Below, one piece after another: positions 1-64,000 of a stretch of DNA of 64,000 bases. Position numbers and translations under genes: made by a program. Below the pieces are notes generated by a model. That model searched no databases. It was not told the origin of the DNA and was given only the letters and a program-made list of their open reading frames with translations. Source of the DNA: Billgrantia bachuensis (GTDB lineage Bacteria > Pseudomonadota > Gammaproteobacteria > Pseudomonadales > Halomonadaceae); the NCBI RefSeq assembly GCF_011742165.1, contig NZ_JAAQTO010000053.1:1-64000 (forward strand), given 5' to 3'. Each line of letters begins with the position of its first letter. Position 1 is the stretch's first letter.

Positions 1-716
1 AAGCCGACGGCTTGAATGCGCGGGTCACTGACCAAGGCCTGGCCGATCTCGCTGCCCGAACCGAACAGCAGCGAGAAGGTGCCTTCCGGCAGGCCGCGCT
101 TCTCGACCGCACGCTGCACCGCATGGCCCACCAGCTCGGAGGTGCCGGGGTGGGCGGAGTGGCCCTTGACGATCACCGGGCAGCCGGCGGCCAGCGCCGA
201 GGCGGTATCGCCGCCGGCCACGGAAAACGCCAGCGGGAAGTTGCTGGCGCCGAACACCGCCACCGGGCCCAGGCCGATGTGACGCTGGCGCAGGTCGGCG
301 CGGGGCATCGGCTGACGCTCCGGCAGGGCCGGGTCGATGCGCAGGTCGAGCCACTCGCCGGCGCGTACCACGGCAGCGAACAGGCGCAGCTGGCCGCAGG
401 TGCGGCCGCGCTCGCCCTCCAGGCGCGCCCGGGGCAGGCCGGTCTCGGCGATGGCGCGCTCGATCAGCGCGTCGCCGATCGCCTCGATCTCGCTGGCGAT
501 CGTCTCGAGAAACGTCGCGCGCTGCTCGAGAGTGGTCTCACGGTAGGTGACGAACGCCGCCTCGGCGAGCTCGCAGGCGCGCTCGACCTCGGCCTTGCCA
601 CCGCCCACGTAGGTGGGCTCGAGGGTCTCGCCGGTGGCGGGATTGACGGCGTTGATGGGCTTGGAGTTGCCGCTGACGGCCTCCTGGCCGATCAGCATTT
701 TGCCTTCGAGTGTCAT
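1..716 (-). CDS. 2,5-dioxovalerate (alpha-ketoglutarate semialdehyde) dehydrogenase, N-terminal part
   Basis: The gene runs off the left edge; about 238 N-terminal residues are present. The translation starts [16 protein letters not shown] and carries the N-terminal half of an aldehyde dehydrogenase, with [16 protein letters not shown] and [14 protein letters not shown] typical of the ketoglutarate semialdehyde dehydrogenase subgroup. The catalytic Cys and Glu lie beyond the window. The family oxidises 2,5-dioxopentanoate to 2-oxoglutarate with NAD(P)+, the last step of oxidative pentose or glucarate degradation. The start is the ATG at 716, preceded by an AGGAG 7 bases upstream. Next to a xylose dehydrogenase, lactonase and xylonate dehydratase, the last Weimberg step is the natural role; that is inference from context. 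Confidence 0.85.
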
Positions 717-806
717 ATGGGGCTCCTGCGGTTGTTGTCGATGATGGACTCGGACCGACGGGCGCACTTCCAGGACGCCCGTTAGCATCCTGCGTGAGGC
801 GCCGAC

Positions 807-827
807 TAAGTTCAATCTCTTAACTTA
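807..827. promoter_or_regulatory. Candidate ROK-regulator operator upstream of the semialdehyde dehydrogenase
   Basis: A perfect inverted repeat, TAAGTT-N9-AACTTA, 21 bp in total, lies 91 bp upstream of the dehydrogenase start. It has the same length and similar half-sites as the repeats at 2382-2402 and 10035-10055. XylR-type ROK repressors bind half-sites resembling TTAGTTT, and a ROK gene lies just upstream. No binding data; inferred from sequence and position. Confidence 0.45.
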
Positions 828-870
828 CTTGTCGGGTCCGACTTTGGTCGACTGTGCGCGGTTGCACCGG

Positions 871-2076
871 TCAGATCAGGTCGCTAGGCCCGTGGATGAT
901 GCTGGCCAATACCTGAGCCGCGGCGCCGCGGGCGGCAACGAAGGTGGAGTCCTCGATCACCCGCAGCGGTACCTGCTGGGTCGTGCCGAGCAGGCGGCTC
1001 TGGTTGGCCTTGAAGTAGTCGAGGGCGGGAGACAGCAGCGGGGCGCCGAGCTGGGTCAGCGAACCGCCCAGCACGATCTCGGAGGGGTTCTGGGTATGGT
1101 GCAGGTTGAGCAGCAGAATGCCCAGCGCCTCGCCGGCGCGGCGCAGCGTGGTCTGTACGTCGGGCTCGTTCAGGCGCGGCAGCAGGGCCTCGATGAGGTC
1201 CTCTTCTTCGGCGATGCCCAGCGCGGCGCGAATCGACCAGCCGCTGACCAGGGTCTCGGCACAGCCACGGTTGCCGCAGTGGCAATAGAGTCCGCCAGGC
1301 TGCAGCACGGTATGGCCGATCTCGCCGGCAAGCCCCTGGATACCCCTGGCAACCAGCGGTAGGTGGCTGCCCTCGACCATGCCGCTGCCTATCCCGGTGC
1401 CGGCGCTGACGTACATCAACGACTCGGGAATGTTGCCGGTGCGGAAGTAGAGCTCGCCGAAGGCGGCCGACTTGGCCTCGTTGTCCATCAGCCAAGTGCC
1501 CTCCAACCGCGAGAGGTGGGGGCGCAGCAGGTCGAGAAAGCGGATGTCGCGCCAGCCCAGGTTGGGCGCCAGGCGCAGCACGGGCTTGCCGGGCGCGATG
1601 GGGCCGGGAAGTGCGACCCCCAGCCCTAGACAACGCCGGTTGCCGTCCAGGTGGGCGCGCATCAAGCCATGCAGCAGTTCAGCGAGCAATTCGGCGGTGA
1701 CTTCGGGAGTGGTCGGCACGAGGTGTTCATGGTGCGATTCGAGCACCTGGCCCGAGAGGGTGCAAGCGACCAAGCGCAGGCCGTGCACGCCCACCTCGGC
1801 ACCGAACAGCACGTGGCGCTCGTCGTTGAGATGCAGGGCGCGCCCCGGGCGGCCGCCACTGCTCTTCAGCAGCTCACCCTCTCGCAGCCAGCCCTGGTGC
1901 AGCAGCGACTGCACGCCGGCGCCGACGGTGGCCTTGGTCAATTGGGCCTGGCTGGCGATGTCGGCGCGGGTCAGCCCCGGGGTGCGGCGCACCAGTTCGA
2001 GGATGGCACTACGATTGAGCCGCTTGAGAAAGTGGAGGTCGCCCGCCTTGTGCTGCTGCTGGTAGCTGGTTGACAT
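871..2076 (-). CDS. ROK-family transcriptional regulator (XylR-like)
   Basis: A 401-residue protein with an N-terminal winged helix-turn-helix (about residues 20-75, with [17 protein letters not shown]) followed by the two-lobed ROK sugar-kinase-like fold. The ROK signature is clear: GEIGH at 251-255 and the zinc cluster CHCGNRGC with cysteines 265, 267 and 272. Such proteins repress sugar genes and are released by the cognate sugar. The ATG at 2076 is preferred over an in-frame start 24 bases upstream because homologues begin with the short basic arm before the HTH; no strong ribosome binding site decides it. Its position between the two arms of the xylose locus suggests control of that locus, possibly through the 21-bp repeats. 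Confidence 0.88.
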
Positions 2077-2381
2077 GGAACGTGGCCTTGCAGTCCGCAC
2101 ACCCGGGGCGCAGCGGAGGAAAACGGATGAAACCGGACACTTTGGTATCGCGTCCCGATGATGCCATTCGGCGATGGGGGCGCGCGAGGGCTTCGGCCCG
2201 GCATTCCTGGTACGTGTCGTGAGTTGGTTCCAAGCCTAAACGAATTGCTTTGCTTCGGCCACGCCGGAAGTGCGTTCTTAACCCTTGGTGAGAAAGGCGG
2301 ATCAGAATGATTTAAAAGGACAAATCGTCACCATCGACTAACGTCGCATTGTCGCTCTGTGTGGAGTTGCTCACTCTCTAG
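2077..2381. promoter_or_regulatory. Divergent intergenic region between the ROK regulator and the xylose operon
   Basis: About 300 bases with no gene. It must hold the promoter of the ROK gene (leftward) and of the dehydrogenase-ABC operon (rightward). The right half is clearly AT-richer than the flanking genes. I could not fix convincing -35/-10 pairs; the only clear element is the inverted repeat just to the right, at 2382-2402. Confidence 0.4.
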
Positions 2382-2402
2382 TTAGTAAATAGAAAAAACT
2401 AA
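2382..2402. promoter_or_regulatory. Candidate ROK operator next to the ribosome binding site of the xylose dehydrogenase
   Basis: TTAGT-N11-ACTAA, 21 bp, ends 11 bases before the start codon and directly abuts the GGAGAAGG ribosome binding site. Half-sites TTAGT/ACTAA match the known XylR-type half-site. A bound repressor here would lie at or just downstream of the transcription start. Inferred. Confidence 0.5.
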
Positions 2403-2413
2403 GTGGAGAAGGC

Positions 2414-3184
2414 ATGAACAACGACGCAGCGCGTTACCCCAGCCTCGACGAGCGAGTGGTTTTCATTACCGGTGGCGGCAGCGGCATCGGGGCCGCGCTG
2501 ACCCGGGTTTTTCACCTGCAGGGGGCCCGAGTCGCTTTCGTCGACATAGACGATACCGCCAGCCATGCGCTGGTAGAGGTGCTGCAGGCGGAGACGGGGC
2601 GGGCGCCACGCTATCGCCGCTGCGACGTTCGTGACGTCGAGGCCCTGCAGGCGGCAATCGCCGAGGTGGGCCGCGAGCTGGGGCCCATCTATACCCTGGT
2701 CAACAACGCCGCCAACGACGATCGCCACACCTGGCAGGAGGTCGACGTCGCCTACTGGGACGAGCGCATGTCGCTCAACCTGCGGCCGATGTTCTTTGCC
2801 GCCCAGGCGGCGGCGCACCAGATGATCGAGGCTGGCGGCGGCAGCATCGTCAACTTCGGTTCGATCAGCGTGCAGATGGCCATCCCCGAACTGTCGACCT
2901 ACGTCACGGCCAAGGCGGCGGTGCACGGATTGACACGCAGCCTGGCTCGCGACCTGGGAGGCCACAACATTCGCGTCAATACCCTGGTGCCCGGCTCGGT
3001 GCTGACCGAGCGCCAATTGGAGAAGTGGATCGGTCCCGAGGAGGAGGCGTCGATCCAGGCGCACCAGTGCCTCAAGCTGCGCCTGGAGCCACAGCATATC
3101 GCCCCCGCCGTGCTGTTCCTGGCCAGCGCCGAGAGCGCGGCGATCACGGGCCAGGAGATTGTCGTCGACGGCGGCTGGGGTTGA
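2414..3184 (+). CDS. xylB: D-xylose 1-dehydrogenase, SDR family (XylB-like)
   Basis: A 256-residue short-chain dehydrogenase that should oxidise D-xylose (perhaps also L-arabinose) to the lactone with NAD(P)+. It has the cofactor loop TGGGSGIG (residues 19-26), NNAAND (97-102), catalytic Ser near 150-152, and Tyr163-x3-Lys167. Several stretches beyond the generic SDR core (YPSL near the N-terminus, NDDRH, YWDER, QCLK) recall the Caulobacter crescentus D-xylose dehydrogenase XylB, recognised from memory. The start ATG has GGAGAAGG upstream. It is the first gene of a rightward operon with the ABC transporter. Pentose specificity is inferred; xylose fits the neighbouring xylosidase and dehydratase best. 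Confidence 0.85.
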   Translation: MNNDAARYPSLDERVVFITGGGSGIGAALTRVFHLQGARVAFVDIDDTASHALVEVLQAETGRAPRYRRCDVRDVEALQAAIAEVGRELGPIYTLVNNAANDDRHTWQEVDVAYWDERMSLNLRPMFFAAQAAAHQMIEAGGGSIVNFGSISVQMAIPELSTYVTAKAAVHGLTRSLARDLGGHNIRVNTLVPGSVLTERQLEKWIGPEEEASIQAHQCLKLRLEPQHIAPAVLFLASAESAAITGQEIVVDGGWG

Positions 3185-3246
3185 GCCGCGAACATTCACT
3201 TAACTGAGGTGCATTCATGCGCTTACAACACAACAAGGAGCTCGCC

Positions 3247-4539
3247 ATGCACACTTACCAACACCAACTGCCCAGGCCGCTGCGCGCCAAGCGCTGGTTG
3301 GCGGCAACGCTTGCCCTTGCCTCCGGCCTGGCAACGTTCGCCGCAGCGGCAGATACCACCGTGCGCGTACTGCGGGTCGAGATCAGCGACGTCGAGAAGC
3401 AGTACTACGACGATGTGGTCGCCGAATACGAAGCGCAGAATCCGAACGTCGAGGTGATCTTCGAGTACATCGCCAACGAGGCCTACAAGACGCGCTTGCC
3501 GACGCTGCTGCAGTCCGACCAGCGCCCCGACATCTTCTACAGCTGGGGCGGGGAAGGGCTGCGTGACCAGGTCGAGGCCGGCTTCGTGCGCGACCTCACC
3601 GAAGAGATGCAGGGTGGTTGGCAGGAACGCTACCCCGAGTCGGCCGTGCGCGCCTTCACGCTAGACGAGCGTGTCTACGGTGCGCCGCTCTACGCCACCG
3701 TAGTGGGCTTCTGGGCCAATACCGCATTGACCGAGCAGGCCGGGGTCGACATCGAGGCCATCGAGACATGGGAGGACCTGGAGCAGGCGGTGGTCGCGCT
3801 GCGCGAGAGTGGTGTCACGCCCGCCGTGGTGGGCGGCAAGGATGGCTGGCCGATGCACTTCTACTGGGGGTACCTGGCCACGCGGCTGGCCGGCGGCGAG
3901 GGCATCGAGGCAGCCAAGCAGGGCGACAACGGCGGCTTCGAGGGCGAGCCCTTCGTGCAGGCCGGCGAGCTGCTCCAGGCGTTCGTTGAGCTCGACCCTT
4001 TCCAGTCTGGCTTCATGTCGACCTCCTACGAGCGTGCCAGCGCCATGTTCGGCGACGGCGAGGCGGCCCTGCACCTGATGGGCGACTGGGACTACATTCC
4101 TTCCAAGGAGCGCTCCGCGACGGGCGAGGGCGTGCCCGACGAGGACCTCGAGTTCATCCGCTTCCCCCGAGTGGAAGGTGGCGAGGGCAACGACGACAGC
4201 TTCGGTGGCATGAACGGCTTCGCCGTGACTCGCGATGCGTCCGACGAGGCGGTCGACTTCCTGCGCTTCCTGCTCAACGAGGAGAACCAGCGCGAGGCTG
4301 CCCGGCTTGGCATCTTTGTGCCGGTGGCCCACGGTTCCGAGGAGGAACTCGACACGCCCTACGCACGCAAGGTGGCGCAAATCCTCAGCGAGTCCAACTT
4401 CCACCAGGTCTTCCTCGACCAGGCGCTGGGCACCTCGGTCGGCGCCACGGTCAACGACATCAGCGGCGACCTGGCCCAGGGCGCGATCACGCCCGAGGAG
4501 GCGGCTGCCCAGGTCGAAGAGGCCTGGCAGTTCCGCTGA
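3247..4539 (+). CDS. Sugar ABC transporter, periplasmic binding protein (family 1)
   Basis: A 430-residue extracellular solute-binding protein. The N-terminus has a basic stretch, a hydrophobic core (LAATLALASGLATF) and an alanine-rich cleavage region, so it is exported. The body matches the MalE/UgpB-type fold (PDIFYSWGGEGL, a conserved MGDWDY segment, and FGGMNGFAVT). The ATG at 3247 is chosen over one 30 bases upstream because AAGGAG lies just before it and the signal peptide then has a normal length. Operon position with a beta-xylosidase suggests xylobiose or xylo-oligosaccharide as ligand; that is inference. Confidence 0.88.
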   Translation: MHTYQHQLPRPLRAKRWLAATLALASGLATFAAAADTTVRVLRVEISDVEKQYYDDVVAEYEAQNPNVEVIFEYIANEAYKTRLPTLLQSDQRPDIFYSWGGEGLRDQVEAGFVRDLTEEMQGGWQERYPESAVRAFTLDERVYGAPLYATVVGFWANTALTEQAGVDIEAIETWEDLEQAVVALRESGVTPAVVGGKDGWPMHFYWGYLATRLAGGEGIEAAKQGDNGGFEGEPFVQAGELLQAFVELDPFQSGFMSTSYERASAMFGDGEAALHLMGDWDYIPSKERSATGEGVPDEDLEFIRFPRVEGGEGNDDSFGGMNGFAVTRDASDEAVDFLRFLLNEENQREAARLGIFVPVAHGSEEELDTPYARKVAQILSESNFHQVFLDQALGTSVGATVNDISGDLAQGAITPEEAAAQVEEAWQFR

Positions 4540-4562
4540 ACCGATTCGCTGAAACATGCGAC

Positions 4563-4592
4563 GCCCGGCGCTGCACTCTCGCCGCGCCGGGC
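4563..4592 (+). terminator. Intercistronic stem-loop between binding protein and permease
   Basis: GCCCGGCG at 4563-4570 pairs perfectly with CGCCGGGC at 4585-4592 across a 14-base loop, with no T-tract after it. Such hairpins after binding-protein genes usually stabilise the upstream mRNA or reduce read-through, giving more binding protein than permease. That role is inferred from known ABC operons. Confidence 0.55.
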
Positions 4593-4616
4593 CATATCCT
4601 CTTGACGGTATCTGCC

Positions 4617-5549
4617 ATGACTACCATGACCCGACCCGCCGTGCACAGGAGAAGCAACGCCGATCGCTTGCGCCAAGGGCTGGCCAGCGGCAAGTTCACT
4701 GCCGTGCTGATTCTGCTGCCGCCGGCGCTGATCCTGTTCTCGCTGTTCGTGATCCTGCCGCTGGCCGATGCGGCCTACTACAGCGCCTTCTCGTGGAACG
4801 GCTACGGCTCGCCGAGCGATTTCGTCGGCAGCCAGAACTACGCCCGCCTGCTCGACCATTCGGTGTTCCATACCGCGCTGTGGAACACCGCCAAGCTGAT
4901 TCTCGTCTCGCTGATCATCCAGATGCCGCTGGCCCTGGGCCTGGCGCTGCTGGTGTATCGCAAGACGCCGACCAACACGCTGTTCCGTCTGGTGTTCTTC
5001 CTGCCCTATATCCTCGCCGAAGTGGCCGCCGGGCTGATCTGGAGCTTTGTCTTCGACGGCGACTACGGCATCACCGCCTTCATGTTCCAGGCCCTGGGGC
5101 AGGAGTCGGTCTACTTGTTGGCCGATCGACAGTGGGCCTTCCCGGCGATCATGACGGTGATCGTTTGGAAGTACTTCGGTTTTCATATGATGATTTACAT
5201 CGCCGCGCTGCAGAGCGTGCCCAAGGACCTGATCGAGGCGGCCAAGCTCGAAGGGGCCAAGCCGCGTCAGGTGGCGCTGTTCGTGCAGATCCCGCTGATC
5301 AAGCACGCCATCGTGGTGAGCGGCTTCTTCGCCATCATCGGCTCGCTGCAGATCTTCGACATCATCATCCCGATGACCAACGGCGGGCCCTCGAACTCGA
5401 CCCACACCATCGTCACCTATCTCTACACCTTCGGCCTGTCGCGGTTGAACATCGGCTTCGGTAGCGCCGCCGCCGTGGTGCTGTTCGTGCTCGCCATCGG
5501 CATCGCGCTGTTCTACCAGCGCGCCACGACGAAGGAGGGGCGGGTATGA
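4617..5549 (+). CDS. Sugar ABC transporter permease (MalF/UgpA type)
   Basis: A 310-residue inner-membrane protein with about six hydrophobic segments, starting after a basic N-terminal tail. The ABC permease EAA loop is present (IEAAKLEGAKPRQ, about residues 205-217), the site where the ATPase docks. The start is uncertain: a TTG at 4602 is in frame, but the ATG at 4617 is the more usual codon; neither has a strong Shine-Dalgarno sequence, which fits weak translation after the hairpin. The stop overlaps the start of the second permease (ATGA). Confidence 0.88.
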   Translation: MTTMTRPAVHRRSNADRLRQGLASGKFTAVLILLPPALILFSLFVILPLADAAYYSAFSWNGYGSPSDFVGSQNYARLLDHSVFHTALWNTAKLILVSLIIQMPLALGLALLVYRKTPTNTLFRLVFFLPYILAEVAAGLIWSFVFDGDYGITAFMFQALGQESVYLLADRQWAFPAIMTVIVWKYFGFHMMIYIAALQSVPKDLIEAAKLEGAKPRQVALFVQIPLIKHAIVVSGFFAIIGSLQIFDIIIPMTNGGPSNSTHTIVTYLYTFGLSRLNIGFGSAAAVVLFVLAIGIALFYQRATTKEGRV

Positions 5550-6373
5550 CGAGCGCCACGACCCGCAACACGCTGCGCGTGATCGTGCTGATCCTGGTGG
5601 CCAGCCTGGTCATCGGCCCGCTGCTGGCCTCCTTCTTCGGCGGTTTCAAGAGCAACGCCGAGCTGCGCACCAATCCGCTGGGCTTGCCGGACACCTGGAA
5701 CGCCGAGAACTACGTCGCGATCTTTCTCGACAGCACCTTCTGGCGCTATCTGGGCAACTCGTTTCTCATCTCTTCGATGACGGTACTGCTCACCCTGGTG
5801 GTGGGTGCAGCGGCGGCCTACGTGTTCTCGCAGATCCGCTTCTTCGGCTCGAAGATGATCCTCTCCTACCTGCTGCTGGGGCTGATGTTCCCCTTCGCCG
5901 CGGCGATCCTGCCGCTGTTCATCAAGGTGCGCGATCTGGGACTGCTGGATACCTACTGGGCCGTGATCCTGCCGCAGACCGCCTTCGGCCTGTCGCTGGC
6001 GATCCTGCTGTTCAAGGCATTCTTCGATCAGTTGCCCCGCGAGCTGTTCGAGGCCGCCTACGTCGACGGCTGCAGCTACCTGCGCTTTTTCTGGTCGTTC
6101 ACCCTGCCGCTGTCGACGCCGATCCTGGCCACGGTGGGAGTGTTCGTCTTCGTACAGAGCTGGAACAACTTCCTGCTGCCGCTGGTGGTGCTCAACGACC
6201 GCTCCATCTACACCTGGCCGCTCGGCATGATGCAGTTCCAGGGCGAATACCTGACCCAGTGGAACATGATCCTGGCGTTCGTGACGCTGACCATCACGCC
6301 GGCGGTGATCTTCTTCCTCGCCGCGCAGAAATACATCGTGGCCGGGCTGACCGGCGGCTCCGTCAAGGGATGA
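5546..6373 (+). CDS. Sugar ABC transporter permease (MalG/UgpE type)
   Basis: A 275-residue inner-membrane permease, partner of the preceding one, with about six membrane segments and the EAA motif FEAAYVDGCSYL near residues 170-182 followed by FTLPLS. The GFKSN segment after the first helix and the LTGGSVKG C-terminus are typical of MalG-type subunits of CUT1 transporters. It starts within the stop of the upstream gene (ATGA, translational coupling), preceded by GGAGGGG. Confidence 0.9.
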   Translation: MTSATTRNTLRVIVLILVASLVIGPLLASFFGGFKSNAELRTNPLGLPDTWNAENYVAIFLDSTFWRYLGNSFLISSMTVLLTLVVGAAAAYVFSQIRFFGSKMILSYLLLGLMFPFAAAILPLFIKVRDLGLLDTYWAVILPQTAFGLSLAILLFKAFFDQLPRELFEAAYVDGCSYLRFFWSFTLPLSTPILATVGVFVFVQSWNNFLLPLVVLNDRSIYTWPLGMMQFQGEYLTQWNMILAFVTLTITPAVIFFLAAQKYIVAGLTGGSVKG

Positions 6374-6378
6374 CACCG

Positions 6379-7995
6379 ATGACCGATACCCTTCGCAACC
6401 CGATACTCACAGGTTTCAACCCCGACCCCTCGATCTGCCGGGTCGGCGAGGACTACTACATCGCCACCTCCACCTTCGAGTGGTACCCGGGCGTGCAGAT
6501 CCACCATTCGCGGGACCTGGCCAACTGGCAGCTGGCGAGCCGGCCGCTGGTCCGCGCCGCCCAGCTCGACATGCGCGGCAACCCGGACTCCTGCGGCATC
6601 TGGGCGCCGTGCCTGTCCTACGCCGACGGCCTGTTCTGGCTGATCTACACCGACATGAAGCGCTACGAGGGCAACTTCAAGGACGGTCACAACTACCTGG
6701 TCACCGCGCCCTCCGTCGAAGGACCCTGGAGTGCCCCGGTGTACCTCAACTCCAGCGGCTTCGACCCCTCGCTGTTCCACGACGAGGACGGCCGCAAATG
6801 GCTGGTCAATCTCCAGTGGGACTATCGCCAGCGCGAGGGCGGCGACCGCTTCGGCGGCATCCTGCTGCAGGAGTACGACGTCGAACGCAGGTGTCTGATC
6901 GGCCCGATCCGCAACATCTTCGCCGGCACCGAGATGAAGCTCACCGAGGGGCCGCACCTGTATCGCCGCGACGGCTGGTACCACCTGCTGGTGGCCGAGG
7001 GCGGCACCGGCTACGACCACGCCGTGACCATGGCGCGCTCGCGCGAGATCACAGGCCCCTATGAGGTGCACCCGGACAACCCGGTGCTGACCACGCGCCA
7101 GGACCCGGACAACCCGCTGCAGCGCGCCGGCCATGCCGACCTGGTGGAAACGCCCGAGGGCGAGACCTGGATGGTGCATCTGTGCAGCCGGCCGCTACCC
7201 GGCACGCGCCGCTCGCCGCTGGGCCGTGAAACGGCCATCCAGAAGGTCCAATGGGGCGAGGACGGCTGGCTGCGCCTGGCTCACGGCGGCAGTGCCCCGG
7301 CGCTGGAAGTGCCAATGCCTGCTGTCATGCCCAGTGCGGAACAGCGACCCCCGGCCGCCGAACAAAACTATGCGTTCCAGCCCGGCGCTCTTCCGGTGGA
7401 CTTCCAGTGGCTGCGCACGCCCGAACCCGGGCGGCTGTTCTCGCTCGATGCACGGCCCGGCTTCCTGCGCCTGTTCGGTCGCGAGTCGGTGGGCTCCTGG
7501 TTCGAGCAGGCGCTGGTGGCGCGGCGCCAGGACAGCTGGCACTGCAGCGCCGAGACCGAACTCGAGTTCGAACCTGACGACATCCAGCAGTTCGCCGGGC
7601 TGATCGCCTACTACAACCGCTTCAAGTTCCACTACCTGGCGGTGAGCCTGAACGACGAGGGCGACAAGGTGCTCGGCGTGATGAGCTGTCACGACGAGTG
7701 GCCCAGCGGGCGGCTCGACATCGCCGAGCCGGGCGTGACCCTTGCGCCCGGCCTGCCGGTGCGACTCGGCCTCGATATCCGCGAGCGCGAGCTGCAGTTC
7801 CGCTTCGCCCAGGGCAACGACGAGTGGCAGCCGATCGGCCCGGTGCTGGACGCCGGGCTGCTGTCGGACGAGGGCAGCGGTCGTGCCCACGGCTACTTCA
7901 CCGGCAACTTCCTGGGTATGGCGGCCCACGACATCAGCGGGCGCGCCACGCCGGCCGACTTCGCGGGATTCCGCTATCGCCGCCGCCACCGCTGA
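6379..7995 (+). CDS. xynB: Beta-xylosidase, glycoside hydrolase family 43
   Basis: A 538-residue enzyme, the same size as the Selenomonas/Bacillus GH43 xylosidases it resembles. The N-terminal five-bladed propeller carries the three acids expected of GH43: Asp16 in NPDPS (base), Asp129 in SSGFDPS (pKa modulator) and Glu190 in LTEGPH (acid). The C-terminal beta-sandwich (GH43 C2/DUF1349-like) begins near residue 330. No signal peptide, so it acts in the cytoplasm on imported xylobiose and xylo-oligosaccharides, releasing D-xylose. An ATG at 6370 overlaps the permease stop, but AAGGGA at 6365-6370 has correct spacing for the ATG at 6379. Arabinofuranosidase side activity is common in the group. 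Confidence 0.9.
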   Translation: MTDTLRNPILTGFNPDPSICRVGEDYYIATSTFEWYPGVQIHHSRDLANWQLASRPLVRAAQLDMRGNPDSCGIWAPCLSYADGLFWLIYTDMKRYEGNFKDGHNYLVTAPSVEGPWSAPVYLNSSGFDPSLFHDEDGRKWLVNLQWDYRQREGGDRFGGILLQEYDVERRCLIGPIRNIFAGTEMKLTEGPHLYRRDGWYHLLVAEGGTGYDHAVTMARSREITGPYEVHPDNPVLTTRQDPDNPLQRAGHADLVETPEGETWMVHLCSRPLPGTRRSPLGRETAIQKVQWGEDGWLRLAHGGSAPALEVPMPAVMPSAEQRPPAAEQNYAFQPGALPVDFQWLRTPEPGRLFSLDARPGFLRLFGRESVGSWFEQALVARRQDSWHCSAETELEFEPDDIQQFAGLIAYYNRFKFHYLAVSLNDEGDKVLGVMSCHDEWPSGRLDIAEPGVTLAPGLPVRLGLDIRERELQFRFAQGNDEWQPIGPVLDAGLLSDEGSGRAHGYFTGNFLGMAAHDISGRATPADFAGFRYRRRHR

Positions 7996-8046
7996 ATTCA
8001 ATTCCCGCGCACAAGACCGACAACGGCGCCAAGACGAGAGCACGCT

Positions 8047-9087
8047 ATGGCTGAAGTGACCCTGGTCGATATCGAAAAGACCTTCCGTGGCAGGACCACG
8101 GTGATCCCCAATCTCAACCTGCACATCGAGGACGGCTCCTTCACCGTGCTGGTAGGACCCTCCGGCTGTGGTAAGTCGACCCTGCTGCGCATGATCGCCG
8201 GGCTCGAGACGGTGACCCGCGGCGCCATCTCCATCGGCGGGCGCGACGTCACCACCGCCGAGCCCAGCGATCGCAACATCGCCATGGTGTTCCAGTCCTA
8301 CGCGCTCTACCCGCACATGACGGTGGCGCACAACATCGACTTCGGCATGCGCCTGGCCAAGGTGCCCGCCGAGGAGCGCAAGGCCAAGGTGGCCGAGGCG
8401 GCGCGCCTGCTCAACCTCGAGGAGCTGCTCGAGCGCAAGCCGGCCGAGCTCTCCGGCGGCCAGCGCCAGCGCGTGGCCATCGGTCGCGCCATCGTGCGCA
8501 ACCCCGGGGTGTTCCTGTTCGACGAGCCGCTCTCCAACCTCGACGCGGCGTTGCGCAACCGCATGCGCGTGGAGCTGGCCGAGCTGCACCAGCGCCTCGA
8601 CGCTACCATGGTCTACGTCACTCACGACCAGGTCGAGGCGATGACCCTGGCCGACTGCATCGTGGTGATGAACGCTGGTCGCATCGAGCAGGTAGGCACG
8701 CCCATGGCGCTCTACCAGCGCCCCGAGACGCTATTCGTCGCCGGCTTCATCGGCTCGCCGAAGATGAACCTGATCGAAGGGCAGGTCGCGGAGGCCTACG
8801 GTGCCGCGACGCTCGGCATTCGCCCCGAGCACCTCGAGGTCAGCCGCGAAGCGGGGGAGTGGCAGGCTCGGGTGCGAGTGGTCGAGATGCTCGGCGCCGA
8901 CGCCTTCGCTTATGTCGACTGCGACGCCACTGGCCCGCTGACGGTCCGCTTGCCCGGCGATGCGGCGGTGCGCAGCGGCGACGTCCTTTACCTGACGCCG
9001 CGTCACGATCTATTGCATGGCTTCGACGCCGATGGCCAGCGCCTGCCGGACGAGGCCCTGGCCCGATCCAAGGCCAGTGTCGCCTGA
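8047..9087 (+). CDS. Sugar ABC transporter ATP-binding protein (UgpC/MalK/MsmX type)
   Basis: A 346-residue ATPase that powers the two permeases. Walker [10 protein letters not shown] (37-45), Q-loop FQSYALYPH, signature LSGGQ (135-139), Walker B FLFDE (156-160) and switch His193 are all intact. The C-terminal third is the OB-fold regulatory domain (TOBE), with the conserved [10 protein letters not shown]. It lies after the xylosidase in the same rightward run, 51 bases downstream, so the GH43 gene sits inside the transporter operon. Confidence 0.92.
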
Positions 9088-9108
9088 GCCGTAAGCGAGC
9101 GAGACATC

Positions 9109-9984
9109 ATGACGATTACTCTCGACAACGGAACCCTGCGACTCACGGTGAACCCCGATGTCGGCGGTGCCGTGGTGCGCTTCGACAGGCTGACCGAACG
9201 CGGCCCCGAGCCGCTGATGCGCCCCGGCAGCGCTGGCGAACATGATCCGAATCGGCTGGCCATGTACCCGCTGGTGCCATGGTCCAACCGAATCGGTGGG
9301 GGCGGTTTCAGCTGGCGCGGGCAGCATTACTCGCTTGCGACCAACCTGCCTGGCGAGCCTCTGCCGATCCACGGCGATGGCTGGCAGCGGGCCTGGCAGG
9401 TGGAAGAGTGCGACGACACACGGCTGCTGCTCGCGCTTCGCTCACGCGAGCAGCCACCGTTCGACTACCGGGCGGTGCTGACCTATCGCCTGGCGGGCGA
9501 CACGCTCGAGGTGACCCTTGCCGTGACCCACCTGGGGGAGGCGCCGGCTCCCTACGGCTTGGGCCTTCACCCCTGGTTCCCGCGCAGCGCCGAGGTAAGA
9601 GTCGACGCTGCCGCCGAGGGTGTATGGGAGGTCGATGCCGATCAACTGCCGACCGAGTGGCGCCGGCTCTCGGCCGGTGAGGCCTGGGACTTCTCCCGCG
9701 GTGCGGCACTACCCGAACGCAAGATTGACAACCTTTTTACCGGCTGGAGCGGGCAGGCCGTGCTGCGCTGGCCCGAGCGCGGCGTGACGCTCGGGGTGAG
9801 CGCCGATACCTCGCGCTACCTGGTGTTCTCGCCGGGCCTGCACGCCGACTTCTTCTGCTTCGAGCCGGTCTCCCACGAGGTCGACGCCCATCACGGTGTC
9901 GACCCGCAGCGCCAAGGTCTGCTCGAGCTGGGCACCGGGGAGTGTCACTCGATGCGCTGCCGTTTCCGCTGTCTTCTCAGCTAA
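9109..9984 (+). CDS. Aldose 1-epimerase (mutarotase)
   Basis: A 291-residue beta-sandwich mutarotase that interconverts alpha- and beta-anomers of sugars. It shows NRIGGGGF, IHGDGW (catalytic His region), the LHPWFP motif (second His) and a C-terminal FCFEPVSH with the conserved Glu. It follows the ATPase by 21 bases. In this operon it would supply the anomer used by the sugar 1-dehydrogenase; this is inference from neighbourhood. There is no signal peptide. Confidence 0.85.
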   Translation: MTITLDNGTLRLTVNPDVGGAVVRFDRLTERGPEPLMRPGSAGEHDPNRLAMYPLVPWSNRIGGGGFSWRGQHYSLATNLPGEPLPIHGDGWQRAWQVEECDDTRLLLALRSREQPPFDYRAVLTYRLAGDTLEVTLAVTHLGEAPAPYGLGLHPWFPRSAEVRVDAAAEGVWEVDADQLPTEWRRLSAGEAWDFSRGAALPERKIDNLFTGWSGQAVLRWPERGVTLGVSADTSRYLVFSPGLHADFFCFEPVSHEVDAHHGVDPQRQGLLELGTGECHSMRCRFRCLLS

Positions 9985-10034
9985 ACCCACCCCGTTGACA
10001 CCAAGGAGCTGTCCACTCATCACACTTCAGTCAC

Positions 10035-11418
<1,384 letters not shown>

Positions 11419-11459
11419 GCCGAATCCCGACATGCTTCATCGCGGGGCTTCCTCGCCTT

Positions 11460-11483
11460 GGCGCCCGCAGGGGCGCCCTTTTT
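11460..11483 (+). terminator. Rho-independent terminator of the porin gene
   Basis: GGCGCCC (11460-11466) pairs with GGGCGCC (11471-11477) around the loop GCAG, followed by a C and five T. It ends just before the GGAG ribosome binding site of the next gene, so the MFS gene either depends on read-through or has a promoter inside or near this element. Confidence 0.8.
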
Positions 11484-11497
11484 CCGGAGTACTCGTC

Positions 11498-12904
11498 ATG
11501 CAGGAACGTAAGGTAATGAGTCGTTCGGCCTATATCTTCATGATCTGTTGCATTGCCGCCATCGGCGGCTTCCTGTTCGGCTTCGACAGCGGCGTGATCA
11601 ACGGCACCGTCGACGGCCTGCAGGCCGCATTCGGCTCCGACAGCGTGGGCACCGGTTTCAATGTTGCCTCGATGCTGCTGGGCTGTGCCGTGGGGGCTTT
11701 CTTCGCCGGCCGCCTGGCGGATCGTTTCGGACGCCGCACGCTGCTGATCGTGGCCGCGGTCTTCTTTCTCGTCAGCGCCTGGGGCTCGGGCATCGCCGGA
11801 GGCTCCCTGGAGTTCGTCATCTATCGTGTACTGGGCGGCATGGCGGTGGGCGCCGCCAGCGTAATGACGCCGGCTTATATCAGTGAAGTGGCTCCTGCCG
11901 CCTATCGGGGACGGCTCGCCACCATCCAGCAGGTGGCCATCATCTCGGGGCTGTTCGTGGCCTTTCTCAGCAACTATGTGCTGGCGTATCTGTCCGGCTC
12001 GGCAATGGTCGAGCTGTGGCTGGGATTTGCCACCTGGCGCTGGATGTTCTGGATCGAGCTGCTGCCGGCGGCGATATTCCTGATGGCGCTGCTGTTCATT
12101 CCCGAGAGCCCGCGCTATTTGATCAGCAGCGGCAAGCAGGGCGAGGCGCGACGCGTGCTGGGCCTGGTCATGCCGGAAGGCGAAGTGAGCGCCAAGCTGG
12201 CGGAGATCGACGCGACGCTGGCCCGAGACCACAAGCCGCGCCTGCGCGACGTGATCGATCGCGCCACCGGCAAGGTGCACGGCATCGTCTGGGTAGGCAT
12301 CGGGCTGGCGGTGTTCCAGCAGTTGGTGGGCATCAACGTGGTGTTCTATTACGGTGCGGTGCTGTGGCAGTCGGTGGGTTTCTCCGAGGGCGATGCGCTG
12401 CTGATTAACGTCATCTCGGGGGCGGTGAGCATCGGCGCCTGCCTGCTCGCCATCGCTCTGATCGACAAGGTCGGGCGCAAGCCTCTGCTGTGGGCGGGCT
12501 CGGTGGGCATGGCGCTGACCCTGGCCAGCATGGCCTACGCCTTCTCCACGGCGAGTCTGGTCGATGGCAGCCTGCACCTCGGCGACGACATGGGCGTGTT
12601 TGCGCTACTGTCGGCCAATGCCTATGTGTTCTTCTTCAACGTCTCCTGGGGGCCGGTGATGTGGGTCATGCTCGGCGAGATGTTCCCCAACCAGATGCGC
12701 GGTTCGGGCCTGGCCATCGCGGGGCTGTTCCAGTGGCTGGCCAATTTCGGCATCACCATGACCTTCCCCATCATGCTGGCTTCGATCGGCCTCGCCGGCG
12801 CCTACGGCTTCTACGCCCTGTGCGCGGTGGTGTCGGTCTTCTTCGTGCTGCGCCTGGTCAAGGAGACGCGTGGCAAGGAACTCGAGGAGATGGCCTATGA
12901 ATGA
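11498..12904 (+). CDS. Sugar porter MFS transporter (XylE/GlcP-like)
   Basis: A 468-residue protein with 12 predicted membrane segments. Sugar porter signatures are present: [14 protein letters not shown] in helix 1, [10 protein letters not shown] in loop 2-3, PESPRYL after helix 6, [12 protein letters not shown] in helix 7 and DKVGRKPLL in loop 8-9. It would be a proton-coupled monosaccharide symporter, probably for D-xylose here. The ATG at 11498 has GGAG eight bases upstream; another ATG 18 bases later is possible. It gives the locus a monosaccharide route beside the ABC oligosaccharide route. Confidence 0.88.
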
Positions 12905-12993
12905 CGCCACCGGCCCATGTCGTGTATCACTATGCCCACGACAAAGGACAATCCGGCCAGGACAAGACCGCCGACTCGCATGAGGATCGCGAC

Positions 12994-14793
12994 ATGACCG
13001 ACCGCAAGATCACGCCCGACCAGTTGCGTTCGCGCTGGTGGTTCGACAACCCCGACCACCCGGGCACCACGGCGCTGTGCATCGAGCGCTACATGAACTA
13101 CGGCATCACCTTGGAGGAGCTCGCCAGCGGCAAGCCGATCATCGGTATCTGCCAGTCGGGCTCCGACCTGACGCCGTGCAACCGCCACCATATCGAGCTG
13201 GTCAAGCGGGTCAAGGACGGCATCCGCGCCGCCGGCGGCGTGCCGTTCGAGTTCCCGCTGCACCCCATTCACGAGAACGCGCGGCGGCCCACCGCCGCGT
13301 TGGATCGCAACCTGGCCTACCTGGGCTTGGTCGAGGTGTTGCACGGTTATCCGCTCGACGGCGTGGTGCTCACCACCGGCTGCGACAAGACCACACCGGC
13401 GAGCCTGATGGCCGCCGCCACGGTCAACATTCCCGCCATCGTGCTCTCGGGCGGGCCGATGCTCAACGGTTGGCGCGGGCCGGACCGGGTTGGCTCCGGC
13501 ACCATCGTCTGGGAGCTGCGCAAGCGCCTGGCGGCGGGCGACATCGACTACGTCGAGTTCCTCGCCCGGGCCAGCGACTCGGCCCCCTCGGTGGGCCATT
13601 GCAACACCATGGGCACCGCCTCGACCATGAACTCCATGGCCGAGGCATTGGGCATGAGCCTGCCTGGCTCGGCGATGATCCCGGCGCCCTACAAGGAGCG
13701 CTCGATGGTGGCCTACGACACCGGCGCACGCATCGTCGACATGGTGTGGCAGGACTTGCGGCCCAGCGACATCTTGGTCCGCGAGGCGTTCGAGAACGCC
13801 ATCGTGGTGTGCTCGGCGCTGGGCGGCTCCTCCAACGCGCCGATCCATATCAATGCCATCGCCCGTCACGCCGGGGTCGAGATCACCAACGACGACTGGC
13901 AGGCGCTGGGCCATGCCATTCCGCTGCTGGCCAACGTGATGCCCGCCGGGGCCTATCTCTCCGAGGAGTTCTACCGCGCCGGCGGCGTGCCGGCAGTGGT
14001 TCATGAGCTGCTTGGCGCCGGCAAGCTCCACGGCGAGGCGTTGACCGTCAACGGAAGAACGCTGGCCGACAACTGCGCCGGGCGCGAGACCCAGGATCCC
14101 GAGGTCATCCGCCGCTACGATAATCCCTTGGTGCAGCAGGCCGGCTTCCTCAACCTCAAGGGCAACCTGTTCGACTCGGCGCTGATGAAGACCAGCGTGA
14201 TCTCCGCCGACTTCCGCGCGCGTTTCCTTTCCAATCCGGACGACCCCGACGCCTTCGAAGGCAAGGTGGTGGTGTTCGACGGCTCGGAGGATTACCACGC
14301 GCGTATCGACGATCCGACGCTCGACATCGACGAGGATACGATACTGGTGATGCGCGGTGCCGGCCCGGTGGGGCATCCGGGTGGCGCCGAAGTGGTCAAC
14401 ATGCAGCCGCCCGAGGCGTTGATCAAACGCGGCATCGAGTCGCTGCCGTGCCTGGGCGACGGGCGCCAGTCGGGCACCTCCGGTTCGCCCTCGATCCTCA
14501 ACGCCGCGCCCGAGGCGGCCACGGGCGGCGGCCTGGCGCTGCTCGAGGATGGCGACCGCCTGCGTGTCGACCTCAATAGTGGCGAGGTGCGCCTGCTGAT
14601 CGACGATGCCGAAATACAGGCGCGACGCGAGCGCCTGGAGAAGCAGGGCGGCTATCGCTATCCCGATCACCAGACGCCGTGGCAGGAGATCCAGCGCACC
14701 TTGGTCGACCAGCACGACCAGGGCATGGTGCTCAAGCTGGCGCCCAAATACCGCGACGTGGCGCGCCAGAGCCCGCCGCGCGACAATCACTGA
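12994..14793 (+). CDS. xylD: D-xylonate dehydratase, IlvD/Edd family (XylD-like)
   Basis: A 599-residue dehydratase converting D-xylonate to 2-keto-3-deoxy-D-xylonate. The three [2Fe-2S] cysteines of the pentonate subgroup are visible: Cys62 (LTPCNRH), Cys130 (TTGCDKTTP) and Cys203 ([11 protein letters not shown]). The N-terminus ([17 protein letters not shown]) and C-terminus (KYRDVA, ending in NH) resemble Caulobacter XylD. An ATG at 12901 overlapping the MFS stop would add 31 residues not expected in the family; the ATG at 12994 has GAGG upstream and is preferred. L-arabonate dehydratase is the close alternative. Confidence 0.87.
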
Positions 14794-14827
14794 GGTCATG
14801 GAAGCCGTGAAATACGAGGGAGGAGTC

Positions 14828-15712
14828 ATGCCAGAGGGCAACATTGAAGTCGCGGTCGAGCTCGACATGAGCCTGGGCGAGAGCCCGGTGTGGTCGGTGG
14901 AGCGTCAGACGCTCTATTGGGCCGATATCAACAACGGCCATGTCTACTCCTGGCGCCCTCGGGACGGCGGTGTGCCGACGCGTATCGAACTGGGCGAGAA
15001 GGTGGGCTGCGTGGCGCTCACAGATATGGGCTTGGTGGCGGCCGCGGCGTCGGGCATCGTGCGTCTGCCCGAGAACGGCGAGCCCGAACGGCTGGCGACC
15101 AACGCCGAATGGCAGGCGGGGCAGGGAAACCGTTTCAACGACGGACGCTGCGACGCTGCCGGGCGGCTGTGGGTGGGCACTATTGCCGCCGACGAGTCGA
15201 GCCCCACGGCGGCGCTCTACTGCCTCGACAAGGGGGAACTGACGCAGCGTGTGCCCGGCATCGGTATCTCCAACGGGCTCGCCTTCAGCCCCGACCGGCG
15301 CTGGCTCTACCACACCGATTCGCCGACCCGGCGTATCCTGCGCTACCCCTTCGATGTCGACAGCGGCGCACTGGGGGAAGGCGAAACCTGGGTCGACCTG
15401 GAGGCGCTGGGGTTGCCCGGCGTACCCGACGGCGCGGCAGTGGACAGCGAAGGGTGCTACTGGAGCGCGCTCTATGACGGCGGCCGCGTGGTGCGCTTCT
15501 CGCCCGAGGGCGAGCTGGTGGCGGAGCACGAGGTGCCGTGTCCGCATCCGACCATGGTGGCCTTCGGTGGGGCCGACCTGCGCACTCTCTACATCACCAC
15601 CGCGACCCAGCACCTGGATGCCGAGGGCAAGGCGCGCTGGCCGCTGGCCGGCAGCCTGCTGCAGATGCAGACTGGCGTTGCGGGACTCGCCGAGCCTGAC
15701 TTTACAGGCTAA
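14828..15712 (+). CDS. xylC: SMP-30/gluconolactonase family sugar lactonase (XylC-like)
   Basis: A 294-residue six-bladed propeller that hydrolyses the aldonolactone made by the dehydrogenase. Metal ligands expected of SMP-30 are visible: Glu in GESPVW near the N-terminus, Asn in GISNGLAFS and Asp in VPDGAAVD. The start is fixed by GGGAGGAG just before the ATG at 14828; the 35 bases after the dehydratase stop suggest one operon. The stop overlaps the stop of argE, which comes from the other side. Confidence 0.87.
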   Translation: MPEGNIEVAVELDMSLGESPVWSVERQTLYWADINNGHVYSWRPRDGGVPTRIELGEKVGCVALTDMGLVAAAASGIVRLPENGEPERLATNAEWQAGQGNRFNDGRCDAAGRLWVGTIAADESSPTAALYCLDKGELTQRVPGIGISNGLAFSPDRRWLYHTDSPTRRILRYPFDVDSGALGEGETWVDLEALGLPGVPDGAAVDSEGCYWSALYDGGRVVRFSPEGELVAEHEVPCPHPTMVAFGGADLRTLYITTATQHLDAEGKARWPLAGSLLQMQTGVAGLAEPDFTG

Positions 15713-16863
15713 CGGCTGGCCAGCCGGCGCCCCAAGGCCTGCATGAAGCGGGTGCCGGCCGCGAGCTGCTCGATCTCGATGTACTCGTCCGGTTGATGTG
15801 CCTGACGGATGCTGCCGGGGCCGCAGATCACGGTGGGCAGACCCACGCGCTGGAACTGACCGGCCTCGGTGGCGTAGGCCACCGCGCCGCTGGGCTGCTC
15901 ACCGAGCAGCTCGCGGCACAGGCCGAGCACCTCGGCATTGTTGTCGTCGGCCAGCGCTGGCACGGTAACGTTGAGCGCTTCGGTGACAATGCCGGCCTCG
16001 GGTGCGCGGCGCTGCATCTCGATCTCGAGCTCAGCGGCGTAATCGTTCACCCGGGCGATCAGATCCTCGAAGCGATCCTTGGGCAGGTGGCGAATCTCCC
16101 ACTCGAAGGTGCACTCGCGGGCCATGATGTTGATTGCGGTACCGCCGGCGATTTTGCCCACGTGCAGGCTCGAGTGAGCAACGTTGAAAGCCTCATCGAT
16201 GCGACCCTCGGCACGCAGCTCGGCCATCACGTCCTCGATCTTCGTCACTAACCGCGCGGCCACATGGATAGCCGAGACGCCCTGGTCGACCTGGCTGGAG
16301 TGTGAGGCGCGGCCGGTCACCGTGGTGCGCAGGTTGGTGGCGCCCTTGTGGGCCACCACCGGCTGCATCATTGTGGGCTCGCCGACGATCACCGCCGCGG
16401 GGCGCGGGTGGTCGGCCATCAATATTTCGATCATGCGCGGTGCGCCGATGCAGCCCACCTCCTCGTCGTAGGAGAGGGCCAGGTAGAGCGGTGCACTGAG
16501 TTCCAGGTTCACCCATTTCGGCAACTCAGCCAGGGCGCAGGCGATGAAGCCCTTCATGTCGCAGGTGCCGCGCCCGTAAAGCTTGCCGTCGCCCTTGTCG
16601 TTCAGGGTGAACGGGTCGGTGGACCACGGCTGGCCATCGACTGGCACCACATCGGTGTGGCCCGAAAGCACCACGCCGCCTGCCACATCCGGCCCGATGC
16701 GCGCCAGCAGGTTGGCCTTGCTGCTGTCGTCGCTCTCCACCCGCCAATGATCCACTCCATGCTCGTCGAGGTAGCCTTCGACAAAGGCGATCAGGTCGAG
16801 GTTGGAATCACGCGAAACGGTGGCAAAGCCCACCAGGCGCTCAAGCATTTCGGCGGCGGTCAT
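15709..16863 (-). CDS. argE: Acetylornithine deacetylase
   Basis: A 384-residue M20 metallopeptidase-like protein. Zinc ligands and catalytic residues are visible: GHTDVVPVDG (His and Asp), GRGTCDMKG (bridging Asp), YDEEVGCIG (catalytic Glu pair), VGEPT and a C-terminal RQAHQPDEY with the last His. The subgroup with these exact motifs removes the acetyl group from N-acetylornithine in arginine synthesis. The 384-residue length is normal. Its stop codon overlaps the lactonase stop by four bases in convergent orientation. No other arg gene is adjacent, so the name rests on sequence alone. Confidence 0.85.
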   Translation of the reverse strand: MTAAEMLERLVGFATVSRDSNLDLIAFVEGYLDEHGVDHWRVESDDSSKANLLARIGPDVAGGVVLSGHTDVVPVDGQPWSTDPFTLNDKGDGKLYGRGTCDMKGFIACALAELPKWVNLELSAPLYLALSYDEEVGCIGAPRMIEILMADHPRPAAVIVGEPTMMQPVVAHKGATNLRTTVTGRASHSSQVDQGVSAIHVAARLVTKIEDVMAELRAEGRIDEAFNVAHSSLHVGKIAGGTAINIMARECTFEWEIRHLPKDRFEDLIARVNDYAAELEIEMQRRAPEAGIVTEALNVTVPALADDNNAEVLGLCRELLGEQPSGAVAYATEAGQFQRVGLPTVICGPGSIRQAHQPDEYIEIEQLAAGTRFMQALGRRLASR

Positions 16864-16894
16864 GACGCACTCCTTTCATCACAATGCCGAAAGC

Positions 16895-16996
16895 CTATCA
16901 CGACTGGATTGGCCGAAGGCTATTCCGGGTGGCCTCGGATAGCTGGTCTTAAGCTATTTTCAATGGCATTTGGCGAGGTCAATAGCGACTGACTAT
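16895..16996. promoter_or_regulatory. Cluster of OxyR-type ATAG/CTAT tetranucleotides upstream of katG
   Basis: CTAT occurs at 16895, 16920, 16954 and 16993 and ATAG at 16939 and 16982. One pair has the exact OxyR half-operator geometry, ATAG-N7-CTAT at 16982-16996, extended to CAATAG/CTATTG. OxyR is the usual activator of katG. The second half-operator at the canonical distance is not seen, so this is a candidate. The rest of 16864-17170 holds no gene. Confidence 0.45.
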
Positions 16997-17104
16997 TGAG
17001 GCGGTGCGGAAAAACAAGTCTCTCCTAATAGATCCAACTGATATACCTGACGTCACGCTGATGGCGAGCAGGAAACACTTCGTTGCCTGGCTACCTGGCC
17101 TTGA

Positions 17105-19393
<2,289 letters not shown>

Positions 19394-19421
19394 TCCAGTC
19401 GAGAAGCGAGGAGTGACAGTG

Positions 19422-19448
19422 GCGCCCCGGCAACGGGGCGCTTTTTTT
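19422..19448 (+). terminator. Rho-independent terminator of katG
   Basis: GCGCCCCG (19422-19429) pairs perfectly with CGGGGCGC (19434-19441) around GCAA, followed by seven T. It begins 28 bases after the katG stop. Confidence 0.93.
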
Positions 19449-19481
19449 CGTCGAGCAGGTGCTTCGCGGGATATTCGAAAG

Positions 19482-19531
19482 TTAAAATATGACTCCAGCT
19501 TATTTTAATTTCGCCCGTAATTTAAAATAAG
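19482..19531. repeat. AT-rich triple inverted repeat
   Basis: TTAAAATA (19482-19489) is complementary to TATTTTAA (19501-19508). A longer arm, CTTATTTTAA (19499-19508), is complementary to TTAAAATAAG (19522-19531). So one core is present three times in alternating orientation within 50 bases of strongly AT-rich DNA in a GC-rich region. It lies between katG and a decayed RhuM gene and looks like an operator or recombination-protein site left by a lost element. Nothing else is recognisable in 19449-19702. Confidence 0.4.
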
Positions 19532-19702
19532 GCGCTGTTTTGCGAGGCTTAGTGCCCCCTGCAACGAGAGGCGCATAGCGTCAGATGGGGCCGAAGCGTA
19601 GCATTGGCGCACGTTTTCTCAGCGGCCAGCAACGCAATGAGGGCGCCTGCATGGCCAGGGGCCGGAAAATCAAGGGCTGCTCGGCAAGAACGATAGGGAC
19701 GA

Positions 19703-19999
19703 CACCACACCGATATCCAGACGCCCATCATCATCTATGAGGAAGCCGGCCAGGAGGTTGAGGTACGGTTGGATGCCGAGCATGAGACGGTTTGGCTGAC
19801 GCAGGCACAAATGGCTGAGCTATTCGACGTCAAGCCCCAGAACATCACCATGCACTTGAAGAACGTCTACGAAGATGGCGAGCTGGTAGAGGAAGCAACT
19901 TGTAAGGATTTCTTACAAGTTCAGCATGAAGGGCAGCGGGAGGTTAAACGCAAGCGATCATCGCAGACCTGCTGCATGGTCTTGGCCAGGTGGGTGTGA
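19703..19999 (+). pseudogene. Remnant of a RhuM-family gene
   Basis: The frame encodes IIIYEEAGQEVEVRL, then VWLTQAQMAELFDVKPQNITMHLKN and ATCKDFLQV, the recognisable N-terminal helix-turn-helix-like part of RhuM (Salmonella pathogenicity island 3 'virulence protein' family, widespread in mobile islands). A stop lies in frame at 19694 with no ATG after it before the homology begins, and similarity ends after about 80 residues at KRKR, near 19957; the conserved HYNLD segment that should follow is missing. Both ends are therefore lost. RhuM proteins normally exceed 300 residues. It marks an old insertion and deletion of mobile DNA. Confidence 0.7.
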
Positions 20000-20028
20000 G
20001 CGGTGGGCTTCCATTTTACTTTTCCTAA

Positions 20029-20060
20029 AGGGAAAAGTGGCGCCAGGCGTTACCTGGCGC
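20029..20060 (-). terminator. Rho-independent terminator of the alpha/beta hydrolase gene
   Basis: On the minus strand GCGCCAGG-TAACG-CCTGGCGC (20060-20040) is followed by CACTTTTCCC. The hairpin starts a few bases after the hydrolase stop. A second small palindrome (ACTTTTCC/GGAAAAGT) overlaps the T-tract. Confidence 0.75.
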
Positions 20061-20068
20061 TCCAGCTG

Positions 20069-20947
20069 TCAGGGCGCCGTGCCGATCATCCGTTCCAGTT
20101 CGCGATTGAAGGCATTCGGCTTGGCCATATGCAGGAAGTGGTCGGTGCCTTCCATGATCACGGCGTCGAATTCGGACAGCAACTGCCGGTTGGCTTCGAT
20201 GTCGGTCGGCCACAGGTCGGCATTGATGGCGATTACCGGCACGGTCAGTTCTTGGAAGTGCTGCGCCGCTTCCCCATCTATGTGGCGTGTTCCCATATCC
20301 TCGAATGCACTGAGGGCGACGTCTGGCACAGCGGCTGCCATGTCCCGTATGACCCAATCGCGTAGCGTGGCATCGGTCTCTTCGACGAACATCGTAGCCG
20401 TGAAATGGCGCGCGGCGTCGGTAAAGTTTTCCTGCATTGGGGCCAGCATTTGCTCGAGATCGGACTGGGTCATTTGCGGTGCGACATGGTGGAAGGTATC
20501 GACGCCCACGATCCCGATGACGCGTTCCGGCATGAGACGTGCTGCTTCAACGGCGACCGGTCCGCCCATGGAGTGCCCGATGAGAATGGCCTGTTCCACG
20601 CTCAGGTCCTCCAGCACCGCTTTTATGTCCTCACCGAAGGCCGGCATGGTGTAGGCGTCACGCCCCAGGCCGGAATGTCCGTGACCGGCGAGATCGATCG
20701 TCACCACTCGATGCTGCTGAGAGAAGTGCGGTACCTGTCCGCGCCAGTAGCGCCCGTCGCAGCTCCAGCCGTGGATGAAGACGAGCGTGGGTTCGCCGCT
20801 ACCCTGCACCTCATAGGCAATCGGAACTCCGTCTGCCGACTCGGTCATGCGCGGCCAGTTCACTTCGGCTGCGAATGCCTGACCCGCCAGCCCCAACAGC
20901 AGTGTCAGGCCCAGGTAACGCATGCCGTGCAACGCAAAAGCCTGCAT
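20069..20947 (-). CDS. Exported alpha/beta hydrolase
   Basis: A 292-residue protein with an N-terminal signal peptide (hydrophobic LGLTLLLGLAG, cleavage near AFAA) followed by an alpha/beta-hydrolase domain. Visible elements: oxyanion HGWSCDG, nucleophile elbow GHSMGG with Ser, and a C-terminal GTDHFLHM holding the catalytic His. The substrate cannot be read from sequence; esterase or lipase-like activity in the periplasm is the best guess. GGGAGG precedes the ATG at 20947; a TTG 15 bases upstream is less likely. It is followed by its own terminator and not linked to neighbours. Confidence 0.82.
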   Translation of the reverse strand: MQAFALHGMRYLGLTLLLGLAGQAFAAEVNWPRMTESADGVPIAYEVQGSGEPTLVFIHGWSCDGRYWRGQVPHFSQQHRVVTIDLAGHGHSGLGRDAYTMPAFGEDIKAVLEDLSVEQAILIGHSMGGPVAVEAARLMPERVIGIVGVDTFHHVAPQMTQSDLEQMLAPMQENFTDAARHFTATMFVEETDATLRDWVIRDMAAAVPDVALSAFEDMGTRHIDGEAAQHFQELTVPVIAINADLWPTDIEANRQLLSEFDAVIMEGTDHFLHMAKPNAFNRELERMIGTAP

Positions 20948-21132
20948 GATGCCTCCCTTCAAAGACTCCTTGAATCATGCAGCATAGCCGAGCCGGCGGC
21001 TACGCCTCGGCGAGCTTGCGATCCGTTAGGCATTCACCGTAACAAAGTCCTCTGACCGCCATGCTGGCTGAACGGCGGGAAGCGTGGAGCCGATGCTGGT
21101 GGCCGTCGAGATAGGGGAGGGAGATAACCCGC

Positions 21133-21501
21133 TCAGTAGCGGCTTTCAGGTCTCAATTCCTCCTCGACGGGCCTCACCTCGATGGTGCCAAGTCGCGCTG
21201 ACGGCCAGCCGGCAGCAATCTCCAGGGCTTCCTCTTCTGATGTGACCTCGATCAGGAAGAAGCCGCCTAGCTGTTCCTTGGTCTCGGCAAAGGGCCCATC
21301 GGTCATGGTGAGTTCGTCATCACGAATTCTCAGGGTGTGAGCCTTGGTGGCGCTCTGCAGGGCGTTGGTCAGGACCAGCTTGCCTCGTCTCTGCAGGTCC
21401 GCCACATAATCCAGGGTTTCCTGTAGTAGCTCATGCCACTGGGCTTCCGTCATTTCGCTGAATATTCGCTCTTCCTCATAGGCGAGACAGAGGTACTTCA
21501 T
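21133..21501 (-). CDS. YCII-related (DGPF domain) protein
   Basis: A 122-residue protein starting MKYLCLAYEEE with the hallmark TDGPFAETKEQLGGFFLIE segment of the DGPF/YCII family. The fold is ferredoxin-like; no firm biochemical role is known for this branch, although such genes often sit near ECF sigma factors. None is seen here. Start at 21501 has GAGGG upstream. It precedes sbcC on the same strand but is on the downstream side of it, so it is likely a separate unit. Confidence 0.82.
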   Translation of the reverse strand: MKYLCLAYEEERIFSEMTEAQWHELLQETLDYVADLQRRGKLVLTNALQSATKAHTLRIRDDELTMTDGPFAETKEQLGGFFLIEVTSEEEALEIAAGWPSARLGTIEVRPVEEELRPESRY

Positions 21502-21588
21502 GGGAGACCCTCACGTTGGGAATGCTGCCCTGTAGAAGATGACGCACGGAATGGGCCGGCGCAATGGGCCGTGAAGGGCGACGAGACG

Positions 21589-24500
21589 TCAAAGGCTGAC
21601 CAACCTCGCCCGACTCGTGCCATTGCCCAACGGCTCCACCTGGATCTGCACCGGAATACGCTCGTGCATCTCCTGCACGTGAGAGATCACGCCGACGCGG
21701 CGGCCGAGTGCCTGCAGGCCGTCGAGCGCTTCCATGGCGAGTGCCAGCGACTGCGGGTCGAGGCTGCCGAAGCCTTCATCGATGAACAGCGACTCGATGG
21801 TGAGTTCGCCCGAGGCCATGGAGGCGAGCCCCAAGGCCAGCGCCAGCGAGACGAGGAAGGTTTCGCCGCCAGAGAGCGAGTGCACCGAGCGGCGCTCGTC
21901 GCCCATGTCGTGGTCCACCACCAGCAGGCCGAGTTCGCTGCCGCCGCGTATCAGCCGGTAGCGCCGGCTGAGGCCGGTGAGGTGGGCGTTGGCGTGCTCC
22001 AGTAGCTGGTCGAGATTGTAGGCCTGGGCGATGCGGCGAAAGACCTTGCCGTCGGCGGAGCCGATCAGCTCGCTGATGCGCCCCCAGCGCACATGCTCGG
22101 TGCGTGCCGCTTCCAGTTCGGCCTGGCCTTCCTGCTGGCGCGTGCGCCTGCGATCGTCGTCGCGCAGGGCGTGAACGGCCTCGTCGCGTGTCTGCTGGGC
22201 TTGCTCCAGCTTCGGCTCAAGGGCCTGCCGTTCGGCGACGAGCGCCTCTCGACGATTGGCGATTTCCGCTTCGACGGCTTCGCCCAGTAACGCCTCGTCG
22301 CTGTCGTCATTGGCCAGCGCCTGCCCGCGGCGGTGCTCGAGCAGGGCGTGGCGCCGCTCGGCGAGGCTCGCCTCGGTGCGCTGGCGGGCCTCGTCGGCAT
22401 TGGTCAGTTCGCGTTCCTCACGTTCGGCTTCCGCCTCGGGCTGCGCCAACAGCCGGGCCAGCGTGGCGTCGTCCAGCTGCGGGTGGGCCTGGCGCCAGTC
22501 GGCCAGTTCCCGCTCCAGCGAGGCGCCTTCCTGAATGAGCTGCTCGATGCGCTCGGCTTCGTGATTCGTCTGCTGGGTAAGCCGCGCCTGTTCGCCCTCG
22601 GCACCGTGGCAGCGCTCGATGGCCTGGTCGCGCTGCTGACGTGCCGACTCCTGACGCCCCTCCAACGCCTGCTGCCAGGCCTCAGCGGAGGCATGTTCGC
22701 CGAGCAGTGCCTGGAGAGTAGCGGCCAGTTCGCTGTGCTGCTGGCGCATGGGAGGTAGACGTTCGCTCTGTTTGCTCAATTCCTCTTCGAGCGCGGTCCG
22801 TCTGACCTCGAGCTGGGCGAGCCCGAGCTCGCCCTGGCGCAAGGCTTCCTCGAGCGGGGCCAGCTCGGCCTCGGCGTGGGCCAGTGCCTGGAGCGTGCGT
22901 TCACTCCGCTCGCGTTCGCCGTCGCTCTCGCGGCGCTGGTACGCCAGCCAGGCGTCGCGCTCGGCGGTATCGATGGCGCTGAGTTCGGCGTGCAATGGAT
23001 GCTCGGCCAGGCCCTGCTGCGCCAGGGCCTGGCGACTGTCGGCCTGCTGCAGCTCCTGGCGGCAGCGGGCCATCGCTGCGGTGACGGCGCGGTACTCGCC
23101 TTCGAGCTCGTCACGCTCCCGTTGGGCCTGTTCCCACGCCTGCCGGGCCTCGGCTAGCTGTTGTTGCTCCTCTGCCTGCTGGGCGGCCAACTGTGCAGCC
23201 TCGGGGGTGGCGGGCGGCTGGTGGCGGTAGGGATGGTCGATACCCCCGCACACCGGGCAAGGATTACCTTCCTGCAGCGCCTCGCGCAACTGCGCCACGC
23301 TTTCGCTGCGGGCGGCGCGGCTGCGTTCGATGAAGTCGCGCAATGTGGCGTAGTGACGTTCCCGCTCGTCGAGCCGCTCCCGCGCGGCCTTGCCTTGGGC
23401 GGCCAACTCGGCCCGACGCTTTTCATCCAGGGCCAGGCGTTCGCCAAGCTGACGCTGGGCCTGCTCGGCGCGCCAGGCCTCCTGCCATCGGTTTTCCAGC
23501 TCTCCCAGGGCGAGGCTGCGGCGGGCGGCCCGGTCGTGGGCCTGTTGGGCCGTCTGACGTGCGGCGTCGAGCTGCTCGTGGCCTCCCATCAACCTACGCA
23601 GCGTAGCCTGCCATTCGTCGCGCTGTCGTTTGTACTCGAGCTGCCTGGCTTCGGCTTGCCGGCGCTGCTCAGCCAATCGCTCGGTCTGTTGTCGGCAGTC
23701 GCGATGCTGCGTCTCGAGCTCGGCCAACTGCTGGCCCAGGGTGACGAGTGACTGGGTCTGTTCGCGGGCCTGGCGTAGGGCGGGTTCGGCCTGCTGGCGG
23801 GCCTGGGTGGCTGCGTCCAACTGCTGTGCGGCCCGGTCCCGCGCCTGCTCGGCGACCTGTTGGGCGGCTTTGGCCTGCTCGAGGGCTTTGAGCGTTTGCC
23901 GGTGGGCGTCCTCCAGCGCGGCGATTTCACCGGGCAATGCGGCCTGGCGCAGCAGGCGGTGGCGCTGAGGGGCCAACAGGCGTCGGCATTCGCGATCGAC
24001 TCTTGCGCCAGCAAGCGAGTGCCACTGCGCTTCGGCGTCACGCTGCTGCCGAAGCCCCTCGGCATAGGCCTGGCGCAGCCGGTGGTCGGTGGCGTGCCAC
24101 TGCTGGCGAGCCATCAGGCTTTGATTCTGCTGTTGCAGGGCGGCCAGTTCGCTCTCAGCGGCTTTGGCATCGCGCTCCAGCTCGGCGCGGGCTTCGGGCT
24201 CGGCGGGTAGGTCGTCGGCGAGCCGGGCCTGAAGCGCATCGGTGCGCTTTTTCGCCTCGCTGGCGCGGCGGTAGGCGGCCATGGAGATCAGCGAGTATTC
24301 GGCGGTTCCGGTCAGGCGCTCGAGCAGGTCGCTGCGTTCGTTGTCGTCGGCCTTGAGGAAGGCGGCGAACTCGCTCTGGGCCAGCAGCACGGCGCGGGTG
24401 AACTGGTCGAAGGTGAGCCCCAGGCGCTCCGGCAGCAGGCGGTCGAATTCGCGCTTCTGGGCAGTGAGCAGGCGCTCGTCGTCCAGGTCGGTGAGCGACT

Positions 24501-24891
24501 GCTCCACGGCTTGCAGGCGACCGCCAGCCTTCTCGCGAGCGCGGCGCACGGCCCAACGGGAACGGTAGCGGCGCCCGTCGCGGCCGAGGAAGTCGACCTC
24601 GGCATAGCCGCTGGCGGTGCCCCGTCGCAGCAGGGTACGCGGGTCGGCGGTGCTCACCGTTTCGCCCTCCACGTCGGGCAGCGGGGCGTCGCGGCCGGGG
24701 GCCTGGCGCAGTCGTGGCGTATTGCCGTAGAGCGCCAGGCACAGGGCATCGAGCAGTGTGCTCTTGCCGGCCCCGGTGGGGCCGGTGATGGCGAACAGGC
24801 CGGCATCGCTGAGCGGCGGTACCGTGAAGTCGAGCTCCAGCGGGCCGGGCAGGGAGGCGAGGTTGGCCAGGCGCAAGGCAAGGATCTTCAT
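21589..24891 (-). CDS. sbcC: Exonuclease subunit SbcC (Rad50-like ATPase)
   Basis: A 1100-residue SMC-like ATPase. The N-terminal lobe has Walker A GPTGAGKSTLLDALCLALYG near residue 40; then come two long coiled coils rich in Gln, Glu, Ala and Arg around the zinc hook CPVC (Cys545, Cys548); the C-terminal lobe has LSGGETFLVSLALALG (signature) and Walker B LFIDEGFGSLD (from 1035). With SbcD it forms the MR-type nuclease that cuts DNA hairpins and processes ends. Its ATG overlaps the sbcD stop (ATGA), so the two are translationally coupled. Normal length. Confidence 0.96.
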   Translation of the reverse strand: MKILALRLANLASLPGPLELDFTVPPLSDAGLFAITGPTGAGKSTLLDALCLALYGNTPRLRQAPGRDAPLPDVEGETVSTADPRTLLRRGTASGYAEVDFLGRDGRRYRSRWAVRRAREKAGGRLQAVEQSLTDLDDERLLTAQKREFDRLLPERLGLTFDQFTRAVLLAQSEFAAFLKADDNERSDLLERLTGTAEYSLISMAAYRRASEAKKRTDALQARLADDLPAEPEARAELERDAKAAESELAALQQQNQSLMARQQWHATDHRLRQAYAEGLRQQRDAEAQWHSLAGARVDRECRRLLAPQRHRLLRQAALPGEIAALEDAHRQTLKALEQAKAAQQVAEQARDRAAQQLDAATQARQQAEPALRQAREQTQSLVTLGQQLAELETQHRDCRQQTERLAEQRRQAEARQLEYKRQRDEWQATLRRLMGGHEQLDAARQTAQQAHDRAARRSLALGELENRWQEAWRAEQAQRQLGERLALDEKRRAELAAQGKAARERLDERERHYATLRDFIERSRAARSESVAQLREALQEGNPCPVCGGIDHPYRHQPPATPEAAQLAAQQAEEQQQLAEARQAWEQAQRERDELEGEYRAVTAAMARCRQELQQADSRQALAQQGLAEHPLHAELSAIDTAERDAWLAYQRRESDGERERSERTLQALAHAEAELAPLEEALRQGELGLAQLEVRRTALEEELSKQSERLPPMRQQHSELAATLQALLGEHASAEAWQQALEGRQESARQQRDQAIERCHGAEGEQARLTQQTNHEAERIEQLIQEGASLERELADWRQAHPQLDDATLARLLAQPEAEAEREERELTNADEARQRTEASLAERRHALLEHRRGQALANDDSDEALLGEAVEAEIANRREALVAERQALEPKLEQAQQTRDEAVHALRDDDRRRTRQQEGQAELEAARTEHVRWGRISELIGSADGKVFRRIAQAYNLDQLLEHANAHLTGLSRRYRLIRGGSELGLLVVDHDMGDERRSVHSLSGGETFLVSLALALGLASMASGELTIESLFIDEGFGSLDPQSLALAMEALDGLQALGRRVGVISHVQEMHERIPVQIQVEPLGNGTSRARLVSL

Positions 24892-26165
24892 GAGCGATTC
24901 TCCCCGATGGCTTCCTCGCCATCGGCGTCGAGCACGTCCTGCAGCAGCCGGCCGAAATCGGCCATCACCTCGGCGGCGGGGGCTTCGCCCCAGCGGGTTT
25001 CCCAGGTGCGTTCGAAGAGCTTTCTCGGGCCCAGCTGTTCCAGATCGACTCGCTCCGGTGCTTCTTCTCCTTCGAACTGGGGCAGGCGGCGCTCCAGGCG
25101 CAGCAGGCGCAGTGCCTTTCCCTCTAGCGCGGCTTCCACCTGAGCGCGCAGGTCGGGTACCGGGGCGGTGAGCGAGACGCGGACCTCGAGCCAGGGCCAG
25201 CGCTCGCGTGGCCGAGTCGGGTCGTCAGTAAGCGTTTCGAGCTCGGCGAGTACCTGATCCAGCGGGGCGGGGCCGATGCGATGCATGGCCACCGGGCGCG
25301 GCACGGGAATCGCTTCCGTGGCGGCGAGGGTTTCGCCTTCCAGCACCGCTTCCACGACCTGATGGGGGTAGGCCACTTCGCTGAAATCCAGCGGCAGCGG
25401 GCTGCCGCTGTAGCGAATGCGCGCCTCGCCGACCTGCTGGGCGCGGTGCAGGTGGCCCAGCGCTACATAGGCGATATCGGAGGGAAAGAGGCCAGCGGAG
25501 ATCGACTCCTCGCCGCCGATCACGATGGGGCGTTCGCTGGCCTCGGAAACGGCGGCGCCGTGCAGGTGGGCGTGGCTCATGGCCACCAGCGCCTGGCCTG
25601 GGCTGCGTCGCTTGCGTGCGGCCTCGATCAGCTGTTCGTGAACGCGGGAGATACCGGCGACATAGTCGTTGCGTGGCTCGCCTTCGTTGCCGTCGACGGC
25701 CAGGCTGTGACCGGTGACCTCGGCAGGCCGCAGAAAGGGCAGCGCCAGGCACCAGGCGCAGGTTTCGCCGGCGGCATCGGTGAGCGGTACCAGCAGGTGC
25801 TCGGCATCGAGCGTGCCATCGTCGAGCCAACTCACCCGGCCCAGGGCATGGGTGCGCAGGCGGCGCATCAGCGGGGCCGGTAGCTCGATGCGGTTGCCGC
25901 TGTCGTGATTGCCGGCGATCAGCACGATGTCCAGCATCGGCAGGCGCTCGTGGGCGGCGACGATGAAATCGTAGAGCAATTCCTGCGCGCGCAGCGAGGG
26001 GTTGACCACGTCGAAGACATCGCCGGCGACAAGCAACGCGTCGGCCTCCCGGGTAACAAGCGTGTCGAGCAGCCAGTCGAGGAAGGCGCGATGCTCGGCA
26101 TGGCGCTCCTGACCGTGGAAGGTCTGGCCCAGGTGCCAGTCGGCGGTGTGGATCAGCTTGAGCAC
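24888..26165 (-). CDS. sbcD: Exonuclease subunit SbcD (Mre11-like nuclease)
   Basis: A 425-residue calcineurin-like nuclease, partner of SbcC. Metal-binding motifs are in order: IHTADWHLG at the start, VAGDVFD, AGNHDSGNR, and later GHLHR. The start is the GTG at 26165, giving VLKLIHTADW as usual for the family, with GAGGG just upstream; an in-frame ATG 45 bases earlier would add a tail not found in homologues. First gene of the sbcDC operon, divergent from nfi. Confidence 0.95.
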   Translation of the reverse strand: MLKLIHTADWHLGQTFHGQERHAEHRAFLDWLLDTLVTREADALLVAGDVFDVVNPSLRAQELLYDFIVAAHERLPMLDIVLIAGNHDSGNRIELPAPLMRRLRTHALGRVSWLDDGTLDAEHLLVPLTDAAGETCAWCLALPFLRPAEVTGHSLAVDGNEGEPRNDYVAGISRVHEQLIEAARKRRSPGQALVAMSHAHLHGAAVSEASERPIVIGGEESISAGLFPSDIAYVALGHLHRAQQVGEARIRYSGSPLPLDFSEVAYPHQVVEAVLEGETLAATEAIPVPRPVAMHRIGPAPLDQVLAELETLTDDPTRPRERWPWLEVRVSLTAPVPDLRAQVEAALEGKALRLLRLERRLPQFEGEEAPERVDLEQLGPRKLFERTWETRWGEAPAAEVMADFGRLLQDVLDADGEEAIGENRS

Positions 26166-26298
26166 GGTATCCCTCGTCGTCGGTTCTGCGCCGATGATAC
26201 ACGAACACACCCCGGCTCCGTCGTTACCGGCTGGCCTTGGGAAGTGAACCGCGACCGCCTACACTGCCGAACAGTCAACGTTGTGCAAGGAAGCCAGA

Positions 26299-26994
26299 AT
26301 GATGCCACTGCATGAATGGACCCCCACTCCCGAGAAGGCTATCGCGCTGCAGCGCGAGCTGGCGCCACGAATCGAGCGCGAAGACCGGCTGGCGCCGGTA
26401 CGTCATATCGCAGGCGTCGATATCGGCTTCGAAGAGGAAGGGACCATCACCAGGGCTGCAGCGGTGGTGCTGGCCTGGCCCGGCGATCCACTTGTCGGGC
26501 TGGAGATCGTGGAGCATGTCGTGCACCGCGAGCCGACCCGCATGCCCTACATTCCCGGGTTGCTCTCCTTTCGTGAGATCCCCGCGGCGTTGGCGGCTTT
26601 CGGCAAGCTCACGGTGCGGCCCGATCTGGTAATGGTCGACGGCCAGGGCATCGCCCATCCGCGCCGGCTGGGTGTGGCCTCGCATCTGGGGCTGTGGCTC
26701 GACCTGCCGACCATCGGCGTGGCCAAGTCGCGACTGTGCGGCGCCCACGACGAGGTGCCCGAGGGGCGCGGCGAGTGGACACCGCTACGCCATCGCGGCG
26801 AGACGATCGGTGCGGTGCTGCGCACGCGGGTCGGCGTCAAGCCGGTATTCGTCTCGCTGGGTCATCGCATTTCGCTGGGCACATCGCTCGACTGGGTGGT
26901 GAAGTGCCTGGGTCGCACCAAGCTACCGGAACCGACCCGGCTGGCGGATCGGCTGGCTTCGCGTCGCGGCCCGATGCCGCGTCCGGCGGATTGA
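26299..26994 (+). CDS. nfi: Endonuclease V (deoxyinosine 3'-endonuclease)
   Basis: A 231-residue repair nuclease that nicks DNA next to deaminated bases, chiefly hypoxanthine. Signature segments are VRHIAGVDIGFE (metal-binding Asp), YIPGLLSFRE (with catalytic Glu), LVMVDGQGIAHPRRLG (Asp) and GVAKSRL. AAGGAAG lies six bases before the ATG at 26299; a TTG at 26281 is also in frame but unlikely. It is divergent from sbcDC, forming a small DNA-repair cluster. Confidence 0.94.
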   Translation: MMPLHEWTPTPEKAIALQRELAPRIEREDRLAPVRHIAGVDIGFEEEGTITRAAAVVLAWPGDPLVGLEIVEHVVHREPTRMPYIPGLLSFREIPAALAAFGKLTVRPDLVMVDGQGIAHPRRLGVASHLGLWLDLPTIGVAKSRLCGAHDEVPEGRGEWTPLRHRGETIGAVLRTRVGVKPVFVSLGHRISLGTSLDWVVKCLGRTKLPEPTRLADRLASRRGPMPRPAD

Positions 26995-27052
26995 GCCCCA
27001 GCCCCGACATGGCTCGGTTATACTGGCTGTTCACTATCTACCGAGCCTCACG

Positions 27053-27616
27053 ATGCCTGAATCCCTGACGCCCGCCTGCGTTGCCACCCGTGCCTGGGTC
27101 GAGCGCTTCGTCGTCGCGCATAACGTCTGCCCCTTCGCCCGTCGCGAGCTGGTGAATGACACCATCCGTTTCGTGGAAGTCGAGGCAGTTGCCTGGGAGT
27201 TTGCCCTCGAGGCGCTGATCGAGGAGTGCCGGCGACTCGACGCCACGCCCGGGATCGAGACGACCCTGATGGTGCTGCGTCCGGGCCTGGAGGATTTCGA
27301 CGATTATCTCGATTTTCTCGACGTGGCCGAGGCGCTGCTGGTCGAGCAGGGCTACGAGGGGATCTATCAGCTGGCCAGCTTTCATCCCGACTACGGCTTT
27401 GAAGGCGCCGCGACGGATGACCCCGCCAACTTCACCAACCGCTCGCCCTGGCCGATGCTGCACCTGTTGCGCGAGGCGGGGCTGGAACGGGCCTTGGCGC
27501 ACTATTCCAATCCCGAGGCGATCCCTGAGCGTAACGTCGAGGCGATGCGCCGGCTCGGTACCGAGCAGTTGGTCGATGAACTGGCGAGCCTGCGCGCTTC
27601 CCTCGACAAGCGTTAG
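27053..27616 (+). CDS. DUF1415 family protein
   Basis: A 187-residue soluble protein with the DUF1415 hallmarks: WVERFVVAHNVCPFARRE near the N-terminus, the YEGIYQLASFHPDYGFEG block and NRSPWPMLHLLRE. The Cys-Pro-Phe segment is strongly conserved in the family, but no function is established to my knowledge. It starts 58 bases after nfi, so may be cotranscribed. Its stop overlaps the stop of the convergent aldo/keto reductase by four bases, so there is no terminator between them. Confidence 0.85.
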   Translation: MPESLTPACVATRAWVERFVVAHNVCPFARRELVNDTIRFVEVEAVAWEFALEALIEECRRLDATPGIETTLMVLRPGLEDFDDYLDFLDVAEALLVEQGYEGIYQLASFHPDYGFEGAATDDPANFTNRSPWPMLHLLREAGLERALAHYSNPEAIPERNVEAMRRLGTEQLVDELASLRASLDKR

Positions 27617-28503
27617 ACGATGTCGAGCGGTACTTTCATGTTCGGTGCAGGAAACGCCTCGTCGAGCCGAGCCAAGGCGTCGTCGCCGAGCTCGACCCCC
27701 AGCGCAGCGGCATTCTGTTCGACGTGCTGTAGTCGCACCGCCTTGGGAATCGCGATGGTATCGCGACGGCCATTGACGGGGCGAATCGCCCAGGCCAGCA
27801 GCAACTGGGCGGGGGTGATGCCGAGCCCATCGGCTACCTCTCGCACCACTGGATGGCCGAACAGGTCCTGGCGCAGCTTGCCGGCCTGGGCCAGTGGGCA
27901 ATAGGCCATCAGCGGCATGCCGAGGCGCTGCATCAGGGGGCGCAGGGAGTGCTCGATGCCGCGTGAGCCAAGGTGGTAGAGCACCTGGTTCACGGCGCAG
28001 GCGTCGCCACCGGGCAGTGCCGCCAGTGTCTCGAGTTCGTCAACGTCGAAGTTGGATACCCCGAAGCGGCGGATCTTGCCCTGTTCCCTTAATCGTTCGA
28101 AGGCCTCCAGGGTCTCCTCGAGCGGAACGCTGCCCGGCCAATGGAGCAGGTAGAGGTCGAGATGGTCGGTGCCGAGCCGTTCCAGGCTGCGCTCGCAGGC
28201 GGCAATGGCGCTGTCGCGGCCGGCATTCCATGGATAGACCTTGGAAACGAGGAAGGCCTGGTCGCGGCGGTCGGCCAACGCTTCGCCGACCACTTCCTCG
28301 GCGCCGCCATCGGCATACATTTCGGCGGTATCGATCAGGGTCAGGCCCAGCTCCAGGCCGTGCTGCAGGGCACGTACCTCGTCGCGGCGGGGCGCTAGCC
28401 CTTCGCCCATGTACCAGGTGCCCTGGCCGATGGCCGGCAGTCCTTGTGTGGGTTCATGAGCGGTAGCGGGTAGTCGGACTTGGGGAGTCGATGAGTCGAC
28501 CAT
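27613..28503 (-). CDS. Aldo/keto reductase
   Basis: A 296-residue TIM-barrel NADPH-dependent oxidoreductase. The catalytic set is visible: Asp in IDTAEMY with its Tyr, Lys in LVSKVYPWN and His in LYLLHWPG, and the C-terminal cofactor segment IAIPKAV. It resembles the bacterial group that includes 2,5-diketo-D-gluconate and methylglyoxal reductases; the substrate is not decidable. Start at 28503 (MVDSS) has AAAAGG seven bases upstream, whereas 22 further in-frame codons upstream look non-coding. Divergent from the OsmC gene. Confidence 0.87.
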   Translation of the reverse strand: MVDSSTPQVRLPATAHEPTQGLPAIGQGTWYMGEGLAPRRDEVRALQHGLELGLTLIDTAEMYADGGAEEVVGEALADRRDQAFLVSKVYPWNAGRDSAIAACERSLERLGTDHLDLYLLHWPGSVPLEETLEAFERLREQGKIRRFGVSNFDVDELETLAALPGGDACAVNQVLYHLGSRGIEHSLRPLMQRLGMPLMAYCPLAQAGKLRQDLFGHPVVREVADGLGITPAQLLLAWAIRPVNGRRDTIAIPKAVRLQHVEQNAAALGVELGDDALARLDEAFPAPNMKVPLDIV

Positions 28504-28652
28504 GGGGGTGCCTTTTATGGAAAATGTTTTCAAAATTATTCGACAAAGGGATGGCGAAGACAAGTCCATGCGCTATGGTGAGGGGTGGCAGCGTTTGTCC
28601 ACGTTGCCTTCCAATCTTTGGCCAGTTCTCTTATCGCAAGGAGTCGACCCAC

Positions 28653-29084
28653 ATGAGCATCAAGAAAACCGGTAGCGCTGTCTGGGAGGGTAGCCTGAAA
28701 GAGGGCAAGGGTCAGGTTTCGACCGAGAGTGGCGCCCTGAAGGATCTGCCCTACAGCTTCGGCAAGCGCTTCGAGGGCGAGCCTGGCTCCAACCCGGAAG
28801 AGCTGATCGGTGCGGCGCACGCCAGCTGCTACTCCATGGCGCTGTCGATGATCATGGGCGAGGCGGGGATGACGCCCGAGCGTATCGCCACCGAGGCCGC
28901 CGTAACCCTCGAACAGGATGCCGGTGGCTTCAGCATCACCAGGATCCATCTCACCACCCGTGTGCGCAGCCCCGGCACCGATGCCACGGCCTTCCAGGGC
29001 GCCGCCGACAAGGCCAAGGAGGGGTGTCCGGTCTCCAAGCTGTTCAAGGCCGAGATCACGCTGGATGCCGCGCTGGAAAACTGA
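28653..29084 (+). CDS. osmC: OsmC-type peroxiredoxin
   Basis: A 143-residue OsmC subfamily protein that reduces organic hydroperoxides. The active-site pair is intact: Cys59 (GAAHASCYSMALS) and Cys125 (KEGCPVSKLF), and the Glu and Arg regions of the fold are recognisable (SNPEELIG). AAGGAG precedes the ATG. The 150-base space to the divergent aldo/keto reductase is AT-rich and should hold both promoters. In Escherichia coli osmC is induced by osmotic stress and stationary phase; nothing here shows that directly. Confidence 0.92.
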   Translation: MSIKKTGSAVWEGSLKEGKGQVSTESGALKDLPYSFGKRFEGEPGSNPEELIGAAHASCYSMALSMIMGEAGMTPERIATEAAVTLEQDAGGFSITRIHLTTRVRSPGTDATAFQGAADKAKEGCPVSKLFKAEITLDAALEN

Positions 29085-29104
29085 GCGACCGTTCGACTTG
29101 CCTG

Positions 29105-29126
29105 GCGGCCACCTTCGGGTGGCCGC
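29105..29126 (+). terminator. UUCG stem-loop after osmC
   Basis: GCGGCCACC-TTCG-GGTGGCCGC, a perfect 9-bp stem with an extra-stable UUCG tetraloop, 20 bases after the osmC stop. The T-tract is weak (GCTTCGTTCTGTC), so termination may be partial. Confidence 0.7.
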
Positions 29127-29177
29127 GCTTCGTTCTGTCTGAGAAAGACGGGGCAGTGCAGCAGTCTTCCAGCAAGC

Positions 29178-29852
29178 CTAGGCTGCGGTGCCGTGCCGCG
29201 CGGCTTCGACCAGGGCACGTATCAGGCGCTGCTGGGGAAGATTGAAGATCAGCCACTCCGGGTGCCACTGCACGCCGATCAGGAACTCGTGGTCGCGCGA
29301 TTCGATGCCCTGAACCAGGCCGTCGCGATCGCGGGCGACGATCTCGATACCATGCCCCGCCTCCTGCACGGCCTGGTGATGCAGGCTGTTGATGCGGCAC
29401 CAGCTCACCTTGAGGATACGGCGTAGTTGGGTGCCGTCCATGATGTCGACCGTCTTGCGCGGTAGTACGGTACGCCGACGCTTGAGCCCTTCATGGGTGG
29501 TATAGATGTCGGGGTCGAGCGTGCCGCCCAGGTGAACGTTGAGCATCTGGGCGCCGCGGCAGATCCCCAGTACGGGCTTGCCTTGGGGAATGAAGCGCTC
29601 CATCAGTTCGAGTTCGAGCTCGTCGCGCTGGGGGTCGAGGCGCACGTCGAGCTGCACCTCGCCGCCATAGAGGTGGGCCTGGATGTCGTCGCCGCCGCCG
29701 ATGATCAAGCCGTCGAGCGCCTCGGGTAGCGGACGGGAAGGGGAAAGGCGAAGCGGCCGGCCGCCGTGTCGCCACACGGCGAACCAATCGAACCACCAGG
29801 CGATACGGCTCTTGTAATCCGACGTGGTGATGCCGATGAGCGGGCGCGTCAT
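29178..29852 (-). CDS. Class I glutamine amidotransferase-like hydrolase (peptidase C26)
   Basis: A 224-residue protein of the gamma-glutamyl hydrolase/PuuD group. Catalytic triad: Cys98 in LGICRGAQMLN, His197 and Glu199 in VQWHPEW. IIGGGDDI near residue 50 is the family oxyanion region. It may cleave gamma-glutamyl amides or supply ammonia. Its ATG at 29852 overlaps the stop of the amidoligase (ATGA), so both proteins are made together. The pairing of an amidoligase with such a hydrolase has been noted in comparative genomics (Iyer and co-workers), where a peptide-amide tailoring role was proposed but not proven. Confidence 0.87.
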   Translation of the reverse strand: MTRPLIGITTSDYKSRIAWWFDWFAVWRHGGRPLRLSPSRPLPEALDGLIIGGGDDIQAHLYGGEVQLDVRLDPQRDELELELMERFIPQGKPVLGICRGAQMLNVHLGGTLDPDIYTTHEGLKRRRTVLPRKTVDIMDGTQLRRILKVSWCRINSLHHQAVQEAGHGIEIVARDRDGLVQGIESRDHEFLIGVQWHPEWLIFNLPQQRLIRALVEAARHGTAA

Positions 29853-30868
29853 GAGGTAGAGCGGACCTCCTTGATCCAGTTCCGCAACCTGCCGACCATG
29901 CGTGTCACGAGCGGCTGCGTGTGCAGGTTGACGTAACGGCCGGCACGTCCGTTGAGCTCCTTGCGGTCGGCTGCGAGGCGCTCCACCGCCACCCAGCGGT
30001 TCCACTCCACCACGGCGCCCCAGCCGCGCTGAGATAGCTGGGCGTTGGGCAAGCGATAGTGGAACGTCGGCCGGGGCTTGACCAAGTTGTTGCGGAACAA
30101 CTCGTCCGGGTAGTCCGGGCAGAGGTGAGCAAACAGCGGGTAGAGGTCCAGCTCGCGGTTGCGCGTGGGGTTGAAGTTGATGTAGTCGGCGATCAGTGTA
30201 TTCAGGTCCGGGGCGTAGTTCGGATCGAGCACCTTGAGTGCATAGTGCTTGGGAAAAGGGTTGGCGTGGGGCAGTACCTCACGCGTGATGTCGATATCGA
30301 TCTCCTTGCGTAGCCAGGCTGCCAGGAGCAGGAAGGCGCGGAAGTGGCGCAGGATGGACTCGGGGGCCAGGTCGGCCACCTCGGGATTGAGGTGCAGGCC
30401 GAAGCCATACAACAGGCTGGCATCGGTGCCCTTGGCACCGTGAGCATGAAGGGCAGCGAACAGGGCGTCGAGCTCGTTCAGCTCGTTCCACGGCACCGGC
30501 GGGCAGACGATCTCGGTCGGTACCAGGCCCGTGACGACATCGCCGATCAGCTCGCGGGTCTTGTTGTGGAAATCCAGGCGCATCTGGTGGCGCTGACGTT
30601 CCCATTCCGTATCGTGCCGCGGCAATGCCTGCAACAACCTGGCATCGGGATGGGCATATTGGGTATCGAGTTCGATGACGAAATCGCCCCAGCGCGTGGC
30701 TTCGACTCGCAGTCGATGGGGGCTGACCAGCTTCAGTTCGCCACCGAACAGGTTGCGTACCAGCTCGCCAGTCTGTTGGGGAGGGAGACCGGCGAACTCG
30801 ATCTCGACGCCAACCCGTCGGGTCCTACCCTGGACATTCAGAGGCTCGGGTGGTGATTGCGGCAGCAT
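29849..30868 (-). CDS. Amidoligase-family protein (glutamine synthetase-like fold)
   Basis: A 339-residue protein of the putative amidoligase family. The N-terminal VGVEIEFAGL strand with paired Glu residues is the expected metal/ATP site; EIVCPPVPW, GFGLHLNPEV and NFNPTRNRELDLYPL are further conserved blocks. Amidoligases of this fold join a carboxylate to an amine with ATP. The substrate is unknown. The ATG at 30868 has AGGA upstream; an in-frame start 105 bases earlier would add a low-quality extension. It is coupled to the hydrolase and divergent from an MscS channel gene. Confidence 0.8.
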   Translation of the reverse strand: MLPQSPPEPLNVQGRTRRVGVEIEFAGLPPQQTGELVRNLFGGELKLVSPHRLRVEATRWGDFVIELDTQYAHPDARLLQALPRHDTEWERQRHQMRLDFHNKTRELIGDVVTGLVPTEIVCPPVPWNELNELDALFAALHAHGAKGTDASLLYGFGLHLNPEVADLAPESILRHFRAFLLLAAWLRKEIDIDITREVLPHANPFPKHYALKVLDPNYAPDLNTLIADYINFNPTRNRELDLYPLFAHLCPDYPDELFRNNLVKPRPTFHYRLPNAQLSQRGWGAVVEWNRWVAVERLAADRKELNGRAGRYVNLHTQPLVTRMVGRLRNWIKEVRSTS

Positions 30869-30996
30869 GAAGGCATCCTGTGCGACTCGAGAGTCTGACG
30901 CCAGCCTAGCACAGTGCGGCGACAAGTCGGCAGGGAGCGCTCCTGACCAACTGCTGTCCCAGCCACATGGCAAACGAAACGAGGGAGTGTCGATCG

Positions 30997-33345
30997 ATGC
31001 CAGGAGCTTTTTCCCAACGCGGTGACATCGGGTGCTGGCGAGTGGCGATTCGCATCGGGTTGATGCTACTCATGCTGATGCCGCTGATGTGGGCTGGCCC
31101 TGGACACGCCCAGCTCTCGTTCGGGGGGCTGGGACAGGGTGAACAGGCCCAGGAGAATGCTCATGACGCCGAGACGTTCCAGCAATCCCTCGACGAAGTG
31201 ATCACCACCCTGGAGGACGATGAACGCCGTGGTGCCCTGCTCGATGAACTGCGTGAGATTCATCAGGCGCAGAGCGTGGCCGCCGATGATTCCATTCAGC
31301 GCCAGGGATTGCTCGGCGCCCTGGCCGAGACGTTCAGCGAGTTGGGCGACCAGGCCGAGGCCGGTGAGTCGCCGATCGACGACTGGCAGCGCCAGTTGGA
31401 GCAGGGCTGGGCGGGGCTCAGCGACTTGGTGGTGGAAACCGGTACCAGCGAGATCCTGCGCTTCTCCATTCAGAGTGCCGTACTGCTGGGCGTCTGGGCC
31501 GGTGCGCTGATCATCCTGATTGCCCTCGGCAGGGTGCTGTTCGTGCGCCAAGAACTGCCTCTCGACCTGCCGCGGGAACCGCGAGGCTGGTTGCTGGCGC
31601 TGCACTTTCTGCGGCGCATGCTGCCCTGGGCGCTCGCTTTCGTGCTGATCATGGGGTTGGTCCAGGTGCTACCGCCGAGTCCCGGGCGCACGCTGGCACT
31701 GATCGTGGCCTACCTGGCGCTGTGCGGCCGCACCCTGTCGGTGGTCGTGGAGTGTGTGGTGTCGGTGTTCACTCGTGGGCATCGCTTCCCCGCCGTATTG
31801 ATACTGCAGCAGCGGGGGCTGCGCCTGCTGTTTGCGATCGGAGCACTGATTGCACTCGGCGATGCGCTCAATGCCGCGCGGCTCTCCTTGATCGTGGGGG
31901 AAGAGCCTGCGGCGCTGGCCTCGGTGCTGGCCAACGTGCTGGCGGCCCTGCTCAGCATTCGCTTTATCTTCAAGTTCAAGCGTCCGATCAAGCATCTGAT
32001 CCGCAACCGTTCCTGGCGTGTACGCCGAGAAGGCGGTACCGGCATCGAGCTGGCGCGCATCGTCGGTGGGCTCTGGCACGTACCGGCGCTGCTCATCGTC
32101 GTGGTCTCGCTGCTGGCGATCTTCGTTACCGTAGGGGATGTGGGAGCCGCGCTGGCACGCTCGATCATTTCGGCGGCTCTGCTGGTACTGACGCTGGTGA
32201 TCACCGGCCTGATCCAGCGCCACAACGAGCGACACAGCAAGCGCCGCCGAATCAGCGAGTATCGCCGCCGCCTCGAGCGCTTCGGCTATGCGCTCTCGCA
32301 TATGGTGGCGTGGATCGTCTTTGCCGAGCTGTCGCTGCAGGTGTGGGGCGGCTCGCTGTTCGGCCTTGGGCGCGAAGGCGTCGCCGGGGTACGTATCGGC
32401 CAGGCGCTGTTGGCACTGGGGTTCACGGTGCTGCTGGCCTGGCTGGCGTGGATCTTCGCCGATACCGCCATTCAACGCGCTCTGGTCTCTTCCGCTCGTT
32501 CCCGGGGGCGGCGCGTCAATCAGGCCCGTGCCCAGACCATCACGCCGATGATTCGCAACGTCATGTTTGCCACCATCGTGATCATCGCCGCCATCGTTGG
32601 CCTGGCCAACCTGGGGGTCAACGTCACGCCGCTGCTGGCTGGCGCCGGTGTCATCGGGCTGGCCGTGGGCTTCGGTGCCCAGACCCTGGTGCAGGACCTG
32701 ATCACCGGCATCTTCATCATCGTCGAGGATTCGCTGGCCGTGGACGACTTCGTCCAGATCAACGGCCACATGGGCACCGTCGAGGGGTTGACCCTGCGCA
32801 CCGTGCGCTTGCGCGACCTCGATGGCATCCTGCACATCATCACCTTCAGCGCCATCCAGTCGATCCACAACATGTCGCGGCACTTCGGGATCGCGCTGAT
32901 GCGTATTCGCATACCGCATACCATGAAGATCGACGCTGCCATCTCCCTGATGCAGGAGACCGCGCAGGAGTTGCGCCAGGATCCGATGATGCGCCATCAC
33001 ATCTGGTCGCCGCTGGAGATGCAAGGCGTCGATCGCTTCGACGAAGGTGCCGCCGTGCTGCGCATGCGCTTTCGCACCGCGCCGGTCATGCAATGGGACG
33101 TGGCGCGTGCCTTCAATTTGCTGCTCAAGCAGCGCATGGAGGCCCAGGGCCTCGACCTCGGCATGCCGCGTCTGAGCGTGAGCATGGAGGGCCAGCCGGG
33201 CGATACCATCGCAAGCGAGGAGCCGAAAGGCGGCGGCGATACGGCACTCCCACGCGATGCCAAGGGGCGAGCCCCCGGGGAGGCCGGTATGGCCGACCCC
33301 GAAGGGTCGACCAACCCGCAGCGCGCCTCGCCGGACTCTTCTTGA
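30997..33345 (+). CDS. Large mechanosensitive channel, MscS family
   Basis: A 782-residue membrane protein. A hydrophobic leader (LMLLMLMPLMW, cleavage near GHAQ) is followed by a periplasmic region of about 140 residues with Glu/Gln-rich helices, then about eight to ten membrane segments and the MscS core near residues 535-640. The pore helix region reads PLLAGAGVIGLAVGFGAQTLVQDLITG, followed by FIIVEDSLAVDDFVQING and the beta-domain. It should open under membrane tension and release solutes on hypo-osmotic shock. The ATG at 30997 with GAGGGAG upstream gives a proper leader; an ATG at 30967 is possible. Probably cotranscribed with the next gene. Confidence 0.88.
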   Translation: MPGAFSQRGDIGCWRVAIRIGLMLLMLMPLMWAGPGHAQLSFGGLGQGEQAQENAHDAETFQQSLDEVITTLEDDERRGALLDELREIHQAQSVAADDSIQRQGLLGALAETFSELGDQAEAGESPIDDWQRQLEQGWAGLSDLVVETGTSEILRFSIQSAVLLGVWAGALIILIALGRVLFVRQELPLDLPREPRGWLLALHFLRRMLPWALAFVLIMGLVQVLPPSPGRTLALIVAYLALCGRTLSVVVECVVSVFTRGHRFPAVLILQQRGLRLLFAIGALIALGDALNAARLSLIVGEEPAALASVLANVLAALLSIRFIFKFKRPIKHLIRNRSWRVRREGGTGIELARIVGGLWHVPALLIVVVSLLAIFVTVGDVGAALARSIISAALLVLTLVITGLIQRHNERHSKRRRISEYRRRLERFGYALSHMVAWIVFAELSLQVWGGSLFGLGREGVAGVRIGQALLALGFTVLLAWLAWIFADTAIQRALVSSARSRGRRVNQARAQTITPMIRNVMFATIVIIAAIVGLANLGVNVTPLLAGAGVIGLAVGFGAQTLVQDLITGIFIIVEDSLAVDDFVQINGHMGTVEGLTLRTVRLRDLDGILHIITFSAIQSIHNMSRHFGIALMRIRIPHTMKIDAAISLMQETAQELRQDPMMRHHIWSPLEMQGVDRFDEGAAVLRMRFRTAPVMQWDVARAFNLLLKQRMEAQGLDLGMPRLSVSMEGQPGDTIASEEPKGGGDTALPRDAKGRAPGEAGMADPEGSTNPQRASPDSS

Positions 33346-33425
33346 TGGCAAGTGGGCCGACATTCTTCGTACTATGAAAAACATTCGGCCTGTCAATGGC
33401 CTCTGGTACAAGGAGCTGCGCCGAC

Positions 33426-34937
33426 GTGATTACCGTCGAACGCAAGGATAGCTTCCATCTCAAGATTTCCCGCGTGCTGCAGGAGGAAACGTCGCATCGG
33501 TTGGATGTCTTCTTGTTCGTGCCGGGGGAGCTTGGCCTCAACGAGCATGTCATATCCGAGGATGCCTTTTACTACAGCTCGATCCACGTCAAGCGGACCT
33601 ACTACAGCGACAAGCACCACTTGCCGTTGGTGCTCAGCCGGCTGGCCAGCCGTGGCCGACTCAGCACCGAGCAGTACCGCCTGAGCTTGAGCCTCTACGC
33701 CTACCAGTACGTGGTGGCGCTGGAGCGGGCGACCCAATCGCTGCTGGATACCGCTAGACGCGTGCAACAGGCCGAGCGCCACGCCGAGACCGCCGAACGA
33801 GCCGAGGCGCCAGGCGGCGAGCCGAACGAGACAGGCGCCGGGGGCCAGGCACAGGAGCGCATCGTGGCGGCCGGTTTGCAGGAACGCCTCGAGGAGCTGT
33901 GCGAGCTGGCTCAGGGCATTCTGCGCCGCTTGCGTCGCAACCAGCCGAGCGACGACGGACTGCTCAAGTATTACGCCCATATCGACAACTACCTGTCGTG
34001 GTTCACCGAGCAGCGCCTGCTGGCGCTGGTGGCCCATCTGCCGCGAGGGCGCGACTACCGCACCATCCGTGAGCGCTTGCTGGAGATTTGCCTGGCCGAG
34101 AGCGAGCATCGCGAGCAGGCGGAGTACAACGCCAGCCGGGTGGTTCGCGACCCCACACGCATGTCCAACAAGATGCGTCTGCTGCGACGCCTCATCGAGT
34201 ATCCCGTCACCCTCAAGCAGCAGACCCAGGAGCTGGGAGGCGCCGAACAGAAGGCCGTCAAGGGACTGGCCACCGGCGTGGTGATGGTCTTCGTCTCGCT
34301 GGGGCTGCTCCAGGCTCGCGATACCGTGGGCAACATCACCGCGCTGTTCGTGCTGGCCATGGCGGTGCTGTATGCCATGCGCGAGGTGTTCAAGGACGAC
34401 TTGCGCAACACCCTGTGGCGCTGGCTGCGCAAGGGCCGGCCCAAGTGGCGGCGCCAATATTTCGATGCCACCAGCAACAATCCGGTGGGACGCCAGCTCG
34501 AGTGGTTCGACTACAAGCGCTTCGGCAAGCTCGACGAGCAGATCAAGCGCGTGCGCAAGCGCAACGTGGCACAGCGCGAGGAGGTGGTGCTGCACTACCG
34601 TTCCAGCTCGCGCATGTCGCCCACACGCTTTCTCAGTGGCTACGAGAAGACCCGCGAGACGCTCTCGCTCGACCTGTCTCAACTGACCCGGCTGATGGAC
34701 AAGGGCAGCCACCGTGTCTATCGGCTGAAGGAGGGGCAGGTCTCGCGGGAGTCGGTCGAGAAGCGGCATCTGCTCAACCTGGTAGTGCGCGAGGAGGTCG
34801 CCAATGCCGAGCCGATCCTGCAGCGCTGGAAGATCGTCATGAGCCGTTCGCGGATCGTCGACGTGGTCAAGGTGCATCAGGAAGGCGGCAAGCCCGAAGA
34901 GGGGGAAGCGGAGCAGGACGAGACGCCCGTCGTGTAA
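33426..34937 (+). CDS. Uncharacterised membrane protein, about 503 residues
   Basis: I do not recognise this family. The start is taken as the GTG at 33426 with AAGGAG ten bases upstream; an ATG at 33396 lacks a ribosome site. Residues 1-280 are soluble, charged and partly coiled coil (repeated Gln, Glu and Arg around 105-170), then two adjacent hydrophobic segments follow (LATGVVMVFVSLGLLQ and ALFVLAMAVLYAM), then a basic region rich in Arg and Lys (WLRKGRPKWRR) and a 160-residue soluble tail ending in acidic residues. The pattern suggests a two-helix inner-membrane protein with both large domains in the cytoplasm. It follows the MscS gene by 80 bases on the same strand. Confidence 0.75.
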   Translation: MITVERKDSFHLKISRVLQEETSHRLDVFLFVPGELGLNEHVISEDAFYYSSIHVKRTYYSDKHHLPLVLSRLASRGRLSTEQYRLSLSLYAYQYVVALERATQSLLDTARRVQQAERHAETAERAEAPGGEPNETGAGGQAQERIVAAGLQERLEELCELAQGILRRLRRNQPSDDGLLKYYAHIDNYLSWFTEQRLLALVAHLPRGRDYRTIRERLLEICLAESEHREQAEYNASRVVRDPTRMSNKMRLLRRLIEYPVTLKQQTQELGGAEQKAVKGLATGVVMVFVSLGLLQARDTVGNITALFVLAMAVLYAMREVFKDDLRNTLWRWLRKGRPKWRRQYFDATSNNPVGRQLEWFDYKRFGKLDEQIKRVRKRNVAQREEVVLHYRSSSRMSPTRFLSGYEKTRETLSLDLSQLTRLMDKGSHRVYRLKEGQVSRESVEKRHLLNLVVREEVANAEPILQRWKIVMSRSRIVDVVKVHQEGGKPEEGEAEQDETPVV

Positions 34938-34955
34938 CGCCACGTGGCTTCGATG

Positions 34956-34969
34956 TTGTTCCAGGTCAA
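34956..34969. promoter_or_regulatory. Anr/Fnr-like box upstream of the CBS-BON gene
   Basis: TTGTTCCAGGTCAA matches the Anr/Fnr consensus TTGAT-N4-ATCAA at eight of ten defined bases. It lies 125 bases before the CBS-BON start. A near-identical 13-base string occurs before ackA at 42686. Inferred. Confidence 0.4.
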
Positions 34970-35093
34970 GTCGGCTGTCGGCTCGGTTTGCTTGTGTCAA
35001 GACAGGCGGCGAATTGTGGCTTACGCCAAGTCGAACTAGATTTCAAGGTAGGTCGGCCGCAACCCTTACCGCTCCCTTAATGGAGGTGTTGCC

Positions 35094-35792
35094 ATGCAAG
35101 CTGCTGATGTCATGACTGCCAAAGTCATAACCGTATCGCCCGACGCCGACGTTCGTGAAATCGCTCGCCTCCTGCTCGAGAACAATATCAGCGCCGTACC
35201 CGTCGTGGACGATGGCGACAAGGTGCTGGGTATCGTCAGCGAAGGCGACCTGATGCGCCGGGTCGAGAACGATGAGGGACGGCAAAAGTCCTGGTGGCTG
35301 CGGGTCTTCGCGGGCGGCAGCAGTGCCAGCGAATACGTCAAGTCGCATGCGCGGCGGGCACGCGAGATCATGACGCCCGATCCGATCACTATCGAGGAGA
35401 ACGAGCCGCTTCATCGCGTGGCCAAGTTGCTCGAGAAGCACCATATCAAGCGCGTGCCGGTGGTGCGGAATGGCAAGCTGGTAGGCATCGTCAGCCGCGC
35501 CAATCTGCTGCGAGGCTTCTCGGCCACGGCGCCCGATACGGAGACGCCGGTGACGGCCGACGATCGTGAGATCCGTGATGCCATTCTCAAGGAGGTGGAC
35601 GAGAATACCGGCGTCTGGGTCGATCGTATCAACGTCATCGTCACCGAGGGTGTGGTGCAGGTCTGGGGGCTGGTGGAGAGCCAGGAAGAGAAGAAGGCCG
35701 TCCAGGTTGCCGCCGAGAACACGCCTGGCGTGAAATCCGTGGAGAACAATCTCGGCATGATGCCGCGTGGTGTAGGGGGCTACTGGACCTGA
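35094..35792 (+). CDS. CBS-pair and BON domain protein
   Basis: A 232-residue cytoplasmic protein. Two CBS domains (about 5-60 and 90-150; each with a VPVV-D/N-GIVS pattern) are followed by a BON domain (about 160-225; INVIVTEGVVQVWG and NTPGVKSVENNL). CBS pairs usually bind adenosyl nucleotides and sense energy state, and BON domains bind lipid or membrane surfaces. Similar proteins in Pseudomonas are induced at low oxygen, consistent with the upstream Anr-like box. TGGAGG precedes the ATG. Confidence 0.9.
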   Translation: MQAADVMTAKVITVSPDADVREIARLLLENNISAVPVVDDGDKVLGIVSEGDLMRRVENDEGRQKSWWLRVFAGGSSASEYVKSHARRAREIMTPDPITIEENEPLHRVAKLLEKHHIKRVPVVRNGKLVGIVSRANLLRGFSATAPDTETPVTADDREIRDAILKEVDENTGVWVDRINVIVTEGVVQVWGLVESQEEKKAVQVAAENTPGVKSVENNLGMMPRGVGGYWT

Positions 35793-35804
35793 CCTGAACC
35801 AATT

Positions 35805-35825
35805 GGGGCGGCCCAGCGCCGCCCC
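35805..35825. terminator. Bidirectional stem-loop between convergent genes
   Basis: GGGGCGGC (35805-35812) pairs with GCCGCCCC (35818-35825) around CCAGC, between the CBS-BON stop and the aminotransferase stop. T-tracts are weak on both sides. Confidence 0.6.
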
Positions 35826-35837
35826 GGTAACCTGTTT

Positions 35838-36962
35838 TCAGGCAATTCGCTCAAGCGCCGCTTCCAGGTTGGCCAGGCTACGTTCGAGATCGTGCAGCTT
35901 GTCGAGCCCGAACAGACCGATGCGGAAGGCCTGGTAGTCGTCACCTTCGTCGCACATCAGCGGCACGCCTCCAGCCACCTGTATGCCGGCAGTGGCGAAC
36001 TTGGCCACGATGGCCGGGTCGCTGGTATAGCAGACCACCACCCCGGGCGCCTCGAAGCCGGGAGCCGCCACGCTGCGGTAGCCGTAGCGTGCCAACAACT
36101 CACGCGCGCCATGGCCCAGGGCCCACTGCTCCTCGCATACCCGATCGAAGCCGTATTCGGCGGTTTCTTTCATGATGTCGCGCAGCCTGGCAAGGCCGTC
36201 GGTGGGCATGGTGGCGTGATAGGCGTGGCCGCCATTCTCGTAGGTCTCCATGATCGAGAGCCACTTGCGCAGGTCACAGGCAAAGCTGGTGCTGACGGTC
36301 TGCTCGATGCGCTCGCGGGCTCGTGCGGAGAGCATCACCATGCCGCAGCAGGGCAGGCCGCTCCAGCCCTTCTGCGGGGCGCTGACGAGCACGTCGACGC
36401 CGATCTCGTCCATGTCCACCCACAGCGTGCCCGAGGCGATGCAATCGAGCACGAACAGGCCGCCGACTTCGTGGGTTACCGCCGCCACACGGCGCAGATA
36501 GTCGTCGGGCAACAGCAGGCCGGCAGAAGTCTCGACATGGGGCGCGAACACCACGCCGGGCCGCTCTTCGCGAATGCTGCGCTCGACCTCCTCGATGGGC
36601 GCCGGGGCGAAAGGAGACTGGGGGTCCTGGGGCGCAAGACGGCGCGCCTTGAGCACCGTGGTCGAGGCGGCGATGGCGCCCATTTCCAGAATTTGCGACC
36701 AGCGATAGCTGAACTGCCCATTGCGGATCACCAGGCAGTGCTGATTGGTGGCGAACTGGCGGGCCACGGCCTCCATGCCGAAGGTGCCGCTGCCGGGCAC
36801 GATCACGGCGCTTCGGGCCCGGTAGACCTGCTTGAGCGTCGCCGAGACGTCGCGCATGACTCCCTGGAAGCGCTGGGACATGTGGTTGAGCGAACGGTCG
36901 GTATAGACCACCGAGTACTCGAGCAGGCCATCGGGGTCGACGTCTGGCAACAGGCCGGGCAT
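35838..36962 (-). CDS. Class V PLP aminotransferase (alanine-glyoxylate/serine-pyruvate type)
   Basis: A 374-residue fold-type I aminotransferase. PIVPGSGTFGMEA-like cofactor loop (IVPGSGTFGMEAV), ETSAGLLLPD, the Asp of FVLDCIAS and the Schiff-base Lys in SAPQKGWSG are visible. The family moves amino groups between alanine or serine and glyoxylate or a keto acid; the precise substrate is open. AAGGGAG lies just before the ATG at 36962; the 67 in-frame codons upstream are not expected in the family. No metabolic partner is adjacent. Confidence 0.85.
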   Translation of the reverse strand: MPGLLPDVDPDGLLEYSVVYTDRSLNHMSQRFQGVMRDVSATLKQVYRARSAVIVPGSGTFGMEAVARQFATNQHCLVIRNGQFSYRWSQILEMGAIAASTTVLKARRLAPQDPQSPFAPAPIEEVERSIREERPGVVFAPHVETSAGLLLPDDYLRRVAAVTHEVGGLFVLDCIASGTLWVDMDEIGVDVLVSAPQKGWSGLPCCGMVMLSARARERIEQTVSTSFACDLRKWLSIMETYENGGHAYHATMPTDGLARLRDIMKETAEYGFDRVCEEQWALGHGARELLARYGYRSVAAPGFEAPGVVVCYTSDPAIVAKFATAGIQVAGGVPLMCDEGDDYQAFRIGLFGLDKLHDLERSLANLEAALERIA

Positions 36963-37159
36963 TGGTTTCTCCCTTGCGATGCTTGGCTGAAGAATTTTGG
37001 AGCCATTGAGGATAGGCCGTTTACGATCGGCGAACCAGCACGGCACGCGAAGCAGTCGCTCAAAAGGCCGCAGCCGAGTAGCTGGTTGTCGACGGGTTGG
37101 GTCAAGAGGCGTCGATGAGTACCGCAGACCAGGCGGCCTGCGGCTCCAGCCCCGGGGGC

Positions 37160-37762
37160 TCACTTATGGCAGAAGTAGACCCTGGCCGGCGGGATGTTGA
37201 TGGGCTCGAAGGCGCTCTCTACCCGGGAGAAGGTCTGGTGCAGGTCGGAGGAAACCTTGGGTGAGAACTGGTAAATCAGCATGGAGCCTTGTGGTGCCAG
37301 TGCCGACCGGCTGCCTTCGAGGATACGTTCCCGACAATCGGCCGGCATGGTGCTGAAAGGGAGGCCCGCCACCACGTAATCGGCCGCCGGGAGGCGCAAT
37401 CGTTCCAGCTCGGCTTCGATCGTCTCGGCCGAACCGGCGATCACCCTCAGCCTTGGATCGAACAGCGTACGATTGAGATAGTCGACGAAGTCTTCGTTGG
37501 TCTCGATGACCAGCAGCGTTGCGTCAGGGTGCAGGCGGTTGAGGATCTCCTGGGTGATGGTGCCCACGCCGGGCCCGTATTCGACGATGACTCGAGCTTT
37601 CTCCCAGTCGACCGGTTCCAGCAGTCGGCGAATGAGAAAGGAAGAACTGGGGATGATCGAGCCAAGCATGCGGGGATGCTTGAAGAAATTGCGGGCGAAC
37701 AGCGACAGTTGAGCCCGTCGCTCGGGGCCTGCCACGACCGAGGGTCGCTCTTGAACCGCCAT
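37160..37762 (-). CDS. SAM-dependent methyltransferase, PmtA-like
   Basis: A 200-residue class I methyltransferase. SAM motif I is VEYGPGVGTIT and the acidic residue of motif II is in LVIETNEDF; AGLPFSTMP resembles the motif IV of the phospholipid N-methyltransferase/rRNA dimethyladenosine group. An amphipathic N-terminus (FARNFFKHPRMLGSIIPSS) is also as in PmtA proteins, which methylate phosphatidylethanolamine at the membrane surface. Substrate is inferred only. AAGGAGG is correctly spaced for the ATG at 37762. Confidence 0.75.
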   Translation of the reverse strand: MAVQERPSVVAGPERRAQLSLFARNFFKHPRMLGSIIPSSSFLIRRLLEPVDWEKARVIVEYGPGVGTITQEILNRLHPDATLLVIETNEDFVDYLNRTLFDPRLRVIAGSAETIEAELERLRLPAADYVVAGLPFSTMPADCRERILEGSRSALAPQGSMLIYQFSPKVSSDLHQTFSRVESAFEPINIPPARVYFCHK

Positions 37763-38095
37763 GGGCATTCCTCCTTCAGTTTTAGCTGACATTTCTCCAC
37801 TCTAGGCCAGCCTGGACCAGCGTGAAAGGCCGAGCTTACCAGCGCAGGCTTGCTTGCGGTGCTCCTGACCGTTGTCGTTAGCGCTGATCGTGCCCGATGA
37901 GGTTACGGAGAGACACGGCTTTTGGTTACCATGGAACTGCTGCGTCGGCGCAGCGAGAGGTGGAAGGGCACCGCTGCCTGACGACCCTCGCTCTACAACA
38001 GTGTCATTGCCTGCGCCCCGCCATGCCGGGGCGCAGTCGTGTCATGGGACCTGAACGTTCGCCGCCTGGGCGGGCATGAGTCACGGGAGCGCTGT
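37763..38095. other. 333-base intergenic region with one strong stem-loop
   Basis: No gene found. It separates the leftward methyltransferase and rightward thiO and should hold both promoters. The only clear structure is a perfect 10-bp stem, CTGCGCCCCG (38011-38020) with CGGGGCGCAG (38027-38036), loop CCATGC, without a T-tract on either strand. It would lie in the thiO leader. No TPP riboswitch consensus is present here. Confidence 0.5.
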
Positions 38096-39223
38096 GTGAA
38101 CGATTTTCTTGTCGTCGGTGGCGGGGTCATCGGCATGCTTACCGCCTGCCAACTGGCCGAAGCCGGCCACGGCGTGACCTTGGTGGAGCGGGGGCGCTGC
38201 GGTCAGGAGGCCTCCTGGGCCGGTGGCGGCATCGTCTCGCCACTCTACCCCTGGCGTTACAGTGAGCCTGTATCCCGGTTAGCCCATGGCGCCTCGCACC
38301 GCTATGCCGAGCTGGCAGACAGGCTGCTCGAGACCACCGGTATCGACATCGAATACAGCCAGAAGGGGTTGCTCTATCTGCGCGTGGACGATGCCGAGCA
38401 CGCCTTCGCATGGGCGCAGCGTCAGGGCTGGCCGCTGGAGCGTGTCGATGCGTCTTCCATCTATGCCAAGGAGCCGTGGCTGCGTGAAGGAGTGACGGAT
38501 GGCCTGTGGATGCCGACGCTGGGCAGCGTGCGCAACCCGCGGTTGTGCCGGGCGTTGCGCTCGCGGTTGGACGCGTTGCCCAACGTGACGCTGGCGGAGA
38601 ATGTCGCGGTACAGCGGCTCGCCATCGAGCGGGGGCGTGCCTGTGGCGTGGAGACAGCGCAAGGGCGCATCGACGCCGGCCACGTGATCTTGTGTGGCGG
38701 CGCCTGGAGCGGTGTTCTGCTTGCCGAACATGACGTGGCGCTGCCGGTACGCCCGGTCAAGGGGCAGATGATGCTGTTCGCCACGCCGCCGATGCCCGGT
38801 GGCCGCCAGTTGCTCGAGCGGGTAGTGCTGGCCGACGGGCGCTACCTGATTCCGCGTGCCGACGGCCGCGTGCTGGTCGGCTCGACGCTGGAACAGACCG
38901 ATTTCGACAAGTGCACCACCGCGGAGGCGCGCGAGTCGCTGTGGCAGAGTGCCGTATCGATGCTGCCGGCGCTGGCCGACTGCGAGGTCGAGCACCACTG
39001 GGCCGGGCTACGGCCCGCGGCCCCGGACGGCATTCCCTTCATCGGTGCCGTGCCGGGCATCGAGGGGCTGCACGTCAACGCCGGGCACTACCGCAACGGC
39101 TTGGTGCTGGCGCCGGCGTCGACCCGATTGCTGGTCGACCTGCTGCTGGGGCGCGAACCGGTCATCGATCCCGCTCCCTATGGGCCCGAACGCCTGACCA
39201 GGCAGGAGCGGGCAGCCGTCTAG
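38096..39223 (+). CDS. thiO: Glycine oxidase ThiO
   Basis: A 375-residue FAD-dependent amine oxidase (DAO family) that oxidises glycine to the imine used for the thiazole ring of thiamine. The dinucleotide motif VVGGGVIGML is at the N-terminus; later blocks PVRPVKGQMML and HHWAGLRPAAPDGIPFIG plus the glycine-rich end NAGHYRNGLVLAP are typical. The start is the GTG at 38096 with GGGAG upstream; an in-frame ATG at 38039 would place an odd tail before the FAD motif. No thiS or thiG gene is adjacent. Confidence 0.87.
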   Translation: MNDFLVVGGGVIGMLTACQLAEAGHGVTLVERGRCGQEASWAGGGIVSPLYPWRYSEPVSRLAHGASHRYAELADRLLETTGIDIEYSQKGLLYLRVDDAEHAFAWAQRQGWPLERVDASSIYAKEPWLREGVTDGLWMPTLGSVRNPRLCRALRSRLDALPNVTLAENVAVQRLAIERGRACGVETAQGRIDAGHVILCGGAWSGVLLAEHDVALPVRPVKGQMMLFATPPMPGGRQLLERVVLADGRYLIPRADGRVLVGSTLEQTDFDKCTTAEARESLWQSAVSMLPALADCEVEHHWAGLRPAAPDGIPFIGAVPGIEGLHVNAGHYRNGLVLAPASTRLLVDLLLGREPVIDPAPYGPERLTRQERAAV

Positions 39224-39244
39224 GTGCTCTGGCCTTGGGCCAGC

Positions 39245-41419
39245 CTAGCCGCGCTGGGCGGCCTGGATCGCGGTCAGCGCAATGGTATAAACGATGTCGT
39301 CGACGAGTGCGCCTCGCGAGAGGTCGTTGACCGGCTTGTTGAGTCCCTGCAGCATCGGCCCCACGCTGACCACCCTGGCGCTGCGCTGCACCGCCTTGTA
39401 AGTGGTGTTGCCTGTGTTGAGATCGGGAAACACGAACACCGTGGCGCGCCCGGCCACCGGTGAATCGGGCGCTTTCTGACGGCCGACGCTCTCGATGGCA
39501 GCGGCATCGTACTGCAACGGGCCATCGATCAGCAGATCGGGGGCTTGTTCGCGAGCCAGGCGCGTAGCCTGACGCACCTTGTCGACATCGACACCGCTGC
39601 CCGATTCGCCGGTGGAGTAGCTGATCATCGCCACCCGCGGCTCGATGCCGAAGGCCTGTGCGGAGCGTGCGCTCTGGATGGCGATCTCGGCCAGCGCCTC
39701 GGCATCGGGGTCCGGGTTCACCGCGCAGTCACCGTAGACCACCACCTGTTCCGGCAGCAACATGAAGAAGATCGACGACACCTGGCGATAGCCGGGGGCG
39801 GTCTTGATCAGTTGGAAGGCGGGGCGCACGGTATTGGCGGTGGTATGGATAGCCCCCGAGACCAGGCCGTCGACCTCGTCGAGCTGTAGCATCATGGTGC
39901 CGAGCACCACGTTGTCCTGCAGTTGGTCCTCGGCCGTCAGCTCGTTCACCTTGCCGCGGCGGCGTTCCACCATGGGCGCTACGTAGCGGTGACGAATCCG
40001 CTCGGGATCGAGGATCTCGAGCCCCTCCGGCAGTTCGATGCCGCGATTGTGCGCCACTTCCTCGACCTCTTCGCGGCGGGCCAGCAGTACGCAGTTGGCG
40101 ATGCCACGGCGCTGGCAAATTGCTGCGGCCTCAACGGTGCGAGGCTCGTTGCCTTCCGGCAGGATGATGCGCCGGTTGGCGCGCTGCGCCAGCTTGACCA
40201 GTTCATGACGGAATGCCGACGGCGACAGGCGCGGCGTGAATCCGCGGCTCAGGTGATCCTTTAGCCATTGGAGGTCGATATGACCGGCCACGAAACGGGT
40301 CACTTGTTCGGCGCGTTCCAGATCGTCCATGGGAATGTCGTTGCCCATCCGGCTCAGGTTCTTGGCCGTGGTGAAGCTGTCGGTATCGACCGCCAGTACC
40401 GGCATACCGGTCTTCAGCGCCGGCCGGCACATCTCGATCATGTTGTCGTTGGGCATGAAGCCGTTGGTCAGCAGCACGCCGGCCATGGGCACGCCGTTCA
40501 TGGTGGCCAGCGCCGAGGCGAGGACGATGTCGTCGCGGTCACCGGAGGTCACGATCAGGCTGCCGGGGCGGAACACGTGCAGGGCATTGGCGGCGCTACG
40601 CGCGCACAGGCTGGTGGAGAGCACACGGCGGTTGGCCGCGTCGCCCTCGCTGAGGAAGCGGGCATCGAGCGCCCGTGCCACGTCGACCACCCGCGGTGCG
40701 ATCAGAGCCGGGTTGTAGGGAACCACGCCGATCAGATGGAAGCGGTCGGTGGCGAGCGCCGGCGAATAGCGGCGCAGCTCGGCGAGGAAGGCGTCGTCGA
40801 GCAGGACGTTGCTGGTGCCCGGGGCCAGCGACGGCTCCTCTGCACCGGGCAGGTTCTGCATGCGCATCAGGATGCAGCCCAAGGTACGCGTGGAGCCCAC
40901 CCCACCGAAGGCGCGGGCGTGCATGTCGAGCTGCTCGGCCAGCGCGCCGGGAGCGACGGCATCACCGCTGCCGACCAGGATGATCCGCGCATTCAGCGCA
41001 TGGGCCAACTGGGTGTTGAGCTGGGTAGCGTAGGTGCCATGGGCGGTAGGTACTACACCCTCCACCACGATCAGGTCCGGTGCGCTGCCGTCGTGACTCT
41101 CCACGGCCTGATCGAAGAGTTCGATGACCTGTTCCATCAGCACGTCGAGGCGATCCTGGCGTAGCAGGCGTTCCATGTCGGCCTGAGCGATGGGCGCCGG
41201 CGGGCGCAGCCCGAGCGTGCTGCTCACCAGCGCGGTGGAGCGGTCGGGGCCGGGGCCGTTCAACTCATCCTGGCGGAACGGCTTGAAAAAGCCGGTCTTG
41301 AGGCCGATGGTGTCGAGCGCCTGCATCAAACCCAGGCTGGCCGAGGTCAAGCCCACCCCGACGACGGTCGGCACCATCAGCAGGATCTGGGGTTGCGGTC
41401 GTACGTCGTGCGGCGTCAT
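39245..41419 (-). CDS. pta: Phosphate acetyltransferase
   Basis: A 724-residue long-type Pta with an N-terminal BioD-like P-loop-type region ([21 protein letters not shown]), a central DRTGG domain and the C-terminal catalytic domain ([38 protein letters not shown]). It interconverts acetyl-CoA and acetyl phosphate. Its ATG overlaps the stop of ackA (ATGA), so the two are coupled. Normal length for the proteobacterial form. Confidence 0.96.
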
Positions 41420-42606
41420 GTGTCTGTTTCTTCCCTACTTTGAGCCAGGCGTTGGCGGGTTTCGGTAGCGATCTGTCCCTCTTCGTCGGTGGGAATGACC
41501 CATAGCTGGCGACCCCCGGCGTCGATGCGGCCCTCGCGTCCCCGGATCATTTCGCTATTGACGGTTCGGTTGAGCTGCAGGCCGAAATGGGGCAGCAGCC
41601 CGATGACCCGTTCGCGTACCTGGGCGGAGTTCTCGCCGATGCCGCCGGTGAAAATCAGACCATCGAGGCGGGGCAGGGCGCAGGAGAGCGCCGCCAGCGA
41701 CTTGGCGATGCGGTAGCAGAACACCTCGATGGCCAGCGTCGCCCCGGGATGACCCTGTGACTCGGCGGCCTCCAACTCGCGCATGTCGTTGGTCAGTCCT
41801 GACAGCCCCAACAGGCCGCTGTTGCGGTTGAACACCTCGTCGATGCGATCCAGCGACCAGCCCAACTGGCGGGAAAGATGCGCGTGCAGGCCCGGATCGA
41901 CATCGCCGCTGCGTGTGCCCATCACCAGCCCTTCCAGTGGGGTCAGTCCCATGCTGGTGTCGAGGCTTCGGCCTTGCCATACGGCGCAGGTGGAGCAGCC
42001 GTTGCCCAGGTGAGCGGTGAGCCAGGCGCCGCCCTCGAGCTCGCTCAGCGCATCGGCGCGTCGGCTGACGTAGGCGTGGCTGGTGCCGTGGAAACCGTAG
42101 CGGCGAATGGCGTGGTCGCGGTAGAGCGCTTCCGGCAGGGCGTAACGGTAGGCTCGCGGCGGTAGGCTCTGGTGAAAGGCGGTATCGAACACCGCCACCT
42201 GGGGCAGCTCGGGAAACAGCCGACGCGTGGCCGCCAGTCCTTCCAGGTTGGCAGGGTTGTGCAGCGGGGCCAGCGCCGAGGTGCGTTCGATCGCCTCGAC
42301 GACGTCGTCATCGATCAGCGCGGCTTGGGTGAAGCGCTCGCCGCCATGCACGATGCGATGGCCCACGGCGATCGGCCGACGCCCCTCCAGGCGATGGAGG
42401 ATGGCTTCCAATGCACGGGTGTGATCGGCGCCACCGAGAGCCTGCGTGAAGGGTTTGCCGAGGCTGTCGACGCCCTTGAGCCGGGCATCGGCGCTACCCA
42501 AGCGTTCCGCCAGCCCGGCCAGACGCGGCTGGTCCGGTTCGGATGGCACCAAGGCATATTTGATCGACGACGAACCGCAATTGATGACCAGTACCGAGGC
42601 GTTCAT
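41416..42606 (-). CDS. ackA: Acetate kinase
   Basis: A 396-residue ASKHA-fold kinase that makes ATP and acetate from acetyl phosphate. The phosphate loop [12 protein letters not shown] starts at residue 9; further signatures are [33 protein letters not shown] and [12 protein letters not shown]. First gene of the ackA-pta operon. An Anr/Fnr-like box lies upstream at a distance compatible with activation, and low-oxygen induction of ackA-pta is known in Pseudomonas aeruginosa. Confidence 0.96.
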
Positions 42607-42685
42607 CGGGGCTCCGCAAGGAAGTGAGTGTAGAGGCAGGATAGACGTAAGACTTTAGTCTATCACTCTGGCATCGCTATCGATC

Positions 42686-42699
42686 CTGTTCCAGGTCAA
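42686..42699. promoter_or_regulatory. Anr/Fnr-like box upstream of ackA
   Basis: CTGTTCCAGGTCAA, seven of ten consensus positions of TTGAT-N4-ATCAA. Read toward ackA, a TAGACT hexamer at 42662-42657 falls where the -10 box of a class II Fnr promoter would be. The same 13-base core is found at 34957. Inferred. Confidence 0.42.
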
Positions 42700-42768
42700 G
42701 CCGATATTTGATTAGCCGTCTATCGAAAATCTTGGCATGCTGAAGCACTCAAACTGTCGGAAGCCGCC

Positions 42769-43695
42769 ATGTCGACCAATACCGCGGCGCTTGGCAGCGC
42801 ATTGCTGCCGCGCCATCTTGCCGTACTGCTGCTGGCCAGCGTCGCTACCCTATTCGCCGGCAACCATGTCGCGGCCCGCTTGGCTTTCGACGAGGGCACC
42901 GGGCTGCTGCTCGCCGTGCTAGTGCGTTCCGCCGTGGCGCTCACCGTGCTGGTGGCACTTTTCCTGTGGCAAGGCAAGCGCTTGTCGCTACCGGCCGGCA
43001 CTGGTCATTGGCAGCTCCTGGCAGGACTGATGGTCGCGATCCAGAGTCTGTGCCTCTACTCGGCGGTGGCGCGCATACCGGTCGTCGTGGCGCTGCTGCT
43101 GATGAACACCTTCCCCATTCAACTGGCGCTGCTCACCTGGGCATTGGGCGGGCCGCGCCCGACGCTACGCGCGGCGTTGATCATGGCCGCGATTCTGGCT
43201 GGCCTGGTGGTCGTGCTGGACGTTCCAGCCTGGCTGGCGAACCCCGAGGCACTCGGTCCGCAATGGCTGCCCGGGGTGGCCTTCGGCCTGGCGGCGGCGG
43301 CGGCCTTTTCCTGCGCGCTATGGATTACCGAGCACCACCTGGGAGAGGTGGGCAGCACGCTGCGTAGCCTGCTGACCATGCTCACCGTCTTCGTGATGAT
43401 GATCGTCGCCGGCGCGCTGCAACTGGTGCCCGGTGGGATGGCGCTACCGGCAAGCCCGTCGGGCTGGGGTGCGCTGGTGGCGCTGGCACTGCTCTACAGC
43501 GTGGCGTTCTCGGTCTTGTTCATCAGCGTTCCGCGGCTGGAGATGGCACGCAATGCGCCGGTCATGAACGTCGAGCCGGTGGCTTCACTGTTGCTTGGGT
43601 ATCTGGTGCTGGGACAAATGCTGTCGGGAATGCAGCTGATCGGCGGAGCGATCGTATTGGGTGGCATCGTCGTGCTCAGCTTGTCGCCGCGTTGA
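42769..43695 (+). CDS. EamA/DMT-superfamily transporter
   Basis: A 308-residue inner-membrane protein with ten predicted helices in two EamA repeats (about 15-145 and 160-305). Landmarks are AGNHVAARLAF in helix 1, LYSAVARIPVVVALLLMNTFPI in the first repeat and the second-repeat ending RLEMARNAPVMNVEPVASLLLGYLVLGQ. Members export amino acids, nucleosides or metabolites; the substrate is not predictable. It is divergent from ackA with 160 bases between. Confidence 0.87.
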   Translation: MSTNTAALGSALLPRHLAVLLLASVATLFAGNHVAARLAFDEGTGLLLAVLVRSAVALTVLVALFLWQGKRLSLPAGTGHWQLLAGLMVAIQSLCLYSAVARIPVVVALLLMNTFPIQLALLTWALGGPRPTLRAALIMAAILAGLVVVLDVPAWLANPEALGPQWLPGVAFGLAAAAAFSCALWITEHHLGEVGSTLRSLLTMLTVFVMMIVAGALQLVPGGMALPASPSGWGALVALALLYSVAFSVLFISVPRLEMARNAPVMNVEPVASLLLGYLVLGQMLSGMQLIGGAIVLGGIVVLSLSPR

Positions 43696-43807
43696 GCCTG
43701 CCTCGGCATCGAGTTTGTCGCGTTTAGATTCGTCTTGCGTACCTCCGGACTCTGTACCAGACTTGAAAGCGAAGTATGGAAACACTGTTTCTTAATGGAG
43801 GTGCGCT

Positions 43808-44311
43808 ATGAAACTGCTCGCCATTTCCACTGCCGTGCTGATGGGCACTGCTCTTGCTTCCTCAGCCCAGGCCCAGCAATATCAGATGCCGATGTACCCC
43901 CAAGCCTATGCTGGCGCCGACGCCATGTTCTGGGAACTCGATCCCGATCAGGGCTCCTCGGCCGATTCCGTGGGCCTGCGTCTCAATGGTGGGATGCAAT
44001 TCAACGACTATTTCGGCGCCGAGGCTCATCTGGGTACCGGCGGCTCCGACGGCGCGACCGAGCTCGATTATCTTGTAGGCGCCTATGCCAAGGGCATTCT
44101 GCCGGTTTCGCAGGAGTTCCGGCTGTATGGCCTGGCGGGCTTCACCGAAGTGGATTTCGACGCCGACAGCGAGAGTGGCTTCTCGTATGGTGCCGGCGGC
44201 GAGTTCGATGTGGCGCCCAACCTGGCGGTGGGGGCCGACTACATGCGCTACCTGGACGAATCGGCTTACACCTTCGATGCGGCAAGCATCGGGATTCGCT
44301 ACCGTTTCTGA
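43808..44311 (+). CDS. Small outer-membrane beta-barrel protein
   Basis: A 167-residue protein with a clear signal peptide (cleavage near SSAQAQ) followed by alternating strands typical of an eight-stranded barrel (OmpW/OmpA-like porin fold, OMP_b-brl), ending in IGIRYRF with the C-terminal Phe needed for BAM recognition. The pattern FRLYGLAGFTEVDF is common in this group. Function is unknown, perhaps structural or a small pore. TGGAGG precedes the ATG. It has its own terminator. Confidence 0.83.
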   Translation: MKLLAISTAVLMGTALASSAQAQQYQMPMYPQAYAGADAMFWELDPDQGSSADSVGLRLNGGMQFNDYFGAEAHLGTGGSDGATELDYLVGAYAKGILPVSQEFRLYGLAGFTEVDFDADSESGFSYGAGGEFDVAPNLAVGADYMRYLDESAYTFDAASIGIRYRF

Positions 44312-44335
44312 GTTGACCCGTCTGCGCGCCCGCCG

Positions 44336-44363
44336 CGCCCCCATGACGTTTGTCATGGGGGCG
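44336..44363 (+). terminator. Stem-loop after the outer-membrane protein gene
   Basis: CGCCCCCATGAC-GTTT-GTCATGGGGGCG, a perfect 12-bp stem, 25 bases after the stop and just before the convergent DUF1887 stop. The following sequence (ACTTCGTTAG) is only weakly T-rich. Confidence 0.7.
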
Positions 44364-44381
44364 ACTTCGTTAGCGGCTCAA

Positions 44382-45629
44382 TCAGTGCCCCGGCCACTCG
44401 CCATGTTCCTTCCAGCTCTCCAGCAGGGCGGGCAGGTGCTTGAGGTCTCCGTTCTCGACGACCTCGACCTGCAAGCCCTGAAGCCGCTGCAGGTCGGTGA
44501 GCCGCTGCCGGGACTTGTCGAACTCGCCGCAGGCCAGCAGTACCCGGGTAGCGGCGAGCCCTGCTGAATGGTTGAGCATGCCGTGCAACCGCTTCAGGCC
44601 CTGCTCGATACAGGCGCTGGAGCCGGGGCGCGTGATGAGGGACTCAATGAACAGCAACCGGTTGCGTTCCACTGCCAGGCAATCGGATACCACGGGTTCG
44701 CCGTTGTGCTGGCCGCTCAGGTCGAGGATATGAGCCTCGCTGCAAACCCGCGCTAGCCCGGCCTCCTGGGCGCTGAGCCAGGCATACTCCGTCAACCAGC
44801 CGCCGCCCAGGTAGTACCCGCCCTCCAAGGAATCGATGGCCACGACGTCGGCTGCATCGCTCGACCAGTGCAGTAGGCCGGCCTCATCCAGCGCCTTCAA
44901 CGCATCGGTAGCTGGGAAGCACGGCGATTCCTTCAACCACTGGCGCTCGGCGCCGGGTCGTAGCCGGGCTTCCGAGGGGGTGACGCTCTCCAGCGCACCT
45001 CCCTCGCCGTGCACCATGTCGTGCAGTTCTCCGAGCAGAACGGCCAGGCGGTCGGCATGATGGGCGAGGTAGCGGGTAAGGTGCTTGCGCTGTTGACAAG
45101 CCTGGCGCCACTCGCCTTTATCGGACAGTGCACGAACTCGCTTGCGGCCATTGGCCAGCAGGTAGCGATCGACGTCCAGTACCGGCTCGATGGCCATGAT
45201 GTCGGGGGCTGAGTCGGGGCTATCGCACGCCAAGCGGTAGAGCGCCCCCGCTCGAATGTCCACATGCAGCCAGTCGGCGGAGCAGCGCTGCATGGCATGC
45301 TGGAACAGCAGGGCAGTAAGCGTGCTGCAGCCGCCCGCGTCCAGGGTGACCGAGAGAGAGGGGTTATCGAACTGCTGGCGATACAGGGATTCGGCTAACG
45401 CATCGGCATATTCTGCGCAGCGGTGGGGCTCGTCGTCCGGAAGGCGAGCGTGTGTCTCGATCTCGGTTCCACGGGGCAGTTCGTGGCGTAGCAGAATCGC
45501 CAGTCGCTCGGCCGCCTGGGGCGGTGATTGGCATGGTATCAGCACGATCCGCTGGGGACGAAGCTGCAGAATCGGTATCAGGCTTACCTCAGGGCGCTCG
45601 GTTACCAGCGCGACGTGCAGGTGTGGCAT
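44382..45629 (-). CDS. DUF1887 family CARF-nuclease-like protein (Card1/Can2-like), degenerate active site
   Basis: A 415-residue protein. The N-terminal half is Rossmann-like, as in CARF sensors (HVALVTERPEVSLIPILQL; LDAGGCSTLTALLF), and the C-terminal half has the DUF1887 landmarks LEGGYYLGGGWLTEYAWL and a PD-(D/E)xK-like core. There the Asp (Asp316 in VVSDCLAV) and Glu (Glu329 in LLFIES) are kept, but the Lys of the E-x-K motif is replaced by Leu331, so nuclease activity may be lost. Card1-type proteins are cyclic-oligoadenylate-activated nucleases in type III CRISPR systems. No cas gene or array is in the window. GGAGGG precedes the ATG; it lies just upstream of the thiC terminator and is otherwise isolated. 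Confidence 0.78.
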   Translation of the reverse strand: MPHLHVALVTERPEVSLIPILQLRPQRIVLIPCQSPPQAAERLAILLRHELPRGTEIETHARLPDDEPHRCAEYADALAESLYRQQFDNPSLSVTLDAGGCSTLTALLFQHAMQRCSADWLHVDIRAGALYRLACDSPDSAPDIMAIEPVLDVDRYLLANGRKRVRALSDKGEWRQACQQRKHLTRYLAHHADRLAVLLGELHDMVHGEGGALESVTPSEARLRPGAERQWLKESPCFPATDALKALDEAGLLHWSSDAADVVAIDSLEGGYYLGGGWLTEYAWLSAQEAGLARVCSEAHILDLSGQHNGEPVVSDCLAVERNRLLFIESLITRPGSSACIEQGLKRLHGMLNHSAGLAATRVLLACGEFDKSRQRLTDLQRLQGLQVEVVENGDLKHLPALLESWKEHGEWPGH

Positions 45630-45709
45630 GGGCTTGCTCCCTCCGCACTTGGTCCTTGCAGATTCCTACAGGCTACATCCGAGCGTTCCGTGCTGTCGCC
45701 TGTGGCGAC

Positions 45710-45739
45710 AAAAAAACACGCCGGCCCTGGGGCCGGCGT
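45710..45739 (-). terminator. Rho-independent terminator of thiC
   Basis: On the minus strand ACGCCGGCC (45739-45731) pairs with GGCCGGCGT (45726-45718) around a four-base loop, followed by G and seven T (complement of 45710-45716). It begins 22 bases after the thiC stop. Confidence 0.9.
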
Positions 45740-45760
45740 CATGGTTGGTAGCGGCCTGGT

Positions 45761-47836
<2,076 letters not shown>

Positions 47837-47876
47837 TGTTTGCCCGCCATGTCGGCGGGTACTGCATGGCAGCGGG

Positions 47877-48545
47877 TCAGATCGCTCGATCCAGTCCCAT
47901 CTGCCAAAAGTCGATCTCGAGTCGCGTAGCATCGCGGAACACCTCGGCGAGCTCGGCAAAGCGCGCCGGAGTGACGTCGGCCAGGCGTGTATCGAGCCAC
48001 TCCAGCTCGGCGCGCATGGCGCCCTGGAATTCGTCGCTCTCGTACATGGCGATCCAGGCGTCATAGGGGTTGATCTTGCCGCGCAGCGTGAAGGACTGCG
48101 CGTTCAGCCAAGTGGCGATCTCGCCATAGCCCACCAGGCAGGGGGCGAGTGCCACGTGCAGGTCGAGCAGATCGCCGCGGTTGCCGGTATCGAGTACGTA
48201 GCGGGTATAGGCCATCGTCGCCCGTGCCTCCGGCAGCTGAGCGAGTTCTGCCTCGCCGATTCCCCATTCGCGGCAGTAGCCCACATGCAGGTCCAGCTCC
48301 ACGTCGAGAATCGCCTTGAGGCCTTCATGGGCCTGGCGCAGGTCGGCGAGGCTGCGGCTCTTGTAGGCGGCCAGCGCGTAGGCGCGGGCAAAGTGGATCA
48401 GGAACAGGTAGTCCTGTTGCAGGTAGTGGCGGAAAGCGCCCTCTGCGAGAGTGCCGTCACCCAGGCCGCGCACGAAGTCATGCTCGATGTAGGCGCGCCA
48501 ATCGTCGTGGCAGGCGTTGGTCAGGTCGGTGAAGCGATAGCCCAT
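47877..48545 (-). CDS. tenA: Thiaminase II / aminopyrimidine aminohydrolase TenA
   Basis: A 222-residue all-helical TenA_C protein that recycles degraded thiamine by hydrolysing aminomethylpyrimidine to hydroxymethylpyrimidine. The active-site Cys is Cys136 in LAPCLVGYGEI; FLIHFARAYALAAYKS and YDAWIAMY are other family blocks, with the catalytic Glu expected near the C-terminus. GGAGG precedes the ATG. It has a TPP riboswitch upstream and is followed by the separate riboswitch of thiC. Confidence 0.92.
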   Translation of the reverse strand: MGYRFTDLTNACHDDWRAYIEHDFVRGLGDGTLAEGAFRHYLQQDYLFLIHFARAYALAAYKSRSLADLRQAHEGLKAILDVELDLHVGYCREWGIGEAELAQLPEARATMAYTRYVLDTGNRGDLLDLHVALAPCLVGYGEIATWLNAQSFTLRGKINPYDAWIAMYESDEFQGAMRAELEWLDTRLADVTPARFAELAEVFRDATRLEIDFWQMGLDRAI

Positions 48546-48640
48546 CTTGCCTCCGGTATCGAATCGGATCCGGAACGCGGGCGGGAGGAAGTCAGAGGTG
48601 GCTGGGGTGAGGCGGCGGTTGCTTGCCGCGACGGGGCCAC

Positions 48641-48763
48641 CGCTTGATCCCTACGCCGGTACGAGCCGGATCAGGTTCTACGGGCCCCGCCGTGACGACT
48701 GCTCATTCCGGCGAGCAATTCGTATGGCGATCTCAGCCGGTTCCACCGGCACCCCGTCAAGCG
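48641..48763 (-). ncRNA. TPP riboswitch (THI element) of tenA
   Basis: Same ordered elements on the minus strand: GACGGGGTGCC, GGCTGAGATC, a longer variable hairpin arm in P3 (48685-48715), the CCTGATCCGGCT element and CCGGCGTAGGGA. The aptamer ends about 95 bases before the tenA ATG; that leader contains CCTCC stretches that could pair with the GGAGG ribosome site, but I did not fold it. It accounts for the gap 48546-48821. Confidence 0.93.
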
Positions 48764-48821
48764 TCTGGGCCAGTCTAGCAGGATGAGGCCGTCTTGCCAG
48801 TCACCGAAGCGAAATGGATCT

Positions 48822-49751
48822 TTAATAAAGCCGGAACGACTTGTGCTTCGGGTGCCCCTGCTGCTGCTCGATCACCTTGCGGTAGCGCTTGTACTCCCAC
48901 TGGTACTGGGCCGGGTCCAGCGCGATGGCGTTCTCCACACAGGCGTTGACGCCGGTGGCCGATTGCGTTTCGTCGGCGGCATAGACTCGCTCGTCGGCGG
49001 CCAGGAAGTGAATGGCGAAGCCGCGGCCGGGGAGGCGCCGGGCCACGCCGGTGACGACTCGGGCATCGGTGCGGGCCACCAGCTTGGGCAGCAGGGTCGC
49101 GGTGTAGGCCAGGCGATGGTAGAAGGGGGCGAACACGCCGCTGCCCCAGTCGGGCTCCTGGTCGGGTAGGATGCCCACCGCCTCGCTGCGCTTGAGTGCC
49201 TTGAGCAGGGCCGCAACGCCGCGCGGGTTGGTCGGCACCAGACTCGCGCCCATGCGCTCGCGTCCCCTGCGGATCACCGTATCGAGTTCGGCGATCTTGG
49301 GGGGCTCGTACATGGCGGTGAAGGGGAAGTGGCTGGAAAGCCAGAAATTGAGTACTTCCCAATTGCCGAAGTGCGGTGCCAGCACGATCACGCCGCGCCC
49401 CTCGGCGCGGGCGTCGTCGAGCAGTTCACGGCCGTGGATCTCGTGGATCGAGGCCTCGACCCGCTGCGGTTCGCCCATCCAGGCGAAACCCAGCTCGAGC
49501 ATGGTGGCGGTGGAGTGGGTCAGGCTCTCCCGCGCTAAGCGACGTCGTGCCGCTGCGCTGCGCTCGGGAAAGACCTCCGCCAGGTTGATCTCGGTGACCT
49601 TGCGCTCGCGCCGGCTGAAGCGATGCACCAGCGGGCCGGTGAGGCGGGCCAGTCGCCAGAGCATGGCGGGGCGGCGGCCGGCCAGGCTGCGCCATAGCGT
49701 GGCAATGGCGCGACCCTGCAGGGTGGCGGTGGATGACTGCGGCTCGCTCAT
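48822..49751 (-). CDS. Lipid A late acyltransferase (LpxL/HtrB family)
   Basis: A 309-residue inner-membrane-associated acyltransferase that adds a secondary acyl chain to lipid A. The H-x4-E catalytic motif is in LAPHFGNWE; GILPDQEPDWGSGVFAPFY is the conserved lysophospholipid acyltransferase block, and RFSRRERKVTEINL is the usual N-terminal LpxL segment. Whether it adds C12 or another chain (LpxL, LpxM or LpxP) cannot be told. It follows the DUF4870 gene by four bases, so both are probably on one mRNA. Confidence 0.9.
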   Translation of the reverse strand: MSEPQSSTATLQGRAIATLWRSLAGRRPAMLWRLARLTGPLVHRFSRRERKVTEINLAEVFPERSAAARRRLARESLTHSTATMLELGFAWMGEPQRVEASIHEIHGRELLDDARAEGRGVIVLAPHFGNWEVLNFWLSSHFPFTAMYEPPKIAELDTVIRRGRERMGASLVPTNPRGVAALLKALKRSEAVGILPDQEPDWGSGVFAPFYHRLAYTATLLPKLVARTDARVVTGVARRLPGRGFAIHFLAADERVYAADETQSATGVNACVENAIALDPAQYQWEYKRYRKVIEQQQGHPKHKSFRLY

Positions 49752-49755
49752 GGGT

Positions 49756-50130
49756 TCAGATCAGCCAGGCGTCCACATTGTCGGGGGCACGCTGCTCCTG
49801 CAGGCGCTTGATGCCCTTGACGCAGCGAATCACCAGCCAGACGATCACCACCAGCCAGGTCAGGAAACCGATCAATACCAGCATCAGTAAGCCGGAAATG
49901 GCAAAGTAGAGCAGCGCGAGCCAGAAGGTGCGGATCAAGTAGCGGTAGTGTTCATCGAACCAGTGGGGTCCCTCGCCGCGATAGACGTAGGCGATTACCA
50001 CGCCGACCAACAGGGTCAGGCCGCCGGTGACGATGCCTGCCAGATACAGGGCATAGACGACGATGGGCAGGGTGGTGTCGGGCTTGCCACCCGAATCGAT
50101 GACGCTGCGGCTCTCGGGGTTATCGTTCAT
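49756..50130 (-). CDS. DUF4870-type small membrane protein
   Basis: A 124-residue protein with a polar N-terminal tail of about 20 residues and three to four hydrophobic segments (LPIVVYALYLAGIVTGG, LLVGVVIAYVYRG, ALLYFAISGLLMLVLIGFLTWL). The HWFDEHYRYLIRTFW segment after helix 2 is common in DUF4870-like proteins. Function is unknown. It is directly followed by the lipid A acyltransferase gene, which may mean only shared transcription. Confidence 0.78.
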   Translation of the reverse strand: MNDNPESRSVIDSGGKPDTTLPIVVYALYLAGIVTGGLTLLVGVVIAYVYRGEGPHWFDEHYRYLIRTFWLALLYFAISGLLMLVLIGFLTWLVVIVWLVIRCVKGIKRLQEQRAPDNVDAWLI

Positions 50131-50197
50131 GAGGCGTCCAGTCGTTCATGGTATGCGTCAATGATACCGGCCATGGGCCACATTGCCAGGGAGGCAG

Positions 50198-50590
50198 CTA
50201 TTCGAGTGCCTCCTTGAGCGGGCGGCTGATCTCCAACAGGCTGCCGTCGGGGTCGCGCAAGTAGAGTGATTCGATGAGGCAGTTGGCCCCCTGACGGGTG
50301 ACCGGGCCGAGCTCCACTTCTACATCGAGTGCCGCCAGGTGGCGCTGGACCTCGTCCAGCGGCAGCAGGCTGCGCAGGCAAAGATCCAGGCTCCCCGGCG
50401 TGGGGGTGGCGGCGCGCGGCTCGATGTCGGTGGCGGTCCAGTGGAGGCGCAGAGCGATGTCGCCGAGTATCAGGTCGACACGCTCTCGATCCCGGTAGCG
50501 TACCTCGAGCCCGAGCACACGAGAGTAGAAGTCCACGGCACGTGAAATGTCGGTCACGGTGATGACCAGATGGTCCAGACCTGACAGCAT
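50198..50590 (-). CDS. VOC-family (glyoxalase/bleomycin resistance) protein
   Basis: A 130-residue single VOC domain built of two babbab repeats. It starts LSGLDHLVITVTDISRAVDFYSRVLGLEV with a metal-ligand His near the N-terminus and has Glu in the last strand (SLLEISRPL); LRHWTATDIEPRA-type loops bind the substrate. Such proteins act as lyases, dioxygenases or sequestering resistance proteins; the reaction cannot be assigned. GAGG lies before the ATG. Divergent from the methyltransferase gene. Confidence 0.83.
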   Translation of the reverse strand: MLSGLDHLVITVTDISRAVDFYSRVLGLEVRYRDRERVDLILGDIALRLHWTATDIEPRAATPTPGSLDLCLRSLLPLDEVQRHLAALDVEVELGPVTRQGANCLIESLYLRDPDGSLLEISRPLKEALE

Positions 50591-50656
50591 CGCCGGCCTC
50601 CTCGTTGTGATGTGTTTAAAGCAATCTCATTTCGCCAGGCCCAAAAGGATACGACG

Positions 50657-51292
50657 ATGCCGACCTGCCCGCTATGCGCATCCCCGCATTCCCGCCATTT
50701 TCATCACGACGCGAGGCGTGACTACTACCGCTGCGAGAACTGCCGGCTGGCATTCGTGCCGCCTGTTCAGCGCCTCTCGCCCGAGCAGGAACGGGCGGTC
50801 TACGACCAGCACGAGAACCACCCCGACGACTTCGGCTATCGCCGCTTCCTGTCGCGGCTGTTCGAACCGCTGAAGAGCCGGCTGGGGCCAGGGGCCCGTG
50901 GTCTCGACTTCGGTGCCGGCCCCGGCCCGACGCTTTCGCTGATGTTCGAGGAGGCGGGCCACCCCATGGCGATCTACGACCCTTTCTACGCACCGGATAC
51001 CTCTGCACTCGAGCGGCGCTACGATTTCATCACCGCCACCGAGGTAGTGGAGCATCTGTTCGCGCCGGGGCGTGAGCTCGAGCGCCTTGCGGCGCTGCTG
51101 CCAGAAGGAGGCTGGCTGGGACTGATGACCAAGCGGATGACCAGCGAGGAAGCTTTCGCCCGTTGGCACTATATCCTCGATCCGACCCACGTATGCTTCT
51201 TCAGCGAGGCGAGCTTCGAATGGCTGGCGGAGAGGCTCGGCATGAGCATCGAGTTTCCCGGTACTGATGTGGCCTTATTGCAGAAACGCTGA
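50657..51292 (+). CDS. Zinc-ribbon class I SAM methyltransferase
   Basis: A 211-residue protein. The N-terminus holds a CPLC-x17-CENC zinc ribbon (Cys near 4, 7, 25 and 28), followed by a methyltransferase domain with motif I LDFGAGPGPTLSL, the acidic motif II AIYDPFY and DFITATEVVEHLF. The later ILDPTHVCFFSEASFEWL is typical of methyltransferase type 12 proteins, some of which act on sugars or small molecules. The substrate is unknown. AAGGA precedes the ATG at 50657; an in-frame ATG at 50612 lacks one. Confidence 0.82.
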   Translation: MPTCPLCASPHSRHFHHDARRDYYRCENCRLAFVPPVQRLSPEQERAVYDQHENHPDDFGYRRFLSRLFEPLKSRLGPGARGLDFGAGPGPTLSLMFEEAGHPMAIYDPFYAPDTSALERRYDFITATEVVEHLFAPGRELERLAALLPEGGWLGLMTKRMTSEEAFARWHYILDPTHVCFFSEASFEWLAERLGMSIEFPGTDVALLQKR

Positions 51293-51540
51293 GCCGGCCG
51301 GCGTCGAAAAAAGTCAGTGTGTCTTTCTGTTTTGAGTGGCGATGACGGTGCTTTTCTCTAACCTGTCGAAGGGGGAAAGAATAAGCGTTTGACTCTGGCG
51401 ACGACGGGCGTATGATTCGCGCCGCCCCGCTCGAGCATTGGTTCTTTTTCGGCAACGCACAGGGGGCGGTGGGCAGCGTTCCACGGCTTTTTCTGGCATC
51501 TTAACTTCCTTCGATTCACCTGCTGTCGAGAGGCGCGCTC

Positions 51541-52965
51541 ATGTCGCGGCAACTGCTGGCCATGGCCCTGGCACCTCTGCTGGGACTCTTCATTCTGGGT
51601 ATCGGCAATGGCTTCCTGGCTACCCTGATCACCCTGCGGCTGGACGCAGCCGGTGAGTCGCCGGTGGTGATCGGTTGGGTCTCCTCGGCCTACTTCATTG
51701 GCCTGGCGCTTGGGGCAGTGTTCAACGATCGGCTGCTGCTGCGTATCGGCCATATCCGTGCCTATGGCAGCTTTGCCTCGTTGGTAGCGGTCACCGTGTT
51801 GCTGCAGGCGCTGTTTTTCGAACCCTGGGCCTGGTTCGCCCTGCGCCTGGTGGGGGGCTGGGCCACTGTGGGTGTTTATCTCGTCATCGAGAGCTGGCTG
51901 CTCACATCGGGCGACCAGAAGGTGCGCGGCAGGTTGCTGGCGCTCTATATGATCTCGCTGTATGCCGCCGGCGTTGTGGGCCAACTGCTGCTCGGCGTCA
52001 CCGACGCCATGGGTGAGACGGCACCATTCATGGTCATCGGCATGCTGGCCTCGCTGTCGGTGTTGCCGATGGCAATGATTCCACGGGTCTCGCCGCTGAT
52101 CGAGCATGCCGAGCCGCTGTCGCCGATGCGCCTGATCACCATGACGCCCTCCGGCGTGATGGGCAGTTTCGGCTCGGGACTGGCAGTCGCTGCCATCTAT
52201 ACTCTGTTGCCTCTCTACCTGCAGCGCATCGGCCTGAGCGTAGCTCAGGTTGGTCAGATGATGGCCGTCGTCGTGCTTGGCGCCATGCTGCTGCAGTACC
52301 CTCTCGGGCGCTGGTCCGACCGACATGATCGTCAGATCGTGCTGATCATGATCGGCGCCTTCTGCGCCTTGATCTCGGCTGCCATGCTGTTGCTGCCGCT
52401 GACGACCTGGGTGCTGGCGGCGCTTCTGTTTCTGCTGGGCGGAGGGGTCTTTGCGCTCTATCCGGTAGCGGTGAGCCATGCCGCCGATCGTGCGCCGGCC
52501 GGTGCGCTGGTGCGCATGAGCCAGGGCCTGCTGCTGATCAACGCCATTGGCTCGACGGTGAGTCCACCGCTGATCTCGCCGGTGATGGGCTGGGTGGGAG
52601 ATGCCGGTCTGTTCTGGGCTTTCGGTGCTCTGGGCGTGTTCCTGGTGGGCTTCTTCACTTGGCGGCGCAGCGTGCGCCCGGCGCCGGTACCGGTGGCGCC
52701 CTTTGCACCTTCGACGCCGATGTCGTCGGCAGGCGCCGAGCTCACCGTTACCGAGGAACTGGTACAGGGCGCCACCGAGCATGAATACGTGGAGGATCTC
52801 TCCAACGTGGTACCGGAAATCGAGGTGGCCGAACCCTTGGTCGGCCCGCCGCCGCCGGATGAGCCGCATATCGCCTACTATCAAGACGACGACGATACCG
52901 ACCTGCCACCGAGCGATGAGCGTGAGCGAATCGTGGAACCACTCGACAGCGACGCCCGCCGCTAA
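51541..52965 (+). CDS. YcaD-like MFS transporter
   Basis: A 474-residue protein with 12 membrane segments and a long acidic cytoplasmic tail of about 80 residues (EEL..., DDDDTDLPPSDE). YcaD-type features include GNGFLATLITLRLDAAG near helix 1, ESWLL after helix 5 and PLGRWSDRHDRQ in the central loop. Substrates of the group are not established. GAGAGG precedes the ATG. It stands alone and is followed by a strong hairpin. Confidence 0.83.
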   Translation: MSRQLLAMALAPLLGLFILGIGNGFLATLITLRLDAAGESPVVIGWVSSAYFIGLALGAVFNDRLLLRIGHIRAYGSFASLVAVTVLLQALFFEPWAWFALRLVGGWATVGVYLVIESWLLTSGDQKVRGRLLALYMISLYAAGVVGQLLLGVTDAMGETAPFMVIGMLASLSVLPMAMIPRVSPLIEHAEPLSPMRLITMTPSGVMGSFGSGLAVAAIYTLLPLYLQRIGLSVAQVGQMMAVVVLGAMLLQYPLGRWSDRHDRQIVLIMIGAFCALISAAMLLLPLTTWVLAALLFLLGGGVFALYPVAVSHAADRAPAGALVRMSQGLLLINAIGSTVSPPLISPVMGWVGDAGLFWAFGALGVFLVGFFTWRRSVRPAPVPVAPFAPSTPMSSAGAELTVTEELVQGATEHEYVEDLSNVVPEIEVAEPLVGPPPPDEPHIAYYQDDDDTDLPPSDERERIVEPLDSDARR

Positions 52966-53012
52966 GAGACTCCTTCGACCACGAGATTCTTCACGTCGCC
53001 GACTTTACCGAA

Positions 53013-53038
53013 GCGCCCGATGCTCCCGCATCGGGCGC
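53013..53038 (+). terminator. Stem-loop after the YcaD-like gene
   Basis: GCGCCCGATGC-TCCC-GCATCGGGCGC, a perfect 11-bp stem, followed by CTTGCGTT with a weak T-tract. It separates the MFS gene from the acyl-CoA run. Confidence 0.72.
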
Positions 53039-53124
53039 CTTGCGTTGGGGTGCGACCTAGGGATAATGGTTAACGGAAAGTAGTGAAACTACTATCACCG
53101 TTGTCATTTTCCTGAGGTAGTGCC

Positions 53125-54918
53125 ATGTTTCCCTTCGCCGCTCCCGTTCGTGACCTCCGCTTCGTACTCGAGGAACTGCTCGAGTACCGTTCGCTCGACC
53201 TGCCAGGCTTCGGCGAAGCCAGCCCCGACCTGATCGAAGCGGTACTGGAGGAGGCGGCCAAGCTGGCTGGGGAAGTCTGGGCCCCGCTCAACGCCCGCGG
53301 CGACCGCCAGGGCTGCGTGCGCCGTGAAGATGGCGGCGTAACCCTGCCGGATGGTTTTGCCGAGGCCTACCAAGCTTATGTGGAAGGCGGCTGGAATGGC
53401 ATCGGCGTGTCCCAGGCGCTGGGTGGCCAGGGGCTTCCCGAGGTGGTGGCGAGCAGCGTGCAGGAGATGCTGCATGGCGCCAATATGGCGCTGGGGCTGT
53501 GCCCGATGCTCACCGCCGGGGCCATCGAGGCGCTGGCCCACCACGGCAGCGATGCGCTCAAGGAGACCTACCTGCCCAGGCTGGTCGAGGGCAGCTGGAC
53601 CGGCACCATGAACCTCACCGAGCCCCAGGCCGGCTCCGATCTGTCCAAGGTGCGCACGCGGGCCGTTCCCTGCCCCGATGAAGAGGGTGATCACTATCGC
53701 CTGTTCGGGCAGAAGATCTTCATCACTTGGGGCGAGCACGACGCCAGTGAGAACATCATCCATCTGGTACTGGCGCGCAAGCCCGACGCCCCCGAGGGCA
53801 ACAAGGGCATCTCGCTGTTTCTGGTGCCGAAGTTCCTGGTCAACGACGACGGTTCGCTGGGTGAGCGCAACGACGTCACCTGTGCCTCCATCGAGCACAA
53901 GTTGGGCATCCACGGCTCGCCCACCTGCACCCTCAGCTTCGGCGAGCACGACGGCGCCATCGGTTACCTGGTGGGCGAGGAGGGGCGCGGTCTCAACCAC
54001 ATGTTCACCATGATGAACGAGGCGCGTCACAAGGTCGGCGTGCAGGGCATCGGCGTGGCCGAACGCGCCTGCCAGCACGCCTTCGCCTACGCCCTGGACC
54101 GCGTGCAGGGCAAGGCGCGCGGTAGTGAGGCGACCATCAGCGAGCACCTCGACGTGCGTCGCATGCTGCTTTCGATGCGTGCCCGTACCGATGGCCTGCG
54201 GGCGCTGGCGCTCTATTGTGCGGCTCAGCTCGACGTGGCACGCCACGCCGCCGATAACGCCGAGCGCGAAGCTGCCCAAGCCCGGGTCGACGTGCTGATC
54301 CCGGTGGTCAAGGCGTTTTCCACCGACCAGGCCGTGGATATCGCCTCCATGGGCGTGCAGGTGCATGGCGGCATGGGCTTCATCGAAGAGACCGGTGCCG
54401 CCCAACTGCTGCGCGATGCACGTATCGCGCCGATCTACGAAGGCACCAATGGCATCCAGGCGCTCGACCTGGCCGGGCGCAAGCTACAGCGAGATGGCGG
54501 GGCGGCCCTGGCCGGCCTGATCGAGGAGGTCGAGGCCACGGTCAGCGAACTGCGTGACAGCGGCGATCTTGCTCCCCTAGGCATAAGCTTGGCGGAGGGA
54601 GCCGCCGACCTGCGTGCCGCCATGCAGATCGTGCTCGAGCAGGGCCGCGACCCCGAATGCGGCCTGGACGCCATCCAGGCCTATGCCACGCCCTTTCTCA
54701 ACCTGGCCGGTCATGTGCTGTGTGCCTGGCAGATGGGGCGGGCGGCGCTCAAGGCCAGCGCAGCGCGGACCAGTGGCAGTGACGAGCCGTTCTACCGCAG
54801 CAAACTGGCTGCCGCCGACTTTGCGCTGCGCCAGTGGCTACCCGTCGGCCGCGCCAATCGCAGCGTGATCGAAGCAGGCATGGAGAGTCTGGCCGACTTC
54901 GACGCCTCGGCAATCTGA
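53125..54918 (+). CDS. Acyl-CoA dehydrogenase (DmdC/FadE12-like, with C-terminal domain)
   Basis: A 597-residue flavoprotein. FAD and substrate motifs MNLTEPQAGSDL and FITWGEHD, the VPKFLV segment, MFTMMNEARHKVGVQG and the QVHGGMGFIEETG block are intact, with a catalytic Glu in the C-terminal half (YEGTNGIQALDL). The extra C-terminal domain (about 460-597) marks the group that includes 3-methylmercaptopropionyl-CoA dehydrogenase DmdC and related short-chain enzymes. It makes the trans-2 double bond in acyl-CoA, passing electrons to ETF. First gene of a four-gene catabolic run. Confidence 0.92.
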   Translation: MFPFAAPVRDLRFVLEELLEYRSLDLPGFGEASPDLIEAVLEEAAKLAGEVWAPLNARGDRQGCVRREDGGVTLPDGFAEAYQAYVEGGWNGIGVSQALGGQGLPEVVASSVQEMLHGANMALGLCPMLTAGAIEALAHHGSDALKETYLPRLVEGSWTGTMNLTEPQAGSDLSKVRTRAVPCPDEEGDHYRLFGQKIFITWGEHDASENIIHLVLARKPDAPEGNKGISLFLVPKFLVNDDGSLGERNDVTCASIEHKLGIHGSPTCTLSFGEHDGAIGYLVGEEGRGLNHMFTMMNEARHKVGVQGIGVAERACQHAFAYALDRVQGKARGSEATISEHLDVRRMLLSMRARTDGLRALALYCAAQLDVARHAADNAEREAAQARVDVLIPVVKAFSTDQAVDIASMGVQVHGGMGFIEETGAAQLLRDARIAPIYEGTNGIQALDLAGRKLQRDGGAALAGLIEEVEATVSELRDSGDLAPLGISLAEGAADLRAAMQIVLEQGRDPECGLDAIQAYATPFLNLAGHVLCAWQMGRAALKASAARTSGSDEPFYRSKLAAADFALRQWLPVGRANRSVIEAGMESLADFDASAI

Positions 54919-54925
54919 GGCGTTG

Positions 54926-54955
54926 GCAGCGGCCGGCCGACTCACCGGCCGCTGC
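54926..54955 (+). terminator. Intercistronic GC-rich stem-loop
   Basis: GCAGCGGCCGG (54926-54936) pairs with CCGGCCGCTGC (54945-54955) over an 8-base loop, between the dehydrogenase stop and the ligase. No T-tract; likely an mRNA-stabilising or partial read-through element. Confidence 0.55.
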
Positions 54956-55003
54956 AGGCTGGAATCGCACCACACAATAACGACATTCCACTCGGAGCCC
55001 ACC

Positions 55004-56635
55004 ATGAACGACAGCATCTTCGAACAGGACCTGCCCAAGACGCCGGCCAACCATGTGGCGCTATCGCCACTGACCTTCATCGAGCGCAGCGCTTCCATCT
55101 ACCCCGATTACCCGGCGGTCATCCATGGCAACATCCGCCGCAGCTGGAGCGAGACCTGGGTGCGCTGTCGCCGGCTTGCCTCGGCGCTCGAGAAGCGCGG
55201 CATTCAGCCCGGCGAGACGGTAGCGGCCATGTTGCCCAACGTGCCGGCCATGTTCGAGGCCCACTTCGGTGTGCCGTTGGCCGGTTGCGTGCTCAACACG
55301 CTCAATATTCGCCTCGACGCCGAGGCCATCTCCTACATGCTGGAACACGGTGAGGCTCAGGCGATCCTGGTCGACCCGGAGTTCGCCGACGTGATCGAGG
55401 ATGCCGTCTCGCGGCTGGCGATCAAGCCGTTGGTGATCGACGTGGATGATCCCATGTTCGAGGGTGAGGTGCGCCACATCGGCGAGCTGGAATACGAGGC
55501 ACTGCTGGCCGAGGGCGAGGCAGAATTTGCCTACCGCCTGCCCGAGGACGAGTGGCAGGCAATCTCGCTCAACTACACGTCGGGCACCACCGGCAAGCCC
55601 AAGGGAGTGGTCTATCACCATCGTGGTGCTTACCTCAACGCGGTGAGCAACATCCTCGAGTGGGCCATGCCGCACCATCCGGTCTACCTCTGGACCCTGC
55701 CGATGTTCCATTGCAACGGCTGGTGTTTCCCCTGGACCATCGCCGCCAATGCCGGTACCAGCGTCTGCCTGCGTAAGGTCGACCCCAAGAAAATCATGGA
55801 TCTGATCGTCGACGAGAAGGTGACCCACTTCAGCGGCGCACCTATTGTGCTCAACGGACTGGTCAACTTGCCCGCGGAGCAGAAGCGCGAGTTCGACCAT
55901 CCGGTGAAGGTCACCACCGCCGGCGCCGCACCCCCCGCCTCGGTAATCGCCGGGGTCGAGAAGCTCGGCATCGAGGTTACCCATGTCTATGGCCTCACCG
56001 AGGTCTACGGCCCGGTGACGGTATGCGCCTGGCGCGAGGCCTGGGATGAGTTGCCGCTGGAACAGCGGGCCAGGATCAAGGCGCGCCAGGGCGTTCGCTA
56101 CCACATGCTCGAAGCACTCTGCGTGGCCGATCCCAACACCTTGGAGCCGGTGCCCAAGGACGGCGAGACCATCGGCGAGATCCTGATGCGCGGCAACAAC
56201 GTGATGAAGGGCTATCTCAAGAATGAGGCCGCCACCGAGCAGGCGCTGGAAGGTGGCTGGTATCATACCGGCGACCTGGCCGTGTGGCACCCGGACGGTT
56301 ACATCGAGATCAAGGATCGCTCCAAGGACATCATCATCTCCGGTGGTGAGAACATCTCCACCATCGAAGTGGAGGATGCCATCTACTCCCATCCTGCAGT
56401 GGAAGAAGCCGCGGTGGTGGCCAAGCCCGACGAGAAATGGGGCGAGACACCCTGCGCCTTCGTCAAGCTCAAGGTGGGTTTCGGCGAGGTCACCGAGGCC
56501 GACATCATCGAGCACTGCCGTGAGCACCTGGCGCGCTTCAAGGTCCCGAAGACGGTGATCTTCACCGAGCTGCCCAAGACCTCAACCGGCAAGATACAGA
56601 AATTCGTTCTGCGTGAAGAAGCGCGCAAGCACTGA
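55004..56635 (+). CDS. Acyl-CoA synthetase (AMP-forming, DmdB-like)
   Basis: A 543-residue ANL-superfamily ligase that activates a fatty or related acid through acyl-AMP. Motifs: YTSGTTGKPKGV (P-loop, A3), YGLTEVYGP (A5), YHTGDLAVWHPDGY (A7), DRSKDIIISGGENIS (A8) and the catalytic Lys in PKTSTGKIQKF (A10). The ATG at 55004 has GGAG eight bases upstream; an in-frame start at 54923 would begin inside the intercistronic hairpin. Substrate is short- or medium-chain; 3-methylmercaptopropionate is a candidate because of the DmdC-like neighbour. Confidence 0.9.
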   Translation: MNDSIFEQDLPKTPANHVALSPLTFIERSASIYPDYPAVIHGNIRRSWSETWVRCRRLASALEKRGIQPGETVAAMLPNVPAMFEAHFGVPLAGCVLNTLNIRLDAEAISYMLEHGEAQAILVDPEFADVIEDAVSRLAIKPLVIDVDDPMFEGEVRHIGELEYEALLAEGEAEFAYRLPEDEWQAISLNYTSGTTGKPKGVVYHHRGAYLNAVSNILEWAMPHHPVYLWTLPMFHCNGWCFPWTIAANAGTSVCLRKVDPKKIMDLIVDEKVTHFSGAPIVLNGLVNLPAEQKREFDHPVKVTTAGAAPPASVIAGVEKLGIEVTHVYGLTEVYGPVTVCAWREAWDELPLEQRARIKARQGVRYHMLEALCVADPNTLEPVPKDGETIGEILMRGNNVMKGYLKNEAATEQALEGGWYHTGDLAVWHPDGYIEIKDRSKDIIISGGENISTIEVEDAIYSHPAVEEAAVVAKPDEKWGETPCAFVKLKVGFGEVTEADIIEHCREHLARFKVPKTVIFTELPKTSTGKIQKFVLREEARKH

Positions 56636-56649
56636 ACGGGAGGGACACC

Positions 56650-57498
56650 ATGAGTCATCAATCGATAGGCGTGGTCGGTGCCGGCACCATGGGGCAGGGC
56701 ATCGCCCAGGTACTGGTCGCGAGCGGTTTCCCCGTCCAGCTCTACGACGTGGCCGACGAGCAGCTCGGCCGTGCCCAGGCCGCCATCGACAAGGGGCTGG
56801 GCAAGCTGGTGGCCAAGGAGAAGCTCGGTGAGGGGGAGAAGAGCGGGGCCATGGCGCGCCTCGAGCTGACCACCTCGCTGGAAGCGCTGCGCGGCTGCGA
56901 AGTGATCGTCGAGGCCGCTCCCGAGCAGCCGGCGCTGAAGGAGAAGCTGTTCCGCGACCTGAGCCGCCTGAGCCATGACGCCATCCTGGCGTCCAATACC
57001 TCGTCGCTATCGCTGACCCGGCTCGCCGCGGTATGCGAGCGCCCCGAGCGCGTGGTGGGCATGCACTTCTTCAACCCGGTGCCTGTACTCAAGCTGGTCG
57101 AGGTGATCCGTGCCGAGCAGACCTCTGATGCCACCGTGGCCCGCATCGAGGAGCTGGCCAGAGCGCTGGGCAAGACCTCGGTAGCCATCGCCGATTCGCC
57201 TGGGTTCGCCGTCAACCGCCTGCTCGTGCCGATGATCAACGAGGCCGCCTTTCTACTGCAGGAAGGGGCGGCCAGCGCCGAAGACATCGACCAGTCGATG
57301 AAGCTCGGCGCCGCTCACCCCATGGGGCCGCTGGCGCTCGCCGACCTGATTGGCCTGGACGTTTGCCTGGCGATCATGGAGGTGCTGCAGGAGGGCTTCG
57401 GCGATCCCAAGTATCGCCCCTGCCCGTTGCTCCGGCGCATGGTGGCGGCCGGCTATCTGGGGCGCAAGACGGGGCGGGGCTTTCATGTGTATGACTGA
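56650..57498 (+). CDS. 3-hydroxybutyryl-CoA dehydrogenase
   Basis: A 282-residue NAD-dependent 3-hydroxyacyl-CoA dehydrogenase. The NAD motif VVGAGTMGQGIA is at residues 7-18; VVGMHFFNPVPVLKLVEV holds the catalytic His-Glu region, and DSPGFAVNRLLVPMINEA the dimer domain. Size and motifs fit the short-chain (hbd/fadB2) type rather than the FadB fusion. GGGAGGG precedes the ATG, only 14 bases after the ligase stop. Confidence 0.93.
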   Translation: MSHQSIGVVGAGTMGQGIAQVLVASGFPVQLYDVADEQLGRAQAAIDKGLGKLVAKEKLGEGEKSGAMARLELTTSLEALRGCEVIVEAAPEQPALKEKLFRDLSRLSHDAILASNTSSLSLTRLAAVCERPERVVGMHFFNPVPVLKLVEVIRAEQTSDATVARIEELARALGKTSVAIADSPGFAVNRLLVPMINEAAFLLQEGAASAEDIDQSMKLGAAHPMGPLALADLIGLDVCLAIMEVLQEGFGDPKYRPCPLLRRMVAAGYLGRKTGRGFHVYD

Positions 57499-57601
57499 CC
57501 GATAGTGGGGGCGACGAAAAAGGGGATTGCCGACCAACCAAGCGTTCGCTAGGGTTGGTCGGTAACCACTTCACAAGAACGCGACACAACAGGAGCCCCA
57601 C

Positions 57602-58375
57602 ATGAGCGAGAAGCTGATCGATGTGGCCGAAGACGCCGGCGTCGTGCGTCTGACAATCAATCGTCCGAAAGCCCTGAATGCGCTCAACAGCGGCGTGCTG
57701 CACGAGCTGGAAACCATCCTGACCGAGCTTGAAACGCGCCAGGGCCTGCGCGCCGTGCTGATCACCGGGGCAGGGGAAAAATCATTCGTCGCCGGTGCCG
57801 ACATCACCGAGATGCGCGAGAAGACGCCGGAGGAAGCTCGTGCCTTCGCCAGCCAGGCGCTGCGTACCATCAAGCGCCTCGAAGCGTTGCCGGTGCCGGT
57901 GGTCGCCCTGGTGAACGGGTTTTGTCTTGGCGGCGGCTGCGAACTGGCGCTGGCCTGCGACTGGGCCGTAGCCAGCGACAACGCCATCTTCGGCCAGCCC
58001 GAAGTGTTGCTGGGTGTGATCCCAGGCTTCGGCGGCACCCAGCGCCTGCCGCGTCGAGTAGGGCCGGCCATGGCATTGGACCTGGTCACCACCGGGCGCA
58101 AGATCGATGCCCAGGAGGCGCTGCGCATCGGCCTGGTCAACCGCGTGATGCCCCAGGCCGAACTCGAAGGCTACGCCGAGGAACTGATTAAGCAGCTCTC
58201 CGGCAACGGCCCGCAAGCCGTGCGCGCCGCCAAGCAGGCCGTGCACGATGGCATGGACCAAGACCTCGACAGCGCCCTGGCCCTGGAAACCGCGCTGTTC
58301 GCGTTCTGCTTCGCCGGCGAGGAGCAGAGTGAGGGCATGGGGGCCTTCGTCGAGAAGCGCAAGCCTAACTTCTGA
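57602..58375 (+). CDS. Enoyl-CoA hydratase (crotonase family)
   Basis: A 257-residue crotonase that hydrates trans-2-enoyl-CoA. The oxyanion loop AGADITEM, GGGCELALACD (first catalytic Glu) and FGQPEVLLGVIPGFGGTQRLPR (second catalytic Glu) are intact, so it is a genuine hydratase rather than an isomerase. CAGGAG precedes the ATG. Last gene of the run. The family includes DmdD methylthioacryloyl-CoA hydratase, from which it cannot be told apart by eye. Confidence 0.93.
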   Translation: MSEKLIDVAEDAGVVRLTINRPKALNALNSGVLHELETILTELETRQGLRAVLITGAGEKSFVAGADITEMREKTPEEARAFASQALRTIKRLEALPVPVVALVNGFCLGGGCELALACDWAVASDNAIFGQPEVLLGVIPGFGGTQRLPRRVGPAMALDLVTTGRKIDAQEALRIGLVNRVMPQAELEGYAEELIKQLSGNGPQAVRAAKQAVHDGMDQDLDSALALETALFAFCFAGEEQSEGMGAFVEKRKPNF

Positions 58376-58396
58376 TACCTGTCTTCTACTTTTCAA

Positions 58397-58430
58397 GGAC
58401 GGCAGAGACGTTTGTCACTGCCGTCCTTCT
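58397..58430. terminator. Terminator of the acyl-CoA run
   Basis: GGACGGCAG (58397-58405) pairs with CTGCCGTCC (58418-58426), followed by TTCTTTT on the plus strand. It begins 21 bases after the hydratase stop and also sits at the end of the convergent gene. Confidence 0.85.
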
Positions 58431-58431
58431 T

Positions 58432-59082
58432 TTACGCCTCAGGATTCAGCGTGCGGTGATAGGCACAGCTCACTAGTGGATTGAAGGGCTCGAGGTGTGT
58501 GGCCGCATTGGTGCGGAACCAGACGTGCTGGTCATAGTGCGGTTCGAAGCCATGGGCTTCGTCGCTGGCCGTGTTCGGGTCGTCGGCCATGTAGTCCCAC
58601 TGGCGGCCGGCGAAGACCGGCGGCTCACTGTTGCCGGCGGCTTCCCAGGCTTGCTGAAAGACCAGGTTTTCGACCCCGACCAGCAGCATCGAACCATCTG
58701 CCTGGGGCTCGTAGAGCAGAATGGAGGGAGTGTGGAAGTCGAGATTGATGCCATTGCCGTCGACGCGCGGCTCGACGGCCGTGATGCCCAGCAGGTCGGG
58801 ACGCAGGTAATGAATACCCATGTCGCCTAGCTCTGCTGGAAAACCCTCTGCTGCTGCACTCACGCATTGACCGGAGGGATCGGGCACGTAACCTTCCGCC
58901 AATGCCACGTTCACATCTTCGAAGCGCTGTGTGGCGGCGCGGATCGCGTCGATCATTGCTGCTACGTTACCCTCTTCGGTCGGCCCGCTCGTCGAGTGTG
59001 CCAAAGCGCTGGCGCTCATTGTCATGGCAGCGCCGAGCCACAGCCCCGCCCACATCACTTTGGTGATCATCTGTCTTTTCAT
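58432..59082 (-). CDS. Secreted protein of unknown function
   Basis: A 216-residue protein with a signal peptide (MKRQMITKVMWAGLWLGAAM..., cleavage near ALA-HST). The mature part has no membrane segment. Landmarks are FEDVNVALAEGYVPDPSGQCV, MGIHYLRPDLL, PSILLYEPQADGSMLLVGVENL and a C-terminal HVWFRTN..HLEPFNPLVSC; two Cys may form a disulfide. Several conserved-looking His and Asp could bind metal. I recall similar hypothetical proteins in soil and marine bacteria but no known function. GGGGAG precedes the ATG at 59082. Confidence 0.75.
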   Translation of the reverse strand: MKRQMITKVMWAGLWLGAAMTMSASALAHSTSGPTEEGNVAAMIDAIRAATQRFEDVNVALAEGYVPDPSGQCVSAAAEGFPAELGDMGIHYLRPDLLGITAVEPRVDGNGINLDFHTPSILLYEPQADGSMLLVGVENLVFQQAWEAAGNSEPPVFAGRQWDYMADDPNTASDEAHGFEPHYDQHVWFRTNAATHLEPFNPLVSCAYHRTLNPEA

Positions 59083-59207
59083 TGTTTTTCTCCCCATGCA
59101 GTCAGCGTTCGCACCGAAACCTGAGCGCGGCGCGCTTACGGAGAGTAACAAGGCTCGAAGGGGAGACGAGGCTGATTCTGTCTAACGAGAAAGAAGGGGG
59201 GCGGCGG

Positions 59208-60089
59208 TTAAGCCACTTCGCGCCGCCGCCAGCGAATCATTCCTGTAGCAATGGCGGTTCCCGTCAAGGTAATGGCCATGCCGACCATGACCTGCAGGCT
59301 GAGTCGTTCGCCCAGCAGCAGATAGCCCCACAGCAGGGCACTGACCGGCACCAGGAAGGTTACCGTGGAGGTGGCGGTGGCACCGGCACTCGAGATCAGG
59401 CCGAAGTAGAGCAGAAAGGCGAGAGTGGTGCTGAAGGCGGCAAGCCCCAGGCCATTGGCCCAGGCCAGGCCGCTGATCGGCTCGGCGGGCCACAGCCACA
59501 AACCGGGAATCAGCAGGATCAGCGCCGACATGGCGGTGCTGCCGGCAGCCAGCACCCGCACCGGCAGGTGCGACAGGTAGGTCTTGGAGTAATTGGTGGC
59601 CACGCCGTAGCAGAAGGTCGCTCCAACGGCGGCGAGGATGAACCAGCCATCACCGCCCAGGGCGAAATCCAGCCTATTGGCCGAGAGTACATAGACGCCG
59701 AAGAAGGCCAGCGCCAGGCCCAGATACTGCTGGCGGCGTACCGGGGTGGTGAAGAACAGCGCGCCGAGCAGAGCGGTGAAGATGGGTGTGGTGGCGTTGA
59801 TCAGCGAAGTGAAGCCCGCCTCGAGCCGCACCGTGGCCAATGCCAGCAGGCTGAAAGGCAGCACGTGATTGACCAACCCCAGCAACAGCAGGCCGCCCTT
59901 GTTCTCCCAGACCAGCTTTAGATAGCGCAGGCTGAACAGCAGGGGCAGCAGAAGCAGTGAGCCGATGCCCATGCGCACCAGAATCAGCGACACCGGGCCG
60001 AACTCAGGCACTGCCACGCGCATGAAGATGAACGACATGCCCCATAGCGTCGAGAGCAGGATCAGGCGTAGAGAATCGGCCGGTGACAT
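59208..60089 (-). CDS. EamA/DMT-superfamily transporter
   Basis: A 293-residue ten-helix inner-membrane exporter with two EamA repeats. LWGMSFIFMRVAVPEFGPV is the usual helix 1 region, LTSLINATTPIFTALLGALFF the end of the first repeat, and GATATSTVTFLVPVSALLWGYLLLGE the second-repeat counterpart. Substrate unknown. AAGGA precedes the ATG at 60089; an upstream start at 60134 lacks a ribosome site. Adjacent genes give no hint of the substrate. Confidence 0.87.
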   Translation of the reverse strand: MSPADSLRLILLSTLWGMSFIFMRVAVPEFGPVSLILVRMGIGSLLLLPLLFSLRYLKLVWENKGGLLLLGLVNHVLPFSLLALATVRLEAGFTSLINATTPIFTALLGALFFTTPVRRQQYLGLALAFFGVYVLSANRLDFALGGDGWFILAAVGATFCYGVATNYSKTYLSHLPVRVLAAGSTAMSALILLIPGLWLWPAEPISGLAWANGLGLAAFSTTLAFLLYFGLISSAGATATSTVTFLVPVSALLWGYLLLGERLSLQVMVGMAITLTGTAIATGMIRWRRREVA

Positions 60090-60204
60090 GCGGCGTCCTT
60101 GAAGGGCTGTAGCAGAACAGTGAGCGTAGACCATGCCGTCAGTCTATGGAAAGGCTTCATTCCATCAATATTCGTGATGGCAATCATCAAGCGAGAGAGA
60201 AGGC

Positions 60205-60585
60205 TCAAGTCGACGCGCCGACGACGATCCAACCCTCGGCGTCGACGCTCACCGGCACCCGGTCGAGCTCACAGCCGAGGCCGAAGCCGCCGAGGCCCTC
60301 TCCAGTGCGCGTCGAGAAGGTCGCATCATGGTTGCTGCAGCGCAGCTGCTCGCCGTCGCGACTGAGAATCCGCGAACCGCGCTGGTCGAGGGGAAGATAT
60401 TGATGAGGGCAGGCATTGACGTAGCCGAACAGCGCTTCGTCGAGGCGAATCAACAGCAGCGGGAAGGTGCCTTTCTCACTCGCCAGGGTCAGGCTGTGAG
60501 TTTCACCGGGCGTAAGTTCCTCCAGCCTGACGAGGCGCGTTCCAGGCGCGGGTGCGCTACGATATTGCTGCCATGCCTGAGTCAT
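60205..60585 (-). CDS. Rieske [2Fe-2S] protein
   Basis: A 126-residue stand-alone Rieske ferredoxin-like protein. Ligands are Cys59 and His61 (CPHQYLPLD) and Cys83 and His86 (CSNHDATF), the C-x-H ... C-x2-H pattern. There is no membrane anchor, so it is a soluble electron carrier or regulatory subunit. No oxygenase partner is next to it. It is divergent from the MOSC gene, with a long perfect inverted repeat between them. Confidence 0.88.
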   Translation of the reverse strand: MTQAWQQYRSAPAPGTRLVRLEELTPGETHSLTLASEKGTFPLLLIRLDEALFGYVNACPHQYLPLDQRGSRILSRDGEQLRCSNHDATFSTRTGEGLGGFGLGCELDRVPVSVDAEGWIVVGAST

Positions 60586-60608
60586 GACGAAAAGCCCTCC
60601 TACGGTAA

Positions 60609-60640
60609 GCGAGCCGTCATTGTCGCCAATGACGGCTCGC
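60609..60640. repeat. Perfect 14-bp inverted repeat between divergent genes
   Basis: GCGAGCCGTCATTG (60609-60622) and CAATGACGGCTCGC (60627-60640) around TCGC. It lies between the Rieske start (60585) and the MOSC start (60703). No T-tract on either side. It could be an operator or, in RNA, a leader hairpin of either gene. Confidence 0.6.
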
Positions 60641-60702
60641 CTGTCAGCGTGGGCTCGGGCTGAACCTGCTTGAACAATGGGCGCAATTCAGAGGAACAGA
60701 GC

Positions 60703-61542
60703 GTGAGAATCAAGGAACTCAATCTCTACCCGGTCAAGTCGCTGCGCGGCATTCCGCTCGATCGGGCGACCCTGGGCGTGCGCGGCTTGGCTTACGACCG
60801 CAACTGGATGGTGGTCGATCAGGTAGGGCGCTTCGTCACCCAGCGGCAGATGCCGGGCATGGCGCGGGTGACGGTCCGGCTCGAGGAAGACTGGCTGGTG
60901 CTGGAACATCCCGAAGCGCAGCCGCTGGCCATTGCACTGGCACGCCGCGACCAGCCCCGGCTGACCACTTACGTATGGGACGATGCCTGCCAGGCGCTGG
61001 ACGAAGGAGAGGAGGCAAGCCGCTGGCTTACCGCCGTACTTGGCGACCTGCGCGGCAGTGCGTTGCGCCTGGTACGCTTCGATGACGCTCACCGGCGCCC
61101 CGTGGAGTCCCGCTATCTCCAGGGCGAAGAGGCCCATACCGCCTTTGCCGATGGCTATCCCTTCCTGATCGCCTCGCAAGCCTCGCTCGATGCCCTCAAC
61201 CGTGAACTGCAACAAAAGGTCCTCGTGCCACTGCCCATGAACCGGTTCCGGCCCAATATCGTAATCGAAGGGGTTTCCGCCTTCGCCGAAGATGGCTGGA
61301 ACGAGGTGATGGCGCAGGAGGGCCAATACCGCTTCGGGCTGCGCAAGCCGTGCCAGCGCTGCAAGATCACTACCATCAACCAGGCCAATGGAACCATCGA
61401 AGTTCCCGGCGAGCCGCTGCAGACCTTGATCCAGATGAAAACTCAGCCACTGCGGCCGGGGGCGTATTTTGGCCAGAACGCTACGCTGCTCACGGGCGAA
61501 GGGGAAGTCATCGCAGTGGGCGAGACGCTCCATGCGAAGTGA
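60703..61542 (+). CDS. MOSC-domain protein (YcbX-like N-terminal and MOSC core)
   Basis: A 279-residue protein. Residues 1-110 form the MOSC N-terminal beta-barrel (VRIKELNLYPVKSLRG, GLAYDRNWMVVDQVGRFVTQR) and the rest the MOSC core with the likely molybdenum-binding Cys in RKPCQRCKITT. Relatives (YcbX, mARC) reduce N-hydroxylated base analogues using a molybdenum cofactor; unlike YcbX there is no C-terminal ferredoxin domain. The start is the GTG at 60703 with AGAGGA upstream. Confidence 0.87.
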   Translation: MRIKELNLYPVKSLRGIPLDRATLGVRGLAYDRNWMVVDQVGRFVTQRQMPGMARVTVRLEEDWLVLEHPEAQPLAIALARRDQPRLTTYVWDDACQALDEGEEASRWLTAVLGDLRGSALRLVRFDDAHRRPVESRYLQGEEAHTAFADGYPFLIASQASLDALNRELQQKVLVPLPMNRFRPNIVIEGVSAFAEDGWNEVMAQEGQYRFGLRKPCQRCKITTINQANGTIEVPGEPLQTLIQMKTQPLRPGAYFGQNATLLTGEGEVIAVGETLHAK

Positions 61543-61588
61543 AGGCGTCTGCTGCCTACTTGGGAAATGAGGGCCACGGAAGGGGCGC

Positions 61589-61665
61589 AAAAAAGAAGCC
61601 CGCTAAGAAGCGGGCGCTAAGCAAGGGACTCACGACTGCTGTGCAAGAACCGGCGTGAGTAGACT
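61589..61665 (-). ncRNA. Candidate small RNA with terminator hairpin
   Basis: On the minus strand a stem ACTCACG/CGTGAGT (61660-61654 with 61634-61628) is followed by the hairpin GCCCGCT-TCTT-AGCGGGC (61615-61598) and, three bases later, six T (complement of 61589-61594): a good Rho-independent terminator facing left. No minus-strand gene precedes it, so it would end a short RNA of about 75 bases. A TATCTT hexamer at 61672-61667 could be its -10 box, about 55 bases downstream of the inverted repeat at 61716-61735. The 5' end is a guess. Confidence 0.32.
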
Positions 61666-61715
61666 CAAGATAGCGCTATTCCTGCGTTGAGAATGTCATC
61701 CATTTACCCTCTGTC

Positions 61716-61735
61716 TTGTAGGAAATTGCCTACAA
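61716..61735. promoter_or_regulatory. Inverted repeat resembling a NarL/GacA-type response-regulator site
   Basis: TTGTAGG-N6-CCTACAA, a perfect 7-bp inverted repeat. It matches the GacA/UvrY upstream sequence TGTAAG-N6-CTTACA at 10 of 12 bases and with the correct spacer. The rest of 61543-61879 holds no gene; the candidate small RNA lies to the left and DUF488 to the right. Confidence 0.4.
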
Positions 61736-61879
61736 CGAGCGTAAGCCGGAGCGTCGGAGCTAATACATGCTGTCGCTCGTCAGGGGTCTCCATCGCAGGT
61801 GTCTGCTGTGACTTGCTGCACTACGCTTCCAGGTATCGCTTTACCGCCCCGTATCTACGGCAACAGGGAGAGTGCCACG

Positions 61880-62233
61880 ATGAACATTGCCCTCAAACGT
61901 GCTTACGATCCGCCCGCGTCCCGCGATGGCTATCGCGTTCTCGTCGATCGTCTTTGGCCCCGGGGCGTATCCAAAGATGACGCCAGGATCGATGCCTGGC
62001 CCAAGGAGATTGCCCCGAGCGACGAGCTGCGCAAGGCGTTTCACGCTGGCAAGCTCGGCTGGGGCGAGTTTCGCCGTCGCTACCTGGCGGAACTCAAGTC
62101 CCAACGAGACGCGCTACGGGAGCTGGCGGAGCGCGCACAGAAAGGCAGCGTGACGCTGATATTCAGCTCGAAGGATGAACTACGCAACAACGCCGTGGTG
62201 CTCAGGCAATACCTGGAGATGCTGCAACGTTAG
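61880..62233 (+). CDS. DUF488 family protein
   Basis: A 117-residue soluble protein of the YeaO-like DUF488 group: IALKRAYDPPA, GYRVLVDRLWPRGVSK, KEIAPSDELRKAFH and LIFSSKDELRNNAVVL. The conserved Trp-Pro-Arg-Gly loop and His suggest a small binding or metal site, but no function is established. GGGAG precedes the ATG at 61880. The leader is long (about 150 bases from the upstream inverted repeat). Confidence 0.85.
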   Translation: MNIALKRAYDPPASRDGYRVLVDRLWPRGVSKDDARIDAWPKEIAPSDELRKAFHAGKLGWGEFRRRYLAELKSQRDALRELAERAQKGSVTLIFSSKDELRNNAVVLRQYLEMLQR

Positions 62234-62328
62234 ACGAAGCGTACCGAGGCCAGATTTTTTTACGGCTTTTTTAGGCTTGGCTGTGCTTTCATGCCTGCAC
62301 GATGGGTAGCGGGGCAAGGGCACCTCCT

Positions 62329-63831
62329 ATGCGTATCGCCAGACTAGGTACGAATGAGCTTGGCTTGCGTCTCAGATATCACTGGCGCAACTGGACGCCG
62401 GTTCTCAAGGTCGTCTCCGTCATGTGGACGGTACTTGCCGTTTTCATGGCGATACCATGGGTCGTGCTCGTCGTCGAGCGGGACCCCGATGCCCGCGCCT
62501 TCGGGCTGTCGATACTGCTGGTGATGGCAGCGGTCGGCCTGGTGTGGCTCTCTACGTTGCGGACACGAGTCGAACTCAAGCCCTGGCAGATGTTCGTGCT
62601 GACTACCCTGAGTTGGGTCAGCGTCAGTGGTTTTGCCAGCCTGCCGCTCGTGCTGGGCGCACCGCAGTTGACCTTCACCAATGCCGTGTTCGAATCGGTC
62701 TCGGCGATCACCACCACTGGATCCACCGTGCTTGTCGGCATCGAAACACTCTCCGACGGCCTTAAGCTGTGGCGGGGCATCATGCAGTGGCTTGGGGGCA
62801 TCGGCATCATCGTCATGGGCATCGCCATCCTGCCCTTCCTCAAGGTAGGGGGTATGCGTCTGTTCCATACTGAATCGTCCGATTGGTCGGATAAGGTCAT
62901 GCCGCGCACGGGCGGCATCGCCAAGGCGACCCTGGGCATCTATTGCGGCTTCACCCTTGTCGCCATGCTGGCCTACTGGCTGGGTGGCATGACGCCGCTG
63001 GATGCCGTCGTGCACGGCATGACCTCGCTGGCCACCGGGGGCTTCGCCAACTCTGACGCTTCTTTTGGCGCCTATGCCGACCAGCCGCACCTGTTGTGGC
63101 TGGGTTCGCTGTTCATGCTGCTGGGGGCGTTGCCCTTCGTGCTCTACATCCGTGTGCTGCGCGGCGCACGAATGGCGCTGTGGCGCGATCAACAGGTGCA
63201 CGGGCTATTGCTGCTGCTGACGGTGGTCGTCATCGGGCTCACGCTGTGGCGAATCTGGCTGGGCACGCCGCCGTTCGAGGCGCTGACACAGGTTGCCTTC
63301 AACGTCATCTCGGTGGTGACCACTACCGGCTATGCCTCCGACGACTACAGCACTTGGGGGCCGCTGGCCTACGTGGCGTTCTTTTACCTGACTTTCGTCG
63401 GTGGCTGCAGTGGTTCCACCAGCGGGGGCATGAAGATCTTCCGTTTCCAGGTGGCTACCATCCTGCTACGCAACCAGCTGCGCTTCCTGGTCCATTCCCA
63501 TGGCGTGTTCGCCTCGCGCTACAACGGTCAGCCGCTCACCGACGATATCACGCGTGGCGTGGTGGCGTTCTCGTTCTTCTTCTTTCTCACGGTCGCGGGG
63601 CTGGCGCTGGGACTGGCACTGATGGGGTTGGATTTCACCACGGCGCTTTCGGGTGCCGCCACGGCGGTGGCCAACGTCGGGCCGGGGCTGGGCGATATCA
63701 TTGGGCCTGCCGGCAATTTCATCACCCTGCCGGATGCCGCCAAATGGCTGCTGTGTGCCGGTATGCTGCTCGGACGACTCGAGATTCTCACGGTGTTGGT
63801 CTTGCTGACGCCGATGTTCTGGCGCAAGTAG
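62329..63831 (+). CDS. trkH: Trk-type potassium uptake protein TrkH/TrkI
   Basis: A 500-residue channel subunit of the Trk system with four M1-P-M2 repeats. The four selectivity-filter loops are visible: SAITTTGSTV, TSLATGGFAN, SVVTTTGYAS and AVANVGPGLG, with the conserved Gly of each. GGCSGSTSGGMKIFRF is the usual gating-loop region. It takes up potassium, important on salt stress, and would need the NAD-binding TrkA encoded elsewhere. Start at 62329 gives the normal N-terminus; AAGG lies about nine bases upstream. Confidence 0.93.
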   Translation: MRIARLGTNELGLRLRYHWRNWTPVLKVVSVMWTVLAVFMAIPWVVLVVERDPDARAFGLSILLVMAAVGLVWLSTLRTRVELKPWQMFVLTTLSWVSVSGFASLPLVLGAPQLTFTNAVFESVSAITTTGSTVLVGIETLSDGLKLWRGIMQWLGGIGIIVMGIAILPFLKVGGMRLFHTESSDWSDKVMPRTGGIAKATLGIYCGFTLVAMLAYWLGGMTPLDAVVHGMTSLATGGFANSDASFGAYADQPHLLWLGSLFMLLGALPFVLYIRVLRGARMALWRDQQVHGLLLLLTVVVIGLTLWRIWLGTPPFEALTQVAFNVISVVTTTGYASDDYSTWGPLAYVAFFYLTFVGGCSGSTSGGMKIFRFQVATILLRNQLRFLVHSHGVFASRYNGQPLTDDITRGVVAFSFFFFLTVAGLALGLALMGLDFTTALSGAATAVANVGPGLGDIIGPAGNFITLPDAAKWLLCAGMLLGRLEILTVLVLLTPMFWRK

Positions 63832-63845
63832 GCAGGGGCGTGTCG

Positions 63846-64000
63846 ATGCATCAACCAATACTGCAGGATGAGACCCGGCTTGACCCGGTGGGCCTGCGAA
63901 GTCCACAGCTGTTGGTTGCTCTGGGCGGGCGTGGCGAGGAGGATACCGCTCTGGTGCGGGCGGCGCATCGCCATGCGCAGCGCGAGGGCGTGCGCTGGCG
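63846..64000 (+). CDS. N-terminal fragment, possibly a Usp/KdpD-like sensor or stress protein
   Basis: The gene runs off the right edge; only about 51 residues are visible. After a short polar start (MHQPILQDETRLDP) the segment QLLVALGGRGEEDTALVRAAHRHAQREGV has the strand-loop-helix pattern of the first universal-stress-protein unit, where KdpD-type kinases and similar proteins show ILVAV followed by SxxLVRAAARMA. It starts 15 bases after trkH, so probably cotranscribed. The assignment is weak. Confidence 0.4.
   Translation, partial: MHQPILQDETRLDPVGLRSPQLLVALGGRGEEDTALVRAAHRHAQREGVRW

Follow-up and report, generated by a model that had tools for sequence, protein, structure and literature searches.

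An amidoligase and a Peptidase C26 protein encoded by overlapping genes in Billgrantia bachuensis are the real unit of the locus described here; across the sampled Pseudomonadota the pair is stable and its catalytic residues are conserved. The best reading, to which we give a probability of about one half, is that they make up one glutamine-dependent amidotransferase, as its two subunits or as two closely coupled steps of it, and the channel genes alongside are probably bystanders, which removes a misleading lead.

The window, i.e., the whole 64,000-nucleotide stretch of contig NZ_JAAQTO010000053.1 that was analyzed, contains the four open reading frames where an earlier note had put them, with coordinates now refined (Table 1), and the overlap it described between the amidoligase stop and the hydrolase start is confirmed. 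The GTG listed for the 513-aa gene is its likely start because most orthologues start at that point. The divergent gap between amidoligase and channel genes is 98 bp when counted from the first ATG of the latter and about 131 bp if translation begins at codon 12. The spacing of the promoter region of about 130 bases proposed earlier therefore stands with the second start. A consensus scan gave no sigma-70-like site in 28900-35200 (shuffles average 1.1), so that a "shared promoter region" is a purely geometric statement.

Table 1. Features of the locus, in positions of the window.
Feature	Position	Strand	Details
Peptidase C26 / class-I glutamine amidotransferase gene	29178-29852	-	224 aa; Pfam 157.8 bits
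Overlap ATGA of C26 start and amidoligase stop	29852-29849	-	read from sequence
Amidoligase gene, Amidoligase_2 (PF12224)	29849-30868	-	339 aa; Pfam 195.4 bits
Large MscS-type channel gene	30967-33345	+	MS_channel_2nd 56.7 bits
513-aa membrane protein	ORF 33396-34937; likely GTG start 33426	+	503 aa from the GTG start

Coupling and co-inheritance of the two enzyme genes

Computed over 151 sampled genomes of the source's own family (Halomonadaceae, the host family in all counts below), the amidoligase and the C26 gene are present in an identical set of 113, and they are adjacent and co-directional in 112; in the remaining genome, G102, they lie at the ends of two contigs, split by the contig break. 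The halophilic laboratory strain Vreelandella boliviensis LC1 has the pair at locus L098. Outside the host family the pair is kept in 46 of 53 loci, the 46 being a hand count from 84 rows in which L114-L124 and L156-L182 duplicate wider loci. With start codons chosen mechanically, the reading frames overlap in 37 of these 46 distinct pairs and lie within 37 bp of each other in the other nine, so the tight coupling is beyond chance; host-family spacing is looser, with 33 of 68 rows neither overlapping nor in the 0-40 bp class. Distances in the amidoligase and C26 trees correlate at r 0.71 over 53 pairs, a value reached in 0 of 999 permutations, and shared descent also produces such a correlation. 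In the outlying host-family lineage G054/L033 the pair appears to have moved together, since both of its genes group with those of the distant locus L139 (support 100/99 for the amidoligase and 100/92 for C26). The loci behind these counts come from a related-locus set in which 80 of 98 relatives were kept, from 7 of the 9 non-family amidoligase genomes of the phylum sample, from 7 of the 11 plasmid records with an amidoligase and from the class sample, where 11 of the 13 amidoligase genomes and the window were read and G349, a weak match in a 1056-aa frame with no C26 match, was not read wide.

The co-inheritance and coupling expected of a two-subunit glutamine-dependent amidotransferase were thus found, with seven solo amidoligases among the 53 non-family loci as exceptions. 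Six of the seven form one branch of the amidoligase tree, and they indicate, for the loci as read, that the ligase can do without a glutaminase gene beside it, a point that counts against the best reading. Also against it are conflicts between the amidoligase and C26 trees at some deep rows, e.g., L146. An apparent amidoligase-C26 fusion at L129 was rejected, its 619-aa ORF being the C26 frame and its amidoligase match having an open frame of its own (346 aa). No fusion of the two genes was noticed among the loci read.

Catalytic residues, fold and chemistry of the pair

Amidoligase_2 and glutamine synthetase (GS)-like amidoligases are said to have been surveyed by Iyer et al. in 2009, who reportedly already proposed their association with class-I amidotransferases. 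The window amidoligase shares with theirs the Pfam family and the GS-like catalytic core; what the present analysis contributes are the counts across the family, the finding of one C26 clade and the VTT-domain third gene. Amidoligase_2 is its sole Pfam match at 0.001 (195.4 bits against a cut-off of 22, E 1.9e-57), and in an alignment of 36 homologues the GxExE-type glutamates and further residues are invariant, E23 and E25 of the acidic ExE motif included. The structure predictions drew, besides the window, on 49 of the 78 and on 45 of the 60 locus rows that were usable, and the amidoligase model (pLDDT 80.9) is matched by GS catalytic domains at a VIA Z of 10.8, the top five VIA matches covering 185-196 residues at an rmsd of 3.3-3.6. 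The likeness to human GS starts at about residue 113 and runs onward, and nothing in the model aligned to the N-terminal domain of GS. The evidence for the fold depends on this predicted model because sequence searches of the PDB gave no relevant match: the single sequence had none up to E 1, and the profile returned just weak unrelated rows (best E 0.04). Every Foldseek match of the model has an E above 0.001, which also weighs against the best reading. The protein is probably a GS-like amide ligase with a GS-like catalytic fold, the ExE motif included.

The C26 protein exceeds the Pfam Peptidase_C26 cut-off (157.8 against 20.5 bits), and its residues C99, H198 and E200 (as numbered in alignment A2), which we take to be its Cys-His-Glu triad, are invariant in 27 of 27 paired C26 sequences, the window included; profile match and triad together place it in the Peptidase C26 / class-I glutamine amidotransferase family. 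It was the sole matcher among the four proteins in PHROGs, where a glutamine amidotransferase family ranked first. The paired C26 proteins make up a single clade (53 rows, support 100/99). It excludes the unpaired C26 proteins in the tree, for which 20 of the 24 listed matches were entered. The source genome's second C26, on a different contig (G000:C78), groups with the unpaired proteins. Co-inheritance, overlap, the single clade and the correlated trees bear out the earlier claim that amidoligase and hydrolase act together, and the chemistry it named, amide formation together with hydrolysis of glutamine or of a gamma-glutamyl amide, is reasonable in light of conserved catalytic residues and a GS-like model.

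From these features we infer a working scheme for the glutamine-dependent amidotransferase. The C26 protein would hydrolyze glutamine by means of its Cys-His-Glu triad and release ammonia; the amidoligase, as the catalytic half of a GS fold, would convert a carboxylate and ATP into an acyl phosphate and join the released ammonia to the activated carboxylate. The product would be the primary amide of an acid, since ammonia would be what is joined to that carboxylate. The fold and the dedicated C26 clade turn this into a testable question, namely which acid is amidated and whether the ammonia comes from the partner. Against this scheme, Foldseek matched the model to proteins that include YbdK, a GS-fold ligase that we take to be gamma-glutamate-cysteine ligase-like, so that an amino compound could serve in place of ammonia.

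This touches on the main alternative, a possible but less probable one, in which the amidoligase would attach glutamate to an amine, to be taken off later by the C26 protein, in the manner of PuuA and PuuD, for use or detoxification of the amine. GS-fold ligases make gamma-glutamyl amines, and PuuA and PuuD, a GS-fold ligase and a C26 hydrolase, belong to one pathway, that of gamma-glutamyl-putrescine, so the present combination of enzymes resembles theirs. The top two named NCBIfam matches of the C26 protein, gamma-glutamyl-GABA hydrolase (NF008471) and gamma-glutamyl-CDP-amidate hydrolase (NF045546), also speak for gamma-glutamyl chemistry, but the scores of 85 and 42.7 bits are far under the cut-offs of 266 and 250. 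By sequence its nearest solved structures are Lin1909 and then PuuD (6vtv); PuuD is a gamma-glutamyl-GABA hydrolase and no ammonia donor, which is a further point against the best reading. The missed equivalog score sets the C26 protein apart from PuuD. The paired C26 proteins form their own clade, and outside it lie both the second C26 of the source genome and L213, an unpaired C26 whose gene neighbors, labeled by eye, are GS-like, SDR and aldehyde dehydrogenase genes.

Gene neighborhoods point both ways. At L146, on a plasmid, the amidoligase is preceded at a distance of about 150 bp by an aldehyde dehydrogenase gene of the same orientation, with transporter genes close by, a layout that an amine-use pathway would have and that counts against the best reading. 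However, two opposed enzymes encoded in overlapping genes would need a further enzyme to process the intermediate, and in clusters of neighbors across families, built from overlapping ORFs and labeled by eye, no enzyme processing a gamma-glutamyl intermediate was prominent; some of the clusters are antisense shadows because ORFs from all frames were clustered. No PuuB/PuuC-like gene stands beside the pair in the window.

The channel, OsmC and the 513-aa protein as neighbors

The earlier note had joined all four genes into one unit, in which the pair would make a small amide and its release would be controlled by the channel together with the membrane protein. No link to membrane tension or solute release was found, and the counts speak against such a unit and leave it highly improbable: the pair is present in 113 of 151 host-family genomes, MscS lies beside it in 69 of the 113, and the 513-aa gene is present in 46 but comes within 300 bp of the channel gene in just 11. 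The channel protein itself exceeds the MS_channel_2nd (PF00924) cut-off (56.7 against 20.2 bits), falls below that of the PRK11465 equivalog (NF008542; 168.7 against 596 bits) and has 9go3 and 7a46 as PDB relatives. In favor of a four-gene unit, its gene is the divergent neighbor of the pair with constant orientation in all 69 cases, in 10 of the 14 host-family genera having the amidoligase and in all 24 sampled amidoligase genomes of genus g11, where OsmC is no longer near. Against it, the adjacency is absent in 44 of the 113 genomes, 41 of which have an MscS match elsewhere, and the OsmC gene, which nothing evident connects with the pair, shows a similar degree of linkage (within 1.8 kb in 47 of 113 and within 5.5 kb in 78, these cut-offs being our own choice and differing from the 3.5 kb used for MscS).

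Outside the host family, 44 of 46 paired loci have no MscS-type gene within the approximately 5-15 kb read by BLAST and profile, so that a pair occurring without the channel genes, which the earlier note had itself named as the sign of an accidental neighborhood, is largely what is found there. The search was redone with a profile because BLAST with the window MscS did not pick up an MscK-type gene that Pfam detected at L127; including that gene, the profile matches just L127 and L206 among the 53 loci. These two belong to one GTDB family and have an MscK-type gene near the pair with a mutH-like gene between. A link between MscS and the pair in this family, f43, was considered and dropped, as within the stretch read it holds in only two of seven loci (L127, L205-L210), with the mutH-like gene intervening and, at L206, also 2.4 kb. 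MscS is probably an ordinary neighbor, conserved in part of the host family and outside the unit.

The 513-aa gene is found in 67 of the 151 host-family genomes, 21 of them without an amidoligase. Of the 46 genomes with both this gene and the amidoligase, 45 have it no more than 12 kb from MscS, including the three of genus g20 in which the pair is elsewhere, and this would favor the four-gene unit, but it is near MscS in none of the 21 genomes that have no amidoligase. Between the two genes, DnaJ-domain, ThuA, LacI-type and other genes occur in the loci read, some on the opposite strand. We judge that the 513-aa protein is not part of the unit; it and the channel would belong to separate neighboring transcription units. 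At the limits used, the protein matched nothing in Pfam, NCBIfam, PHROGs or PADLOC, and PADLOC matched none of the four proteins. Its model is weak (pLDDT 69, pTM 0.50), and helical-bundle matches to Z 14 may reflect just a common arrangement, so no fold is claimed.

VTT-domain neighbors and a possible envelope role

MurT and GatD, the lipid II amidotransferase of Gram-positives, are a ligase and a glutamine amidotransferase encoded in an operon of two genes, which in S. aureus are 4 bp apart (PMC3267633). The present pair resembles it in this two-gene arrangement. It differs in that its ligase has a GS fold and shows, in Pfam, none of the Mur-ligase domains of the Mur-ligase-like MurT, and in that its glutaminase is a C26 protein and not CobB/CobQ-like as GatD is.

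A membrane-related setting would fit an unlikely reading in which the pair would modify a component of the envelope and hence tend to adjoin membrane transport genes. The phage modules with an amidoligase that PMC11945000 puts forward as putatively peptidoglycan-modifying would agree with it, but phage amidoligases are not close relatives of this one: tblastn of the amidoligase against phages gave no match, and of 28 stretches of viral contigs that fitted a pattern none was confirmed as an amidoligase. A literature search, mostly without subscription journals, found no work that combines an amidoligase with MscS or with Halomonas, and two in which PF12224 occurs. A more specific version of the envelope reading, which we regard as unlikely, is a Gram-negative envelope amidotransferase made of a GS catalytic half and a C26 protein, analogous to MurT/GatD and amidating a cell-wall or lipid-carrier carboxylate; if true, it would add another architecture to those that carry out amidation of the cell-wall type.

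The observation behind both is a VTT-domain gene, which in that version would handle a lipid-linked product. No VTT homologue was found at 1e-4 in 113 loci searched, mostly of the host family, and 45 of the 53 non-family loci have no VTT neighbor, which argues against the envelope reading. By raw count, the gene immediately after the pair is a YqaA-like VTT gene in 7 of the 53, in four GTDB families (L126, where it is Pfam-confirmed, L130, L132, L133, L184, L185 and L192), and at L135 another VTT gene, TVP38-like, precedes the pair.

The amidoligase and its C26 partner

In the window, which comes from a genome of 4.7 Mb in 80 contigs, the four genes singled out by the earlier note are all present, and the reading frames of the amidoligase and the C26/class-I amidotransferase have ATGA in common, as it had described. 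Its claim that these two genes belong together is well borne out. When an identical set of 151 genomes of the Halomonadaceae (the family) was searched with each gene and the match coordinates were compared, both were found, at the limits used, in the same 113 genomes, and in 112 of these they stand side by side, pointing the same way. In the remaining genome (G102) the amidoligase match stops 302 bases short of the end of its contig and that of C26 reaches the end of another, so that the pair is split by assembly. Outside the family, the C26 gene comes next after the amidoligase in 46 of the 53 loci read, drawn from a class sample (11/11), a phylum sample (5/7), two order samples (27/28) and plasmid records (3/7). 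With start codons picked mechanically, 37 of these 46 pairs have overlapping frames (4 bp in 20 pairs, 8 to 46 bp in 16, 1 bp in one), and the other 9 are separated by gaps of 1 to 37 bp; spacing in the family is often looser, 33 of 68 rows falling outside these classes. We conclude that the two genes form a unit.

Window genes, and VTT-domain (YqaA-like) genes following the pair at non-family loci (L-numbers)
Feature	Position	Strand	Remarks
C26/class-I amidotransferase	29178-29852	minus	224 aa; PF07722, E 4.5e-46
Amidoligase	29849-30868	minus	339 aa; PF12224, E 1.9e-57
MscS-type channel	30967-33345	plus	
513-aa ORF	33396-34937	plus	likely GTG start at 33426
VTT-domain gene	L126:8197-8622		
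VTT-domain gene	L130:6437-6844		
VTT-domain gene	L132:8927-9331		
VTT-domain gene	L133:4239-4655		
VTT-domain gene	L184:6482-6877		
VTT-domain gene	L185:6879-7274		
VTT-domain gene	L192:6507-6914		

The C26 partner is specific to the amidoligase pairing: in a tree built from 73 C26 proteins, the split between the 53 amidoligase-adjacent proteins and 20 unpaired ones (of 24 found) has support 100/99, and the second C26 protein of the window's own genome falls with the unpaired. The amidoligase tree (60 rows) is broadly similar, with partial conflict at deep rows such as L146, and the distance correlation of 0.71 over 53 pairs was equalled in 0 of 999 permutations, a correlation that would also be expected from shared descent. 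More telling is the family genome G054 (locus L033), both of whose genes group with one and the same remote locus, L139 (100/99 and 100/92), which suggests that in this genus the whole pair was acquired from another lineage, the two genes apparently moving together. Seven amidoligases have no adjacent C26 gene, which counts against strict dependence on C26; six form one branch of the amidoligase tree (L144, L145, L147, L148, L149 and L152), and the seventh, L183, is isolated among paired relatives. Four of the six members of that branch lie on alphaproteobacterial plasmids.

Fold and probable chemistry

Judged by residue conservation, both proteins look active. Invariant residues in 36 diverse amidoligases, including that of the window, include E23, E25, D69, E120, N162, R237, D242, R267, H271 and R273 (numbering of alignment A1), and C99, H198 and E200, which we take to be the catalytic triad of the C26 family, are invariant across 27 paired C26 proteins. 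The predicted amidoligase model (pLDDT 80.9, pTM 0.78) has glutamine synthetases as top Foldseek matches, with YbdK close behind and none with E below 0.001, and its alignment to several glutamine synthetases with VIA-align covered 185 to 196 residues at Z 10.8. On human glutamine synthetase the aligned span runs from near residue 113 to about 363, and the N-terminal domain, which contributes to the ammonium site, has no aligned counterpart in the model; a separate ammonia source is a natural inference from this lack rather than a result.

The best-supported reading, to which we give a probability of about 0.5, is a glutamine-dependent amidotransferase in which a ligase of glutamine synthetase fold and a C26 glutaminase would act on an acid substrate. 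Its best functional analogue is MurT/GatD, a ligase and glutamine amidotransferase encoded by a two-gene operon, as described in PMC3267633. The main rival, less likely than this reading, is a gamma-glutamyl ligase and hydrolase working as a couple in the manner of PuuA and PuuD. PuuD is one of the solved structures most closely related to the C26 protein, but that protein misses the PuuD equivalog cut-off (85 vs 266) and the paired C26 proteins are a separate clade. Such amidoligases were reportedly surveyed by Iyer and colleagues in 2009. In two phage studies, modules containing an amidoligase are described as putative peptidoglycan-modifying (PMC11945000), and the metabolic genes listed include amidoligase and glutamine amidotransferase (PMC10945688).

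The MscS channel and the 513-aa protein

The earlier note had further proposed that the pair, the MscS channel and the 513-aa membrane protein constitute a four-gene unit tied to membrane tension or solute release, which now appears very improbable. The four genes do not stay together: in 69 of the 113 pair-bearing family genomes (ten genera) MscS lies next to the pair, in divergent orientation and at most 3.5 kb away, and a channel profile search of the 53 non-family loci found an MscS-type gene only in L127 and L206. In four genera (44 genomes) MscS is not the divergent neighbour, and 41 of these genomes have an MscS match elsewhere. The OsmC gene, with no obvious connection to the pair, served as a control; 78/113 family genomes have it at most 5.5 kb from the amidoligase, and 47/113 at most 1.8 kb. 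MscS is thus the somewhat closer neighbour and OsmC the more widespread one, and, the two linkages being comparable, that of MscS looks like ordinary block synteny. A point in favour of MscS is genus g11, where it is retained beside the pair in 24/24 genomes and OsmC is no longer nearby. In L127 (2887-8198) and L206, both of family f43, an MscK-type channel gene and a mutH-like gene lie upstream of the pair, an association judged coincidental. A consensus scan for promoter-like sites in the four-gene region matched none, which carries little weight for or against.

Nor does the 513-aa gene behave as a fourth member. Of the 113 amidoligase-bearing family genomes, 46 carry it: its distance to the amidoligase is at most 20 kb in 42 of them, and MscS is no more than 12 kb away in 45 and no more than 300 bp away in just 11; a further 21 family genomes carry it without an amidoligase, in none of them near MscS. 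The 45 include three genomes of genus g20 in which the pair is located elsewhere, so some MscS-513-aa linkage exists independently of the pair. Between the two genes, the loci read have either a DnaJ-domain gene with a small opposite-strand neighbour or ThuA and LacI-type genes (the latter by eye). The DnaJ-domain gene and its small partner stand downstream of MscS, on the opposite strand, at L014:7898-9419 (Pfam) and L021:9089-10354 (by eye). Outside the family the 513-aa gene was found in Aliivibrio, Salinivibrio and Zobellella; beside it there, either the other window genes were not found or the annotated neighbours differ. The closest named relatives of the protein among the matches listed are from Billgrantia and Halomonas species, and since orthologues mostly begin at codon 11 of the window ORF, translation probably starts at the GTG at 33426. 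The protein has no match in Pfam, NCBIfam, PHROGs or PADLOC, and a search for structural identity yielded none assignable. Its family (window 33426-34937; L107-L113; L153) is conserved: many of its residues are invariant, and a mid-protein hydrophobic stretch is visible by eye. In one genome of genus g9 (L017:12426-16018), two genes are inserted beside it, one a DUF1190 gene (44.5 bits) and the other glutathionylspermidine-synthase-like (GSP_synth, 479 bits).

In the literature searched, no paper was found on an amidoligase together with MscS or with Halomonas. A 2025 study of a Pseudomonas retropepsin system with an ATP-grasp protein links it to hypo-osmotic stress (PMC12239564), but this is a different system, and in the available part of the article the pair, MscS and 513-aa genes are not its subject.

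Other neighbours of the pair

The VTT-domain membrane protein gene recurs directly after the pair in 7 of 53 non-family loci, from four GTDB families (a raw count), and a different VTT protein gene precedes the pair in an eighth; the pair and the VTT-domain gene may together be an older three-gene operon. In family f163 the pair has a formate/nitrite-transporter-like gene close to it (L128:5686-6546; a raw observation, by eye), and such a gene is also annotated near the pair on a plasmid of Dinoroseobacter shibae (L151:4862-5701). On a Rhodobacteraceae plasmid (L146:5299-8613), an aldehyde dehydrogenase gene immediately precedes the pair, as would fit an amine-use pathway, and transporter genes are nearby.
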